From a virus: a stretch of 48,161 nucleotides of DNA. Positions 1 through 48,161 of the stretch are shown piece after piece. A program made the translations under genes and the position numbers. Below the pieces are notes generated by a model. That model was not told the DNA's origin. It made no database searches and saw nothing but the letters and a program-made list of their open reading frames with translations. The first letter of the stretch is position 1, and each line of letters starts with the position of its first letter. Where the stretch lies: positions 1 to 48,161 of IMG/VR virus record IMGVR_UViG_3300015164_000002. One strand, given 5' to 3'.

Positions 1-2
1 AC

Positions 3-449
3 GACCGTTGCATTGAAGACGACGACCGGCTCTACGCAGTCCTCAATGACGGAATTAAATGTGATCGGCGAGTCGGCAGCCGGGCTGACATGCTAGAGAA
101 TTGCCGGCGCTTCATTCTTAACCGCTGCGAGGGCGGAGGCTGGCCCTCTTATGTTGAGCTGGAGGCTAAACTCGAAAGCATAACTTTCGACGAGGTCGTC
201 CATAGGATATGTGACCCGGGAGCATATCTTCCTCGTGGCGACAGTTACCAAGAGCCCATTACATCATGGAGCGCAAGGGCGGTCGTAGCTTTGGTCGAAG
301 AGTCGCCTCGCCCTATTGACGACAAGGCCAAGTCTGCGGCCCTATCGTTATTCAATATTGGAGCGCTCGACGATGCCATCAGTACCGACGCTGAGATCCA
401 TCGAGTCGCAGGCATAATCGCTTCCGCAATGAGAGGGCCAGACTTATGA
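3..449 (+). CDS. hypothetical protein, 5' end cut by window edge
   Basis: The reading frame is open from base 3 with no stop before 449, so the true start lies upstream of the window; an internal ATG sits at 90. The visible ~148 residues are soluble and mixed-charge, with no motif I recognise. Its stop overlaps the ATG of the next gene by 4 nt (ATGA at 446), showing co-translation with the small genes downstream. Function unknown. Confident that it is coding, because of the open frame and the coupled junction. Confidence 0.7.
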   Translation, partial: DRCIEDDDRLYAVLNDGIKCDRRVGSRADMLENCRRFILNRCEGGGWPSYVELEAKLESITFDEVVHRICDPGAYLPRGDSYQEPITSWSARAVVALVEESPRPIDDKAKSAALSLFNIGALDDAISTDAEIHRVAGIIASAMRGPDL

Positions 450-643
450 GATGGCGAACCAAGCATAGACGGCGCAAAACGTTTCTTCCCGCATTCAACC
501 GCAAATATTGGACCCGGCTCATCCGAGAGGCGACCCGGCGGGTGGCTGAGCGAGAGAAGGATAACTGGCCGCCCAAGTATGAAGAATTCGTCGGCAATAT
601 CCGAGAAGAGATGGACCTGAACCCGCGCTGGAAGAACCTGTGA
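446..643 (+). CDS. small basic hypothetical protein (65 aa)
   Basis: This is a short, very basic protein. The N-terminus is a run of Arg and Lys (MRWRTKHRRRKTF), followed by an amphipathic, Arg-rich middle and a Trp/Pro-containing tail. The charge would suit nucleic-acid binding, but that is inference. It overlaps the upstream stop by 4 nt (ATGA) and its own stop overlaps the GTG of the replication-like gene by 4 nt (GTGA), so it sits inside a translationally coupled set. No family recognised. Confidence 0.65.
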   Translation: MRWRTKHRRRKTFLPAFNRKYWTRLIREATRRVAEREKDNWPPKYEEFVGNIREEMDLNPRWKNL

Positions 644-1941
644 TCCCTAAGGTCAACAAATACGAACTCGCTCCTGAAATACTCGAAGACGAGGCTGCCT
701 ATAGAGCCCGGCCCGAGTGGTTCAAGTTCTACTATGCTGCTTGGCTCATGTCAACCGCCAGCATGGACGATAAGCAGAGGGGCTGGTATATCCAATTGTT
801 GACCTACGCAGCCACTGAGGGAGACCCACCCGGGTACCTGCCCTCAGATGACAACGAGCTCAAGCAAATTGCAGGCATGTCAGCTTTACCCTCCGAGTTC
901 TCATACCTGCTCAGCCTAGGTGTCCCTATTCCGCAGACCGCCCTGACCCAGATCATCGCCGAGAGAGAACGGGCATGGCGCAAGGTCAGACGGAAATTCG
1001 TCCCATGGTCAGAGGATGAGGATCTCTGCTATAACCCTCGTCTAGTCAAAGCACTGAAACAGGCTTATCGTGTCAAGGATAGGACTTCCGAGATGGGAAA
1101 GGCCGGCGCTGAGTCAAGATGGGGTAAAGATAGGCCGAAGAAAAAGATAATGACTCAAGCCATGCCGTACCAAAATCCTGAGCCCGAGAATGAAGAGGCG
1201 GGCCAAGTGAAAGGTAAAAAGGATTTAATGGCTGAGGCAATGGCTACGAGTATGCCCAAGCCAATGCCTATAAAATATCTTTCTTCTCTTAATACCCAAG
1301 AGGGTAAGATGTCTTTAGAAAGTATGCCTCCTCTTAGTTTAGATGAAGAGACCTCTGAGGAAGAATTGGTATTAGAGTTAATAGATGTTTCAGAGAATAT
1401 AGTATCCGGGCCGGCTCAGAATCCTGATGCTCCTACTGACTCTGACGAGGGAAAAGTCCGCATTCCCGGTAAACGCCGACGGCTTCCCGAAACCTTTTTC
1501 TCCAAAGATAAATGGAGCGTCACTGCCAAAATGATTTCGCACCTGCTGACAAAATATGCGAGCGACGGAATCGAGCAGGGTGACATTGATTGGCTCGGGG
1601 AGAAATTCGCACTCGTCCACTACAACAACAAATACGCCAGCTGGTCGAGGGCCTTCTACAATTTCGTAGATAACCAGCTGACCAAGTATGGCTACAATTT
1701 TGGAGACTACAAACGCAGAGGAAAACGAAATGAGCAACGACAGAGACCCGAGACGACAGGAGAGGCAGACCAGCAGCCCGCGGTCAACCCGCCATGGAAA
1801 CGAATCGAGTCAGCCCCAGAGCGCAACGCAAGACTCGAACAAGAGTCCGATGAAGCCATCAGGCGACTACGTGGCGGAAGTGGCGGAGTTGATTCGGAAG
1901 GTCAGAAGGGGTTGTCTCTTACCGCCGATGACGTGGGCTGA
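640..1941 (+). CDS. replication initiator-like protein (YdaU/DUF1376-like N-terminus)
   Basis: The GTG start overlaps the previous stop (GTGA). Residues ~20-140 (RPEWFKFYYAAWLMSTASMD, then a segment on residues consumed per pass) resemble the DUF1376/YdaU winged-helix domain of phage replication initiators and helicase loaders. A low-complexity charged linker (~150-270) follows, then a second globular part (~275-365) containing the WSRAFYNFVDNQL region, as in the C-terminal half of phage replisome organisers. The last ~70 residues are low complexity and overlap the next gene in another frame for 212 nt. Role inferred: origin recognition or helicase loading. The family call rests on pattern recognition only. 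Confidence 0.6.
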   Translation: MIPKVNKYELAPEILEDEAAYRARPEWFKFYYAAWLMSTASMDDKQRGWYIQLLTYAATEGDPPGYLPSDDNELKQIAGMSALPSEFSYLLSLGVPIPQTALTQIIAERERAWRKVRRKFVPWSEDEDLCYNPRLVKALKQAYRVKDRTSEMGKAGAESRWGKDRPKKKIMTQAMPYQNPEPENEEAGQVKGKKDLMAEAMATSMPKPMPIKYLSSLNTQEGKMSLESMPPLSLDEETSEEELVLELIDVSENIVSGPAQNPDAPTDSDEGKVRIPGKRRRLPETFFSKDKWSVTAKMISHLLTKYASDGIEQGDIDWLGEKFALVHYNNKYASWSRAFYNFVDNQLTKYGYNFGDYKRRGKRNEQRQRPETTGEADQQPAVNPPWKRIESAPERNARLEQESDEAIRRLRGGSGGVDSEGQKGLSLTADDVG

Positions 1942-2248
1942 ACTAGAACCGATTGCACTTGATTGGGCTGAGGTCTTCTTCGGCATCATCCCTCAAGACC
2001 AGTTGCATGCGGCATACCTTGCTGCCAAGCAGTCGACAGACCGGAAGCCTGAGGATAAGAAGTTCCCGTTGAAGGACACCGAGATCCTCGATGCGTTTTA
2101 TCGTCAGCGGGCTGCCGGGTCAGGCAAACCTACTCATTGCAATTTCTGTTCTCTGTACGCATACGACTCGACCGAGTATCCGCCCTGCCCGTTTCATCAA
2201 CGCGATTTACTAACTGCTGCGCCGGCAGCGAAAGGATTACAGCTATGA
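1730..2248 (+). CDS. hypothetical protein with C-terminal CxxC/CxxH zinc-type motif
   Basis: The ATG at 1730 has a well placed GAGG about 8 nt upstream; an in-frame ATG at 1688 lacks one, so 1730 is preferred (172 aa). The first ~50 residues are polar and disordered. A compact helical domain follows (CLLPPMTWAELEPIALDWAE onward), and the C-terminus holds CNFC...CPFH, a probable zinc site. The N-terminal 212 nt lie inside the 3' end of the replication-like gene in a different frame. The stop overlaps the next ATG by 4 nt. It could be a replication accessory factor; function unproven. Confidence 0.65.
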   Translation: MSNDRDPRRQERQTSSPRSTRHGNESSQPQSATQDSNKSPMKPSGDYVAEVAELIRKVRRGCLLPPMTWAELEPIALDWAEVFFGIIPQDQLHAAYLAAKQSTDRKPEDKKFPLKDTEILDAFYRQRAAGSGKPTHCNFCSLYAYDSTEYPPCPFHQRDLLTAAPAAKGLQL

Positions 2249-2565
2249 GACCAAGACCCAAGCAACTAACAAATGAAGAGATGCTCAACTCACCGACGAG
2301 GCGAGCTTACGAAGAAGACCTCGGCGCGTGGTATCGCGAACTCGAGTCGCATCCGCATGTGCAAGAGGCAATGAAGATCCCGGCAGACGAGCCCATCTTC
2401 ATCATGAGGTCGCAAGACATAGAAGCACCTGAGGCAGTCAACTACTGGCTCGGGCTGACGCAAGCCACGGTTGGTACTGACAAATTCCTCAGCGCTGCGA
2501 CGCGATACCAAGAGATGCTTGAATGGCAGAATCAAGAACCGACGAGAGCCAAGATCCCAGACTAG
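2245..2565 (+). CDS. hypothetical protein (106 aa)
   Basis: Start chosen at the ATG of an ATGA overlap with the upstream gene; a longer version would begin far inside that gene without an SD. The protein is acidic and soluble and begins MRPRPKQLTNEEMLNSPTRR. It has a helical middle around the YWLGLTQATVGTDKFLSAA segment. No catalytic or metal-binding motif seen. It is part of the coupled small-gene set at 446-3064. Function unknown. Confidence 0.65.
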   Translation: MRPRPKQLTNEEMLNSPTRRAYEEDLGAWYRELESHPHVQEAMKIPADEPIFIMRSQDIEAPEAVNYWLGLTQATVGTDKFLSAATRYQEMLEWQNQEPTRAKIPD

Positions 2566-2846
2566 CAGAGGGTATATATACCACCTTCGAAGAATGGGAT
2601 GAAGCCCAGAACCCGGGAGGTATAAATACCTCGGCTGATGATGTCGAGCTGGACGAGATCTTTAGTCGCAGCCCTGAGCCCGAGCACCCTGATTATTGTC
2701 TGACCTGTCAGCGGTTCATTGAGCCCGGCAATACGCTGGCGGTCTGGGTCGTCGATGGGCCACGCTATTCGCCATTCTGCAACATCTTTTGCCAAGAGGC
2801 ATACCGACCCGAGCTAGCATTATCGATCGATGAGGAAATGAAATGA
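2523..2846 (+). CDS. small zinc-finger-like protein (107 aa)
   Basis: The protein overlaps the previous gene by 43 nt. Residues ~58-95 contain CLTC and CNIFC separated by ~30 residues (CxxC...CxxxC), the layout of a treble-clef or zinc-ribbon fold. The N-terminal half is acidic and probably unstructured. The stop overlaps the next ATG (ATGA at 2843). A DNA- or protein-binding adaptor role is plausible but inferred. A shorter start is possible because no good SD precedes 2523. Confidence 0.6.
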   Translation: MAESRTDESQDPRLAEGIYTTFEEWDEAQNPGGINTSADDVELDEIFSRSPEPEHPDYCLTCQRFIEPGNTLAVWVVDGPRYSPFCNIFCQEAYRPELALSIDEEMK

Positions 2847-3064
2847 ACGCAAGACAAAAACGAGCAGAGGCCCACTACCGAGGGGCAATGCGCAAAGCCA
2901 TGACCGAGCTGCTGAGAATTATGAATCCCGGCGATGAGACGAGTTACCCGGCAGACTATTCCGAGCTCGTCGATTACACCCTCGACTTCCTAAGCACCGA
3001 GGCAGCAGAGGTCTCAGGGCCGGCCCGGGCTGAGGGCTCCCCGGGTGGGTTAAGCCTCGATTGA
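2843..3064 (+). CDS. hypothetical protein (73 aa)
   Basis: The ATGA overlap with the upstream gene fixes the start. The protein is a short, helix-rich, soluble polypeptide with a Gly/Pro-rich tail and no recognised motif. It is the last gene of the leftmost coupled set; a ~345-nt stretch without a convincing gene follows. Confidence 0.55.
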   Translation: MNARQKRAEAHYRGAMRKAMTELLRIMNPGDETSYPADYSELVDYTLDFLSTEAAEVSGPARAEGSPGGLSLD

Positions 3065-3243
3065 TGGCCCGAGAGCCAAAAGCGGGGTATTGCCCCAAGG
3101 CTCAGACCCTATTTCCCTGCGCAGACGGCCTCGCCAGCCCATTTTGATGCCTAAACCTAGGGCAGAGGCAGGCCCGGCCCTCAGCGACCTTTTTAACGGC
3201 TCGCCAGCCTCACGACCCCAAAAGTCACCCAGAGCCCGGCTAG

Positions 3244-3271
3244 AAGGGCCTCCTAAAAAGGGCCTCCTAAA
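3244..3271. repeat. tandem direct repeat, 2 x 14 bp
   Basis: The unit AAGGGCCTCCTAAA occurs twice head to tail with no spacer, about 60 bp upstream of the -35 of the promoter at 3333. The placement would fit an activator or repressor site, but it could equally be replication slippage. Confidence 0.7.
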
Positions 3272-3332
3272 CTCTTTAGATAGAGCAATTAGAAGGGCTG
3301 AAAAATACTTCGATAATTATCGCATTTACCTG

Positions 3333-3360
3333 TTGATTTCCCCGAGGACTGCTCTATAAT
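3333..3360 (+). promoter_or_regulatory. sigma70-type promoter P1
   Basis: TTGATT (3333-3338), a 16-nt spacer and a perfect TATAAT (3355-3360). It lies ~50 nt upstream of the gene at 3410, which has its own GAGGAG SD. The -35 context (TGTTGATT) recurs in two minus-strand promoters at 11518-11546 and 13242-13270, suggesting one early promoter class read by host RNA polymerase. Confidence 0.75.
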
Positions 3361-3409
3361 CCCTCTTGTCTTACAGAGACGAACGAAATTAAGCCCGAGG
3401 AGAAAAGCA

Positions 3410-3625
3410 ATGACAAGATTCAAAGAAGGCCAGCAAGTTCGCAGCGAGGTAAACGCGCAGGGATTGACCAAAGGTAAACTTTACGAGGTAGTCAATGTCG
3501 AGACTCAGTTCATACTCGGCTCTGGTTACACGACTTACACGGTTATCCCAGTAATGCCGGCAGGCGAGTTCACCGATGAGGAATTTGAAGTCGGCAATGG
3601 TCACCTAGTTTTGTCAGAGGTATAA
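3410..3625 (+). CDS. small hypothetical protein (71 aa)
   Basis: First gene after P1, with a strong SD (GAGGAG) ~9 nt before the ATG. The sequence is beta-rich (FKEGQQVRSEV...GKLYEVVNV) and looks like a small SH3-like or KOW-like barrel of the kind common among phage early proteins; this is a shape impression, not a family hit. No catalytic residues apparent. It is followed 34 nt later by the next gene with its own SD. Confidence 0.65.
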   Translation: MTRFKEGQQVRSEVNAQGLTKGKLYEVVNVETQFILGSGYTTYTVIPVMPAGEFTDEEFEVGNGHLVLSEV

Positions 3626-3659
3626 CCCGGGCCTGAGCCCAACTCGAGGAGAAACGAAA

Positions 3660-4157
3660 ATGATTACATCTAACGACCGCAACCGCCCTGAGAGGCAAAG
3701 AGAGGCAGAGGCAGCAATGGACAAATTTACTTCACCCAACGGGGTCATCGTCACCCAAGTAGCAGAGCGCTGGTGGACCAGCAATAACCGCCGAGAGATC
3801 GTCACCAATGTCGAGGGTGACTTCATAGTCAGGTCTCAGCATGCAGGCGGAGGCTTTATCCATACCAAGACTTTCGACGAGGCCCTAGCCGCCCTCGACA
3901 TGGCAGAGCTGCCAAAGGATGGCAAACCCGAAATGATCTCGGTCTTCATTCCCATGAAAGCAATCAAGACCCAGCGGCACAGAACGGGCCTCGCAGAGGT
4001 CATGAAGACGGCCCGAGTCTTTACCAACCCGGGTGCAAACTCAGGGTGGGTCCTGCTCTATACCAAAATCGATTTCTTCTCAAACGTGAGCGCTGCCATC
4101 AAATACGGCATCCCCTTCGACGGCATGCCTGAGTTCAACAAGGATATTCAACTTTAA
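3660..4157 (+). CDS. hypothetical protein (165 aa)
   Basis: A strong SD (GAGGAGAAA) precedes the ATG. The N-terminal ~20 residues are charged and helical. Residues ~25-80 look like a small alpha/beta domain with two aromatic Trp residues (ERWWTSNN). The C-terminal half has a predicted helix followed by a WVLLYTKIDFF strand. No known motif. It is the second and last gene of the P1 transcription unit; a hairpin at 4207-4228 lies between it and the converging minus-strand block. Confidence 0.65.
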   Translation: MITSNDRNRPERQREAEAAMDKFTSPNGVIVTQVAERWWTSNNRREIVTNVEGDFIVRSQHAGGGFIHTKTFDEALAALDMAELPKDGKPEMISVFIPMKAIKTQRHRTGLAEVMKTARVFTNPGANSGWVLLYTKIDFFSNVSAAIKYGIPFDGMPEFNKDIQL

Positions 4158-4206
4158 TCCCCATTTCGGCCCGCCAGACGGCCCACCTAATTAGCCTTCC
4201 GACTCA

Positions 4207-4228
4207 AGACCCGGTTAACCCCGGGTCT
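4207..4228. terminator. hairpin between convergent transcription units
   Basis: AGACCCGG and CCGGGTCT form an 8-bp perfect stem with a 6-nt loop in the 122-nt gap between the convergent genes ending at 4157 (plus) and 4280 (minus). A classic U-run is missing on either side, so it may act as a bidirectional barrier or as a factor-assisted terminator. Confidence 0.5.
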
Positions 4229-4279
4229 CTTGCCGTCTAGGCCCTCATTCTTTGCGCATATTGGCCCTCAGACGAGGGT

Positions 4280-5290
4280 TTAGTAGGGAGGGAAGGGGTC
4301 AGGCTCGTCTGGGGCTCCCGAGAGGTCTGAGAGGGGTTCCAAGAGCCCGGCAGCATCAAGGATCTCACCATAGCGCTCCTCGACAACCCCTCTCTTGACC
4401 TGAGACCTCGTCTCGGCGTCTGGCCCTAAGATGTCGACAATGGCATCCTCGCAGAGTTGCCGGGCTGCATCAGGGGTCGTGACTATGGCATTAGCCTCGC
4501 ACTTCCGAGGGCCAATCGTCGAGAGGTATTCTTGAACATAGCTCTGGTAGTGATTGGGATGGGAAGGGCTGTTGAGGTTCTTGCCTGAGCCCGTAATGAG
4601 GTTGTCGATCCAAGTATAATTGTTAGCTGTGATGAAATCGTAGTTGAGCCCAAAGCGGCGAATGTCCAAATTGATTGGGTCGTATCCGGTCTCGCCATCT
4701 TCCCAGACAATACCTTCGATCTGAGCAAGGTTCTCGTAGAGGGTATCCGAGATGCGCAGCCCGTCTGGGTCATGGTCGCCGCAATAGAGCAGCACGCATT
4801 GGAGGCCCTTCTCTTCCATGAGTTTGAACCGTCTGGCATACTCAGCCCTCTGGAGGATTGACGACCAGCCCTTGCTGTTGGCGATGGGGATATGAAACCT
4901 CTTGCAGACCGGAGTGAAGAGGGTCTTGAGGTCAATCTTCTCGACGAGCATTTGAATATAGAAGTCTTCTCCATACCACCAGTCTGGAATGTAGACCTCG
5001 CCGCCTCGCAACATGCTCTGGGCAAACCACTGCGCATGGGCCATGACCGAGTCCTCGTCTGGCCTCTCGACGCCGGCAAAGGCCCGGGACGATTCCTCAG
5101 CTACAAAATCTACAGGGATGATGCCCTCTCGCCGGCAGCGATTGACTACCTTCTCAACCTTATCGAATTGATCCTTGGTTATGAAGCCGGCTTGCTCCAA
5201 GAGGTAGCCCCACCCTCGCGCTGAGACCTTGAATCCTATCTGCGCGGATATGTTCTGTAGTTCAGAGCCCACCGACCGAGGGTGCCCCAT
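4280..5290 (-). CDS. Spo11/TopoVI-A-like TOPRIM protein (Mini-A-like)
   Basis: Residues ~20-62 (SARGWGYLLEQ...RCRREGIIPVDF) match the winged-helix of a phage and bacterial family related to topoisomerase VI subunit A. In that family the equivalent segment reads R-x-x-[YF]-Y-x-L; here Tyr29 is in register and the preceding aromatic is Gly. Residues ~108-180 form a TOPRIM domain: Glu117 in LVEK and Asp172/Asp174 in YCGDHDPDGL are the metal ligands. Spo11/TopoVI-A proteins make double-strand breaks through a tyrosyl-DNA link. Inferred role: DNA cleavage or topology control in replication or recombination. The acidic tail is phage-specific. No SD is obvious at the chosen ATG, so the start is uncertain. 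Confidence 0.7.
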   Translation of the reverse strand: MGHPRSVGSELQNISAQIGFKVSARGWGYLLEQAGFITKDQFDKVEKVVNRCRREGIIPVDFVAEESSRAFAGVERPDEDSVMAHAQWFAQSMLRGGEVYIPDWWYGEDFYIQMLVEKIDLKTLFTPVCKRFHIPIANSKGWSSILQRAEYARRFKLMEEKGLQCVLLYCGDHDPDGLRISDTLYENLAQIEGIVWEDGETGYDPINLDIRRFGLNYDFITANNYTWIDNLITGSGKNLNSPSHPNHYQSYVQEYLSTIGPRKCEANAIVTTPDAARQLCEDAIVDILGPDAETRSQVKRGVVEERYGEILDAAGLLEPLSDLSGAPDEPDPFPPY

Positions 5291-5321
5291 CGATTGAGGA
5301 ATGCAGTTATGCGTTTAATCA

Positions 5322-5549
5322 TTATCCTTGTCCGACCTTTCTTTGAAGACATTCTAATATCTCAGGCTCCCACCAAGGCATGTACATCTGAGTCAGCTTA
5401 CCGCCCTGCATGACGCAGACGACTCCTATATGCTGGCCCATATGCGGCCCGCCGTTGATTTGACAGCTGACGCTCGGGTACTTGGGATGCTTTGCTCCGC
5501 AAGCCTTGGGCGCCGCCTCATCGGTTTTGAAGAAAATAGAATCCATCAC
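5322..5549 (-). CDS. small Cys/Met-rich hypothetical protein (75 aa)
   Basis: Start is the GTG at 5549 or the adjacent ATG at 5546; the GTG overlaps a TGA stop (GTGA), the junction style seen throughout this phage. The protein has scattered Cys and His (ACGAKH, SCQINGGPHMGQHIG, VVCV), which could bind zinc, and a short aromatic C-terminal helix. No family recognised. It lies between the TOPRIM gene and a possible frameshifted gene. Confidence 0.55.
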   Translation of the reverse strand: MMDSIFFKTDEAAPKACGAKHPKYPSVSCQINGGPHMGQHIGVVCVMQGGKLTQMYMPWWEPEILECLQRKVGQG

Positions 5550-5653
5550 TGGTTCGTCACTAAGTCAATGCAGCCTTGCCCTCCAATGTTTTGATACAAC
5601 TCATAGCAAAAGTCGCAGGCATGGAGCTGCGACCCCTCTGACGCCTTGGTCAT
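5546..5653 (-). CDS. mini-ORF, possibly the displaced C-terminus of the upstream gene
   Basis: A 35-codon frame containing LHACDFCYELYQNIGGQG followed by a short hydrophobic tail. The CxxC and composition look like real coding sequence, whereas the overlapping last residues of the upstream gene (ending APCLRLLL) look like out-of-frame noise. Either this is a tiny separate gene with a weak SD (GAGA), or an indel near the GGGG run around 5630 has split one longer protein. Confidence 0.4.
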   Translation of the reverse strand: MTKASEGSQLHACDFCYELYQNIGGQGCIDLVTNQ

Positions 5654-5951
5654 TCTCGACAATGATCCTAAGCTGGGTATCCTTGGGCAGCTTCTCGTCT
5701 CCGCTTTGCAGCTCGACGAGGGTTCTAATGCGAGGGGTATTCTTGGTCCAGCCAGCTGGTAATTGAGTTGACATGTCTGCGTTCCTTTTCTTGAGCATGT
5801 AGACCAGCAAAGCATTCTGGTGCAAATACAGCATTGACTCGGCGGCCTCTTGAGACAAATGCTCGACCTTGATCCCTCGCCGCTTCATGAGCCTGAGGGT
5901 CTTGTCATACTCTGTGGCTGCTCTGACATTTGCCTCTGGGATTTCAATCAA
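5601..5951 (-). CDS. hypothetical protein, 3' end possibly frameshifted
   Basis: The TTG at 5951 overlaps the upstream stop (TTGA) and has GGAGG 9 nt before it, so it is preferred over the TTG at 5972, which lacks an SD. The 116-aa product begins MIEIPEANVRAATEYDKTLR, is helical in its first half (KRRGIKVEHLSQEAAESMLY) and beta-like later (TQLRIIVEND). The final ~12 residues have unlikely composition; the other frame gives a plausible CxxC tail (see 5546-5653). Function unknown. Confidence 0.55.
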   Translation of the reverse strand: MIEIPEANVRAATEYDKTLRLMKRRGIKVEHLSQEAAESMLYLHQNALLVYMLKKRNADMSTQLPAGWTKNTPRIRTLVELQSGDEKLPKDTQLRIIVENDQGVRGVAAPCLRLLL

Positions 5952-6145
5952 GACAGCTCGCCTCCATCCCAACTGAAGTGTATCAGCCTAGGGAATTCGA
6001 TACGCCCTGTCAGGAAATGACGGCGAGGCCACCACCAGAGATGCGGCTTCAAGAACCGCACGCAGACTCGCCATGCTTGAAACTCGTAAGCGGTCGCGCC
6101 GTTGATGTACCAGAGCGACCAACCTTTAGTGATTGTTGCTTTCAT
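5948..6145 (-). CDS. small Trp-rich hypothetical protein (65 aa)
   Basis: ATG at 6145 chosen because GAGGG lies 6 nt upstream; an ATG two codons earlier (6151) abuts the same GAGGG. The product is basic and aromatic (GWSLWYINGATAYEF, PHLWWWPRRHF) and could be a membrane-surface or nucleic-acid contact protein. No membrane segment is long enough to be certain. Its stop overlaps the TTG of the next gene. Unknown function. Confidence 0.5.
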   Translation of the reverse strand: MKATITKGWSLWYINGATAYEFQAWRVCVRFLKPHLWWWPRRHFLTGRIEFPRLIHFSWDGGELS

Positions 6146-6154
6146 TGCCATCCC

Positions 6155-6931
6155 TCAGTCGTCGTCCAAGGATAGAGCACCCGGGCTGGTATCGACAACG
6201 TCGTTCTCAATCATGAGGGCCAGAGAGTCTTGAACAAAGGTCGAGGGTGGGCCAGCATCAGCAATTTGTTCATTGGTGATAGGAGTGGGCGTTGAGAATA
6301 GCCCATCCGGGACTAAGTCTGGTATATCCCTTAATTTAGTCTCGACTCCGGTTTCTTGATTTTTAACAGAGCGGTCAGAGAACCCTTCAATCTGAGGGAA
6401 TTCATCATAGCAACGGTCGGCGGCCTCTTGCAGGGTCCTTGCCTCAGCATAGGTTTGTATATAACCCTCCTCAGGGTGCTTTCCCGTCAGGGTATAGCCA
6501 ACCAGAGGTCCTACCGCCTTCCGGCCAGTCTGAGGGGCGTTTTGTGGCAAAGACCCGCTATAAGGGCTGTGCTCGACCCCGTCTTGGAACCCCGGCATTG
6601 ATACTGCCCTATTGGGAGGAGGTTTTGGTGGCTCTGGCGGCCCGGGAGGGTTTGGATTGGCTGGTGGCTGCTCTGAGGTTGCCACTAGGGCATTCTGGTC
6701 TGACCATACCCTCAGCCTGCCAGCCGCAGCTTTTTCTTCTTCAGGGCTGACCTTCCGGGCTGGCACGTACTCGAGTTGCGCCATGCGGTCGTACCATTCC
6801 AAGACCTCAGGATCGTCGAGTAGTTTCCTCAGGTTGAGAGGCAAGTGAGCAATGACAATCTCGGTATTGACAAGGTAGTAAGCCTTAGCAAGTTTTATCA
6901 GCACGTCTGCCTTTGGGGTAAATGCGTTCAT
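6155..6931 (-). CDS. hypothetical protein with proline-rich linker (258 aa)
   Basis: The N-terminal ~75 residues are helical (VLIKLAKAYYLVNTEIVIAH). A Pro-rich linker follows at ~88-108 (NPNPPGPPEPPKPPPN), then a second domain around residues ~140-180 with YTLTGKHPEEGYIQTYAEAR. The tail is acidic. The architecture of two small domains on a polyproline hinge suggests a scaffold or adaptor, but no family is recognised. The ATG overlaps the stop of the 53-aa gene upstream by 4 nt (ATGA). Confidence 0.65.
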   Translation of the reverse strand: MNAFTPKADVLIKLAKAYYLVNTEIVIAHLPLNLRKLLDDPEVLEWYDRMAQLEYVPARKVSPEEEKAAAGRLRVWSDQNALVATSEQPPANPNPPGPPEPPKPPPNRAVSMPGFQDGVEHSPYSGSLPQNAPQTGRKAVGPLVGYTLTGKHPEEGYIQTYAEARTLQEAADRCYDEFPQIEGFSDRSVKNQETGVETKLRDIPDLVPDGLFSTPTPITNEQIADAGPPSTFVQDSLALMIENDVVDTSPGALSLDDD

Positions 6932-7089
6932 GGCTTCTGCCTCCTCGCGGCCTTCCGGTCCTGCTTCTTCTTCCTGAGGTTATGGATGCGAGCCCGGCGG
7001 TCGAGACGCCAGTCCTCCAAGACTACCTCCGGGGTTTCGTCAATCCGAGGCAGGGCGTTATGCCGCATCCAGAATACAAGGTAGTTCAC
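6928..7089 (-). CDS. small basic protein (53 aa), GTG start
   Basis: The frame starts with a GTG immediately after the TGA of the upstream gene (7090-7092), and its own TGA overlaps the ATG of the next gene by 4 nt. The product has an aromatic N-terminus (NYLVFWMRHN) and a strongly basic C-terminus (RAHNLRKKKQDRKAARR-like run of Arg/Lys). Both junctions argue it is real. The basic tail would suit RNA or DNA contact; function unknown. Confidence 0.6.
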   Translation of the reverse strand: MNYLVFWMRHNALPRIDETPEVVLEDWRLDRRARIHNLRKKKQDRKAARRQKP

Positions 7090-7344
7090 TCATAGGTAAG
7101 TCCTCGGGCATGCAACCTTCTGGTTTGGGCAATCCCGAGCTGAGGTGTCACTGCCAGCGTCGAGACAACAATTCTCATCATGGTGGAAACAGGCGCAGCA
7201 GACTCGTCGCCTGCAATATTGGCAGCGGTGACCTTTGAAGTCTTGAGGCTCAAGACAGCTTGCACAAATCCATTGAGCCCGGCGCATATAGGGAGCGAAG
7301 TTCATTCCTCCCTTGCGATCGCATTTGTGACGCTCGTTGCTCAT
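7090..7344 (-). CDS. cysteine-rich zinc-binding protein (84 aa)
   Basis: Twelve Cys plus His residues are arranged as CASC, HRCQYC, VCCACFHH and NCC. This is enough for two or more zinc sites, in the style of tandem zinc ribbons or a small RING/B-box-like fold. An N-terminal CDRKGG is also present. Such modules usually bind nucleic acid or protein partners. The stop directly precedes the GTG of the next gene, and the ATG overlaps the upstream stop (ATGA). Confidence 0.65.
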   Translation of the reverse strand: MSNERHKCDRKGGMNFAPYMRRAQWICASCLEPQDFKGHRCQYCRRRVCCACFHHDENCCLDAGSDTSARDCPNQKVACPRTYL

Positions 7345-7541
7345 GGCTTCGAGACTTTGTCGAGCTGCCTCATGGCTCTGTTAATGTCCATTGCCTCAGC
7401 CCGCCACTCAGGTAATTTCTCTTTCACCAGTGAAAGGATTTCCCTGACCTCATCGGTCGAGGCCATGCGGGTGATCCTCAGGCCCAGAGGGAAGACGGGA
7501 TGAGACAACTCAACCAACCAATCCTTGTCGTCACTCGCCAT
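7341..7541 (-). CDS. small hypothetical protein (66 aa)
   Basis: The ATG overlaps the upstream stop as TAATG and the stop overlaps the downstream ATG as ATGA, so both ends are fixed by coupling. The sequence has a beta-like start (WLVELSHPVFPLGLRITRM) followed by a helix (DEVREILSLVKEKLPEWRAE). No motif recognised. It sits between two zinc-binding proteins. Confidence 0.6.
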   Translation of the reverse strand: MASDDKDWLVELSHPVFPLGLRITRMASTDEVREILSLVKEKLPEWRAEAMDINRAMRQLDKVSKP

Positions 7542-7813
7542 TAGAACTCGTCCTCGTCATCGTCATCGTCGAGGTCTTCTTCTTCAATGACTTCAAGGCC
7601 GATGGGATCGTCGTCTGGCGCAGTCAACTCAAGCTCGACTCCGCATTCTTCGCACTCGATTGTATCGCCCTTCTTGTCGTCAGGGCTGATATCGATGTCG
7701 CCCTCGCACGCAGGACACTTTGCGGTCTTCACGTTATCTGCCACGTTATTTGCCTCCCTCAATTCGCGATCAAATCGTTTCATTGCCCTCTCGGAAAAGT
7801 CTCGCAGAGCCAC
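7541..7813 (-). CDS. LysW-like zinc ribbon with acidic tail
   Basis: GTG start with a strong GAGGAGGAGGG SD. A 30-residue helical N-terminus precedes a zinc ribbon with C33-x2-C36 and C54-x2-C57, then a beta hairpin and a long acidic tail (EEEDLDDDDDEDEF). The ribbon (KCPACEGDIDIS...IECEECGVELEL) closely resembles LysW/ArgW, the amino-group carrier protein of lysine and arginine biosynthesis, whose C-terminal Glu carries the substrate. Here the tail ends EDEF rather than the usual EDWGE, so carrier function is unproven. It may instead be a DNA-mimic-like or zinc adaptor protein. Confidence 0.6.
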   Translation of the reverse strand: MALRDFSERAMKRFDRELREANNVADNVKTAKCPACEGDIDISPDDKKGDTIECEECGVELELTAPDDDPIGLEVIEEEDLDDDDDEDEF

Positions 7814-7824
7814 GGCCCTCCTCC

Positions 7825-8322
7825 TCAGAATGGCCCGGGGACTATCCGAGGGCTCGTGACGCTAATAACCAACATGGTGCGAGGGTCATAGACAATCGTC
7901 AGCGGGTCGAGCATGCCGATGCTATTGCCCCAGATTGACAGCTTCCTCACGGCTTGAGGGTCGGCAGACCAATCGAACCAGTAAGTCACTGTCCGGCGCA
8001 TTCCCTGCCTCACCGTAATCGTATTTCCGAGGAATGCATTCCCTCCGTTATTCGTCGGGTCAGGCACGAGGCCATTGCGAACGAAGAGCCCGTAAGTAGT
8101 CTCGTAAGGCGGATGCTGGTTTGCTTTTGCCTGCCCGAAAGAGTACCGAGGGCCTGCGTTGTAGATGGGTCTGGCGTCGAGGACAACCGTGGGCGTGTCA
8201 AGCCCGAACTCAATCCCTCTCGACTGTCGGATCTTGGGCTTCCCCTGAGCCAACGGAATCATGGTTAATAGAAGGCTGATGATTGTCACCAGCACGCTGA
8301 ATCGAATCTTGGTCATCTTCAT
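7825..8322 (-). CDS. secreted/periplasmic hypothetical protein (165 aa)
   Basis: Excellent SD (AAGGAG) before the ATG. Residues 1-27 form a Sec signal peptide: basic n-region, hydrophobic core (FSVLVTIISLLLTMIPLA) and a plausible signal peptidase I site after AQG. The mature part is beta-rich, with no Cys. The start lies 113 nt inside the 3' end of the upstream gene in another frame. A phage product exported to the periplasm could act in superinfection exclusion or lysis timing; that is inference. Confidence 0.7.
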   Translation of the reverse strand: MKMTKIRFSVLVTIISLLLTMIPLAQGKPKIRQSRGIEFGLDTPTVVLDARPIYNAGPRYSFGQAKANQHPPYETTYGLFVRNGLVPDPTNNGGNAFLGNTITVRQGMRRTVTYWFDWSADPQAVRKLSIWGNSIGMLDPLTIVYDPRTMLVISVTSPRIVPGPF

Positions 8323-8650
8323 TTCTCCTTATCCAAACATAGAGTCCATAGTAATCATTCGGGTCGCGGAAATACACGACCTCTGCAATCTCACCCTCAG
8401 GATACTCTGCCTCAATGAAATCTGCAACCGCTTTGCGAGGACTCTTGACAACACCTGCCACGTCTGTCCGCCGAGAGCAATCGCCCATCATGCCACCAGT
8501 CACGAGGCTGAAGCCGGCTCGGCGGAGGAAGTCAGGTCTGGAGGTAATAGTCCAAAGGGTGTGAGCCGACGACTGACCATAGCCTTCGAAGCGCCGGCAT
8601 TGAGCGTCCCCGTGTTCTCTGGCCCATGTTTTCCAAGTCGAGATGTTCAT
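8210..8650 (-). CDS. hypothetical protein (146 aa)
   Basis: The ATG overlaps the TGA of the 48-aa membrane protein upstream (ATGA). The body (residues ~1-115) is a plausible soluble alpha/beta protein containing GQSSAHTLWTITSRPDFLRR, then a KAVADFIEAEYPEGEIAEVV segment and a YFRDPNDYYGLYVWIRRN strand. The last ~37 residues are polar and overlap the next gene, where the sequence must also encode a signal peptide. No family recognised. Confidence 0.6.
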   Translation of the reverse strand: MNISTWKTWAREHGDAQCRRFEGYGQSSAHTLWTITSRPDFLRRAGFSLVTGGMMGDCSRRTDVAGVVKSPRKAVADFIEAEYPEGEIAEVVYFRDPNDYYGLYVWIRRNEDDQDSIQRAGDNHQPSINHDSVGSGEAQDPTVERD

Positions 8651-8793
8651 TTGCAGATGGGATGCTCTTGCGCGTAGGTTAGGCCCTGAGCCTTGCCAAT
8701 GTAGAACCCGATGCCTGCTGCCGCCCAGAGGCAACCGACAAAGAAGACGCCGAGCATAGCGCCGACGATTGCTGCTCGCTTGGTATTCGTCAT
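8647..8793 (-). CDS. small single-pass membrane protein (48 aa)
   Basis: Both ends are ATGA overlaps (start with the upstream stop at 8790-8793, stop with the downstream ATG). After MTNTKRAA there is a transmembrane helix of ~20 residues (VGAMLGVFFVGCLWAAAGIG) and a short polar tail. The positive N-terminus suggests N-in topology. It could be a small inner-membrane host-takeover or holin-like protein, but it is far from the lysis genes. Function unknown. Confidence 0.6.
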   Translation of the reverse strand: MTNTKRAAIVGAMLGVFFVGCLWAAAGIGFYIGKAQGLTYAQEHPICK

Positions 8794-9281
8794 GGCTTGC
8801 GCTTCCGTTTCCGGCCCTCGCCTCGTTCGTCGACTCTGACAGGTGAGTTGACCGCCTGAGCGAATGACTCGGCAGGGTTGCGATTGTTGTAGACCCAGAA
8901 GAGGAAGCTGCCCTCTTTGTGGCTTGGCAAGACGAGAACCGAGTCATCGTCTGTCAAATACCAGCCCGGGCCTTTGAACTTGAATCCCTTGAGGTTGTAT
9001 TCGGCCCTCTCAGGAGTCCAGATCTGCCGCCAGTCTGGGAAGATGCTCTCGACCAGCTTGAGGTAATCACCCTTCATCATGGGAGTGCTCAAGTCAGTGT
9101 AATCGAAGTTCGGGTCCTCTCTTGGTTTCTCGTGAGTCTTGGCATGCTCAGCGAAGAGGTCGTTTGCCCTCTTGGGTCCTCCGCCGTCATTCGGTTGAGT
9201 GACCTTCCAGTCGCAGGCAGGGCATTGACGAGAGTAGCCCTTGTCTGTATCAAAAGGGCCTCGGTTAGATTTTCTATTCAT
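8790..9281 (-). CDS. C2H2-like zinc-finger protein (163 aa)
   Basis: The ATG is preceded by a purine-rich AAAGGATGAAGG. Residues ~20-48 contain CPAC followed by HAKTH (CxxC-x20ish-HxxxH), a C2H2-like zinc site. The remainder (~55-140) is an alpha/beta domain with several Trp residues (FPDWRQIWTPERA, FKGPGWYLTDDD) and the protein ends with a basic tail (GEGRKRKRKP). Inferred DNA or RNA binding. First gene after the tRNA-like locus in the direction of transcription. Confidence 0.65.
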   Translation of the reverse strand: MNRKSNRGPFDTDKGYSRQCPACDWKVTQPNDGGGPKRANDLFAEHAKTHEKPREDPNFDYTDLSTPMMKGDYLKLVESIFPDWRQIWTPERAEYNLKGFKFKGPGWYLTDDDSVLVLPSHKEGSFLFWVYNNRNPAESFAQAVNSPVRVDERGEGRKRKRKP

Positions 9282-9340
9282 CCTTCATCCTTTCTTATTT
9301 TGATCGCATAGGTAACTGCTCAGGGTGTTGTCCACTAATT

Positions 9341-9510
9341 CGGAGCGGGGAGGATTCGAACCTCAAACCATCCCAGTGATCCATCTGCCCGAATGTTGCT
9401 TATGTCGACCCAGCGGGAGGGTAAACTAGCATCAGAGCAAGCGATGGCAGACGTAAGACGCCAGCCCGGTTACCTCAAGAGGGCCGTTTTACCACAGGCT
9501 AACCCACTCC
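9341..9510 (-). tRNA. tRNA-like gene with ~90-nt internal insert (locus 1)
   Basis: On the minus strand GGAGTGG (9510-9504) pairs with CCGCTCC (9348-9342) as a 7-bp acceptor stem with one G-U. A GTGGT D-loop motif and a canonical T-loop (GGTTCGAATCC) are present. The locus is 170 nt, twice normal tRNA size. The middle holds a core shared with the locus at 10937-11078, closed by TCTGCC/GGCAGA. I could not assign an anticodon, because the anticodon arm cannot be placed unambiguously. Either an intron-like insert, an expanded variable arm, or a tRNA-derived RNA. Confidence 0.5.
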
Positions 9511-9533
9511 GCCATGAGCAGTTTCCTATACTA

Positions 9534-9821
9534 TCAAAGAGCGATTTCGTATTCCTGACCAGTATCGATATCCTTCGCCTTGACCGTCTTCCAACCCAGC
9601 TGCCTCGCGGCCGAGATGGTATGGTGGCCGGCAATGATGTTGCCATTGAGGGTCAAGACCCGCATTGTCTGACCATGATGCTTCATCCCCTGAGCAATGG
9701 GGTTCGCCGGGTCGGGCCTCAACTCGCTTGCGGGCCGTACCGAGGGGTCTTCATCCCCTCTCAGAGCTGCCCGGATTGCGCGTATCTCGCGTCTGACGAG
9801 ATTTGATAGCCAACCCCTCAT
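9534..9821 (-). CDS. ParB/sulfiredoxin-fold-like protein (95 aa)
   Basis: Start set at the ATG at 9821, which overlaps the upstream TGA (ATGA); the frame extends further upstream without support. Residues ~45-85 (HGQTMRVLTLNGNIIAGHHT then ISAARQLGWKTVKAKDID) match the ParB N-terminal/Srx nucleotide-binding fold: a GQ-containing strand, an I-x-G-H-H box and an AA-x-x-LG helix. In phages such domains act as nucleases, NTPases or regulators of DNA modification. It is a stand-alone domain, shorter than partition ParB. The portal at 26583 carries a second ParB-like segment. Confidence 0.65.
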   Translation of the reverse strand: MRGWLSNLVRREIRAIRAALRGDEDPSVRPASELRPDPANPIAQGMKHHGQTMRVLTLNGNIIAGHHTISAARQLGWKTVKAKDIDTGQEYEIAL

Positions 9822-9958
9822 GATTGCCCCTCTTGACAGGAGCATTTGTCTTGAAGGCTCTCAAGGGCGTCAATTACAACGTCGAGGGCCGCATACATGA
9901 AGTTCCGTAGGTGTCTCATTTTCAAACCCTCCCATTCAGGCGGTGAGTCTACGCTCAT
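9818..9958 (-). CDS. small hypothetical protein (46 aa)
   Basis: The stop overlaps the ParB-like gene's ATG by 4 nt. The product starts MSVDSPPEWEGLKMRHLRN, contains one amphipathic helix (YAALDVVIDALESLQD) and ends with CSC. It is short but has good coding character and a coupled end, so probably real. Start could also be the internal ATG 13 codons later. Unknown function. Confidence 0.5.
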   Translation of the reverse strand: MSVDSPPEWEGLKMRHLRNFMYAALDVVIDALESLQDKCSCQEGQS

Positions 9959-9984
9959 CCCGCATCTAGAGTCAACTGTTATTT

Positions 9985-10722
9985 TCAGGCCCTCGGCTCT
10001 ACATGGGTGTAGGCGCCCTCAGACACGCATTGCTCGCAGCGTTCCGACTTGGGTTTACCATGGCTGCATGTCTCGGTGACTTCTCCTCCAAGGGCCTCGA
10101 CAAACTTGGCAAAGTCGACAGCGCCTCCCTCAAGACTACCAAGGTGGGCCAGCCAATCAGGGTCGTCGTCTTTTGCATTCTCAATGTAGAGTTCCATAAG
10201 CCGGAATATGCGAACGGCAAATTCATTGACGGTGAATACCCGGGCAGGGGTCTCGGGAGGGCTGATTCTCACCGCCTCGTTTATAGCCTTGCTGTCTAGT
10301 CTCTGGACGAAACTGGCTGAGCATTGATCGTTATCTAGCAGCTCGACGACCTTGGCCCGGCACCCAGCATCGATGAGCTTGTCGGCAAGAGCCGTTGCAA
10401 CCTCTCGCCGGATGCTCACAACAATAGTAATGTCAGGCAGGGTCGTGAGGTTTGCAAACTCTGATAGGCTCCAAGAGATGTCAGGGCTTTGGTCATGGAA
10501 GAAATCCCAGAGGGCGCGAGTTGTTTTGACCCGGGAAGAGACTCGTTCGATTTTGACTCCGTAGAATTGAAGGACGTTTTGCTCAGCCTGAGCATCACTC
10601 GGAGCATCACTTGGCTCGGGCTGGCCCGGAGTCTGAGAACCGAAGATGCCTTTGTCAACAGCCTCTGCGTATTCGGAATCGTCGGATAGGGCTGCTTGCT
10701 CGGTCTTTTGAATAGTCTTCAT
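9985..10722 (-). CDS. hypothetical protein with C-terminal Cys motif (245 aa)
   Basis: The first ~45 residues are acidic and disordered. The middle (~50-140) alternates strands and helices (ITIVVSIRREVATALADKLI, AGCRAKVVELL). A helical segment follows at ~165-210, and the C-terminus has CSHGKPKSERCEQC, a likely zinc knuckle. No family recognised. The ATG overlaps the stop of the 51-aa gene upstream (ATGA at 10719-10722). Confidence 0.65.
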   Translation of the reverse strand: MKTIQKTEQAALSDDSEYAEAVDKGIFGSQTPGQPEPSDAPSDAQAEQNVLQFYGVKIERVSSRVKTTRALWDFFHDQSPDISWSLSEFANLTTLPDITIVVSIRREVATALADKLIDAGCRAKVVELLDNDQCSASFVQRLDSKAINEAVRISPPETPARVFTVNEFAVRIFRLMELYIENAKDDDPDWLAHLGSLEGGAVDFAKFVEALGGEVTETCSHGKPKSERCEQCVSEGAYTHVEPRA

Positions 10723-10874
10723 GATATTGGGTCGCCTCCGCCATGCTCGTCAAAACTGGCGGCAGGGCTGTCTTCCCAACCATTGCCGGCAGCTTGGCCC
10801 TGGCGTTGGCTTGGTGCCTCATCGCTGGCAGATGCCTCGACGAGTGCTTGGATATGTCTCGGGTCAGTGCTCAT
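10719..10874 (-). CDS. small polar hypothetical protein (51 aa)
   Basis: The ATG at 10874 has an AGAGG SD 6-7 nt upstream; the frame is open further upstream only because it runs through the tRNA-like locus, so a longer product is rejected. The protein is polar and Ser/Asp/Gly-rich, probably disordered. Its stop overlaps the next ATG by 4 nt. Function unknown. Confidence 0.5.
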   Translation of the reverse strand: MSTDPRHIQALVEASASDEAPSQRQGQAAGNGWEDSPAASFDEHGGGDPIS

Positions 10875-10936
10875 GTTGTTTCCTCTCGCTATCAAATTAG
10901 GACTCGACTCAGGTAACCCCTCGAAGGCTAGCAGAT

Positions 10937-11078
10937 TCGGGCAGGTGGGATTCGAACCCACAAACCACCTATGGCCCTCCTCGACTCGAATGTCGCTTGG
11001 GTCGACCCAGAGGTAAACTAGCATCAGAGCAAACCGAGGTACGCGCAAGGCGCCGTTAAACCACTCAACTACCACCCG
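10937..11078 (-). tRNA. tRNA-like gene with ~60-nt internal insert (locus 2)
   Basis: Minus strand: CGGGTGG (11078-11072) pairs with CTGCCCG (10944-10938) with two G-U pairs. TA, the D-arm GTTGAGTGGTTTAAC and a perfect T-arm (GTGGG-TTCGAAT-CCCAC) follow standard tRNA order. The locus is 142 nt. Its centre contains a core shared with 9341-9510 (21 identical nt at 11012-11032 plus further matches), closed by a different stem, CCTCGG/TCGAGG. The D-arm resembles class II (Ser/Leu-type) tRNAs, but the anticodon cannot be placed with confidence. Confidence 0.55.
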
Positions 11079-11135
11079 GCATCGAGGGGCTACCAAAATC
11101 GAGTTGTCAAATGAAGGTTGAAACCCTCAGAGATC

Positions 11136-11156
11136 GGGCAGAGCCATTGTCTGCCC
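11136..11156. terminator. hairpin between protein gene and tRNA-like gene
   Basis: GGGCAGA and TCTGCCC form a 7-bp perfect stem with a 7-nt loop, located between the 85-aa gene (ends 11181) and the tRNA-like gene (starts 11078) in the minus direction. No U-run follows, so it may be a processing or attenuation site instead of a strong terminator. Confidence 0.4.
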
Positions 11157-11180
11157 TCACTCTCAGGACTCCCGACCTCT

Positions 11181-11438
11181 CTACGCCGTGATGGCGGTCT
11201 GCGTTTTCGCATTCGGGATGAACACGACGCCGAGGTCCTCGCGCTTTTCCTGCTTGGCGAAGCCGAGGGTTGCCAGCATGCGAGCGATGCGATTCGGGTA
11301 CTGGCCCTTCAGTTGCGAAGCGCGCAGGGGCTTCTCGCTGGTGGCTTTGGCGATGCGCTTGAGCATCTTCTGCGAAGCCGCTGACTGAACTGATCCCGCG
11401 TAAAAGGTTTTGGTTTCGGTCGTTGCTTTGGTTCCCAT
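11181..11438 (-). CDS. small basic, helix-rich protein, possible DNA-binding (85 aa)
   Basis: Strong SD (AAGGAG, 9-nt spacing) and first gene downstream of promoter P2. Residues ~20-65 give helix-turn-helix-like segments (MLKRIAKATSEKPLRASQLK then YPNRIARMLATLGFAKQEKR) ending in a short beta wing (LGVVFIPNAKT), as in small winged-helix proteins. High expression is suggested by its own promoter and SD. DNA binding is inferred; it could be an autoregulator acting on the inverted repeat in P2. Confidence 0.6.
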   Translation of the reverse strand: MGTKATTETKTFYAGSVQSAASQKMLKRIAKATSEKPLRASQLKGQYPNRIARMLATLGFAKQEKREDLGVVFIPNAKTQTAITA

Positions 11439-11511
11439 GATTCAGAACTCCTTTCAAGAGTTGGTTAGCTGCGGTTAATTGTCAATGCCCTCGTGGGGCG
11501 CCTCTCGAACA

Positions 11512-11546
11512 AGACCGAGTCTAACACAGCTCGGTCTGGGAATCAA
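11512..11546 (-). promoter_or_regulatory. promoter P2 with overlapping inverted repeat
   Basis: Minus-strand TTGATT (11546-11541), 17-nt spacer, TAGACT (11523-11518). An 8-bp perfect inverted repeat (AGACCGAG/CTCGGTCT at 11512-11519 and 11530-11537) lies across the spacer and -10, where a bound repressor would block polymerase. The same repeat could instead fold as a terminator for the gene ending at 11560, but no U-run follows. Serves the 85-aa gene. Confidence 0.6.
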
Positions 11547-11559
11547 CACCTATTTTGAT

Positions 11560-12189
11560 TTATTTTCCACCCTCCCGTCTGGCCCTCACCCAAGCCGAGT
11601 ACTGAGTGGCTGCCGTTGCCTTGTTAACGCCCTGCTCAATGCATGCCTCGATGATAACGTTGCGGGGAGCCGAGACGCCGTCCTTGGCGAGACCGTCGGC
11701 GATTTCCCATACCAACCGGGTCTTGCCTCTAGTCGGCATGTCGACCGAGGCTTCCCCTAGGTGAGCGACAGCGATTTCCCGAGTGCGCTTGACACCCTTG
11801 ATCTTGGCCTTCGAGAGCATCTCTGCCCCTCGCTCATCGCCGTACTGATTCATGATCTGGCGGCTATAAGATAGGCGACCTGCTCTGGCCCACTCTTTCT
11901 TCCCCATGACAGAAACGCCGGCGCTCTCTGCCTCGGATTTGTATTGCAAGTAAGTGACGGTGCCGGGCCGGGCCGTATAGAGGGCCTTGCTCTTGAAGCC
12001 GTGCTTACTCAGACCGGCAGGAACCTCGGTCGAGGGAACGACGAGGTACTCTTCGACAAGTCCCTCAGCCTCAAGGTCGTCGACGACTGAATGGTCAACC
12101 TTAGTCTTGTCTGCCAATCGGTGAGCCAAGTGCCGGGCCGTTTGGTAATTTTTGTCGGAGCTGATGTCGTTTGCGTCTTGTAAAAGCAT
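11560..12189 (-). CDS. hypothetical protein with C-terminal winged-helix-like domain
   Basis: ATG at 12189 preferred over the TTG two codons earlier; GAGAGGA lies upstream. Residues ~10-70 form a helical domain with a wing-like hairpin (VDHSVVDDLEAEGLVEEYLV). The C-terminus (~160-205: RLVWEIADGLAKDG...VIIEACIEQGVNKATAATQYS) resembles a small phage helix-turn-helix domain in which a Thr-Ala-x-x-Gln-Tyr helix follows a GVN turn. Probably a DNA-binding protein with two HTH-like modules. Ends just upstream of P2. Confidence 0.6.
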   Translation of the reverse strand: MLLQDANDISSDKNYQTARHLAHRLADKTKVDHSVVDDLEAEGLVEEYLVVPSTEVPAGLSKHGFKSKALYTARPGTVTYLQYKSEAESAGVSVMGKKEWARAGRLSYSRQIMNQYGDERGAEMLSKAKIKGVKRTREIAVAHLGEASVDMPTRGKTRLVWEIADGLAKDGVSAPRNVIIEACIEQGVNKATAATQYSAWVRARREGGK

Positions 12190-12216
12190 TTTCAATGAAT
12201 CCTCTCTTGTCTTGGG

Positions 12217-12573
12217 TTAGAAACAGGTGTCGCAAGTGCAATGAGATCGCTTCCCTGAGCGGCAGCGGTCGCTCGCCTTATGTCGGGGAGCCATTGCGTT
12301 AGGGTCTCGGAAGAAGGGCTCACAACCTGAGCAGCCCTTGACGATTGAACCAGAGGCTACCCGCTGAGCGATGACCTGCTCCTCGGTCAGAGTCGGTACT
12401 CTAGCCTGCTCTGCCTCAATGCGCGCTCTCATTTGAAGGGTGCCGCATTTCTCTGCCGGCGCATAAGCCGAGCAGAAGCACCACGGGCATCGATAATTGC
12501 AGAGTCTTGCATGATATGATTTGCCACAGTGACAGTCGTGGGTCGCTGGGGTTGCTTGAATTGCTATGCTCAT
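12217..12573 (-). CDS. cysteine-rich zinc-binding protein (118 aa)
   Basis: Two Cys/His clusters are visible: N-terminal HDCHCGKSYHARLCNYRCPW followed by CFC, and C-terminal CSGCEPF...CRSGKRSHCTCDTC. A helical linker (LQMRARIEAEQARVPTLTEE) separates them. This suggests two zinc sites bridged by a helix. The ATG overlaps the upstream stop by 4 nt. Probably an adaptor or nucleic-acid-binding protein; no family assigned. Confidence 0.6.
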   Translation of the reverse strand: MSIAIQATPATHDCHCGKSYHARLCNYRCPWCFCSAYAPAEKCGTLQMRARIEAEQARVPTLTEEQVIAQRVASGSIVKGCSGCEPFFRDPNAMAPRHKASDRCRSGKRSHCTCDTCF

Positions 12574-12707
12574 TTGCTCACCTTAAATACCCTGCGCTGA
12601 GTCGAGGGCGTCTGCTGAGTTGGTGTTGTCGTTTGCTTTGGGGTCTGGGCAAAGAGTCTGGCGAAATTGTCTCGGGCTCTCTGCTCATTGTCGATTTTAA
12701 TGGTCAT
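12570..12707 (-). CDS. small Thr/Gln-rich protein (45 aa)
   Basis: The ATG overlaps the upstream TGA (ATGA at 12704-12707) and the TGA overlaps the downstream ATG. The sequence begins MTIKIDNEQRARDNFARLFA (helical) and then becomes a Thr/Gln/Pro-rich tail with a basic end. Both coupled junctions support it as a gene. Unknown function. Confidence 0.55.
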   Translation of the reverse strand: MTIKIDNEQRARDNFARLFAQTPKQTTTPTQQTPSTQRRVFKVSK

Positions 12708-12889
12708 TTGCTCATCTCCACGAATAAATCAAAGTCTGCTAAGACCTCGTCAATGGTTTCGAAATTATCCTTCCAATACTCGGCGCCCTCATCTTCAGCG
12801 GTATCTAAATAATCCTGAAGAAGGGCTGAGCCGGCCCGCTGCTCTCTGAGGGCTTTAATGGCCTGCTCTGATGTCATCTTGGAAACCAT
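12704..12889 (-). CDS. small acidic helical protein (61 aa)
   Basis: ATG at 12889 chosen because it overlaps the upstream stop as TAATG and has GAGG ~10 nt upstream; a TTG three codons earlier is possible. The product is acidic and helical (SEQAIKALREQRAGSALLQD then WKDNFETIDEVLADFDLF). Small acidic proteins of this kind are common phage inhibitors of host factors, but that is only analogy. Confidence 0.55.
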   Translation of the reverse strand: MVSKMTSEQAIKALREQRAGSALLQDYLDTAEDEGAEYWKDNFETIDEVLADFDLFVEMSK

Positions 12890-13062
12890 TATAACCAATC
12901 CTCACCCTCTCGAAGGATACCAAGTCTCTCCCAGCACTTTGGGCAAGAGCCCTGACCATTGTTAGCGACCGCAGTCTCAGCCGACTGAACCTGAGTTGTA
13001 GCAGTGACTTCTTCCTCGCAGAGGATCGAGTCGTCGCCAGCTTCTAAAAATATGTGATTCAT
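12889..13062 (-). CDS. small protein with CxxC motif (57 aa), first gene of minus-strand block
   Basis: AAGGA lies ~6 nt before the ATG, just after a 10-nt A-run in the mRNA (13073-13082). The product starts MNHIFLEAGDDSILCEEEV and ends with a zinc-knuckle-like CPKCWERLGILREG. It is the first gene downstream of promoter P3 and the structured leader, so it is the most direct target of leader-mediated control. The stop overlaps the next ATG (TAATG). Confidence 0.55.
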   Translation of the reverse strand: MNHIFLEAGDDSILCEEEVTATTQVQSAETAVANNGQGSCPKCWERLGILREGEDWL

Positions 13063-13094
13063 TTTTATGTCCTTTTTTTTTTGGATTTGATTCT

Positions 13095-13221
13095 AACTCA
13101 ATAAGACCTCGGTATCATTTATTATATCGTTACGGGGCTGGTTGGACAACCGCTGGTCTTTGCCGACCACTGGGTTGCTTGCCATAAGACCGGCCCGCTC
13201 GTACCGAGACCTTATTGAGTT
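13095..13221 (-). ncRNA. structured 5' leader RNA of the minus-strand block
   Basis: Two 20-nt arms at 13095-13114 and 13202-13221 are complementary at 18 of 20 positions, forming a long closing stem in the leader transcribed from P3. Inside, nested stems are visible on the minus strand: GGCCGGT/ACCAGCC (one mismatch), TGG/CCA, CAACC/GGTTG and TGGTC/GACCA with loop GGCAAA. This is elaborate for a simple leader and lies 30 nt before the SD region, so it may be a cis-regulatory element, a processing site or an mRNA stabiliser. I cannot match it to a known riboswitch. Confidence 0.55.
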
Positions 13222-13241
13222 ATCAAACATCGACAAGGGTT

Positions 13242-13270
13242 ATTATAGAGCAACTCGACGAGGAAATCAA
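13242..13270 (-). promoter_or_regulatory. sigma70-type promoter P3 for the minus-strand block
   Basis: Minus strand TTGATT (13270-13265), 17-nt spacer, perfect TATAAT (13247-13242). Predicted start near 13235, giving a ~170-nt leader before the first gene at 13062. Context (GTGTTGATTTCC and GCTC before the -10) closely matches P1 at 3333. It is divergent from the promoter at 13347. Confidence 0.75.
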
Positions 13271-13346
13271 CACTTATTTTCGATTATTTTTCAGAGCTCA
13301 TTACCCCTTTATCTGCAACAAGTTAAGCTCCCTCAAGAAAATCTAT

Positions 13347-13376
13347 TTGACCTGATTTATTATATAATATTATAAT
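13347..13376 (+). promoter_or_regulatory. AT-rich plus-strand promoter P4
   Basis: TTGACC (13347-13352), 18-nt very AT-rich spacer, TATAAT (13371-13376). A start near 13383 would leave only a few bases before the ATG at 13388, implying a near-leaderless mRNA for the HNH gene; no SD is visible there. It is divergent from P3 and probably begins the rightward unit. Confidence 0.55.
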
Positions 13377-13387
13377 GAGCCCTCAAA

Positions 13388-13888
13388 ATGCCTGCACCCC
13401 TTAAACATGGCTCTCCCAGCACCTACGCTAACCATAGGTGTCGTTGCGATGCCTGTAAGCGCGCTTGGGCCGACTATTTTAGAGAGGGCGGTCAAGGGCT
13501 GAGGTCAGCCAAGAGGTATAAACAATCAGAAAAAGGAAAAGCAACCCATAGGCGGTCTACAAGAAAATCCTCCCGAGCAAGTAGAGGGATTAAAATAACC
13601 GATGAAGAATGCATTGCTCTCTTGCAGGCTCAAGGCAATCAATGTCCCATATGCGGAGAGCCACTAGAGTATCCCGGCAGCAAGAGAGCGACTCATTTGG
13701 ACCATGACCACGACACTGGAAGGGTGAGAGGATTCCTATGCCTCCGCTGCAATGTAGGCCTCGGTTTATTTAAGGACAATGCAGAGTTTTTAAGTAAAGC
13801 AATAATCTACTTGACTTGCCAGAGGGATGGCCCTATAATCCGGCCCGAGAATGCCGGCGGCCGGGATAGACGAGAGGCGCGGGGATGA
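13388..13888 (+). CDS. endonuclease VII-like HNH nuclease
   Basis: Residues 1-35 form a small Cys-rich module (HRCRCDACKRAW). A basic linker follows, then a recombination endonuclease VII-type HNH/zinc domain at ~75-135: CPICGEPL, then HLDHDHDTGRVRGFLCLRCN and a short helix. The first Asp-His pair supplies the catalytic residues, and the four Cys bind structural zinc, as in T4 gp49-type and related phage nucleases. It could resolve branched DNA or act as a free-standing homing endonuclease; it sits at the edge of the gene-free structured region. No SD; P4 lies immediately upstream. Confidence 0.8.
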   Translation: MPAPLKHGSPSTYANHRCRCDACKRAWADYFREGGQGLRSAKRYKQSEKGKATHRRSTRKSSRASRGIKITDEECIALLQAQGNQCPICGEPLEYPGSKRATHLDHDHDTGRVRGFLCLRCNVGLGLFKDNAEFLSKAIIYLTCQRDGPIIRPENAGGRDRREARG

Positions 13889-14025
13889 AAATCACTTACG
13901 TGAGAAACAACCCTCGTATCTAAACCTCTTGGAGCGCTCGTGAAAACCCTGACCTGCTGACCTGACGAGGGAAAGGCAAACCGGCTCCAATTCAACTTAA
14001 ATCAAAACATGGAGGTCAGTTACTT

Positions 14026-14274
14026 ATGAGTAATCAATCTGGTGGTGGCAATGCTGGTCAGCAGGGCGCGGGCTCTGGTGGCTCAGGCGATCAAGGGGCT
14101 CGCCAGCCCGTCGATAATTCAACCTTGGCTCCGGGGACTCCTCCGGCTCAGCCCGGCGGACCGGAAACGGCGTCGCAGGGTCAGGGCGCAGGCTCTGGTG
14201 ATGGCTCTCAGGTCTCGCAGACCGAGACGAGCACAAGCTCAACCTCGACTTCCTCGGAGACGAGCAAGTCATAA
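14026..14274 (+). CDS. low-complexity Gly/Ser/Gln-rich protein (82 aa)
   Basis: A strong SD (GGAGGT) lies ~10 nt before the ATG. The whole product is disordered: Gly/Gln/Ser repeats at the start (SGGGNAGQQGAGSGGSG), a Pro-rich middle and a Ser/Thr-rich end (TSSTSTSSETSKS). No hydrophobic core or motif. A 7-bp hairpin with a following T-run terminates it. Function unknown; such proteins can be coat- or membrane-associated or act as molecular spacers. Confidence 0.55.
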   Translation: MSNQSGGGNAGQQGAGSGGSGDQGARQPVDNSTLAPGTPPAQPGGPETASQGQGAGSGDGSQVSQTETSTSSTSTSSETSKS

Positions 14275-14278
14275 GCAC

Positions 14279-14297
14279 CTGAGTCAAGCGGACTCAG
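14279..14297 (+). terminator. rho-independent-type terminator or first stem of the structured region
   Basis: CTGAGTC and GACTCAG form a perfect 7-bp stem with a 5-nt loop followed by TTTCCTCT, 5 nt after the stop of the Gly/Ser-rich gene. The U-run is short, so it could equally be the 5' hairpin of the RNA that follows. Confidence 0.5.
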
Positions 14298-14810
14298 TTT
14301 CCTCTCGGCGCTATAAGGGAATGGAACGCGTATTCCTTTCGATGGCCGAGACGCGGGCGGTGACGGCCAATCTAACTGGTCTGGGTTTCGCCGAAAGCTT
14401 TTGTCAGGCATGACTGCAGGATAGCTTGACTAGCCACGGCAGTGCGGCGAGATTCGATCCTGTCGAAATAGGGAGAGTGACTGAATGGTTGCGAGGCCCT
14501 ATTCAGGGAGGCTGGGAGGTCTCCCAAGTGACAACCTACTCGGTGGTGAAACCTTTCGGGTGATGAGGTTAGACATCGATGAAGCAAAAGTATCCTGAGA
14601 GCAGCCGCCTCAGGTAACTTCATCGGCAAACCCGGCTCAGGAATAGCTCGTGCGCTCGTAGCCCTGAGTCATTGAGCGTACACTAGTGGCCCGTCGGTTG
14701 CGATTGCTTGGCCCTTCCAAGAGCGCCTCTTGTGGCTAGTCGTAGACAGCTCCCGAGAGGCTTTCGCGACGAGTAATTGTTCGACTGGCGGGCCGCTTGT
14801 CTTATCAATT
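14279..14810 (+). ncRNA. candidate large structured noncoding RNA
   Basis: About 530 nt without a credible gene, in a genome that otherwise overlaps its genes. Many perfect or near-perfect stems follow one another: 14279/14291, 14315-14322/14332-14339, 14343-14348/14364-14369, 14467-14473/14497-14503, 14577-14584/14618-14625 enclosing 14594-14599/14609-14614, 14634-14641/14663-14670, 14652-14657/14674-14679 (interleaved, so pseudoknotted with the previous) and 14686-14693/14789-14796 (8 bp long range). Length and phage setting recall the ornate large RNAs GOLLD and ROOL, but I see no sequence match and do not assign it to either. Strand assumed from flanking genes. Confidence 0.5.
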
Positions 14811-14830
14811 CCAATTCTAAGGACGAAATC

Positions 14831-15244
14831 ATGAGTTCTGGACCTAACGGCAACGGCGGTGCGCCTCAGCCCTTCGACCCTGCAAAGCAATTCCCTTTCT
14901 ACCCACCTGAATGGTGGATGGTCACTGAGCAATGGACCGAACTCATTGAAGAATCTAAAGTCGACCCGAACTCTCTGGGCCGTACCTTCACCAAGACTCG
15001 GACTTTCACCCGGGCCATTGCCGTTCACCCTCTTGCCCACCATACGGCAGGCATGGCTCACGGGCTGGCGAACTACGCCATTATCAACTCGGTACCGATT
15101 ACCAAGAAGCTGTATGACTGGTGGGTCGATGTTACTACCCCTCCCGCGGCCAAGAAGGCCGAGGAGACCAAGGCTAAAGTCATCGACATTGCTGACCGCA
15201 TTACGAGGGAGAATGAAGAAGATGCATCGAAGAAACTTTCTTAA
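14831..15244 (+). CDS. hypothetical protein (137 aa)
   Basis: Start at the ATG with AAGGAC ~7 nt upstream, immediately after the structured region. A Gly/Asn/Pro-rich N-terminus (SSGPNGNGGAPQPFDPAKQF) precedes a helical domain rich in aromatic residues (YPPEWWMVTEQWTELIEESK) and a helix around HPLAHHTAGMAHGLANYAII. The tail is charged. No membrane helix is clear. Overlaps the Tat-signal gene by ~23 nt. Function unknown. Confidence 0.6.
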   Translation: MSSGPNGNGGAPQPFDPAKQFPFYPPEWWMVTEQWTELIEESKVDPNSLGRTFTKTRTFTRAIAVHPLAHHTAGMAHGLANYAIINSVPITKKLYDWWVDVTTPPAAKKAEETKAKVIDIADRITRENEEDASKKLS

Positions 15245-15482
15245 AGGCATTGCACCCGTAGCCGCTCTGGTAGGTGCCTCTGTCTCAGTCTTGGGCCATG
15301 CAGGCACCCGGCATGAAACCGCCTCTGGGAAGCAGTATGTATTCGTCTTCCCCATCTCCTTGACGCAGTACGATGCCACTCAGATCAAACGGGTGCTTGA
15401 GGAAAAAGGATTCAAAGACCCGGTCGTTTTCTGCGGCGCAGATGTAAAGATGTACGAGGTTGAGAACGCCCTCAAGCAATGA
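15222..15482 (+). CDS. small exported protein with twin-arginine signal (86 aa)
   Basis: MHRRNFLKGIAPVAALVGAS carries RRNFLK, a good Tat motif, followed by a moderately hydrophobic helix. An ATG three codons earlier (15213) is closer to the GAGGG SD and is an alternative start. The ~60-residue mature part (YVFVFPISLTQYDATQIKRV onward) is a small alpha/beta domain with one Cys. Tat export of a folded phage protein is unusual. It overlaps the upstream gene and is coupled to RusA by ATGA. Function unknown. Confidence 0.6.
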   Translation: MHRRNFLKGIAPVAALVGASVSVLGHAGTRHETASGKQYVFVFPISLTQYDATQIKRVLEEKGFKDPVVFCGADVKMYEVENALKQ

Positions 15483-15934
15483 TTCGATTCACTGTCTACG
15501 GCAAAGCAGAGCCGGCTGGTAGCAAGAAGGCATTCGCGTTCCTAGGTAAGGATGCCAAGGCTCATGCGACGGTGACCGATGACAATAAGAATAGCAAGGG
15601 TTGGAAGTCAATGGTGGCAGACGCCGCCAGAGAAGCATACAAAGGGCCTCTGCTCGACTGTTATTTGATTGTCACTTTCGTTTTCTACCGACCTCGACCG
15701 AAGGGCCACTTCAATTCTCACGAAGGGCTCAACGCCAAAGGTAGACGAGAGCATTCGCCGGGAACCAAGCCTGATGTGCTCAAGCTGGCCCGGGGAGCCG
15801 AGGATGCTATAACAGGTATCATCTGGCGAGACGACGCCCTGATCTGCGACGAACATTTGAAGAAGAACTGGGGAGAGCCTGCAAGGCTTGAAGTTACAAT
15901 CAATGAATTGAGGCCACCGTTACAGCTTGACTGA
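15479..15934 (+). CDS. rusA: RusA-family Holliday junction resolvase
   Basis: RusA dimers cleave four-way DNA junctions symmetrically using Mg2+. The 151-aa length is typical. Residues 1-20 give the first strand and PAGSKKAF; ~62-75 VTFVFYRPRPKG; the signature KPDVLKLARGAEDA (97-110) with D99 and D109, then IIWRDDALI with D118/D119 and K129 further on, match the catalytic acidic cluster and basic residues of the family. Overlaps the upstream gene by ATGA. Likely resolves recombination or replication junctions before packaging. Confidence 0.85.
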   Translation: MIRFTVYGKAEPAGSKKAFAFLGKDAKAHATVTDDNKNSKGWKSMVADAAREAYKGPLLDCYLIVTFVFYRPRPKGHFNSHEGLNAKGRREHSPGTKPDVLKLARGAEDAITGIIWRDDALICDEHLKKNWGEPARLEVTINELRPPLQLD

Positions 15935-16166
15935 ACCAGCCAAACCACAAACCCTCTGGGGCTACCCAGTCGTCATTGTCGATGATAGACCCAACCCATC
16001 TACGCTACAAGTCTCGAAAGTTACAGAAGGCCCTCGTCGGATCTTGAGTGCAGACCTGATAGACGGAGTCTGCCAACTAATGGACGGCAAGCTAACGATG
16101 GAAGTGACCGACCACGCAGGAAAGAAATTCAGGGTCAGGGTTGAGCTCGACCCTATTGAAGAATGA
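15927..16166 (+). CDS. small hypothetical protein (79 aa), TTG start
   Basis: The TTG at 15927 overlaps the end of rusA by 8 nt; no ATG exists until well inside the frame. The product is beta-rich (TLWGYPVVIVDD, KLTMEVTDHAGKKFRVRVEL) with a central helix (ILSADLIDGVCQLMDG). Location suggests co-translation with RusA. No family recognised. Confidence 0.55.
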   Translation: MTEPAKPQTLWGYPVVIVDDRPNPSTLQVSKVTEGPRRILSADLIDGVCQLMDGKLTMEVTDHAGKKFRVRVELDPIEE

Positions 16167-16179
16167 AAGGTTGTGTATC

Positions 16180-16593
16180 ATGGATCTGCGAACCGCGATC
16201 ATCGTGCTAATTCTAATCTCAGCGGGGATATTCGTTTATGTACGATTCCTCAGAAGGAAGAAACCTTATGTCGAGCCACCACCTATTGCTAAGACCCGAG
16301 TATTAGAATTACTCTATCCTCCTCCCATTGAAATGCAGGTCGGCGGCCCGCAATTCCGTCTGCGATGGGAAGTAGTAACTCTACCCTCTCGCATCCCACT
16401 CCCAAATATGATTGTGAATTGGCGAGTTGAGCGAGACCCCAGAGCGCCGGCAGGTGGGCCAGACGTTCCCTGCCTCGACGTAGGTAATGGGATCTTGACA
16501 GCTATTGCGCCGGGGACCCGGGAAGTCTATGCCGCATTCTCTGACACCCCAGAGGAGAAGGCAATCAGATTTGTAGTTAGAGTAGTCGGATAA
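16180..16593 (+). CDS. membrane-anchored Ig-like (Big-type) protein (137 aa)
   Basis: AAAGG lies 9 nt before the ATG at 16180. Residues 5-24 (TAIIVLILISAGIFVYVRFL) are a transmembrane helix followed by a basic stop (RRKK). Residues ~50-137 look like a bacterial Ig-like domain: alternating strands ending in GNGILTAIAPGTREVYAAFS and a final IRFVVRVV strand, as in Big_2-type folds. The RRKK positive patch after the helix suggests the bulk may stay cytoplasmic, or be outside if a signal-anchor flips. Paired with a second Ig-like membrane protein downstream. Confidence 0.6.
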   Translation: MDLRTAIIVLILISAGIFVYVRFLRRKKPYVEPPPIAKTRVLELLYPPPIEMQVGGPQFRLRWEVVTLPSRIPLPNMIVNWRVERDPRAPAGGPDVPCLDVGNGILTAIAPGTREVYAAFSDTPEEKAIRFVVRVVG

Positions 16594-16609
16594 ACAAGGG
16601 AGGAGGCTG

Positions 16610-17269
16610 ATGCTGATTCTCATTTTCTGCGCTGCGGTCGTACTCTTGCAGGCCCTGAACCTAGTCGCCAGCTTGATGGTGCTCGTAGTGCTTTCACATA
16701 AACAAAGCGGGAAGCCGCAAGGAGAAGTTAAAATCATGTTCAAGGTAAAGAATGACCATCCACCGATTCCCTACGAAGTAGAAGTCGGCAAGGTGACGGA
16801 TAGCGAGGGCGAGGAAATTACAAATCCTGACACTCTCGCCGGCATTAACGTTTCAATCTCCAGCACCGACCCCGCGGTGGTGCAAGTCAATCAGCTCGAC
16901 GGCGCGAAGAAGGGCGAGCTCGTGATCGGTCACTCAGGGCAAGCGTCAGTCAACTGCGAAGTGCGCGATGGTCAGGGCAACTTGCTTGCCGTTGCTGACC
17001 CGGCGAGCTTTGTGGTCACCACTGGCGACCCGAGCAAGATTGATACCATCAAGTTCAATCTTCAAGGTGTCGAAGAAGAGCCTGCTGCGGAAGCTGGTGG
17101 CGGAAATCCGGCTGGCGGTACGGCCGAATCAAACCTTGGTGGCTCAGCGGTCGGCGATACCACCAACGAGTCAGGCGGAGGCATCCCGGGAAGCACCGCA
17201 TCGGAAGGTGGCTCGACCGAAACCAAGGGTGGCTTTGAAACCGGAGGCGGTTTCGAAACAAAGGCGTAG
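16610..17269 (+). CDS. membrane-anchored Ig-like protein with Gly-rich tail, possible dual start
   Basis: The ATG at 16610 has GGGAGGAGG; residues 1-28 are a hydrophobic helix (LILIFCAAVVLLQALNLVAS). A second in-frame ATG at 16738 has its own strong AAGGAG and would give a soluble 176-aa form. Residues ~60-155 are Ig-like (NVSISSTDPAVVQVNQ, ASVNCEVRDGQGNLLA). The last ~60 residues are Gly/Ser/Glu repeats including GGFETGGGFETKA. Could display an adhesion-like domain at the membrane or virion. Two translation products are likely but unproven. Confidence 0.6.
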   Translation: MLILIFCAAVVLLQALNLVASLMVLVVLSHKQSGKPQGEVKIMFKVKNDHPPIPYEVEVGKVTDSEGEEITNPDTLAGINVSISSTDPAVVQVNQLDGAKKGELVIGHSGQASVNCEVRDGQGNLLAVADPASFVVTTGDPSKIDTIKFNLQGVEEEPAAEAGGGNPAGGTAESNLGGSAVGDTTNESGGGIPGSTASEGGSTETKGGFETGGGFETKA

Positions 17270-17291
17270 GGCCGCCGCATTGCTGCCGTCG

Positions 17292-17333
17292 CCTTGAGAT
17301 TAGCTTAACTGGCAAGAAGGGTTGGTCTCAAGG
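17292..17333 (+). promoter_or_regulatory. hairpin upstream of the 17339 gene
   Basis: CCTTGAGA and TCTCAAGG (8 bp, perfect) are separated by 26 nt. The 3' arm includes the AAGG that would serve as SD for the GTG at 17339, so the stem could mask that ribosome binding site. There is no T-run, so termination is less likely. Confidence 0.4.
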
Positions 17334-17338
17334 CCTCG

Positions 17339-17569
17339 GTGGCAATTAACACTATGATTGCAATCTACGACGAGCATGGTAAGCTGATCAGAGTGACAGG
17401 CCCAAAGGTGAAACGTCTTGAATTGATCTTCACCCGCAACGGCTCAGACTATTCTTCTGCTACATCATCAATGGCCTCTGGGCTGCTGCGACAGGGCAAA
17501 CCGAAAGCAGGGAAGGAAAGCTCGAATGGCAACAAGGTGGCTGTTCGCAAACATGCGCCTTCGAAGTGA
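17339..17569 (+). CDS. small basic hypothetical protein (76 aa)
   Basis: GTG at 17339 with AAGG 5-6 nt upstream; the ATG at 17354 lacks an SD. A short beta N-terminus (MIAIYDEHGKLIRVTG) leads to a Ser-rich middle and a basic, disordered C-terminus (KAGKESSNGNKVAVRKHAPS). The last 44 nt overlap the next gene. Unknown function. Confidence 0.5.
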   Translation: MAINTMIAIYDEHGKLIRVTGPKVKRLELIFTRNGSDYSSATSSMASGLLRQGKPKAGKESSNGNKVAVRKHAPSK

Positions 17570-17825
17570 GAAATTGAGGGAGGTCATAGTGAGGCTTGGC
17601 GCTGGCGACTCTCTCAAGGAATACCCTACTCAGCGCATTCTATTGCATTCCTCCGATCTTCAAGCCCGACCGTCGATCGAGATTACCAGACATACTGTTA
17701 ACGCCCTCGCAGTGAGAGGGTTGATTTATCCGGTCAGACAAGACGCGGGATTCAACTACGAGATTACCGAGGTCGGGGAAACATTAGCCCGGGTCTTCTC
17801 AGAGAAAACATTCGCGCATGAGTAA
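17526..17825 (+). CDS. winged-helix-like DNA-binding protein (99 aa)
   Basis: AAGGA lies 8 nt before the ATG. Residues ~30-80 fit a winged helix: HSSDLQARPSIEITRHTVNA as recognition helix region, then ALAVRGLIYPVRQ and a wing FNYEITEVGETLARVF. The pattern resembles small MarR/ArsR-like wHTH folds but with no sensor or Cys. Overlaps the preceding gene by 44 nt and the next by 8 nt. Possible transcription regulator. Confidence 0.55.
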   Translation: MATRWLFANMRLRSEKLREVIVRLGAGDSLKEYPTQRILLHSSDLQARPSIEITRHTVNALAVRGLIYPVRQDAGFNYEITEVGETLARVFSEKTFAHE

Positions 17826-18597
17826 CCAAGTCGTTGTCGTAGATTTCAGTCATCTCTTTCACGTCTGCTGGGCTGTTGCTCAGAAGGCTCCTCCTCAATA
17901 CAACCCAGTAGACAGAACAATCGAGCTAATTGTCGGTAAGCTGCGCACCGTCAAGAATGAACTCAGGAAGCTGAATGTCTTGGGCTATGACTTGGCCTTC
18001 GCAGAAGACCGAGAGGCGACTCGGAAGCTGCGCCTCCTCCCGGGGTATAGAGCCGGCAGGGAAGACCTCTCAGGCGAGAAGAACCAAGTCAAGCAGTATT
18101 TGCTCCAAAACGGCTCTATAACGCGTTTTTGTCATTCCGAGGGCAATGAGGCGGATGATGTAATTGCCACGCTTGTCCGCCTCATTTTGGAGCAAGACGG
18201 GCTATTTACAACAATAGTCTCCTCTGACCGAGACCTTTGGCAGCTGATAGGGCCTAGAGTGAGGGTTTTCAACCCGGTCAAGCAAGAATTTGTCACCGAG
18301 GCCCATGTCGAGCACGCATTCAGGTGCAGGCCCATTCATATCCCTCTGTACAAGGCTCTCTGGGGAGACCAGACCGACTGCGTCCCCAATGTCGTTCCTA
18401 GAATGCAAAAGCAATTGCTCCCCATAATTCACAAAACGGATGGTACTCTTGAGTCATTTACGACCCGGGTTGAAAACGGAGATCGCTTCTACCTCACTCA
18501 GCGGTGCTCCGACCTGCTCGATGAGGGCAAGCAGCAAATTCAAACGAACTGGGAAATCGTCAAGCTAGACGATCAATGCGACTTGGTATGGGAATAA
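17818..18597 (+). CDS. 5'-3' exonuclease / flap endonuclease (FEN-like PIN fold)
   Basis: This is a metal-dependent 5' nuclease that removes RNA primers and flaps. D9 in VVVDFSHLFH, the arch segment with AFAEDREATRKLRLLPGYRAGR (~60-81), E108/E111/D113/D114 in SEGNEADDVIATLV, D137/D139 in VSSDRDLWQL and D184/D187 in GDQTDCVPN are the acidic clusters of the T4 RNase H/T5 exonuclease family. At 259 aa it is near the usual length. The H3TH region appears short. Overlaps the upstream gene by 8 nt. Role in replication or recombination. Confidence 0.8.
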   Translation: MSNQVVVVDFSHLFHVCWAVAQKAPPQYNPVDRTIELIVGKLRTVKNELRKLNVLGYDLAFAEDREATRKLRLLPGYRAGREDLSGEKNQVKQYLLQNGSITRFCHSEGNEADDVIATLVRLILEQDGLFTTIVSSDRDLWQLIGPRVRVFNPVKQEFVTEAHVEHAFRCRPIHIPLYKALWGDQTDCVPNVVPRMQKQLLPIIHKTDGTLESFTTRVENGDRFYLTQRCSDLLDEGKQQIQTNWEIVKLDDQCDLVWE

Positions 18598-18827
18598 AGT
18601 CCTACGAAGAATTAGTGGCAGCGCTGGAAGATGCAAAGCGTCTTGGTCTTGAGCCTAATGGAGTTGTATGTAGGTCAAAAGAAGAAGCAGCGATGCTGGT
18701 AGATTGGATCGAACAAAACATGGGTCACGAGTCAGAGCCCGGGCCGGGATTCCCGTGCTGCAAATACTGCAAGAAGCCTCTGAGTGAATGGCGAGGCAAT
18801 GAAGAGTGTTTAGCTCGTAATCAGTAA
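18576..18827 (+). CDS. small protein with C-terminal zinc motif (83 aa)
   Basis: Start at 18576 or the in-frame ATG at 18588 (which gives a 10-nt overlap); neither has a clear SD. The N-terminal half is helical (YEELVAALEDAKRLGLEPNG, EEAAMLVDWIEQNM). The C-terminal CCKYCKKPLSEW...EECL is a likely single zinc site. Probably co-translated with the 5' nuclease and possibly an accessory factor. No family recognised. Confidence 0.5.
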   Translation: MRLGMGIKSYEELVAALEDAKRLGLEPNGVVCRSKEEAAMLVDWIEQNMGHESEPGPGFPCCKYCKKPLSEWRGNEECLARNQ

Positions 18828-18833
18828 CTCTCA

Positions 18834-18845
18834 TTTTGCGCAAAA
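18834..18845. promoter_or_regulatory. 12-bp perfect palindrome upstream of the homing endonuclease gene
   Basis: TTTTGCGCAAAA reads the same on both strands. A TTATACT element follows ~30 nt downstream, before the LAGLIDADG gene. It could be an operator for an endonuclease-specific promoter; no convincing -35 is visible, so this is tentative. Confidence 0.3.
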
Positions 18846-18894
18846 CTGCGCCACCTTCTAAAAACCAGTTATACTCACTGCGGGAGATGAGTGT

Positions 18895-19311
18895 ATGCCT
18901 GAGTCTGTTATCGAAGCGGTTTCAAACCTTTTTACCTCGCAGCCTAAGCCCGAGCCTCGGTCTGCGAAGGAGATATCTTGGCTTGCTGGCCTGCTCGAAG
19001 GTGAGGGTTGCTTCCATTATGCAGGCCCGAATAAAGTACCAGCCATTACACTGAATATGATTGATCGAGACGTGGTCACAAGAGCTCGGGATTTACTAAT
19101 CTCCAGAAACCCAATTACTCCTCTTCGCAAAGGCAATTTTTACATTAGCAAAACCACTACAGGGAAGCCTTTATACAGAGTAACTATTACTGGCTACCTT
19201 GCATTTCAATGGATGCTGACGTTGTACTGCCTCATGGGCGAAAGGCGTCAGGCGAAGATGAAAGAAATTGTTCTGAACTACTCAAAGAAGGCGCACCGCA
19301 AGGTTGCGTAG
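18895..19311 (+). CDS. LAGLIDADG homing endonuclease (free-standing)
   Basis: Residues ~26-40 contain WLAGLLEGEGCF, the LAGLIDADG dimer-interface and active-site helix with the catalytic acidic residue. One motif and 138 aa indicate a homodimeric enzyme. The later beta and helix segments (PAITLNMIDRDVVTRARDLL, YRVTITGYLAFQWMLTLYC) fit the alpha-beta-beta fold. GGGAG precedes the ATG. No intron signature was seen around it, so it is probably a mobile free-standing gene inserted between the zinc protein and the following gene. The next frame continues in register beyond its TAG. Confidence 0.8.
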   Translation: MPESVIEAVSNLFTSQPKPEPRSAKEISWLAGLLEGEGCFHYAGPNKVPAITLNMIDRDVVTRARDLLISRNPITPLRKGNFYISKTTTGKPLYRVTITGYLAFQWMLTLYCLMGERRQAKMKEIVLNYSKKAHRKVA

Positions 19312-20343
19312 GTGTATCAAACTTTGTCGACAGCCATGCCGAATCGCGAATCTCCGACTGCATCTAGCCACTCTTCTGCATTAGCATTCCCTTCACCAGC
19401 GGCACTAAGCCATGCCGATCACGCGCAGCGTCTTGAGAACATTGAGCGCGATGTAATTGCTAGGTTGGCTGATCAGAGCCTCGATGAAATCTTGGAAACT
19501 CGTCAGAACGCAAAGCTGCTGAGTGAAACTTCATGGCGTATTGAATGTGCTTGTGATGCTCATGCAATTGCAGCGGCAAAAAACATGAGAGGTCGAGGGC
19601 CGGCAGGGGATACCGAGGGCCGGGGAGTCATGGCAGCTGCCAGACGGCAAGCGAAGAAAGCAGGATGCACTCCTTCTTACATATTCAAGAATGCTCAGAT
19701 TTTCAAACTCATTCAGCAGATTGAGAGTGCTAGTCCCGAGAAGAGCACTGGCCTTCGCATCCTCAACGAACGGAAGTACTTTGTTGTGGCGCTCAAGGCA
19801 GCCGACCCTTTAGCAGCGCTGGACCTCTTTATTGAAAAGAAGAGGACGCTGTCAAGGTTTCGTACGACTGATGCGGAGCGCCTGCTTGAACGGCAGGGCC
19901 TAACTAAGAAGTCGGTTTCCTCTGCGGCTGTCGATGCAGCCCGGCAATCAATCCCTGAACTCTCGACCCGGGTTAAAGAAGTCGAGCATATCAATGCAAC
20001 AATAGAAATGATACGGGAAGATGTAATTCCGAAGTGTACCAACTCAGAAGTTGTTCGCATCCATGAATCCTACATTGAAGAGCTTCGAGATTACATGGGA
20101 GAAGAACTGTTCGACCAAGATGCTGCTGTCGCTCTACGTAGGGCATGGCGTCTCGGCAACCACTGGGAATCCCAGTTAGGGAAAGCAACCAAGTTTCCTC
20201 TTGACGTTATACATCGAGAGATGCGTCTGCTTGGCTCGCTCGGTGAATTTATACAAGTTCCTCAGGCAGTAGGGTCGACCGATATCCACTGGCATAAAGT
20301 CGGTGAACCCTTGCCACCGGAACTCACAGGGAGAAAGCCATGA
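19312..20343 (+). CDS. hypothetical protein, possibly DNA-binding (343 aa)
   Basis: GTG at 19312 directly follows the TAG of the homing endonuclease in the same frame; the ATG at 19336 is an alternative start. The product is mostly helical. Residues ~80-125 (ETSWRIECACDAHAIAAAKN, then a GRG linker and RRQAKKAGCTPSYIFKNAQI) have a Gly-Arg loop and a helix-turn-helix-like segment. A long helical region follows (~190-290) with TTDAERLLERQGLTKKSVSS. The stop overlaps the lysin ATG (ATGA). It resembles phage ParB-like or host-range regulators only loosely; function unknown. Confidence 0.55.
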   Translation: MYQTLSTAMPNRESPTASSHSSALAFPSPAALSHADHAQRLENIERDVIARLADQSLDEILETRQNAKLLSETSWRIECACDAHAIAAAKNMRGRGPAGDTEGRGVMAAARRQAKKAGCTPSYIFKNAQIFKLIQQIESASPEKSTGLRILNERKYFVVALKAADPLAALDLFIEKKRTLSRFRTTDAERLLERQGLTKKSVSSAAVDAARQSIPELSTRVKEVEHINATIEMIREDVIPKCTNSEVVRIHESYIEELRDYMGEELFDQDAAVALRRAWRLGNHWESQLGKATKFPLDVIHREMRLLGSLGEFIQVPQAVGSTDIHWHKVGEPLPPELTGRKP

Positions 20344-21332
20344 TTACAGATAAACAGCTTCATGAGATCATGCCGAATTGCTCGGCAGCCAAACGGGCTC
20401 TGTACCTACCTTTCATCAATTCAGGGATGGAGGAGCAGGGTATTGACAATCGAATGCGTCAGACGGCGTTTCTCGCGCAATTGGCCCATGAGTCAGCAGA
20501 GCTGCGGTATATGGAAGAGATCGCTGACGGGTCGGCTTACGAGGGCCGCCGCAACCTTGGAAATACTCAGCCCGGGGACGGTAAGCGTTATAAGGGTCGA
20601 GGGCCGATCCAACTCACTGGTCGAACCAATTACAAGAAGTATGGCGACCTGCTCGGCCTTGATCTCATCAACAATCCGAGGCAGGCGGCCACCCCTGAGG
20701 TCGGCTTCCGTATTGCTGCTCTGTATTGGAAATTGAACGGCCTCAATGAACTGGCAGACAAGGGACTCAAGACCGTCGGCCAGAAAGTCAGAGGCGTTTC
20801 TAAACAGATGCCAGCATTCGATGCCATTACTTACAGAATCAATGGTGGGTTTAATGGCAAGGCGGACCGCAGGGCCTATTACGACCGAGCAGTAGGTGCG
20901 ATTAAAGATGGCAGCCCTGCTGTTGCAGAAGAATTCGTAACAAGTGCCATTGAACCGGAGCCACAGACAGCAATCACATCAGAAACTGGGAAACCAACAG
21001 AAGAACTCGGACAAACCGCTGCACCAGCGGCTTCTCAAGACAGCTCGTCCCAGAAGATTCAGAAGGTTGCTCAATCGATGGCATCAAAGGTTATGTCAGG
21101 TGGGATTCCTTCGGGTGGTATAGGTGCGACGATCCTGTTAGCAGTAATGGGAGCACTCAGGAATCCGTATGTGATTGCCGCGCTCATCTTGGGCGCCTGC
21201 GCACTCGGAGCCTACCTATTCAACGAGAGCAAAAAGCGGCAATACCAAACTCAAAACAAGTTGATCGAAGTAGCCGCATCGAAGGACAAGAATACTGTTG
21301 CAATAGTGCCACCATCAACACCAGCAGGATAG
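20340..21332 (+). CDS. GH19-type endolysin with C-terminal membrane segment
   Basis: Residues ~1-190 are a glycoside hydrolase 19 lysozyme/chitinase-like domain: the AFLAQLAHESAELRYMEE block with E51 and E60 as catalytic acid and base candidates, then KGRGPIQLTGRTNYKKYG and the INGGFNG turn. It cleaves peptidoglycan beta-1,4 links. A Ser/Thr/Glu linker (~190-245) leads to hydrophobic stretches at ~258-295 (IGATILLAVMGALR, NPYVIAALILGACALGAYLF) that could anchor it in the inner membrane, followed by a basic tail. First lysis gene; overlaps the upstream stop by ATGA. Confidence 0.8.
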   Translation: MITDKQLHEIMPNCSAAKRALYLPFINSGMEEQGIDNRMRQTAFLAQLAHESAELRYMEEIADGSAYEGRRNLGNTQPGDGKRYKGRGPIQLTGRTNYKKYGDLLGLDLINNPRQAATPEVGFRIAALYWKLNGLNELADKGLKTVGQKVRGVSKQMPAFDAITYRINGGFNGKADRRAYYDRAVGAIKDGSPAVAEEFVTSAIEPEPQTAITSETGKPTEELGQTAAPAASQDSSSQKIQKVAQSMASKVMSGGIPSGGIGATILLAVMGALRNPYVIAALILGACALGAYLFNESKKRQYQTQNKLIEVAASKDKNTVAIVPPSTPAG

Positions 21333-21341
21333 GGATTGCAT

Positions 21342-21812
21342 ATGTCAGCAAATCTAAACAACGCTCTGGCGAAGGTACCTCGCAGATCGTTGTACATCAT
21401 AGGTACCGCGCTCGCAGTCATCCTGCTGGTCATTCTTTGGCTCGGCGTCACCAAAGGATTCAACGGGATCTCCAATTTCTTCTTTTGGCGGAAGGCGAAT
21501 GCGGAGCAGAAGGTAATCAACGACAAACTGGAAAAGGCCGCGCAGCAGCAGGCTGTCATCGACCAAACACTTCTGCGTCTCGCCGAGTCGGAGAAGAAAC
21601 TGGCAGAGGCCACCAAGGCCAGTCTAGAAGCTGAAAGGATTTTCAACGATGCGACTAAAACGTCTAAGGAAAAGGTGGCTGCTTTTAAGGATGCTCTCGA
21701 TGCTGCTCCCTTGCACACTGACCCTAATGCTGTTACCGATGACGAGCTATGCTCAAGGGCCAAGAGCGCCGGTAGTAGCCCTGCAGTCATCGCCGCCCTG
21801 TGCACCCGATGA
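21342..21812 (+). CDS. inner-membrane spanin-like protein (i-spanin)
   Basis: ATG at 21342 with AGGGA upstream; two earlier in-frame codons are less likely. Residues ~18-38 (SLYIIGTALAVILLVILWLG) are a transmembrane helix near the N-terminus, followed by a long coiled coil (~55-120, EKAAQQQAVIDQTLLRLAES). This is the i-spanin (Rz) layout: N-terminal TM, periplasmic coiled coil. The second spanin-type gene begins inside it at 21649 in another frame. Acts in outer-membrane disruption after the endolysin. Confidence 0.65.
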   Translation: MSANLNNALAKVPRRSLYIIGTALAVILLVILWLGVTKGFNGISNFFFWRKANAEQKVINDKLEKAAQQQAVIDQTLLRLAESEKKLAEATKASLEAERIFNDATKTSKEKVAAFKDALDAAPLHTDPNAVTDDELCSRAKSAGSSPAVIAALCTR

Positions 21813-22200
21813 CCAGACAGAGCGGTGTCGTCTCAAGCGAGCGGTAGTAGCGCTTCAAGACGACATCGACAACCTGAATAAGCAGGTAGCTGCCGCTAAG
21901 GTTGCAATCGCCCAACAAGAAAAGACAGTAGCTGCCGCTCAGGTCGCCTTGGAGATGAATGCCAAGGAACGAGAGCAGGCTGCGATTACTCTTGGAATTG
22001 CCAAGGATGCAATTAAACAGCAGCAAGATTTGATCGCTACCTACCAGAGTGCCATCAAGTCGTTACAAGAACTTGTGGCAATGGCTCTGGCAAGAGTCGA
22101 CAAACTCGAGGACAAGGTTGATAGGGCTAACGCTCGGGCCGCCAAGCTGGGTGTGGTACTGACGGTCCTCGGGGTGGTGGCTGCTATCGTCAAACGGTGA
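21649..22200 (+). CDS. secreted coiled-coil protein, o-/u-spanin-like, nested start
   Basis: Good SD (AAAGGA, 9-nt spacing) inside the preceding gene; the overlap is 164 nt. Residues 1-36 form a basic n-region and hydrophobic core ending TSYAQG, a signal peptidase I-like site; no clean lipobox (MLLPC has Pro before Cys). A long coiled coil follows (~65-160), and the C-terminus has a second hydrophobic helix (LGVVLTVLGVVAAIV) before KR. A signal plus C-terminal TM recalls a unimolecular spanin; the nested position recalls Rz1. Both assignments are inference. Confidence 0.55.
   Translation: MRLKRLRKRWLLLRMLSMLLPCTLTLMLLPMTSYAQGPRAPVVALQSSPPCAPDDQTERCRLKRAVVALQDDIDNLNKQVAAAKVAIAQQEKTVAAAQVALEMNAKEREQAAITLGIAKDAIKQQQDLIATYQSAIKSLQELVAMALARVDKLEDKVDRANARAAKLGVVLTVLGVVAAIVKR
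22123..22142 (+). repeat. 20-bp direct repeat, copy 1
   Basis: The 20 bases starting AGGGCTAACG are identical to 22369-22388. In both copies they encode the same peptide, RANARAAK, in two neighbouring membrane/coiled-coil proteins, indicating duplication or local recombination between the genes. Confidence 0.6.
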
Positions 22201-22209
22201 GGGAGAACT

Positions 22210-22803
22210 TTGTGCGCTATGATTACCCATCTATGGCTCCTTACATTAGTGGCTGTTCTGGAAGAGCCTCCGTCGACAGACTGGGCGAAGGGTATTGTAG
22301 CGTTTTTCGTAGTCGCAGCGGCGGTTATAACAGGGTCGGTCACTACTTACAAGGTTATTAAAAACATAAGGGCTAACGCTCGGGCCGCGAAAACTAATGA
22401 AGAAGCTGCCATTAAGAAAAGGATAGAAGACGCGGTTGCTGCCGAGACAGCACTTCATGTTGCAGCCAAAGTAGAGGCAGAACATCAGCTTCAATTAGCT
22501 AACAAGCTGACCGAGCATTGGGAGTCTTTAGCTAATGTTTTCAAAGCAGAAAAAGAACACCTACAAGAAACTTCCGAAGCAGATAAGAAAAAGTTTGAAA
22601 TTGACATAATAAGGATCAGGGATGAGCGAGAAGTATTGACAAACCAGCTTTTGGCTGAGAGGGCTAAGGTGGAGCAAGTCGTTGATTTGAATCTGGGGTT
22701 GCAGGGGCAAATAACCGAGAATTCAAAACACTTGAAAGCCGCCTCCCTACAAATCGAAGAACTTCAAAAGAAAGTGACTAGAATAGATGGAGTCCAATCA
22801 TAA
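22210..22803 (+). CDS. membrane protein with long coiled coil, holin-region candidate
   Basis: TTG at 22210 sits ~4 nt after GGGAG; the ATG at 22219 is further from it. Two hydrophobic segments are present: ITHLWLLTLVAVL and ~27-48 GIVAFFVVAAAVITGSVTTY. They are followed by ~140 residues of charged coiled coil (EEAAIKKRIEDAVAAETAL onward). It shares the RANARAAK peptide with the upstream spanin-like protein. The place in the lysis cluster makes a holin or holin-associated role possible, but the long tail is atypical. Confidence 0.55.
   Translation: MCAMITHLWLLTLVAVLEEPPSTDWAKGIVAFFVVAAAVITGSVTTYKVIKNIRANARAAKTNEEAAIKKRIEDAVAAETALHVAAKVEAEHQLQLANKLTEHWESLANVFKAEKEHLQETSEADKKKFEIDIIRIRDEREVLTNQLLAERAKVEQVVDLNLGLQGQITENSKHLKAASLQIEELQKKVTRIDGVQS
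22369..22388 (+). repeat. 20-bp direct repeat, copy 2
   Basis: Identical to 22123-22142. It lies just after the second hydrophobic segment of the coiled-coil membrane protein. Confidence 0.6.
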
Positions 22804-23293
22804 AGCGGCGGGCTGCTCAGATAGTGTCAAACCTAGAATCTTAGTCGTTGAAGACTCTCCTGATATCAGCGATTTGCTTAGAGAGGCGTTCAGGCATCTT
22901 CCGGAGTATGATTCTGTCTTTGCTGAGACTGGTACTGAGGCCCTGAATATCTTTACAGCTTCTATACGGTGCTGCGAAAACACAGGAGTTCTAATGGATC
23001 TAGTACTCCCCGATATAAACGGCCTTCGTCTATTGAGCGCATTCAGAGAGATTGAAAAAGGAAGTGCACGAGGCTGTACTCCATCGCGATTCGGGTTGAT
23101 CTCAGCTAATACTCATGTGGCTGAAGGTACAGATTTAATCAAAAGAGTGGGCGTGACTCTGAGACTTGATAAGCCTTTTGATTTGGTCACATTCAAGGAT
23201 AGAGTAGAGGAATGGATTACCAGCCCTCCTCCTGATCTGTACGCATTATGTGCTGGCGCGAGCGTAAGTACAAGAAGAAATGTCAGTCACTAA
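22787..23293 (+). CDS. stand-alone response-regulator receiver domain protein
   Basis: CheY-like receiver: acidic pair E22/D23 in RILVVEDSPD, phosphoacceptor D71 in VLMDLVLPDINGL, S106 in LISANTH and K129 in RLDKPFD are all in place, so it should be phosphorylatable by a histidine kinase. The output domain is absent; a ~30-residue polar tail with SVSTRRNVSH follows. It overlaps the upstream gene by 17 nt and the terminase small subunit by 14 nt, so it is expressed with lysis and packaging genes. It could divert host phosphorelay signals. The target kinase is unknown. Confidence 0.8.
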   Translation: MESNHKAAGCSDSVKPRILVVEDSPDISDLLREAFRHLPEYDSVFAETGTEALNIFTASIRCCENTGVLMDLVLPDINGLRLLSAFREIEKGSARGCTPSRFGLISANTHVAEGTDLIKRVGVTLRLDKPFDLVTFKDRVEEWITSPPPDLYALCAGASVSTRRNVSH

Positions 23294-24134
23294 GAAAACA
23301 CAGCAACCTTGGGATCGTCAGATCGACAAGGGAGAAAGCCCGGAAGCGTACAACATCTTCTGGGTCTTTTTGGAGTTAGGGCTCAAGAGGTCCTTGCAGA
23401 CAGTCGTAGAAGAATCTGGGCGCAGTCTGGGTCTTATCCAAAAGCTGTCGACGAACTACAAATGGGCTCCCCGGGCCAGAGCATTTGACAAACACCTGCT
23501 TGATATTCAAATGCAGGTTATCGAGAGCAAAACTAAGTCAGAAGCGGCCCTCTGGGCCAAGCGAGAGGCGGCCTATAGACACGAGGCATTCGGCCTGTCC
23601 GAGAAGCTACTGGCTAAGGCAAGTGAGATGCTAGACTCCCCGCTCTATGAAACGGCAGTCGACACCTATACTGAGATTATTGGAGTAGATGGTCAGCCTC
23701 AACAGATCCCGACAAAAGTCATTAAGCGACCGGTCCGGTGGAATTACAAGGACATGATAGCTATTCAAGAGTTCTCAGACAAACTCAGGCGGCTATCGCT
23801 CGGTGTCCCTACCAACAGAATTGCTGTTGAGGGTACTTGGATTGAGGACCCGAATCAACGTCTGATTCAAGCAAAAGTAATGATGACTAACTGGATCAAG
23901 AATAAGCTTGAAGGTGCGGTAGCCCGGGTCTGCAATTCCAATGCGTCAGCAAATCCGGTTGAGGTCAGGACACAGCTGCTAGCTGAACTACCCATGTGGT
24001 TTGCCGAGGATTACAGCATTGAAGATCCAACGGCTTTGATTGATGCGTTGCCTGTTGACTTAGTCGACCCAGAGCCTATCGCTCCTACTCCTTTGCTCTT
24101 GGACGAATTCGAGGGAGAGAAGTTTGAAAACTAG
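23280..24134 (+). CDS. terS: terminase small subunit-like DNA-packaging protein
   Basis: Residues ~8-75 (PWDRQIDKGESPEAYNIFWV, FLELGLKRSLQTVVEESG, IQKLSTNYKWAPRARAFD) match a phage small-terminase/packaging HTH region in which a Trp-x-x-Arg segment follows a helix-turn-helix. A helical oligomerisation region and a RPVRWNYKDMIAIQEFSDKL segment follow, with an acidic C-terminus (DEFEGEKFEN). Position directly before the large terminase supports the call. Recognises packaging sites on concatemeric DNA. Confidence 0.75.
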   Translation: MSVTKKTQQPWDRQIDKGESPEAYNIFWVFLELGLKRSLQTVVEESGRSLGLIQKLSTNYKWAPRARAFDKHLLDIQMQVIESKTKSEAALWAKREAAYRHEAFGLSEKLLAKASEMLDSPLYETAVDTYTEIIGVDGQPQQIPTKVIKRPVRWNYKDMIAIQEFSDKLRRLSLGVPTNRIAVEGTWIEDPNQRLIQAKVMMTNWIKNKLEGAVARVCNSNASANPVEVRTQLLAELPMWFAEDYSIEDPTALIDALPVDLVDPEPIAPTPLLLDEFEGEKFEN

Positions 24135-24137
24135 GTT

Positions 24138-25703
24138 ATGGATTCGACGCTGTCAATCGTAAGGGAGGAAGTACGCGCCCATAATGATGCTGTCATGGCT
24201 GGCGCGCCTGTCGCTGTTAAGGCAGAGAAAAAGTTCAGCCCTTACGAGTTGTTCAAAAAGAAGTATCGGCTCCAGCCTAAAGCATTCATACATGAGTGCA
24301 TTAAGTGGCGGGATGACAAAGACGAGAAGCCGACTGCATATCAAGACGAGATCTTTGATAGTTTAATCCCGAAGAAGAGGGTGGCTGTACGCGGCCCTCA
24401 CGGTCTGGGGAAGACAACCACCGCGGCTCTGCTCATCATTTGGTTTGCGCTGACTCGGGATGGGGAGGACTGGAAATGTTTGACCACAGCGTCAGCGTGG
24501 CGACAGCTAACTAAGTTCCTCTGGCCCGAGATATGGAAGTGGGTTCGGCGTATTGATTGGGACAAGGTGGGTCGCAAACCCTTCAACGACCGGACAGAGC
24601 TGTTGCAGTTAAGCCTCAAGCTTGAAACGGGTGAAGCATTTGCCCTCGCCTCTGACAACTATACTTCGATTGAGGGCGCCCACGCCGACTGCCTTTTGTA
24701 CATATTTGACGAGGGTAAGGCCATCCCGGAAACGACCTTTGACGCGGCCGAAGGCGCATTCATGGGCTCTGAGGCGGCCGAAGCCTATGCTCTGGTGATT
24801 TCGACTCCCGGCGAGCCAGTAGGGCGCTTCTACGACATTCATAAACGCAAGCCCGGGTATGAAGATTGGTGGGCTCGGCACGTTACTCTCGAAGAGGCTA
24901 TTGCAGCGGGTCGTATTGACCGGGCTAAGGCTAACCAGCGCATGAAGCAGTGGGGAGAGAAGACCTCCCTGTATCAGAACAGAGTCCTCGGTGAGTTTTG
25001 GGCTAATGATGAAGAAGGTGTTATTCCTCTGGCATGGGTTGAGCTTGCGAATGAAAGATGGCGCCTGTGGCACGAAAATGGAAGGGAGCTAGGAAACTTC
25101 AGGGCTGTCGGAGTCGACGTTGGCGGAGGCGGAGGTGCCAAAGCAGATTTCACAGTAATTGCCAGACGGTTCGATTCGCCTTTCACTGACAAAGAAAATG
25201 GTTACACCAAGACTTTGAAGCTCATTCCGTATCTCGAAAGGAATAACAACGAAGATACCATGCAGACCACTGGCAGGGTTGCTGGAATCCTAAAGAAGTA
25301 CGGAGGCAGAGCAGTCGTTGATGTAAACGGGATCGGTGCTGGCGTTGTTTCGCGCCTGAGAGAGTTGGAAATCCCATCGGCTGAGGTTGTCGGGTTCATG
25401 GCATCCGAAAGCTCAGACATGACAGATATGTCCGGTGAGATGGGGTTTAAGAACAAGAGAACAGCTGCATGGTGGAACTTCCGTGAGATGCTCGACCCCT
25501 CGAATAACCACGAGGTAGCAATTCCTCCTGACGACGGATTGACTGGTGACTTAACAGCACCGCATAAGAAGCCCGAGTCTGGCGGCCGGCTCAGAATGGA
25601 AACCAAGAAAGAGATTGCCGAGCGCATCGGTAGGTCAACCGACGATGGAGATGCTGTGGTGCAGGCGTTCTTCGAAGAGGCAAACAAATTCTTATTCGCG
25701 TGA
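24138..25703 (+). CDS. terL: terminase large subunit (packaging ATPase-nuclease)
   Basis: This motor translocates DNA into the prohead and cuts it. The ATPase domain has Walker A GPHGLGKT (86-93) and a Walker B strand LLYIFDE (186-192) with the catalytic Glu. A coupling region ISTPGEP lies at ~220. The C-terminal RNase H-like nuclease starts at GVDVGGGGGAKADFTVIARR (~320-340) with its first Asp, and later acidic residues in VVDVNGIG and STDDGDAV. At 521 aa it is a normal length. The start is 3 nt after the terS stop. Confidence 0.9.
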   Translation: MDSTLSIVREEVRAHNDAVMAGAPVAVKAEKKFSPYELFKKKYRLQPKAFIHECIKWRDDKDEKPTAYQDEIFDSLIPKKRVAVRGPHGLGKTTTAALLIIWFALTRDGEDWKCLTTASAWRQLTKFLWPEIWKWVRRIDWDKVGRKPFNDRTELLQLSLKLETGEAFALASDNYTSIEGAHADCLLYIFDEGKAIPETTFDAAEGAFMGSEAAEAYALVISTPGEPVGRFYDIHKRKPGYEDWWARHVTLEEAIAAGRIDRAKANQRMKQWGEKTSLYQNRVLGEFWANDEEGVIPLAWVELANERWRLWHENGRELGNFRAVGVDVGGGGGAKADFTVIARRFDSPFTDKENGYTKTLKLIPYLERNNNEDTMQTTGRVAGILKKYGGRAVVDVNGIGAGVVSRLRELEIPSAEVVGFMASESSDMTDMSGEMGFKNKRTAAWWNFREMLDPSNNHEVAIPPDDGLTGDLTAPHKKPESGGRLRMETKKEIAERIGRSTDDGDAVVQAFFEEANKFLFA

Positions 25704-25709
25704 GGGTAT

Positions 25710-26222
25710 ATGAAAGTGATTTATCTACTCTTGGATGCAGACGGGGACCCGAGATACATTGGGTACTCTGCAAACATTCGTAGAAGATTGGCTGAGCATA
25801 GAAGACAGCATCCATGGTTGGTCACGTTTGTACTTCTCGATGTAGTTCATCCTTGGCAGACTTGGCAGGAGAGAGAACAGTTCTGGATTGAGTATTACTT
25901 GCAGTTTGCAGAATTGATGAACATAGCTCGGGGAGGGAATGGTACTGGTTGGACTTCATGGGAAGCTCGGGCCAATCTCAGCAAAGCTTTGAAGGGTAAG
26001 AAGAAACCTCCTCGCTCAAAACAACACAGCGCTGCAATTGCTGCAAGTAATCAAGGCAAGAGACATTCAGAAGAAACTAAACTCAAAATGTCTCTAGCTA
26101 GGAAGGGCAAACCTAAACCAGAAGGCCACGCGGAAAAGATTAGGAAATCATGGGAAATTAGAAGACAGAGATCTCCGCATAATAATGGCCACAGATACGA
26201 GGAGGCCATTTCGTGCAAATAA
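25710..26222 (+). CDS. GIY-YIG homing endonuclease with NUMOD3-like repeats
   Basis: Residues ~1-75 form a GIY-YIG domain: VIYLLLDADGDPRYIGYSA replaces GIY...YIG, followed by a conserved Arg in RRRLAEH and a Glu in EREQFWIEYY. The C-terminus carries Lys-rich NUMOD3-type DNA-binding repeats (LSKALKGKKKPPRSKQHSAA, ASNQGKRHSEETKLKMSLAR). Free-standing homing enzymes of this type sit between phage structural genes, as here between terL and the portal region. The next gene starts inside its 3' end, with the SD for that gene in its coding sequence. Confidence 0.8.
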   Translation: MKVIYLLLDADGDPRYIGYSANIRRRLAEHRRQHPWLVTFVLLDVVHPWQTWQEREQFWIEYYLQFAELMNIARGGNGTGWTSWEARANLSKALKGKKKPPRSKQHSAAIAASNQGKRHSEETKLKMSLARKGKPKPEGHAEKIRKSWEIRRQRSPHNNGHRYEEAISCK

Positions 26223-26596
26223 CCAAGATGGAAACCACTGGGTTCGAAGATTATGAGGTATTATCAATTGTCCCGAGGACATTCTTCGGGTTCAAATTGC
26301 CTTGGAAGAAATCACTCGAACTCAAAGGGGTGCTGGAGGCAGATGACAAGTCTGGCAGAGTCGTTTCTCAAGTCACGACTCCAGAGGGCCATCCGATTTA
26401 CACGAACGGCACTGATGATATCTACCTTGAAAACGCTGTCAAGATGCTGATGCTAATTCCCGGCGTTGTAGCTGCCTTTCTTGGAGCCGGCTTCCGACCC
26501 AAGACCGAAACACAGCACTATACCGAGCTCAAGATTATCAACCGAAACCCAAGCGCCGCACTGGCTGCGCTAGAACTGAGCAATGCCGATGGATAA
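26213..26596 (+). CDS. hypothetical protein between terminase and portal (127 aa)
   Basis: GTG at 26213 with GAGGAGG ~8 nt upstream; an ATG five codons later is the alternative. The sequence is beta-rich (EDYEVLSIVPRTFFGFKLPW, LKGVLEADDKSGRVVSQVTT) with one hydrophobic helix (MLMLIPGVVAAFLGAG). Overlaps the portal ATG by 14 nt. Position suggests a head-completion or packaging accessory protein, but no family is recognised. Confidence 0.55.
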   Translation: MQITKMETTGFEDYEVLSIVPRTFFGFKLPWKKSLELKGVLEADDKSGRVVSQVTTPEGHPIYTNGTDDIYLENAVKMLMLIPGVVAAFLGAGFRPKTETQHYTELKIINRNPSAALAALELSNADG

Positions 26597-29138
26597 GCCA
26601 TTCAAAAGTCTAAACGACCAGCTGCTTGAGGACTGCAAGAGTGTACCCCTCAGCGGCAACCTACCTTTCCCCAGCTGGGGTTCTGGCTATGGCTCGTCTC
26701 AAATCTTTCGATCAGAGCAACATTGGGACGCATACATCGACTCTCAGACTGGATTCAGCGCTAGCAGGTCTGTCGAGCAATACCAACAACAGCTTGGAGA
26801 TCCACTTGATAACTCTCTGGTGGCCGCTGCCTGTAGATTCCTTGGTGATGCCATCCCGGAAGCTCCTCTAGTTGTTAAGAAGCGCCAAGATGTCAACAAA
26901 GATGGGACGACCGAGAAGAGCGAGTCGATCCCAGTACCTGATCACAAACTCACCAAACTTTGGGACCGACCAAACGATAGTTATCAGGGAGTGCAGCTGA
27001 AGAAAGGTCTTGCCCTCTCGCTCGTTCTCTCTGGCAACGCTTACGTCATTAAGTTTTTTGATAACATGGGCTTCAACCCTCTGGAGTTGTGGTGGGAGCC
27101 TCATTGGAGCATTCGACCAGTCTGGCCCATTGACGGTTCAAGCTTCATCGCTTACTACGAAGTTAACAGAGGCGGTATCTGGTATCCCGTACCGGTTGAG
27201 CAAGTCATCCATATCCGAGACGGAATCCACCCTTACAATCAACGCCTCGGATGGAGCGGTAACCGGGCCGTATCTCGTGAGCTTTTCGGTGACCAAGAGG
27301 CTGGTGCCTACTATGCAACCCTCATGGGAGGCTCAGGCGTACCCGGGTTCGCAATTAGCATCGATGCCAGTCGGCAAGGAGTTACACAAACTGACATTGA
27401 TGCTTTAGATCGCCGCATGGCTGAAAAGACTCGGGGATCTAAGAAGGGCCAACCACTTGTTCTCTATGGAGCACGTCCTTACAAACTTGGATTCAACCCT
27501 CGTGAGTTAGACCTTCGTGAGTCTCGATACATGGCTGAGGACCGCTTCTGCGCCGTGCAAGGTATCCCTGCTGTCGTCCTCGAGTTGGGAACTGGTAATG
27601 TTCATTCAATCTATAAGAATGTGTCTGAGGCTCAGAAGCGAGCATGGCGCAACTACGTCTGCCCGAAGCTAACTCTGATTGAGGAGACTCTGAATTTCCA
27701 GCTGCTCGAAGATTTCGAAGGCAAAGACTCGGGTATGTATTGTCGTCATGATCTTGCTCAGGTCGAGGCCCTGCAAGAAGAGTCAGACGCGAAAGAAAAA
27801 CGCATGAGCCACCTGTATACTAGTGGTGGTATTATGCGTAGCGAGTTGCGTGCCTCAATGGGATACGGCCCTAGTAATCCTGACGACCCAGAGGCAGACC
27901 GAGTCTGGGCCAAGATGTCTGCTGATGAGCAGGCCGCCAGAGCAGACGAGAAGGCGAAAGAAGCATTGAAGCTAGCTGAGACCCAAGCGAAGAACCCGGT
28001 CAACAAGTTAGTGAACGGAGTAAATTTACCCGGTAGCATAACACCACCTAAAGGTGGCAAGCTTGCTCTCGTTAAAAAAGCACCTATGAAGTCGGCTCAA
28101 GACCTCATTACATGGGTTGATTTCCCTGAGTATTTCGGTTCTCTGGGCATCCCTCGCACTTCAATGCCTCAAGTCTTATCAGCTCACAGAGGGGCTATGG
28201 TTCAGTTTTTGAAGGGTCGAGGGATAAGCAATAGGAAAGAGAATGTGCTGCCGGGAGCCCTGAGACCATCGCAAAAAGAATACTCCCCTGAAAAAGTAGC
28301 AAAGGCAAAGGTCTGGGAAGGCCCTCAGCGCCCGCTCCTCGTCAGTGATGATGGTTATGTTGCAGATGGGCATCACCAGTGGGCTGCTGCTCTCGAAGCC
28401 GACCCCATGACTGAGATTCCAATTTTCAGGCTTGGGGCAAATATCGTCGAGCTGCTGCTAGAGATTGCTCGATTCCCATCCTCAGGGGTTGCCACCGCAG
28501 ATGACAAGCGTCTGTTTTGGAATGGCAATGGAGTAGCAACTAAGGCCATCCCGGGAATGCGCTCTGAGTTTACCGACATTCTACCAAATTGCGAGGTTAA
28601 ACTCGACGACATGGATGTGGTGCTGGCCCTCTTGGCTACCGACCGCATCCTGACGTTTGCGTCAGAGTTTCCTAAACCGGCTTCTCTTCTAAGAGAAGTT
28701 ACGATGGAGCCGAACGAAAGGGAAACCAACCTTGCTTATGTGCGTCTTCTCGACGACGGCAACTACAGAATGGTTTTTAATTCTTCGCTCTGGACAGACC
28801 CAACAATCATGCAGGCCGCCTTGACCGAAACAATCGGTAATGACGATATTTCTACCTTCCCTGTAGATACCGTCGAGTCAACCATTGACCACGAGCTTGC
28901 TCACGTTCTCGATGGATGGACCAAACAGAACAAGAATGGTAATGCTGAGGTCAGCAGTGACAACCCAGTTTGGGCCACCGAAGACGCTCTCAACATTAGT
29001 CGTTACTCTGTGGCTGGCCCTGCTGAGGCCTTTGCAGAGGCATTCGCTATCAGACAATTGTTCGGTATTGAAAAGATCCCTGCCGGCGAGATTCGGCAAT
29101 CGATGGAGTCTACTATTTCGTTCGCTGCTGAGGCATAG
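26583..29138 (+). CDS. portal protein fused to ParB-like and HExxH metallopeptidase-like domains
   Basis: Residues ~40-440 are an HK97/SPP1-type portal: VAAACRFLGDAIPEAPLVVK, the LSGNAYVIKF strand, the stem and crown region with AVQGIPAVVLELGTGN, and the LYTSGGIMRSELRASMGYGP segment. A charged linker (~440-500) leads to a ParB-like part (~500-630) with LVSDDGYVADGHHQWAAAL (D595-GHH). The last ~200 residues hold HELAH at 770-774 (TIDHELAHVLDGW) and a downstream Glu candidate (E815 or E819 in AEAFAEAFA), as in gluzincin-like peptidases. At 851 aa it is about twice a plain portal. C-terminal domains may be injected or virion enzymes. Confidence 0.8.
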   Translation: MPMDKPFKSLNDQLLEDCKSVPLSGNLPFPSWGSGYGSSQIFRSEQHWDAYIDSQTGFSASRSVEQYQQQLGDPLDNSLVAAACRFLGDAIPEAPLVVKKRQDVNKDGTTEKSESIPVPDHKLTKLWDRPNDSYQGVQLKKGLALSLVLSGNAYVIKFFDNMGFNPLELWWEPHWSIRPVWPIDGSSFIAYYEVNRGGIWYPVPVEQVIHIRDGIHPYNQRLGWSGNRAVSRELFGDQEAGAYYATLMGGSGVPGFAISIDASRQGVTQTDIDALDRRMAEKTRGSKKGQPLVLYGARPYKLGFNPRELDLRESRYMAEDRFCAVQGIPAVVLELGTGNVHSIYKNVSEAQKRAWRNYVCPKLTLIEETLNFQLLEDFEGKDSGMYCRHDLAQVEALQEESDAKEKRMSHLYTSGGIMRSELRASMGYGPSNPDDPEADRVWAKMSADEQAARADEKAKEALKLAETQAKNPVNKLVNGVNLPGSITPPKGGKLALVKKAPMKSAQDLITWVDFPEYFGSLGIPRTSMPQVLSAHRGAMVQFLKGRGISNRKENVLPGALRPSQKEYSPEKVAKAKVWEGPQRPLLVSDDGYVADGHHQWAAALEADPMTEIPIFRLGANIVELLLEIARFPSSGVATADDKRLFWNGNGVATKAIPGMRSEFTDILPNCEVKLDDMDVVLALLATDRILTFASEFPKPASLLREVTMEPNERETNLAYVRLLDDGNYRMVFNSSLWTDPTIMQAALTETIGNDDISTFPVDTVESTIDHELAHVLDGWTKQNKNGNAEVSSDNPVWATEDALNISRYSVAGPAEAFAEAFAIRQLFGIEKIPAGEIRQSMESTISFAAEA

Positions 29139-29140
29139 GT

Positions 29141-29596
29141 ATGAGTGATTGGGTGGTCTCGATTAAAAGAGGTTCTACCTTCCGAGTGCCTATATCTATC
29201 GTTGATGCGTCCGGCGCGCCTACTTCATTTGTTGATGCCACATTCACCATTACCCCAGAGGGCGGCGGCACACCGATTCAACTAACGACTGCGAATGGGA
29301 AGATCAGCATAGCTCCATTTCAGTGGAAAGAAAGATGGTGGCAAGAAACCCCTTATGTTATCAACGATGTAGTCATATTCAAAGGTAAGCTGTGGATAGC
29401 TATTCAGGCAAACACTAACCATCGCCCAATGTCGGGGCAGTGGTGGAAACTTTTTTCATCGTTTGAATTTCTAATCCCGGATGCAGAGACAGCAACCTAT
29501 TCATGGTCGAAGGGTACTTACAAATGGCGGGTGGTTCGAACAAATGGGGACGTGGAAAATGACTACTTGTCTGGAGATGTAGAAGTCAATGCCTGA
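29141..29596 (+). CDS. virion fibre/baseplate-like protein with chitin-binding-like insert (151 aa)
   Basis: The N- and C-terminal parts are beta-rich (STFRVPISIVDASGAPTSF; TYSWSKGTYKWRVV). Between them, ~65-105 (WQETPYVINDVVIFKGKLWI, then HRPMSGQWWKL) follows the pattern of CBM5/12 carbohydrate-binding modules: W...Y..GD.V...G..W.A......P....W. It is common in phage fibre and capsid-decoration proteins that bind sugars. Starts 2 nt after the portal stop; overlaps the next gene by 8 nt. Confidence 0.6.
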   Translation: MSDWVVSIKRGSTFRVPISIVDASGAPTSFVDATFTITPEGGGTPIQLTTANGKISIAPFQWKERWWQETPYVINDVVIFKGKLWIAIQANTNHRPMSGQWWKLFSSFEFLIPDAETATYSWSKGTYKWRVVRTNGDVENDYLSGDVEVNA

Positions 29597-29984
29597 TCAG
29601 ATTACTGTAGATCGCTCTGAGCGAGTTATCATTGAACTACAGGAGGGTCAGCTCAAGGAAATTCTTGTCTCTCCAAAGATTGAAGTTGTTGAAGTAAGTA
29701 CTCAAGGCCCTCCCGGCGGGCCGGGACCCAGAGGGGTCAAAGGGGACACGGGGGACCGAGGTGTTCAGGGTATTCCCGGAACTGGTGGTGATCTAAATTA
29801 CATTCATAACCAGAATATCCCTTCAACGCTTTGGACCATCAATCACAACTTAGGTAAGAGACCCACAATAGCCTGCGTGGATAGTGCTGGTACTGAATTT
29901 GAGGCCGAGGTTCATCACGTCGATGATAACAACCTCACCGTTTTGATAGCGTACGCGATCTCAGGAAAGGTGTATTGTAACTAA
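29589..29984 (+). CDS. collagen-like fibre protein (131 aa)
   Basis: Residues ~40-68 are Gly-X-Y repeats (GPPGGPGPRGVKGDTGDRGV continuing), forming a short collagen-type triple helix. The N-terminus is a small attachment domain. The C-terminal ~60 residues (WTINHNLGKRPTIACVDSAG then EVHHVDDNNLTVLIAYAISG) match the knob repeated at the end of the next protein, a common fibre tip in phage tail or head fibres. Trimeric fibre inferred. Confidence 0.7.
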   Translation: MPDQITVDRSERVIIELQEGQLKEILVSPKIEVVEVSTQGPPGGPGPRGVKGDTGDRGVQGIPGTGGDLNYIHNQNIPSTLWTINHNLGKRPTIACVDSAGTEFEAEVHHVDDNNLTVLIAYAISGKVYCN

Positions 29985-29985
29985 C

Positions 29986-31020
29986 ATGCCAAAACCACAA
30001 CTCGTTCCAATCGACATGAATAAGCTGGAGATACTGAATGTCCTTCTCCAGAATCTTGCTGCTCAACCCGGCACTCCAGGCACTGGGCGCTTCTACTTTA
30101 ACACTGTCTCCAAGACTCTTGAATTCTATACAGGCATTGGGTGGACAGTGCTCGGCACGCTTGACCAGATTTCTGCTCCGATAGCTAGCTTGAGTCTGAA
30201 TAATCAAAAGATTACTAACCTGCTGCCGGGAACTGCTGGTACAGACGCTGTAAACCTGAACCAGTTGAATTCACTGGTGACGGGGTTAGAGACTACTCCC
30301 CCGGCTCGGGCCGCATCCACAGCCAACGTCAATATAGCGAACCCGGGGACCTCGACATTTGACACCATCGTTCTAGCTGTTGGGGAGTTGCTCTTGCTCA
30401 GGGCTCAGGCTGCTCCTGCTGAGAATGGCCTCTACATTTTTAATGGTTCTGGTGTAGCCCTCACTCGTCACCCATCGATGGATGTGTGGGCAGAGATTCC
30501 CGGCAAACTTATTATTATTCAACAGGGAGCCACCTACGATAATACCATTCACCTGTCGACTGCTGACCCGGGTGGTACTCTCGGCGTAACCGCCGTCACA
30601 CTCACAATGCTACCCCTCACCGCTTTGGTGGCCGGCGCCGGTATGCTTGCCACTGGCAACACGTTTGATATTGTTGCAGCGGCAGGGTCAGGTATCATCG
30701 TCAACCCTGACAATATCGACATTGACCCGGTCAACGGGCTGCCGGTCAACCGAGGAGGTTCAGGAGCGATCAATGTCGCAGGAGCAAAAGCTAACCTTGG
30801 TTTTCTAACCCGGTTTACTCTCAACATTGGGGACAATGCAGCAGTCTCATTTAATGTCGACCACAACCTTAACACCTTGGATGTTCAGGTTTCCATTCGA
30901 AGAGTATCTGATGGAGTTGAGGTCGAGGCAGATGTAACAATGTCTACAGTGAATCGAGTAATCGTGGCTTTTGCAGTTGCACCGACAGCGAATCAATACA
31001 GAGTAGTGGTAATTGGATAA
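29986..31020 (+). CDS. fibre protein with tip domain (344 aa)
   Basis: The N-terminus (QNLAAQPGTPGTGRFYFNTV...LEFYTGIGWTVLG) is a phage fibre motif. Then NQKITNLLPGTAGTDAVNLN repeats typical of tail-fibre shafts, a beta-rich receptor-type region (~130-230), and a C-terminal tip (NVDHNLNTLDVQVSIRRVSD then VNRVIVAFAVAPTANQYRVV) related to the tip of the 131-aa protein. Probably a host-contact fibre. Its position between portal and protease is uncommon for tail fibres, so head fibres are also possible. Confidence 0.65.
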   Translation: MPKPQLVPIDMNKLEILNVLLQNLAAQPGTPGTGRFYFNTVSKTLEFYTGIGWTVLGTLDQISAPIASLSLNNQKITNLLPGTAGTDAVNLNQLNSLVTGLETTPPARAASTANVNIANPGTSTFDTIVLAVGELLLLRAQAAPAENGLYIFNGSGVALTRHPSMDVWAEIPGKLIIIQQGATYDNTIHLSTADPGGTLGVTAVTLTMLPLTALVAGAGMLATGNTFDIVAAAGSGIIVNPDNIDIDPVNGLPVNRGGSGAINVAGAKANLGFLTRFTLNIGDNAAVSFNVDHNLNTLDVQVSIRRVSDGVEVEADVTMSTVNRVIVAFAVAPTANQYRVVVIG

Positions 31021-31023
31021 CGA

Positions 31024-31551
31024 ATGGCGAAACCCAGACTCGGTTCAAAGGATGGGAATTCTTCTGTAGCCTCTCAGGCCATTACAGCAGCTACTCCTAC
31101 TGTAATCACTGGTTCTACTATACCCATCCCTGCCGGCGGTCTACGTATTGGTACAGTTTTTCGATTCACTTTCGCAATCACCAAAACAGCAGCAGGTATC
31201 ACAACCAGCGTAATCGTTTTTCAATTGGGTACCGCAGGCTCTGTAGCTGATGCAGATATTCTAACTTTTACTCTACCAGTAGGTACAGCTGTGGCCGATG
31301 CTGGTTGGGCGGAGCTAGTTGTTACAATTCGAGGACCTCTTGGTGGCTCCTGCATCGCGCAAGGTGTACTAGCTTTTGGACACAATGGAAATACCACAGG
31401 GTTGATCAACATACCAATGGCTGTACTCACAGCTGTTTCTGGTATTTTTAACTCGGGTGCTTTAGGTTTAATTGCCAGCATTGTATTTAACACCGGTGCT
31501 TCTCAGGCATGGACTATTACTCAAGTGGTTTCCGAGACAGCGAACCTCTAA
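31024..31551 (+). CDS. beta-rich virion protein, probable fibre tip or decoration (175 aa)
   Basis: The start is 3 nt after the previous stop. The product consists of alternating short beta strands with many Gly, Thr and Val (ITAATPTVITGSTIPIPAGG, TVFRFTFAITKTAAGITTS), a jelly-roll-like composition, with no Cys and almost no charge. This fits capsid decoration or fibre-tip proteins. No family signature. Last gene of the fibre cassette; a ~75-nt gap with an AT-rich hairpin follows. Confidence 0.5.
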   Translation: MAKPRLGSKDGNSSVASQAITAATPTVITGSTIPIPAGGLRIGTVFRFTFAITKTAAGITTSVIVFQLGTAGSVADADILTFTLPVGTAVADAGWAELVVTIRGPLGGSCIAQGVLAFGHNGNTTGLINIPMAVLTAVSGIFNSGALGLIASIVFNTGASQAWTITQVVSETANL

Positions 31552-31628
31552 AAATTTTCAGGCTGGTAAATTTTCGCAAAAAAGTGCTCTCCCCAAGACT
31601 ACGATATACTAGCTGCTGATGTATTTCT

Positions 31629-33203
31629 ATGGCTCTGATGACCACGACAGCAGGGTACCCGCCTGACCCGACCCCGGGAGGCAAAGTCAAGGTCAACCTA
31701 ACACCTGAGGGTGCGACAATGAAACAGTGCTCAGTCTGCGGAATGGCGAAGGACGATAACCCGGCCCACAGTAGTGACTACTCGGGACCCGGGAAGCATG
31801 CCTTCTCGAAAGCTGAAAAATCCGTTGCCTTTTTGGACGAGGGTGACGAGGGCTTGAGCGTAGGACTCAATGATGAGTCTCCTGTAGCTTTCGGCGGCGC
31901 TGTCAAGGCTCTGGGCATTGAAAAGATCAACGGTGTCGAATTCGGTACTCTCGAAGGCCCTGCTGTAATATTCTCAGGCGAGGGTGATGGTGACATTGCT
32001 AACGATTTCTTCACCAAGAGCACCGACTACTTCTTCGAGACGGATGACTTCAAAGCTGTCCGCCCTGTCATCTACGACCACGGCCTCGACGACACCATGA
32101 AGTCCAAGAAGATTTCCCGGGCCACTCTCGAAATCCGCGAAGACGATGTCTGGTTCAAAACTCAACTCGACCTCAGCGATAAATACAACAAATTCGTTTA
32201 CAAATTGGCCGAGCTAGGCAAGCTGGGTACGAGCACAGGCAGTGCTCCTCACTTAATTCAGCGCGAGGCTGTAGGCAAGTCGACATGGATTAAGGCATGG
32301 CCCATTGTTGAACTCTCTCTTACCACCAAACCGGTCGAGCCCAAGACAAAGGGCAAGGTTCTGGCCCTCAAATCCTACTCTGATATTGAGCGCTGCACTT
32401 TTGTGAAATCCATCGAGGGTTTGGAAGGCTCGGAAGAAGTATTGCCGCCTCCGCCGACCCCTGAGGAAGTCAGCAAGAGGATTGTTAAGTCGCCGATGAA
32501 GAGTTTATTCGAAACCAAATTGGCCGAACGTACTGAGTCTATCTATGATTTGCAGAGCACCTTCCAAGAAGTGTGCCGTGACATAGTTCAGGCTGCTGAG
32601 GCCGAAGACATTACGGGCGTAACAATTGATGTTGCAGCTAAGGTCGCAGAGGCCGGCGCTGAATATCTCAATCGTTTAGTACCCCTCGCTGTTCAACAAA
32701 TGACTCAGTGGTTGAAGAACAAACAGAATGGCGATGCAAGTGGGTATTGTGAGGGCGCTTTCTGGCTGAGGTCGTTGCCCTCCCTATTAAGCGAGAGCCC
32801 GTTGAAAGGTCTTCTTAGCATCGAGGATTCTCTGGTGACCGGAGGAGCCCTCGATGAACACTCCACAAAGGTGGTGACCGCCGTAGAGGAGTACGCAAGC
32901 ATGAGCAAGTCGTTGGTACCCAAGCTCAACGTTTGGGTCGAGCGGCTAGGTGAAAAACTTGAGTTTCGCGCTAACGATGCAACGAAGTCTGGGCGAACTC
33001 TTTCCAAGGCTACGCTTCAAAAGCTCGGTGAGGTAGTGACCGGGCTGAAAGAAGCATTGGCTTCCGGTGGGATGACTCTTGAGGCTTTTGAAAAGCTACT
33101 CGATGAGGCAACCCCGAAGAAGGCATTGGCTGATGGAGAGTACGCTTCAATCCTTTTTGCAATCGAGAATACGAAACATCTAAATGAAATGGCTGGCGTA
33201 TAG
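31629..33203 (+). CDS. HK97-family prohead protease with long C-terminal extension
   Basis: The U35-type serine protease domain spans ~95-250. H151 lies in VIYDHGLDD, S202 in LGTSTGSAPH, followed by the conserved WPIVELSLTTKPVEP strand. It matures the capsid by cutting scaffold and capsid N-termini. The N-terminus has CSVCGM...NPAHSSDYSGPGKHAF, a CxxC/His zinc-like tag. The C-terminal ~270 residues are helical and acidic, like a scaffold, so this may be a protease-scaffold fusion (524 aa against ~200-250 for plain proteases). The SD is weak. Confidence 0.8.
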   Translation: MALMTTTAGYPPDPTPGGKVKVNLTPEGATMKQCSVCGMAKDDNPAHSSDYSGPGKHAFSKAEKSVAFLDEGDEGLSVGLNDESPVAFGGAVKALGIEKINGVEFGTLEGPAVIFSGEGDGDIANDFFTKSTDYFFETDDFKAVRPVIYDHGLDDTMKSKKISRATLEIREDDVWFKTQLDLSDKYNKFVYKLAELGKLGTSTGSAPHLIQREAVGKSTWIKAWPIVELSLTTKPVEPKTKGKVLALKSYSDIERCTFVKSIEGLEGSEEVLPPPPTPEEVSKRIVKSPMKSLFETKLAERTESIYDLQSTFQEVCRDIVQAAEAEDITGVTIDVAAKVAEAGAEYLNRLVPLAVQQMTQWLKNKQNGDASGYCEGAFWLRSLPSLLSESPLKGLLSIEDSLVTGGALDEHSTKVVTAVEEYASMSKSLVPKLNVWVERLGEKLEFRANDATKSGRTLSKATLQKLGEVVTGLKEALASGGMTLEAFEKLLDEATPKKALADGEYASILFAIENTKHLNEMAGV

Positions 33204-33221
33204 CCACCTTAGGAGAACATT

Positions 33222-34598
33222 ATGGCGGAACATGTGCCCTACGAGCGTACCGACTTTTGGAAGGGTCTGGCGTTCAAAGCCTTGGGCGAGGCAATCCAAA
33301 CGAAGTATCAGGAAATGCTCAAGATGAACGAGGGTGATGCCCTCAAGAGCGCTTCCACCGAAGTCATCAAAGATTTCCAGACGCGTAATGCTGAGTTGAC
33401 AGACATGCGCGCTCGGTTCTCGGAACTGCGAGAAGCCGATGAAGCCTTCAAGGCTCAGTCAGCAGAACACCTGAAATCCTTTGGTCAAGTCAACCGCAAC
33501 CTGCCTTTCAACGGCGGCGGCGCGGCAGGTGCTGGCGGCGAGGGTGGTGCGGCAGATCCATCATCTTTCAAGTCTCTCGCTGACTACTTCGTTGAGTCGC
33601 CGTATTACAAGGCGGTCTCAGGAAAGGAAAAACCGTGGAGCCCTGCCGCCGGCGACCGCATGACCTACGAGGCGAATGAAATTTCACTCAAGGCTCACGA
33701 GACAATTGCTCAGATGCGCGCTGATTATGGTGACGCAGCCTTGAAGGCCACCATGATGACCACCGCAGGCTGGGCGCCATTCCCGCAGCTTGCTCCGCGC
33801 CCGCCAGTGATGTCGATCCAGATCCCTCCTGTCGTTGCTGACCTCATTCCTCAGGACGACACCACGCAGGCCACCATCGTGTACTACGAGGAAACGGTGT
33901 TTGCGAACAACGCCGACTTCGTGGGAGAGGGTCAGTCGAAGCCGGAAGCTGAGTTGAAGCTCGAAGAGAGACGCCAGCCGGTTTGCAAGGTGGCTGTCAC
34001 CCTCCCGATCTCGGATGAGCAGTTGATGGACGTTCCTCAGGTCCGCTCGTACATCGACGGTCGCTTGACGCTCATGGTCAAGCAGAAAGAGCAAATCGGC
34101 CTGCTGCGAGGAAACGGCATCGCGCCTCAGTTGCAGGGCTTCCACACGAAGGAAGATATTGGCAGCATCGCTCGCGCCGATGGTGAGGACAACGCCGACG
34201 TTTTCTTGCGAGCAATCACGGAAGTCAACAGCGTCACTGGTCTGGCGAATACAAGCGGCATCATCATGAACCCGCTCCAGTGGCTGGCGATTCGCCTAGT
34301 CCGCACTAAGACAGGCGATTACATCTGGGGTCACCCGTCGATTCAGGGTCCGCAGACGCTCTGGGGATTGCCAGTTATCTCCACGAACGCCGAGCTCGAC
34401 GGATTGGGTCTGGTAGGTGACTTCCAGATGTTCTCTCACATCAGCCGTCGCATGGGAATGCGGATTGACGTTGGTTACATCAACGAAGACTTCAAAGATA
34501 ACATTCAACGCATCAGGGTTGAGGAACGCCTGTCGCTTGAGATTTATCGCGCGAAGGCTTTCTGCGAAGTCACCAACCTGAACAAAGCCGGCGAGTAA
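33222..34598 (+). CDS. major capsid protein (HK97 gp5-like)
   Basis: Strong AGGAG SD. Residues ~1-100 are a charged helical delta-type scaffold segment (MLKMNEGDALKSASTEVIKD onward), a Gly-rich spot (GGGAAGAGGEGG) and then the shell. GQSKPEAELKLEERRQPVCK (the G-x-x-K-P-E motif) opens the E-loop and core of HK97 capsids; KVAVTLPISDEQLMD, LLRGNGIAPQLQGF, NPLQWLAIRLV and the terminal ERLSLEIYRAKAFCEVTNL match the A- and P-domain series. 458 aa. A hairpin follows the gene. Confidence 0.9.
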   Translation: MAEHVPYERTDFWKGLAFKALGEAIQTKYQEMLKMNEGDALKSASTEVIKDFQTRNAELTDMRARFSELREADEAFKAQSAEHLKSFGQVNRNLPFNGGGAAGAGGEGGAADPSSFKSLADYFVESPYYKAVSGKEKPWSPAAGDRMTYEANEISLKAHETIAQMRADYGDAALKATMMTTAGWAPFPQLAPRPPVMSIQIPPVVADLIPQDDTTQATIVYYEETVFANNADFVGEGQSKPEAELKLEERRQPVCKVAVTLPISDEQLMDVPQVRSYIDGRLTLMVKQKEQIGLLRGNGIAPQLQGFHTKEDIGSIARADGEDNADVFLRAITEVNSVTGLANTSGIIMNPLQWLAIRLVRTKTGDYIWGHPSIQGPQTLWGLPVISTNAELDGLGLVGDFQMFSHISRRMGMRIDVGYINEDFKDNIQRIRVEERLSLEIYRAKAFCEVTNLNKAGE

Positions 34599-34618
34599 GC
34601 CCGGGTCTGATGTAGCAG

Positions 34619-34646
34619 AGGGTGCTTGGTGAAAGCCCGGCACCCT
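34619..34646 (+). terminator. hairpin after the major capsid gene
   Basis: AGGGTGC and GCACCCT form a 7-bp perfect stem with a 14-nt loop, followed by TTGACTC. Placed between the capsid and decoration genes in an otherwise tight operon, it may partly terminate transcription or protect capsid mRNA 3' ends. Confidence 0.5.
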
Positions 34647-34689
34647 TTGACTCAAGTTTAGTTTCTAAAGATTCGAGGAGAAGGTTATC

Positions 34690-35595
34690 ATGAGCACGAC
34701 AAAAGGCGGTTTCGTAACTGGAGCAGGGATTTCAGGTGGCACTGAACATCTTTCTCTCCTCGCGGTGGCTCTGGGTGCAATTGCGGCCCTCATGGCAGCC
34801 CTCGCCAGCAATGGCAGCTACCGAAAGATTTATAACAAGGCATCGCTTTGGTCGAATGCGACAGCGAAACGTCTGACCGCCACTATTACGGGCGTAGCTG
34901 GTGATGTGGCTGCCAATCAGGTGACCATTATCGGTACCAACGCTGCTGGTGCTCCATTGACCGAGGTTCTGCCAGCATTTACTCTGAATACTCTCGGGTC
35001 AGTTACTAGCGTCGGGTTTTTCAAGACAGTCACCGAAGTCAGGATACCGGCTCATGATGGAGTCGGAGTCTCAGTCAGCATTGGCGTCTTGGGTTCGTCA
35101 GCGAGCGATGTGCTGGCTGCTTGGCCTGACAAGGGAGTGCAGACAATTCATATCTGCGACGCCACCATCAACAACCCGACAGTACCGCGTAATGTCACTG
35201 CTACTGCTGGTGGAGTGGGCGGCGATATCAAGGCAATTGCTGCCAAGATTTTCGGCACGAATGTTCTCAACCATGCCATCAACGAAACTCTGCCGGCATT
35301 CACTCTTGACACCGCAGGCTCGGTGGTTGGAGCCAAGGCTTTCAAAACGATCGACTCGATCGAGATCCCGCCTCATGATGGCAATGGGGCTACCACGTCG
35401 ATCGGTACCGGAGCCAAGCTGGGTCTGGGAAGAGCATTTTCACGCGATACCGTTATCTCGGCCTTCTTAAACAATGTCAGGGAAGCCGTCCTTCCCACCG
35501 TGGTCGTTGACAACGACGAGGTCGAGAAGAATACGGCCCAACTCGCGACTGCTCTGAATGGCACCAACGTCGACATCTATTACATGGTCGACTAG
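34690..35595 (+). CDS. capsid decoration-type protein with duplicated domain (301 aa)
   Basis: GAGGAGAAGG precedes the ATG. After a hydrophobic N-terminal helix (LSLLAVALGAIAALMAALAS), two ~73-residue repeats follow at ~60-132 and ~167-239. Each has the order xATxxGVAGD...LPAFTLxTxGSV...FKT...xIPxHDGxGxxxSIG. The order after the capsid gene and between two hairpins fits a head decoration protein; a pilus- or spike-like virion role cannot be excluded. The duplication implies a two-lobed Ig-like subunit. Confidence 0.6.
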   Translation: MSTTKGGFVTGAGISGGTEHLSLLAVALGAIAALMAALASNGSYRKIYNKASLWSNATAKRLTATITGVAGDVAANQVTIIGTNAAGAPLTEVLPAFTLNTLGSVTSVGFFKTVTEVRIPAHDGVGVSVSIGVLGSSASDVLAAWPDKGVQTIHICDATINNPTVPRNVTATAGGVGGDIKAIAAKIFGTNVLNHAINETLPAFTLDTAGSVVGAKAFKTIDSIEIPPHDGNGATTSIGTGAKLGLGRAFSRDTVISAFLNNVREAVLPTVVVDNDEVEKNTAQLATALNGTNVDIYYMVD

Positions 35596-35613
35596 CCCCG
35601 TAAACGCCCGCCT

Positions 35614-35648
35614 GAGCCCTTTTCACCCGCGAGGGGATATAAGGGCTC
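35614..35648 (+). terminator. hairpin after the decoration gene
   Basis: GAGCCCTT and AAGGGCTC (8-bp perfect) enclose an inner CCC/GGG stem. No clear U-run follows. With the hairpin at 34619 it isolates the decoration gene as a separate mRNA segment. Confidence 0.5.
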
Positions 35649-35721
35649 GGGTCTGGCATAAAAGCGCGTCAAACAGCAGATATGATGCAAATAGCATAGG
35701 TTGGGAGGCATTGGCAGGCTC

Positions 35722-36120
35722 ATGTATACCTCAGATAAACGGTGGATCTTTACAAGCGAGGGCAAAGTGGTTGAGGCAGGCCCGGGTATTAGCGGTACTC
35801 TCATAGTTGCCGCTGGCAGCAGAATCTCGACCGAGCGAGCCAGAAAGTACGGCCTGATGCCACCTGAGGAGGATAAACCGAAGTCAAAGCCGATGGTTGC
35901 TCCAGTGATCGTTCATGGGCCAGAGGGTAAGGTAGAACTTGGTGGCGAGGGTGGTGTGAATCTTGAGCCGGCTGCTAAAGAAGCGACCGAGGCTCCAACA
36001 TCTCCCCAGACAAAAGAACCTCCTCAGGTCTTCAAACCGTGGCAGAGCGGTCAACCTGAGAGCTCAACCAAACCGGAGGGTACTGGCGAAGGTGAATCAG
36101 CCCTGACCCTGAACGAGTAA
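35722..36120 (+). CDS. small virion/head protein with disordered tail (132 aa)
   Basis: ATG at 35722 chosen; an in-frame TTG at 35701 is unsupported. The first ~55 residues (RWIFTSEGKVVEAGPGISGT then LIVAAGSRISTERARKYGLM) look like a small folded domain seen ahead of head-tail joining genes. The rest is Pro/Glu/Lys-rich and disordered. The stop overlaps the next ATG as TAATG. Function inferred only from position. Confidence 0.55.
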   Translation: MYTSDKRWIFTSEGKVVEAGPGISGTLIVAAGSRISTERARKYGLMPPEEDKPKSKPMVAPVIVHGPEGKVELGGEGGVNLEPAAKEATEAPTSPQTKEPPQVFKPWQSGQPESSTKPEGTGEGESALTLNE

Positions 36121-36572
36121 TGAGCGATGCGACGGATAGAACAGAGGCGCTTGCGCGTCTCATCGAATTGGCTCAACCTGATGTTAATCCCAAGCTAACG
36201 TACACAGGGGATGGTGATGGTGAGCTAGGCAAGATCCTTGACAACAACCGACGTGCAATGACTTGGGTGGTAAACACCGAACTCAAGGTCGGGAAATTAT
36301 TTTCACCGTCTATTCCAAACGGAAGATGGTACAGAGTCAAAGTTCCTGCGGCAGGCAGCAATGTCGAGCCTACATGGACTGGCTCCTCGTTCGAAGATGC
36401 TGGCGAGGCTCAAGGGAGTATCTATGATGTTCGGGCCGCTGCTTGGGATGCATGGGATTTGAAAGCACGCAAGGCTTCAAAGTACCCTAAAATGTCAGGC
36501 ATCGATGTAGCCTCAATCTTTGACCACTGCATTCAGATACGAGATGGGTTTACTCCTGTGCTGGTAGCGTGA
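36120..36572 (+). CDS. head-tail connector-type protein (150 aa)
   Basis: TAATG overlap fixes the start. An N-terminal helix (DRTEALARLIELAQPDVNPK) and a mid segment YDVRAAAWDAWDLKARKASK followed by a short C-terminal strand fit the gp6/gp15-like adaptor proteins that form the ring under the portal. No definitive motif. Lies directly ahead of two further joining-type genes. Confidence 0.55.
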   Translation: MSDATDRTEALARLIELAQPDVNPKLTYTGDGDGELGKILDNNRRAMTWVVNTELKVGKLFSPSIPNGRWYRVKVPAAGSNVEPTWTGSSFEDAGEAQGSIYDVRAAAWDAWDLKARKASKYPKMSGIDVASIFDHCIQIRDGFTPVLVA

Positions 36573-36586
36573 GGTAGGATGATCAA

Positions 36587-36973
36587 GTGCTCGAACTTAC
36601 TGAAGTCCTTTCCGAGACCTTTGACATTATCAAGGGCCTACTCCTTGGTGACGAGGCGAAGTTTAAGCTTCTCAAGGAGAAGGGCGACGACGAAACTTTT
36701 GAGGAAATAGCTGAGGTCACTGTAGGTTGGCGAGCAAAATATTCCGAGTTTTTTGGAGCCACCACAGTCGAGGTAGCTGACATAACTGAGGCGTTCGCAG
36801 CAAAGGTTAAAGGTAGCACGCATATAGTCATTACGAATGCAGGGGTCCCTAGCCTAAACAATGTTATTAACGAGATGCTTGATGAGACCGCAGCCCCAGA
36901 TGCCGACAAGCCATACTGGCGCATTCGTATTAAGTCTCTCGGTCGAAAGTATGTTGGTGGTGAAGAGCAATGA
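36587..36973 (+). CDS. hypothetical head-tail joining region protein (128 aa)
   Basis: The GTG at 36587 follows a GGTAGGA-type SD ~8 nt upstream. The sequence is alpha/beta (LSETFDIIKGLLLGDEAKFK, WRAKYSEFFGATTVEVADIT) and ends in a charged RIRIKSLGRKYVGGEEQ. No family recognised. ATGA overlap with the next gene. Role inferred from synteny only. Confidence 0.5.
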   Translation: MLELTEVLSETFDIIKGLLLGDEAKFKLLKEKGDDETFEEIAEVTVGWRAKYSEFFGATTVEVADITEAFAAKVKGSTHIVITNAGVPSLNNVINEMLDETAAPDADKPYWRIRIKSLGRKYVGGEEQ

Positions 36974-37344
36974 GAACGTCGTGGCCGGCTCTCAGCGTAG
37001 GTTATGTTCCTGATGTTCCCGAAGCTTTAACGTTCATTGATAACCGGCAGATTGAGAGTGCTCTTAGTGATGTCACTGATGGCCTCATCCGAGTCTACCA
37101 GCAAGAGTTTGAAAATGTTGATGCTGTAGATACGGGTAAGACCAAAAGAAGCGTTCGCAAACGAGGGCGTGGCCGCTTTGAGAAAGAAGTCGTTGCTGAT
37201 ACTCCTGCGCTAGTGATCGAGCATGGCTGGATCAAGCGAGCGAGAGGTCAAGACAGCTATCCCGGCAGGTGGCCCGCAGGTCGAGCGGTCGTATTACTTG
37301 GGCCAGTGGTTGAGCAAGCATTCGATCGGCAGATGAGGAGATAG
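36970..37344 (+). CDS. HK97 gp10-like neck/tail-joining protein (124 aa)
   Basis: The ATG overlaps the previous stop. The helix SALSDVTDGLIRVYQQEFEN and the DTGKTKRSVRKRGRG segment followed by strand EKEVVADTPALVIEHGWIKR resemble the gp10 family, in which a helix, a DTG-x-L/T-x-x-S segment and a V-x-x-D-x-x-Y-A-x-x-V-E-H strand recur. It connects the head completion complex with the tail terminator. Confidence 0.65.
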   Translation: MRTSWPALSVGYVPDVPEALTFIDNRQIESALSDVTDGLIRVYQQEFENVDAVDTGKTKRSVRKRGRGRFEKEVVADTPALVIEHGWIKRARGQDSYPGRWPAGRAVVLLGPVVEQAFDRQMRR

Positions 37345-37348
37345 GGTT

Positions 37349-37936
37349 TTGCCTGATATGATTGCTGACCACGTAGGTTCGCCAGCAGACTTCGCCGAGT
37401 TATGCGAAGAGGTCAAAGCAGGCATCTATGAAGTGCTGGAAGAGACTTTGATACCAGCTGGCGCGCCTCAGCCCGGGGAGCAAATCCCCTTATTGAAAAA
37501 TCGAAGAATTGTCGACCAAGTACCGAAGACCTACGCAACGAAACTTGAGAGTGATCGACACTTGGTAGGAGATGCGCCAGACCAGACCAAGAGAATTCAC
37601 ATATTTTGGGTAGGATTTGGTGGTATCGACACCAGCATTCCTTCCCAAACAGTGACGCGCAAGACTTTCAGGCTCAGGTTTTTGATTGACAGCTATTACG
37701 AAGATGACATTGGGCTAGACGATGACAATGCAGAGAAAAGGCACGCATCCGAAGTACATAAGGTCGCCTACGCTCTGTTTGCCAGCAAAGTTTTGAAACG
37801 ACCAAGCGTCGTCGAGCAGGTCTTGGATTTTGAAGAGCGTCGAGGGTTCGTCAGAGTGGGCGAACGAATGACCAGAGAATCACTCGGAGAAGTATTCGTA
37901 AAACTCAAGGCGGTTCCACTGGTCAAACCAGCGTAA
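37349..37936 (+). CDS. tail terminator/completion-type protein (195 aa)
   Basis: The TTG at 37349 has AGGAG at an ideal 8-nt spacing; the ATG at 37358 is too far. An acidic N-terminal helix (ADFAELCEEVKAGIYEVLEE) and central strands (KRIHIFWVGFGGIDTSIPSQ; TFRLRFLIDSYYEDD) fit tail terminator proteins that cap the tail tube. The position before the tube protein supports this. Assignment by position and general fold. Confidence 0.55.
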   Translation: MPDMIADHVGSPADFAELCEEVKAGIYEVLEETLIPAGAPQPGEQIPLLKNRRIVDQVPKTYATKLESDRHLVGDAPDQTKRIHIFWVGFGGIDTSIPSQTVTRKTFRLRFLIDSYYEDDIGLDDDNAEKRHASEVHKVAYALFASKVLKRPSVVEQVLDFEERRGFVRVGERMTRESLGEVFVKLKAVPLVKPA

Positions 37937-37954
37937 GGGAAAACGAGGATACAA

Positions 37955-39091
37955 ATGAGCGACAGAATTCAACTCATCGACCAAAATATCTTCCTCAGCA
38001 AATTGCCTGAGGTCGCCGTTAACACCCCGTATATCCTTACGGCTGATTTCGTCGGCGGGCTGCTCAACAGCTCAATGCCTCCGATCCCAGACGTGAGCCG
38101 TAGTGCCGACACCATGGTAGGTGATGGCAATGAGCGGGCGCAAAAGCTTCGCAAGGGTTGGATGATCCCGACCCAGATTTCGGTCGGCGGGCTGCTCAAT
38201 TGTGAGACCGCCGCCAGACTGGGAAACAGGTGTCTCGGTGGTACTCGAACGGTGAGCGCGGAATTGGCTCCCGGCGGATCTCTGGCATTCGACATTACCA
38301 CCAACATGCAGACCAAGGCTCAGGGCCGAATCCCTAAGCTGACGACCTTTGGTTATGACCTCGGTGGCTACAAATTCATTCATCCCTCGATGGCCGTCTC
38401 GAATTTCGAGATTCAATTCGAAGGTGAGAACGATGTTACCTTCTCGGCCAACCTCATCAACACTGGTCTCTATAAGATGAACTCTCTGGCAGCCACTCTG
38501 GAAGCCAATGGGTTCACCGCTGACATGGCGGCAGCAATTGCGGTCGGAGTAGCTCTAGTCGTTCCACCCAACCCTCCCGACCATCACTTGATGCATCCCG
38601 CTGCAACTAAGGTCACTTTCTCCAACGGAGCTACCATTGACTTCGCAGCCGATGGGGATTTGATCTCAGGCGCTTGCGGTCTCGACAATCAAATCGTGGT
38701 CAAGCAGCGTGCCGGCGATCCATTCACAGTTGCTGCAAACCGCAAGGCTGGTGCTTACGCCAGAGACATTCACCGAGGCCAGCGCGTCCCCTCGGCTCGA
38801 CTCAAGGTCGCAATGGACCCGATGCTCCGAGCCTTTGTCATGGCGCAGAGCGGCACGGATATCACGAGCCTCACTTACCTATTCAGGGGTGAGGACGGCA
38901 TCGGTGCTTCGGCCAATAATTACTTCTACGAGTACGAGTGGAAATGCCCGCTCGCCGAGATCGAGACGGTACAGTCAGACCCAGACGGGGACGACGCCGC
39001 ATACACAATGAACTTCTATCCCAAGACCGACGCAGTCACGGGTGGATACTTCATTCAGCGTATCCGGACCGCGGACAACCTGATTCAGTAA
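37955..39091 (+). CDS. major tail (tube) protein
   Basis: A 378-aa beta-rich protein in the position of the major tail protein, after terminator and before chaperones. Segments such as RKGWMIPTQISVGGLLNCET, SNFEIQFEGENDVTFSANLI and KVTFSNGATIDFAADGDLIS have the alternating pattern of tail tube domains. A LKVAMDPMLRAFVMAQSGTD section near the end is also typical. An extra Ig-like part may be included because the length exceeds a basic ~200-250-aa tube subunit. No sheath gene is nearby. Confidence 0.65.
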   Translation: MSDRIQLIDQNIFLSKLPEVAVNTPYILTADFVGGLLNSSMPPIPDVSRSADTMVGDGNERAQKLRKGWMIPTQISVGGLLNCETAARLGNRCLGGTRTVSAELAPGGSLAFDITTNMQTKAQGRIPKLTTFGYDLGGYKFIHPSMAVSNFEIQFEGENDVTFSANLINTGLYKMNSLAATLEANGFTADMAAAIAVGVALVVPPNPPDHHLMHPAATKVTFSNGATIDFAADGDLISGACGLDNQIVVKQRAGDPFTVAANRKAGAYARDIHRGQRVPSARLKVAMDPMLRAFVMAQSGTDITSLTYLFRGEDGIGASANNYFYEYEWKCPLAEIETVQSDPDGDDAAYTMNFYPKTDAVTGGYFIQRIRTADNLIQ

Positions 39092-39123
39092 TCGCAGACG
39101 CTTTCTGCATGGGGAGATTAGTC

Positions 39124-39570
39124 ATGGGTAATGAAACCAAGACTCCTGCCGGCGAGCAGGGGAAGCCGCTCGAAGGTGAGGGATCAGCGCTGGACATTGC
39201 AAACGCTGAGGAACGCAGAATCCAGCTTGAGGGCCGATTAGACCCAGACAATTTCCAGATGCCTGATGGGCAAACCCTGTCATCTGTCAGGCAAAAGCTT
39301 TATGAAACCCACGTCGCAGAAGGTGACGAGGCCAATCGCATTCAGCTCGAAAGAGTAAGAGAACAGTCAATGGCTAACGACCCGATCTATTCTGAGGGCG
39401 CTAAAGCTACCATGGCTGGCGGTACGGCCTCGATTCTGCCGGGTAAAGTTGAAGAGATTCCTTCGGCCGTCGGTGGCGACCAAAGGGTAACGAAGTCGGA
39501 GGTCGTAGCGTCGAGCCCTGCGCCCGTCCGAGAGATCCCACCGCACCCTTCAGAAACATCACACAGCTAG
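39124..39570 (+). CDS. acidic hypothetical protein in tail region (148 aa)
   Basis: ATG at 39124 with GGGGAG 9 nt upstream; a longer frame reaches into the tube gene and is rejected. The product is highly charged and probably disordered, with a helical middle (VRQKLYETHVAEGDEANRIQ) and a Pro/Ser-rich tail. No motif. It lies between tube and chaperone genes and is followed by a strong hairpin, so it may be made at lower level or form part of tail assembly. Confidence 0.55.
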   Translation: MGNETKTPAGEQGKPLEGEGSALDIANAEERRIQLEGRLDPDNFQMPDGQTLSSVRQKLYETHVAEGDEANRIQLERVREQSMANDPIYSEGAKATMAGGTASILPGKVEEIPSAVGGDQRVTKSEVVASSPAPVREIPPHPSETSHS

Positions 39571-39627
39571 TTGAGACTGGCTATTTGTCGATTTTTTGAA
39601 ATCAAGAACGGCTCTGCTGAACAGTAG

Positions 39628-39656
39628 CCCGCTCAGGTGTCCGATGCTTGAGCGGG
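39628..39656 (+). terminator. rho-independent-type terminator before the chaperone gene
   Basis: CCCGCTCA and TGAGCGGG form an 8-bp perfect stem with a 13-nt loop, followed by TTGTTGCTTTG. It lies in the 135-nt gap between the acidic protein gene and the tail chaperone. It probably reduces read-through after the highly expressed tube gene. Confidence 0.65.
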
Positions 39657-39705
39657 TTGTTGCTTTGTATGGCCTTTTCCAAATCCAACGAAAGGACCTT
39701 TTGAC

Positions 39706-40665
39706 ATGACTACCGAAACTGGCAACGGTACGCGTCCTCCTTCATACCGAGTGGATGCGCCCGTTCAGAAAGTGCAGACTTTGGAATATGATGCGGATAT
39801 CCCGTACATCTTCCGCCACGATTTCACTCGACTCGACGAGTCGAACTTCCCTCTCTTGCTCCAGCATGAGAACGATACAATGCGAGTCACCGAGCAGATA
39901 GCCAAGGGGCAATTCCGCTCGAAGAACAGAAGTCTTCCCGCAGACGGCAATCTCTACAAAGCCCTCATCACCGGAGGCGGCTGGCGACCCGCCGAGTTGG
40001 GTGGCGTCAGGATTGAGGAGTTTAGGGATGAAGAGTCAATTCCTGATACAGTCCGCGAGATCTATTCTCTCGACGAGATCTCGAATGTATGGAAGCCGGG
40101 CTGGTTCCCTCTCCCCAAAGAACAAATGATCGAGTTTGTCGTTGAACGTCAGTCAAACGCAATTGCCAATTTGCTTCGAGGCAATGGTGAATACATAGCC
40201 ACGGCGTCGGCTGGTATCGCTTTCATGTTTGAGAAGTCGGGTGAGATGAGGATTCGTCTGAACGTTGGCGACCCTGACGAGCCGGCTTATAAATTGCTCA
40301 TGTCGATGCGCCGACCGGATAGCAAGCGCCGAACTCGGTTCCGCGAGGACTTCGCATTCGGTATTGACCACCAGCCCAAGCCCGGAAAGAAAAGCGACTT
40401 TGGAAAGACCGAAATCAAGGTCGACATTGAGCAGGGCGTGTCAATCTTCAAGGAGCATTTCATTCGCCCGCTCGACGACCCTGAGCACAGTCTTGTGGTC
40501 TTTGGCGAAGAACTCAATGCTGATCAACCGTCTGGAGTCAGGCCCTACGTCGAGGCTGATAAGGACTCTTTCCTATCTCTGTTTTCGCCGAATTACATGG
40601 TAGAGATCTCGGCCGCATTGGTTGCTGCGTTCTCGAAAACAGACCGGGAATCACCGAAGCGCTGA
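39706..40665 (+). CDS. tail assembly chaperone, short form (G-like)
   Basis: AAAGGACC precedes the ATG. The 319-aa soluble protein lies directly before the tape measure, the place of tail assembly chaperones. SNAIANLLRGNGEYIATASA and KPGKKSDFGKTEIKVDIEQG are recognisable only as domain-like stretches, so the call is by position. Near its end, a -1 frame opens and continues for ~108 codons without its own start, as in lambda G/GT. It is longer than lambda G (140 aa). Confidence 0.65.
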   Translation: MTTETGNGTRPPSYRVDAPVQKVQTLEYDADIPYIFRHDFTRLDESNFPLLLQHENDTMRVTEQIAKGQFRSKNRSLPADGNLYKALITGGGWRPAELGGVRIEEFRDEESIPDTVREIYSLDEISNVWKPGWFPLPKEQMIEFVVERQSNAIANLLRGNGEYIATASAGIAFMFEKSGEMRIRLNVGDPDEPAYKLLMSMRRPDSKRRTRFREDFAFGIDHQPKPGKKSDFGKTEIKVDIEQGVSIFKEHFIRPLDDPEHSLVVFGEELNADQPSGVRPYVEADKDSFLSLFSPNYMVEISAALVAAFSKTDRESPKR

Positions 40666-40964
40666 CAGATTTCTCGTACCGATGGACTAAGGCCAAGCCC
40701 GGCGGGCCAGAATTAGTCCCTCCGCCAGCGCAGTTTAATCTTGCGGTACAAGAGGGTTTCTACTGGGCCGAGAAACTCGATAACGGAAGTTCTTTCGCAG
40801 ACTATGGAGTAACGCCCACTCCGGGTATTGACGCTGCTTTGGCGGGCATATGGCGCGGAAGAAATCGCGCGAATAATGAGCTGACCGCCTCTCAGCGAGA
40901 CAAAGCAGAAGCTGCTGCTGAGAAGCGAAGGTCAAAGGCCCGTTACTCGGGAGGGGATGACTAA
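40638..40964 (+). CDS. tail assembly chaperone C-terminal extension, reached by -1 frameshift (GT-like)
   Basis: The -1 frame relative to 39706-40665 is open from ~40563 to the TAA at 40962-40964, reads through the whole gap to the tape measure, and has no usable start codon. Its product (RPGITEALTDFSYRWTKAKP ... FYWAEKLDNGSSFADYGV ... a basic Arg/Lys/Ala tail) looks coding. A slip at AAA-A (40636-40639 in TCG-AAA-ACA) would join them, giving ~419 aa. The site is not a canonical X-XXY-YYZ heptamer, so the exact slip point is uncertain. Confidence 0.6.
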   Translation, partial: NRPGITEALTDFSYRWTKAKPGGPELVPPPAQFNLAVQEGFYWAEKLDNGSSFADYGVTPTPGIDAALAGIWRGRNRANNELTASQRDKAEAAAEKRRSKARYSGGDD

Positions 40965-40970
40965 CTCGTA

Positions 40971-43900
40971 ATGCCAAGAGGGAGTGGAAAGAACGATTAC
41001 GAAGTAGTCATCCCTGTGCGGATTAGGAATGATACTGCTTCCGGTACTAAGGGAGTTAAGTCCGCAGTTGATAGAATGTTAAAAGATCAGCTTGATGCGA
41101 TTGAAAAAGCAAACGTCGCTCAGGTCAGATCAGAGAAGCAAGCGGCGGCAGAGTCTGCTCGAATCCAAAGACAGAAAGACCGGGAGATTCAGAGGTCTGC
41201 CGCCGCAGCTGATCGCATCAATAAAGCTCAGCAACAAGAGCATAGCAAAATGTTGCGGGGCAGATTAAACGAAATTGAGAAAGCCAACAAAGCAGAAGTC
41301 CGGGTTGAGCAGCAAAAACAAGCTGCAGTAGAATCCCTCCAGAGACAACGCAGCAATTCTCTAATCGCTGCTCATCAAAGAGAACAACAAGCCATCGCCA
41401 AGGCTCAGGCGGATCAGGCCCGGATTGGCCGGGAGCATGCCGCTCGTCGAGTTCAAGAAGAAGAACAATCTTGGACCATTATCCGCAATGTTGCTCTTGC
41501 AGCACTTGTTGCGATTGCTGTAGGTATTGCTGGACTCGGTACTGCAATCCAGAGGGCCGCTACTTTCCAACGGCTTGAGCAGGGCCTTGCTGCCATGATG
41601 GGTTCTGCATCCGCGGCCCGAGAAGAAATAGTCAAACTCAAAGAAGTAGCAAAAGTTCCCGGTCTAGGATTCCGTGAGGCCATCCAAGGTTCAGTTGCCC
41701 TGCAAGCTTTGGGATTTAATGCCGAGCGAGCAAGAAAAACCCTTCAGCAATTTGCCAATGCCGTAGCCTTTACAGGAGGTAAGGATGAGCTTGCAAGGGT
41801 AATGATTCAGCTGACTCAAATGACAGCAGCCGGCAAGATCATAATGCAGGACCTGAGACCCATCTTGCAGACAGCCCCTGTTGCGGGTCGGGCTCTCAGA
41901 GACGTTTTCGGTACCATCTCTCCAAAGGAATTGAATGCTCAGACCAAGAGCGTCGAGGAATTCATCGACAAGTGGGTTGAGGGTCTTGAAAAACTACCGA
42001 GAGCCCCAGACGCCGCAGCCAACGCATTCGAGAACCTAAGCGATAGCTGGGACAGATTCTTGATTTCAGTAGGCACACCCTTCTTGCCTCTGATTTCTAG
42101 TTCACTCAATGTCTTGGCACCCATGCTTGAAAAAGTGGGAACCGCCCTCGGTGCAATGCTCGGTATTTTCTTGGGTGCTCCTACCACTTTGGGTCTAGCT
42201 ACAGCCGCTGTTACAGCATTCACCCTAGCAGTCATTTTCTCGTCGACGACTGCCATCCCTACAGCCATCAACGCAGCCAAGACCTTTATCATGACTATTC
42301 GACTTGTCGGTAATGTCATGGCGGGAACTGCTGCTCTCATTCAGGGAGCGAATGCTACGATGGCTGTCTTCACTCTGGGATGGGGTGCTGTGGCCCTCGC
42401 CATTGCCGCAATGCTCTACCTGATTCTGAAGACTGATGATGCGATTGAGGCTTCGACAAAGGTTACTCTCGATGGCATTCAAGCAAATAAAGAAGCCGCT
42501 GATCAGAATACAGCCCTCGCAGCTACCATGCGAGAGGTTTCAGCCAACGCAGACCTTGCTTCCATGTCTACTGAAATCTCAGCGGACAACCATGAGAAGA
42601 TGAATGCGGTGCTGGCAAAACTTAGCCCGACTACTCAGATCTACATTCAGGCCCTGACCACTGAGAAAGAGAAGATCGCCGCTGTCAATGCCGGGCTCGA
42701 AAAGATGCGGCAGGGTACTCGTGATCAACAAGAAAACGATCTTCGACTAGCTGGTGCGACCGCGGCTGAACAAATTCGTCAAATTGAATCTTTAGAGAGC
42801 CGCATCGTAGGGTTAAATGCTTTGATTCGTAGTCCTGAGGCTAGAGAACAATTAGCTAAGGAAACAGAGACATCTGCTCTATCAGTAGATTTTCTATCAA
42901 CTAGGGTCGGAGAATTGCAAGACCAGTTGAAAGGGCTGAGGGGTGGTTTGTCTGAGAGCGTTGTTAAGATGAAGGCTAGTTCGGATGCTCTCGGAATGAA
43001 CAGAGAACAATTAGACAAGTTCTTCGGCTCAGCAGGTCGTTCTACAATCGAGATTAAAAAGCTTGGTGGTATGTATGATAATCTAACCCCCAAGGTTGAC
43101 GCAGCTACTAACGCAATAAGAGATCAGGCAAAAGAACTGGCAAAAGTCTCAGACGAGCTAGAGGGGATACTCAAAGTAGGCCAGCTTGAAATTGAGCAGC
43201 ATGTACTCGACATAGTTAAGAAGGGCGTCAAAGGCGCAGAGGCCCGGAAGCTCGCTCAGCAGGCCCTCAAGGATGACCCTTCATTCGCCGGTCTCATTCG
43301 CCAGAGGCAAGCTGCTGGCGAAGCCGAGAAGGCGGCCCGTGAAGTATTTGAGCCCCCTGCGAAACATGCTCGAACGGCAATGGAGTCGCTTGAGAAACAA
43401 ACAAATAAAGTTCAATTCGCTGTGGACGCTTTGTATGCCTCTTCCGGCAGGTCGATGCGCTTGAAATTTAAGCAGGAAGATCTACAGCAGACCCAACGGT
43501 CACTTGAAAACATACTCAAACTGGAACATGACTTAGGTCTTGAGCTCTCTGTACCTCCCCGGGCTGGTGGTCTGGCAGCAATTAGGACTCGCACCAAGTA
43601 CCTCGAAGACCTCAAGGGTGTTACTGATGCGGTGACCTCTGCTTCATATGCACAGAGCGATGCTGAGTTCAAATTAGCTCAACTAATGCTCACCAAAGAC
43701 TTGCCTGTCGTCGACTCGGCAACCCGGGCTCAGACCAAATACATCTCTGCTCTAGTTGACCGACGTAATGCTGAACTTGAGTTGACTTCAGATCTTCAGA
43801 ATGCTGTCATGCTGAGGACTCGTGCTCTACAAGAAGAACAGAGCGTGATGAAGGATACCTATACTCAGTATGTTAATCTTCAACTCGATGCGGTCAGAGC

Positions 43901-46805
43901 CGGCGAAGATGCGAGACTAGCAAATATTAAAGCCAGTCTCAAACTCGCAATCGATACCGGAGCAGAGCCTGCCTTGCAACATCAGCTTGAGATTCAACTC
44001 AAGACTCAGGCAGAGCAATTGAAACCTCCTCTCGTTCAAGTCAGCGAGGGTGTCGATACTATTATCCTTCAACTCAAGGATATCCTTGGTGCCATCAGCG
44101 GCAAGTCTGGAGGGTCAACAGAAGCAGGCGCTCAATCGTATTCGCTAATCGGCGGAAGCCTAGGTGGTCGACAAAAGGCAGATTTAACAAGGGCTCTCAG
44201 TAAAGTTACCTCCAGCCCTGCCATTCAACGGGCTGTGATGGCGGCTGCGGCTGCAACGGGCCTGCCTCCTGAATTGATCAACTCTGTCATTGCTACCGAG
44301 TCTGGTGGTAATACTAGAGCGCTGTCACCTAAAGGTGCTGCCGGGCTTATGCAAATGATGCCGAGCCATGGTCTAGGCAATCGAGCTTTTAATCCACAGA
44401 CGAATGTCATGGCTGGCTCTAAGTTCCTCGCCAGCCTGTTGCAACGCTACAATGGTGATGTAGGTCTGGCCCTCGCGGCTTACAATGCAGGCCCGGGGGA
44501 TGTCAAGGGCTCAATCCCTCGGTTCACTGAGACTCAAAACTATGTCAGGAAGAATGAATTCCTGCTCAACTCTCAGACCGCCCAAGACAGAGCGCATTCA
44601 AACGCTCGAAGCAAGGCCAAGCCCTTCTCCGGCATCCCGTTCATGGACCAGCTTTTCCACCGCCCGTCAGACGAGCAAGACGATGTTGAAAGGTCTACAA
44701 CTCATCAGCCTTCCGTCTCGGTGGCCGTTGAGCAGGCGGCGACCCGGGCTACGGTAGCCAATACTGCTGCAAAACAGGCCGTAGACGGGCTTTGGACCGC
44801 TGAGCAGCGCCTTACGTCGGCTCAGCAGGAAAACGCAGAGACGCGCAAGATCGTAGCAGAATTGGGTGAGAAGAGTCTTGAGCAGCTGGGAATTGAAGCC
44901 GCCCTCAAGGATCGAGAAGCTGCAAGGCTAAAGGATGATGTTCAAGCGGCCATCCAAGCAGGGGTGGTTGATCATGACCTCGCAGAGGGCCGAGCCCGGG
45001 ATACAAAGTATGTCCAGCGAGTAATCCAAGATGCCAACCGTTCAAGGGCCTCAAGCTCGAAGAATACGGTCGATCAAATTATTGCTGACGAGAACTTGCT
45101 ATTCCAAATTGAGTCAGGGAACGAAGAAGCGCTCAAGCAGCTTCGAGAAAACTCTCAGGCGTCGAGAGTCAGAGGTCACCTTGGTCTTAAACAAGAAATC
45201 TCAGACCTCGAAGATCAAATTGCCCACGCTGGAGAAAATAGCGCAGACCGGGAGCGGGCGGCATACCTGAGGGCGCAACGAGATATCATTGAAGGCGACC
45301 TGCGAGCCAGAGAATCACAGATTGAGTCTCAGGTTAAGATTGCTGATCAGGCTGTCTTCCACTCGGATAGAGTACGAGCTACAATTCTCGACCACATGGC
45401 GAGCCGGCCCGGCATTACCGAGATATTCAGTCAAGGCTTCATCGATGCAATTGATACGACCGGAGATGCCATCGACAAAGTCATCGGCAAGGTCACAGAG
45501 AAGATGGGCGCTTTTGGTAAAGTTATCCAAAGCGTCTTGAGCAATCTCGCTAGACTCGTACTCGACAAAGTCTTCCGTACCTTACTGGATGCCGTCTTAG
45601 GTCCGGGATCTACCGGCGGCGGAGGCGGAGGGCAAGGACAACCGAATGTCGGCATAATGAATTTCCTACCCGGGATGGGAGGAGGAGGTTCGAGCGGAGG
45701 CGGTGCGCCGGGTGGTGGCCCTCTCGGAATCCTAACTCAGATTCTAGGCGGTGGTGGTGGGATAGGTGCTCCTCCCTCTGCTTCAGCAAGTGGTACTGGC
45801 GCAGCAGGGTCGAGTGCATGGCAACAAGCTTTGGCTGCAATGAATGGAGGGGCTACCGGATCTTCAGCTGGGATGGGTGGTATGCTGTCGTCTCTTGGAA
45901 CAGGCATCGCGCCTATGCTGCCATTTTTAGGAGCAGGCTTAGGTGCGAATCTGGGTGGCAGCTCTCGTTTTGGAAGCATACTCGGAGGGGTTGGCGGCGG
46001 AATGATCGGCCTCGTCGCTAGTCAAGCTATACCAGCATTGCTTGCAGGTACCTTTGCCGGGCTCACTGCCCTCGGTGCTGCTACTTTGGGTATTGGTGCT
46101 GCTCTGGCAATTGGAGCCGTCATTCTAGCAAAGAATGCAGCCCGTCGACGAGATGAGAAAACTAGGGATGCGGCTGCTAGAGAAACTGGAACTGCAATCT
46201 GGGCATTGATCGATCAAGCAAGGCTCGGAGACATGACAGTTTCAGAGGCCAATGCTCAGTGGAATGCCATCGATAAAAATTACCACGAAAAGATTTCGCA
46301 AATTAAGGATGGCAAGACCCGCAGCCATGCAGAAATACAATGGACTCGTGATTTCGCTCCACTCAAGAATGTTCTTGACCAAGCAGTAGCAGGTTCTGTA
46401 GAAAGAGCAAATGCCAGAGCCCGCATGTCTCCTGTTTTTGCGGGTGGTGGCTGGAGTCACATGGACCAACTAATTCGAGTCCGGCCGGGTGAGGGAATTC
46501 GGTATCCCGGTCACAATTTTGTTAACGTAGTTCCCGGGAAAGATATGGGCTACGACTCCCAGCATATGTATGCACCAAAGGGTACTCAAGTCATTCCGAA
46601 AACAGACATGAGAAGCTCAAAGGGCTACAACATGGGCAGCGACGGAATTGGAGGAGTTTCGAATGGGCCTCGCACCCTGAGGATCGATTCTATTGAGCTC
46701 AATATTGATAAGGATGGTATTGCCACAGCTGTTATTAAGAGTCCAGATTTCAATGACGCTGTTGTAAAGAGCGTCAGGGTCGGGAGGGCCAAGAATAAGC
46801 TGTAA
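40971..46805 (+). CDS. tape measure protein with SLT transglycosylase domain
   Basis: 1944 aa; its length sets tail length. The N-terminus is a long charged coiled coil (KANVAQVRSEKQAAAESARI onward). Then a TMP signature region with AATFQRLEQGLAAMMGSASA and membrane-like helices around ~395-490. Residues ~1100-1200 form a soluble lytic transglycosylase: catalytic E1110 in SVIATESGGN, KGAAGLMQMMPSH, and AAYNAGPG near 1171. This would cut peptidoglycan during DNA entry. The C-terminal third is Gly-rich with more hydrophobic helices (~1600-1715). Starts 6 nt after the chaperone extension. Confidence 0.88.
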   Translation: MPRGSGKNDYEVVIPVRIRNDTASGTKGVKSAVDRMLKDQLDAIEKANVAQVRSEKQAAAESARIQRQKDREIQRSAAAADRINKAQQQEHSKMLRGRLNEIEKANKAEVRVEQQKQAAVESLQRQRSNSLIAAHQREQQAIAKAQADQARIGREHAARRVQEEEQSWTIIRNVALAALVAIAVGIAGLGTAIQRAATFQRLEQGLAAMMGSASAAREEIVKLKEVAKVPGLGFREAIQGSVALQALGFNAERARKTLQQFANAVAFTGGKDELARVMIQLTQMTAAGKIIMQDLRPILQTAPVAGRALRDVFGTISPKELNAQTKSVEEFIDKWVEGLEKLPRAPDAAANAFENLSDSWDRFLISVGTPFLPLISSSLNVLAPMLEKVGTALGAMLGIFLGAPTTLGLATAAVTAFTLAVIFSSTTAIPTAINAAKTFIMTIRLVGNVMAGTAALIQGANATMAVFTLGWGAVALAIAAMLYLILKTDDAIEASTKVTLDGIQANKEAADQNTALAATMREVSANADLASMSTEISADNHEKMNAVLAKLSPTTQIYIQALTTEKEKIAAVNAGLEKMRQGTRDQQENDLRLAGATAAEQIRQIESLESRIVGLNALIRSPEAREQLAKETETSALSVDFLSTRVGELQDQLKGLRGGLSESVVKMKASSDALGMNREQLDKFFGSAGRSTIEIKKLGGMYDNLTPKVDAATNAIRDQAKELAKVSDELEGILKVGQLEIEQHVLDIVKKGVKGAEARKLAQQALKDDPSFAGLIRQRQAAGEAEKAAREVFEPPAKHARTAMESLEKQTNKVQFAVDALYASSGRSMRLKFKQEDLQQTQRSLENILKLEHDLGLELSVPPRAGGLAAIRTRTKYLEDLKGVTDAVTSASYAQSDAEFKLAQLMLTKDLPVVDSATRAQTKYISALVDRRNAELELTSDLQNAVMLRTRALQEEQSVMKDTYTQYVNLQLDAVRAGEDARLANIKASLKLAIDTGAEPALQHQLEIQLKTQAEQLKPPLVQVSEGVDTIILQLKDILGAISGKSGGSTEAGAQSYSLIGGSLGGRQKADLTRALSKVTSSPAIQRAVMAAAAATGLPPELINSVIATESGGNTRALSPKGAAGLMQMMPSHGLGNRAFNPQTNVMAGSKFLASLLQRYNGDVGLALAAYNAGPGDVKGSIPRFTETQNYVRKNEFLLNSQTAQDRAHSNARSKAKPFSGIPFMDQLFHRPSDEQDDVERSTTHQPSVSVAVEQAATRATVANTAAKQAVDGLWTAEQRLTSAQQENAETRKIVAELGEKSLEQLGIEAALKDREAARLKDDVQAAIQAGVVDHDLAEGRARDTKYVQRVIQDANRSRASSSKNTVDQIIADENLLFQIESGNEEALKQLRENSQASRVRGHLGLKQEISDLEDQIAHAGENSADRERAAYLRAQRDIIEGDLRARESQIESQVKIADQAVFHSDRVRATILDHMASRPGITEIFSQGFIDAIDTTGDAIDKVIGKVTEKMGAFGKVIQSVLSNLARLVLDKVFRTLLDAVLGPGSTGGGGGGQGQPNVGIMNFLPGMGGGGSSGGGAPGGGPLGILTQILGGGGGIGAPPSASASGTGAAGSSAWQQALAAMNGGATGSSAGMGGMLSSLGTGIAPMLPFLGAGLGANLGGSSRFGSILGGVGGGMIGLVASQAIPALLAGTFAGLTALGAATLGIGAALAIGAVILAKNAARRRDEKTRDAAARETGTAIWALIDQARLGDMTVSEANAQWNAIDKNYHEKISQIKDGKTRSHAEIQWTRDFAPLKNVLDQAVAGSVERANARARMSPVFAGGGWSHMDQLIRVRPGEGIRYPGHNFVNVVPGKDMGYDSQHMYAPKGTQVIPKTDMRSSKGYNMGSDGIGGVSNGPRTLRIDSIELNIDKDGIATAVIKSPDFNDAVVKSVRVGRAKNKL

Positions 46806-47431
46806 TGAGAGAACTACGACCTGAGCTACAAGCCCTGATCAATTCTGGGCACTGCAACTGGGCCACAGCTATCGATATTATCCTTACAAGCGGTACTCAG
46901 TTACATTTGTCGTCGTCTGAATTATTCATTGACAGGTTTGGGGTTCTTCGTAACTATCTTGCCAAGCTTAGAGCAGAAGATATCCGGTCTCTGGAAATGA
47001 GTCTCGATGTAGAGTCGGACCAGATTGAGTTTGCCGCTGCAAACACCGACATGGTTATCGGTAGGGCTCTAACAAGCAATGTCAGAGAATTGGACGGGGC
47101 TCGGGCTACTCGGGGAGTTATTTTCATTGACACCAACCTCGACTTCTCAGAGGGTCAGCATATCTATGATGCTACTCTTCCCGGCGAGTTGTCGTCGAGC
47201 GAAGTCACGGACGAGGCAGTAAGCTTTTCATTGATCTCAGACGTAGACTCTGTGGTGGTCTCTGGGCGTACAATTGCTTCTGAATTTCAATGGCGTCAAC
47301 CCATCAACACTATCCCAGAGTTTGATCCGAACGACAATCCAGGGGGAGACTTAGATCCAAATGATTTTCCGGGGCGACGCGGTCGCTACGGAGAGATGGG
47401 ACCGATGATAGCAATGAATGTGGGTTACTAA
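46805..47431 (+). CDS. distal minor tail protein (208 aa)
   Basis: The ATG overlaps the tape measure stop as TAATG. Beta-rich N-terminal half (TAIDIILTSGTQLHLSSSEL, then LEMSLDVESDQIEFAAANTD) and a Pro/Asp/Gly-rich C-terminus (FDPNDNPGGDLDPNDFPGRR). Position immediately after the tape measure matches distal tail or hub-type proteins; no catalytic motif is seen. Followed 3 nt later by the next tail gene. Confidence 0.6.
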   Translation: MRELRPELQALINSGHCNWATAIDIILTSGTQLHLSSSELFIDRFGVLRNYLAKLRAEDIRSLEMSLDVESDQIEFAAANTDMVIGRALTSNVRELDGARATRGVIFIDTNLDFSEGQHIYDATLPGELSSSEVTDEAVSFSLISDVDSVVVSGRTIASEFQWRQPINTIPEFDPNDNPGGDLDPNDFPGRRGRYGEMGPMIAMNVGY

Positions 47432-47434
47432 AAG

Positions 47435-48010
47435 ATGCCGTCACCAATAATCACTCCTGCTGGCCCTCTGTTGCGCGAAGGAAAGACTCTTACAAATTTT
47501 CTTGCCAACATGGCAGTGACTTGGGCTACCACAGGCGGCTCCCTCGCGGTTATTGACCCGACTCATGCGAATTGGACAGCACCGAATGCTACAGGTGTAT
47601 GGCAAGTTTCTGGAGACAATGGCCCTGACCCTGAGACGGTGGTTTCGATTACCGTCAGAGCAATTCTACCTAATTACTGGGATTACAAAAACCCAGTGCA
47701 TGCCAAGAAGAATGTGCTCATCTGGCGGCCCATCCACGGCCCTAGTCAGTCAAGAGGGTTCGGGGACAACAAACCAATTCATGATTGGGAGTTGGGCAAC
47801 GACGATTCTAGCTATGAGAATTACCTTGAGATGAAGGCGTTTTGGGATTATCATTACCCGGGTAAATTGTTCGACATGATCGACCCGGTGCTTCTTGAGA
47901 GGCGCGTATACGAAATCGACTCTGATTTTGACTCTCTCTACAACCACCAAGACAGTTATGCATGGAGCATGAGGATCAAAGAAGCTTACCCGTATGCCGT
48001 CATCGCTTAA
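47435..48010 (+). CDS. tail tip-region protein with Ig-like N-terminus (191 aa)
   Basis: Residues ~25-80 (NMAVTWATTGGSLAVIDPTH, then ATGVWQVSGDNGPDPETVVS) read as an Ig-like domain with W and a GxW turn. The remainder is rich in Tyr, Trp and Asp (NYWDYKNPVHAKKNVLIWRP; HDWELGNDDSSYENYLEMKA), typical of tail-tip or baseplate-contact proteins. No known family named. Overlaps the next gene by 17 nt. Confidence 0.55.
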   Translation: MPSPIITPAGPLLREGKTLTNFLANMAVTWATTGGSLAVIDPTHANWTAPNATGVWQVSGDNGPDPETVVSITVRAILPNYWDYKNPVHAKKNVLIWRPIHGPSQSRGFGDNKPIHDWELGNDDSSYENYLEMKAFWDYHYPGKLFDMIDPVLLERRVYEIDSDFDSLYNHQDSYAWSMRIKEAYPYAVIA

Positions 48011-48161
48011 ACTCACAGACAAGTTAGCGCGGTTCCCTGTCGCGTATGGGTACCAGCCTGTAAGAGGGTGGGCTGTCAAGGATATTGAAGTAGCTATTGG
48101 GCAGCAAACTCAAATCACTAAGCAGAATGCTCTAGCTGAAGGTCCGTGGGATGGGGTCGAA
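47994..48161 (+). CDS. tail protein, 3' end cut by window edge
   Basis: ATG at 47994 begins a frame that stays open to the last base (56 codons visible: MPSSLKLTDKLARFPVAYGY onward). The 17-nt overlap with the previous gene and the shared direction fit the next distal tail gene. Too short to classify. Confidence 0.55.
   Translation, partial: MPSSLKLTDKLARFPVAYGYQPVRGWAVKDIEVAIGQQTQITKQNALAEGPWDGVE

What the first reader, a model, noticed from the sequence alone, without database searches (positions are those of the whole stretch)
26583..29138. Portal protein with ParB-like and HExxH metallopeptidase-like C-terminal domains
Seen: a normal portal (~1-440) continues into D595-GHH (ParB-like box) and H770-ELAH-774 with a downstream AEAFAEAFA segment carrying a candidate third zinc ligand. 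Known: enzyme and toxin domains are fused to MuF-type head proteins in some phages, and HExxH with a downstream Glu defines gluzincin-type peptidases. Inference: up to 12 copies of a peptidase and a ParB-fold enzyme would be built into the portal vertex, for head maturation or delivery into the host at infection. A two-enzyme portal fusion is not something I know as described.
Basis: partly seen in the sequence, partly recalled or inferred. Interest (0 to 1): 0.8.

Follow-up and report, generated by a model that had tools for sequence, protein, structure and literature searches.

The report
Phage portal carrying two enzyme domains
A phage's DNA-entry ring protein is fused to a ParB-like domain and a zinc-protease domain of a kind that phages usually carry on a neighbouring head protein, so each virus particle probably carries up to twelve copies to deliver into the host; the parts are known, but this combination is not one I found described.

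Summary
ORF 26583-29138 (851 aa) is the window's only portal (PF04860, residues 80-426). Residues ~502-644 form a ParB-like domain (D595-G-H-H). Residues ~655-851 form a zinc-protease fold with HELAH (770-774), Y808 and third-ligand candidate E815. AlphaFold2 with 34 aligned sequences gives pLDDT 90.7. Structure and profile matches point to phage MuF/minor-capsid metallopeptidases and the ATLF/PPEP-1 type. A profile built without the window scores it 51 bits, against at most 19.5 for 200 shuffles that keep the EAFAEAFA motif.

The protease domain normally rides on MuF proteins, often encoded beside the portal. It is also fused to two other, distant portals (L021, L040). None of 102 closer portals carries either domain. 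The ParB-like domain recurs in giant phage polyvalent proteins, as solo genes, and beside the same protease in L092. It is not the DdrB-type ParB family.

Best reading: a portal-tethered "polyvalent" effector held inside the head, possibly freed by the phage's prohead protease at PMK503|S504 and ejected with the DNA. Head maturation is less likely, because a separate protease gene exists. New variant of a known kind. Catalysis, cleavage and ejection are untested.

The parts
26583..29138 (+). Portal gene with C-terminal ParB-like and zincin domains, 851 aa, single open frame
   Evidence: only portal-profile hit in the window
26820..27860 (+). HK97-type portal domain, residues 80-426
   Evidence: PF04860 E 8.5e-36; PHROG portal families; solved portal relatives 6tba/6te8 E 1e-11
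27900..28085 (+). Linker, residues ~440-501
   Evidence: Lies between the domain matches; no Pfam hit
28083..28094 (+). P501-M-K-S504: candidate prohead-protease cut site (K503|S504) at the portal/ParB-like junction
   Evidence: Inference: same Phi-K-S pattern recurs in the window's protease and capsid protein; HK97 capsid cut site is K103/S104 (PMC10275583)
28086..28514 (+). ParB-like (DGHH-type) domain, residues ~502-644
   Evidence: 45-51% identical to the nearest phage polyvalent proteins and solo genes; alignment with invariant R, MP, L..Q, K, DGxH
28365..28376 (+). D595-G-H-H598 motif
   Evidence: D, G and the second H invariant in 11 diverse homologues
28545..29135 (+). ATLF-like zincin metallopeptidase domain, residues 655-851
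   Evidence: AlphaFold2 pLDDT 90.7, pTM 0.89; Foldseek to phage MuF/minor capsid proteins, PPEP-1 and other M34-type folds; leave-one-out profile 51.3 bits
28890..28904 (+). H770-E-L-A-H774 zinc-binding/catalytic helix motif
   Evidence: Invariant H, E, H in A7; in helix 764-782 of the model
29004..29006 (+). Y808, conserved tyrosine before the third-ligand helix
   Evidence: At least 90% conserved in A7, although rows were partly chosen for a Tyr near this place
29025..29048 (+). E815-A-F-A-E-A-F-A: third zinc ligand candidate E815
   Evidence: 48 of 62 phage ORFs with this octapeptide have HExxH within 130 aa upstream; E815 in helix 813-827 of the model
31629..33203 (+). Putative head maturation protease of the same operon (context)
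   Evidence: 27% identical over 204 aa to the gene in the same position in L001; no Pfam or PHROG hit
33222..34598 (+). Major capsid protein (context)
   Evidence: PF05065 E 1.8e-30

Best explanation
The gene encodes the phage's portal with a C-terminal effector cargo. As portals assemble, up to 12 ParB-like plus zincin modules are placed inside the head, because the C-terminal side of a tailed-phage portal faces the interior. The cargo is probably cut free by the phage's own prohead protease at PMK503|S504 and ejected with the DNA. In the host the zincin would cleave a host or phage protein, and the ParB-like domain would act on nucleotides or DNA, as proposed for other virion-delivered polyvalent and MuF-effector proteins. 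Shown: gene fusion, domain identities at sequence level, predicted zincin fold with intact HExxH+E, kinship to MuF-borne zincins. Inferred: packaging, cleavage site, ejection, targets.
For: One intact ORF in the head operon and no second portal. Zincin fold with conserved ligands. Nearest zincin relatives sit on MuF/minor-capsid proteins, sometimes with ADP-ribosyltransferase domains. The zincin lies in the gene next to the portal in L070, L027, L270 and L267 and is fused to portals in L021 and L040. The ParB-like domain occurs in DarB-like and other giant polyvalent proteins and beside the same zincin plus a zeta-toxin-type kinase in L092. Close portal relatives carry a MuF-like C-terminus or a short tail at the same place. 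Phi-K-S sites are enriched in capsid protein and protease, and one sits exactly at the junction.
Against: No virion proteomics; cleavage, packaging and ejection are not shown. Two Phi-K-S sites in the portal are no more than chance for that protein alone (217 of 500 shuffles reach it). The tail has no close relative, so its conservation cannot be followed in near kin. Zinc binding and proteolysis are untested.
Confidence: 0.6

Rival explanations
1. The zincin is mainly an autoprocessing peptidase: it cuts the fusion itself, releasing portal and ParB-like effector before or after ejection, as proposed for phage P1 DdrB.
For: PMC5512222 proposes autoproteolysis by C-terminal metallopeptidases in polyvalent proteins. 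The zincin is C-terminal to the ParB-like domain here and in L092.
Against: The operon carries its own protease gene and a candidate cut site at the junction; many MuF zincins are themselves terminal domains with no further cargo behind them. Not tested directly.
Confidence: 0.2
2. The zincin is a head-maturation protease that processes capsid or scaffold proteins from the portal vertex.
For: It would be placed inside the procapsid; one structural match is labelled capsid maturation protease, although that label is an annotation only.
Against: A separate protease gene lies between portal and capsid genes as in L001, and related phages whose portals lack any zincin have the same arrangement.
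Confidence: 0.1
3. The tail is structural: an extended crown that binds or spools DNA, with the enzyme motifs retained by descent only.
For: Portal C-termini in relatives vary in length and content; no activity is shown.
Against: The zinc-ligand and base positions and the DGHH core are intact, and the zincin fold is predicted with high confidence.
Confidence: 0.08
4. Chance motif or assembly artefact joining two genes.
For: One contig; no close relative with the same fusion.
Against: Single frame with no stop, even GC content across the junction (0.515 portal, 0.510 tail); profile and structure support; independent portal-zincin fusions L021 and L040.
Confidence: 0.02

Closest known systems
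MuF polymorphic toxins of temperate phages (PMC5576092)
   Same: Effector domains, about 20% of them metallopeptidases, fused to a portal-associated head protein and thought to be injected
   Different: Here no MuF domain; the effector is on the portal itself, so up to 12 copies rather than the 1-2 per capsid reported for SPP1 gp7
Polyvalent proteins (PMC5512222)
   Same: Unrelated enzymatic domains in one phage polypeptide encoded in the packaging region; zincin and ParB-type domains are network hubs; PBECR and 2H domains fused to MuF or portal
   Different: The ParB-like domain is not the DdrB type; a portal-ParB-like-zincin architecture is not mentioned in the passages I read
ATLF/M34-type gluzincins (Pfam PF07737; PPEP-1/Zmp1 structures)
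   Same: HExxH, conserved Tyr, Glu in the next helix; profile A7 matches solved PPEP-1 (E ~1e-5) and an ATLF-like protein 9g0j (2.5e-9)
   Different: The window sequence alone does not hit PF07737; about 16-26% identity to its phage relatives
Phage P1 DdrB/DarB internal head proteins
   Same: Virion-internal proteins; ParB-type and metallopeptidase domains in DdrB, which is processed before packaging
   Different: Separate internal proteins, not portal fusions; the DdrB-type ParB has a different motif

Membership tests
HK97-type portal (PF04860) | Profile match over the portal core above the curated cut-off | tested here: met
   124.2 bits against cut-off 39.1, residues 80-426
Zincin (gluzincin) metallopeptidase | HExxH in a helix plus Glu in the following helix, after a three-stranded sheet | tested here: met
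   Predicted helix 764-782 with HELAH, helix 813-827 with E815, strands 703-709, 718-722, 728-733; invariant in A7
Zincin (gluzincin) metallopeptidase | Binds zinc and cleaves peptides | not testable with these tools
   Needs purified protein
Pfam ATLF (PF07737) / MEROPS M34 | Direct match of the sequence to the family profile | tested here: not met
   No Pfam match of the zincin region at E up to 10; 21 of 60 aligned sequences in A5 do match PF07737 at E up to 1
Pfam ATLF (PF07737) / MEROPS M34 | Fold of the ATLF/PPEP-1 type | tested here: inconclusive
   Most top PDB structural matches are of this type, probability mostly 0.8-1.0, but E above 1e-3 and query TM about 0.4-0.6; profile A7 matches them at 1e-5 to 1e-12
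DdrB-like ParB (PF18763) | Profile match; GNGR-type motif | tested here: not met
   No match; a verified PF18763 protein carries GNGR where this domain has DGHH
ParB/sulfiredoxin superfamily | Shared fold with LxPTQ and DGHH-type boxes | tested here: inconclusive
   Sub-threshold hits to ParBc_2 (0.097), SerK (0.07; PDB 0.7-0.9), DUF1015; hhalign to one ParBc_2 protein E 6e-4, probability 29%; fold not predicted
MuF toxin | MuF domain | tested here: not met
   No PF04233/PF06152 in the ORF; present in L040, L048, L060 and others
Polyvalent protein | Two or more unrelated enzymatic domains in one polypeptide of the phage packaging region | tested here: met
   by sequence only, activities untested
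Polyvalent protein | Packaged and delivered into the host | not testable with these tools
   Needs virion proteomics and injection assays

The most novel reading that the evidence does not exclude
The portal ring doubles as a dosing device: the phage loads exactly 12 copies of a two-enzyme effector per head by translating them as portal tails, and its prohead protease then cuts at PMK503|S504 to free them for ejection, with no MuF adaptor.
Probability: 0.35. Interest if true: 0.7.

Novelty: new variant of a known kind. Interest (0 to 1): 0.52.

Why it matters
How phages load internal effector proteins in fixed numbers is poorly understood outside a few models. A portal-borne cargo would fix stoichiometry and position by assembly alone and gives a concrete, testable cut site. 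It also shows that the same kind of zincin is found on MuF proteins, as stand-alone genes next to the portal, and on the portal itself, so portal annotations with long tails are worth re-reading for effectors.

Tried and rejected
AlphaFold2 of residues 480-851 without an alignment was useless (pLDDT 33). A direct search for the zincin by sequence found nothing in phages or in IMG/VR by peptide patterns; the EAFAEAFA and HELAHVLD DNA patterns solved this. Considered and rejected: an internal start at M502 (no ribosome-binding site seen); recent acquisition by GC shift (none); defence-system family (no PADLOC hit). Zincin and ParB-like searches of 289 genomes gave only weak hits (ParB-like best E 3.6e-6, zincin best 5.5e-8), with no portal match in any of the fetched loci. 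The query contained a slip in its first residues (KALAPMK for KKAPMK); one search repeated the comparison with the true sequence. No residue alignment to anthrax lethal factor was printed or fetched; that match is reported only from search tables.

Full report
Observation. The ORF at 26583-29138 (+) is open over 851 codons. Residues 80-426 match PF04860 (E 8.5e-36) and solved HK97-type portals. It is the only portal in the window. HExxH followed by ExFAE at suitable spacing appears in 0.005% of shuffles.

Zincin domain. Scanning IMG/VR for DNA encoding EAFAEAFA gave 72 loci; 48 of 62 ORFs with the peptide have HExxH within 130 residues upstream, usually with a tyrosine before the glutamate helix. 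HExxH was not part of the selection, so EAFAEAFA marks the third-ligand helix of a phage zincin family. A profile built without the window scores it 51.3 bits; shuffles that keep EAFAEAFA reach 19.5 at most; with EAFAEAFA masked the score is 21.8, with HExxH masked 25.5, with both masked the match is lost. In a 34-row alignment H770, E771, H774 and E815 are invariant and Y808 nearly so; the rows were chosen with HExxH and E.FA motifs and a nearby Tyr, so this shows a consistent register rather than independent conservation. AlphaFold2 on that alignment gives pLDDT 90.7, pTM 0.89, with a helix, a three-stranded sheet, the HExxH helix and the E815 helix, the core that PMC5512222 describes for polyvalent-protein metallopeptidases. 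Foldseek against viral models finds MuF-like minor capsid proteins and phage metalloproteases first (E 9e-6 to 5e-4). Against the PDB the ranking is dominated by ATLF/PPEP-1-type and Bacteroides metallopeptidases, but with E above 1e-3. The alignment profile matches ATLF-like 9g0j (2.5e-9), PPEP-1 (about 1e-5) and anthrax lethal factor (about 1e-12). The window sequence itself does not reach PF07737, so I call it ATLF-like, not a member. This is kinship of fold in a phage protein; nothing here suggests toxicity to animals.

ParB-like domain. Residues ~502-644 are 45-50% identical to parts of giant proteins of Pseudomonas phages F116 and D14S, and about 40-48% to those of Erwinia phage PEp14 and Burkholderia phage JC1 (annotated DarB-like antirestriction protein), and resemble solo genes of about 140-160 aa in Kuttervirus, Campanilevirus and T4-like phages. 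At least 497 IMG/VR stretches encode relatives. Invariant positions include R, MP, L..Q, K and DGxH. This resembles ParB boxes, and sub-threshold matches go to ParBc_2, SerK and DUF1015; a profile comparison with a true ParBc_2 protein aligns LxPTQ and DGHH (E 6e-4, probability 29%). It fails PF18763, the DdrB type, whose motif differs.

Architecture elsewhere. Of 102 nearest portals (22 in genomes, 80 in IMG/VR) none has either domain; most have a ~300-residue C-terminal region, MuF-like in those I read, or a short tail. More distant portals do carry the zincin: L021 (portal plus zincin, 666 aa; portal E 1.7e-37) and L040 (portal, MuF and zincin, 1112 aa). In L070 and L027 the zincin is a separate gene directly after the portal. 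In L270 and L267 the gene after the portal encodes a zincin behind a region that looks MuF-like by eye. Other carriers are MuF-zincin and MuF-zincin-ADP-ribosyltransferase proteins. L092 joins a zeta-toxin-type kinase, the ParB-like domain and the zincin. So the two tail domains of the window occur together at least once elsewhere, and the zincin is found on several portal-linked carriers.

Mechanism. The portal C-terminal side lies in the head interior (established portal anatomy; the crown domain is C-terminal). The operon encodes a probable protease at 31629-33203, related to the L001 gene in the same place, and a capsid protein. HK97's protease cuts its capsid protein at K103/S104 (PMC10275583). 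A hydrophobic-K-S triplet is enriched in the window's capsid protein (3, expected 0.5) and protease (5, expected 1.4), recurs at similar places in relatives L200-L203, and occurs twice in the portal, one of them exactly at the portal/ParB-like junction, PMK503|S504. In L021 an AAKS lies just after the portal part. For the portal alone the count is at chance level and the pattern was chosen after looking, so this is a lead, not a finding. I therefore favour portal-tethered effector delivery with protease release (0.6), then autoprocessing by the zincin (0.2), then head maturation (0.1).

Known or new. MuF effectors with metallopeptidases (PMC5576092), polyvalent proteins, and PBECR or 2H fusions to MuF and portal (PMC5512222) are described. 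Literature searches found no paper on a portal fused to a zincin or to this ParB-like domain, in an open-access library only. I rate it a new variant of a known kind.

Noticed in passing
L215:4752-7457: A close portal relative (902 aa) is interrupted by what looks like an intein of about 430 residues between GEH and SIYNN (starts CLPADTRIS, ends VHN before S).
   Followed up: partly
window 29141-31551: Genes with carbohydrate-binding-module, collagen-like and YadA-stalk matches lie between portal and protease genes, an odd place for fibre-like proteins; possibly head fibres or decoration.
   Followed up: no
window 22787-23293: A response-regulator receiver domain (PF00072, E 1.8e-8) directly upstream of the terminase genes.
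   Followed up: no
window 25710-26222: Homing-endonuclease-like gene (PHROG 314) between terminase and portal genes, lower GC (0.45) than its neighbours.
   Followed up: no
L092:1278-4283: Zeta-toxin-type kinase, ParB-like domain and zincin in one protein, with repeated linkers of the form S.DQPRDERGRFGSGG.
   Followed up: partly
L283:569-6217: One 1883-aa phage protein with three zincin-like segments and a C-terminal stretch that looks like an ADP-ribosyltransferase by eye.
   Followed up: no
L004:3941-4390: A solo ParB-like gene in a Kuttervirus is annotated as an unknown structural protein, hinting that the solo form may also be virion-borne.
   Followed up: no
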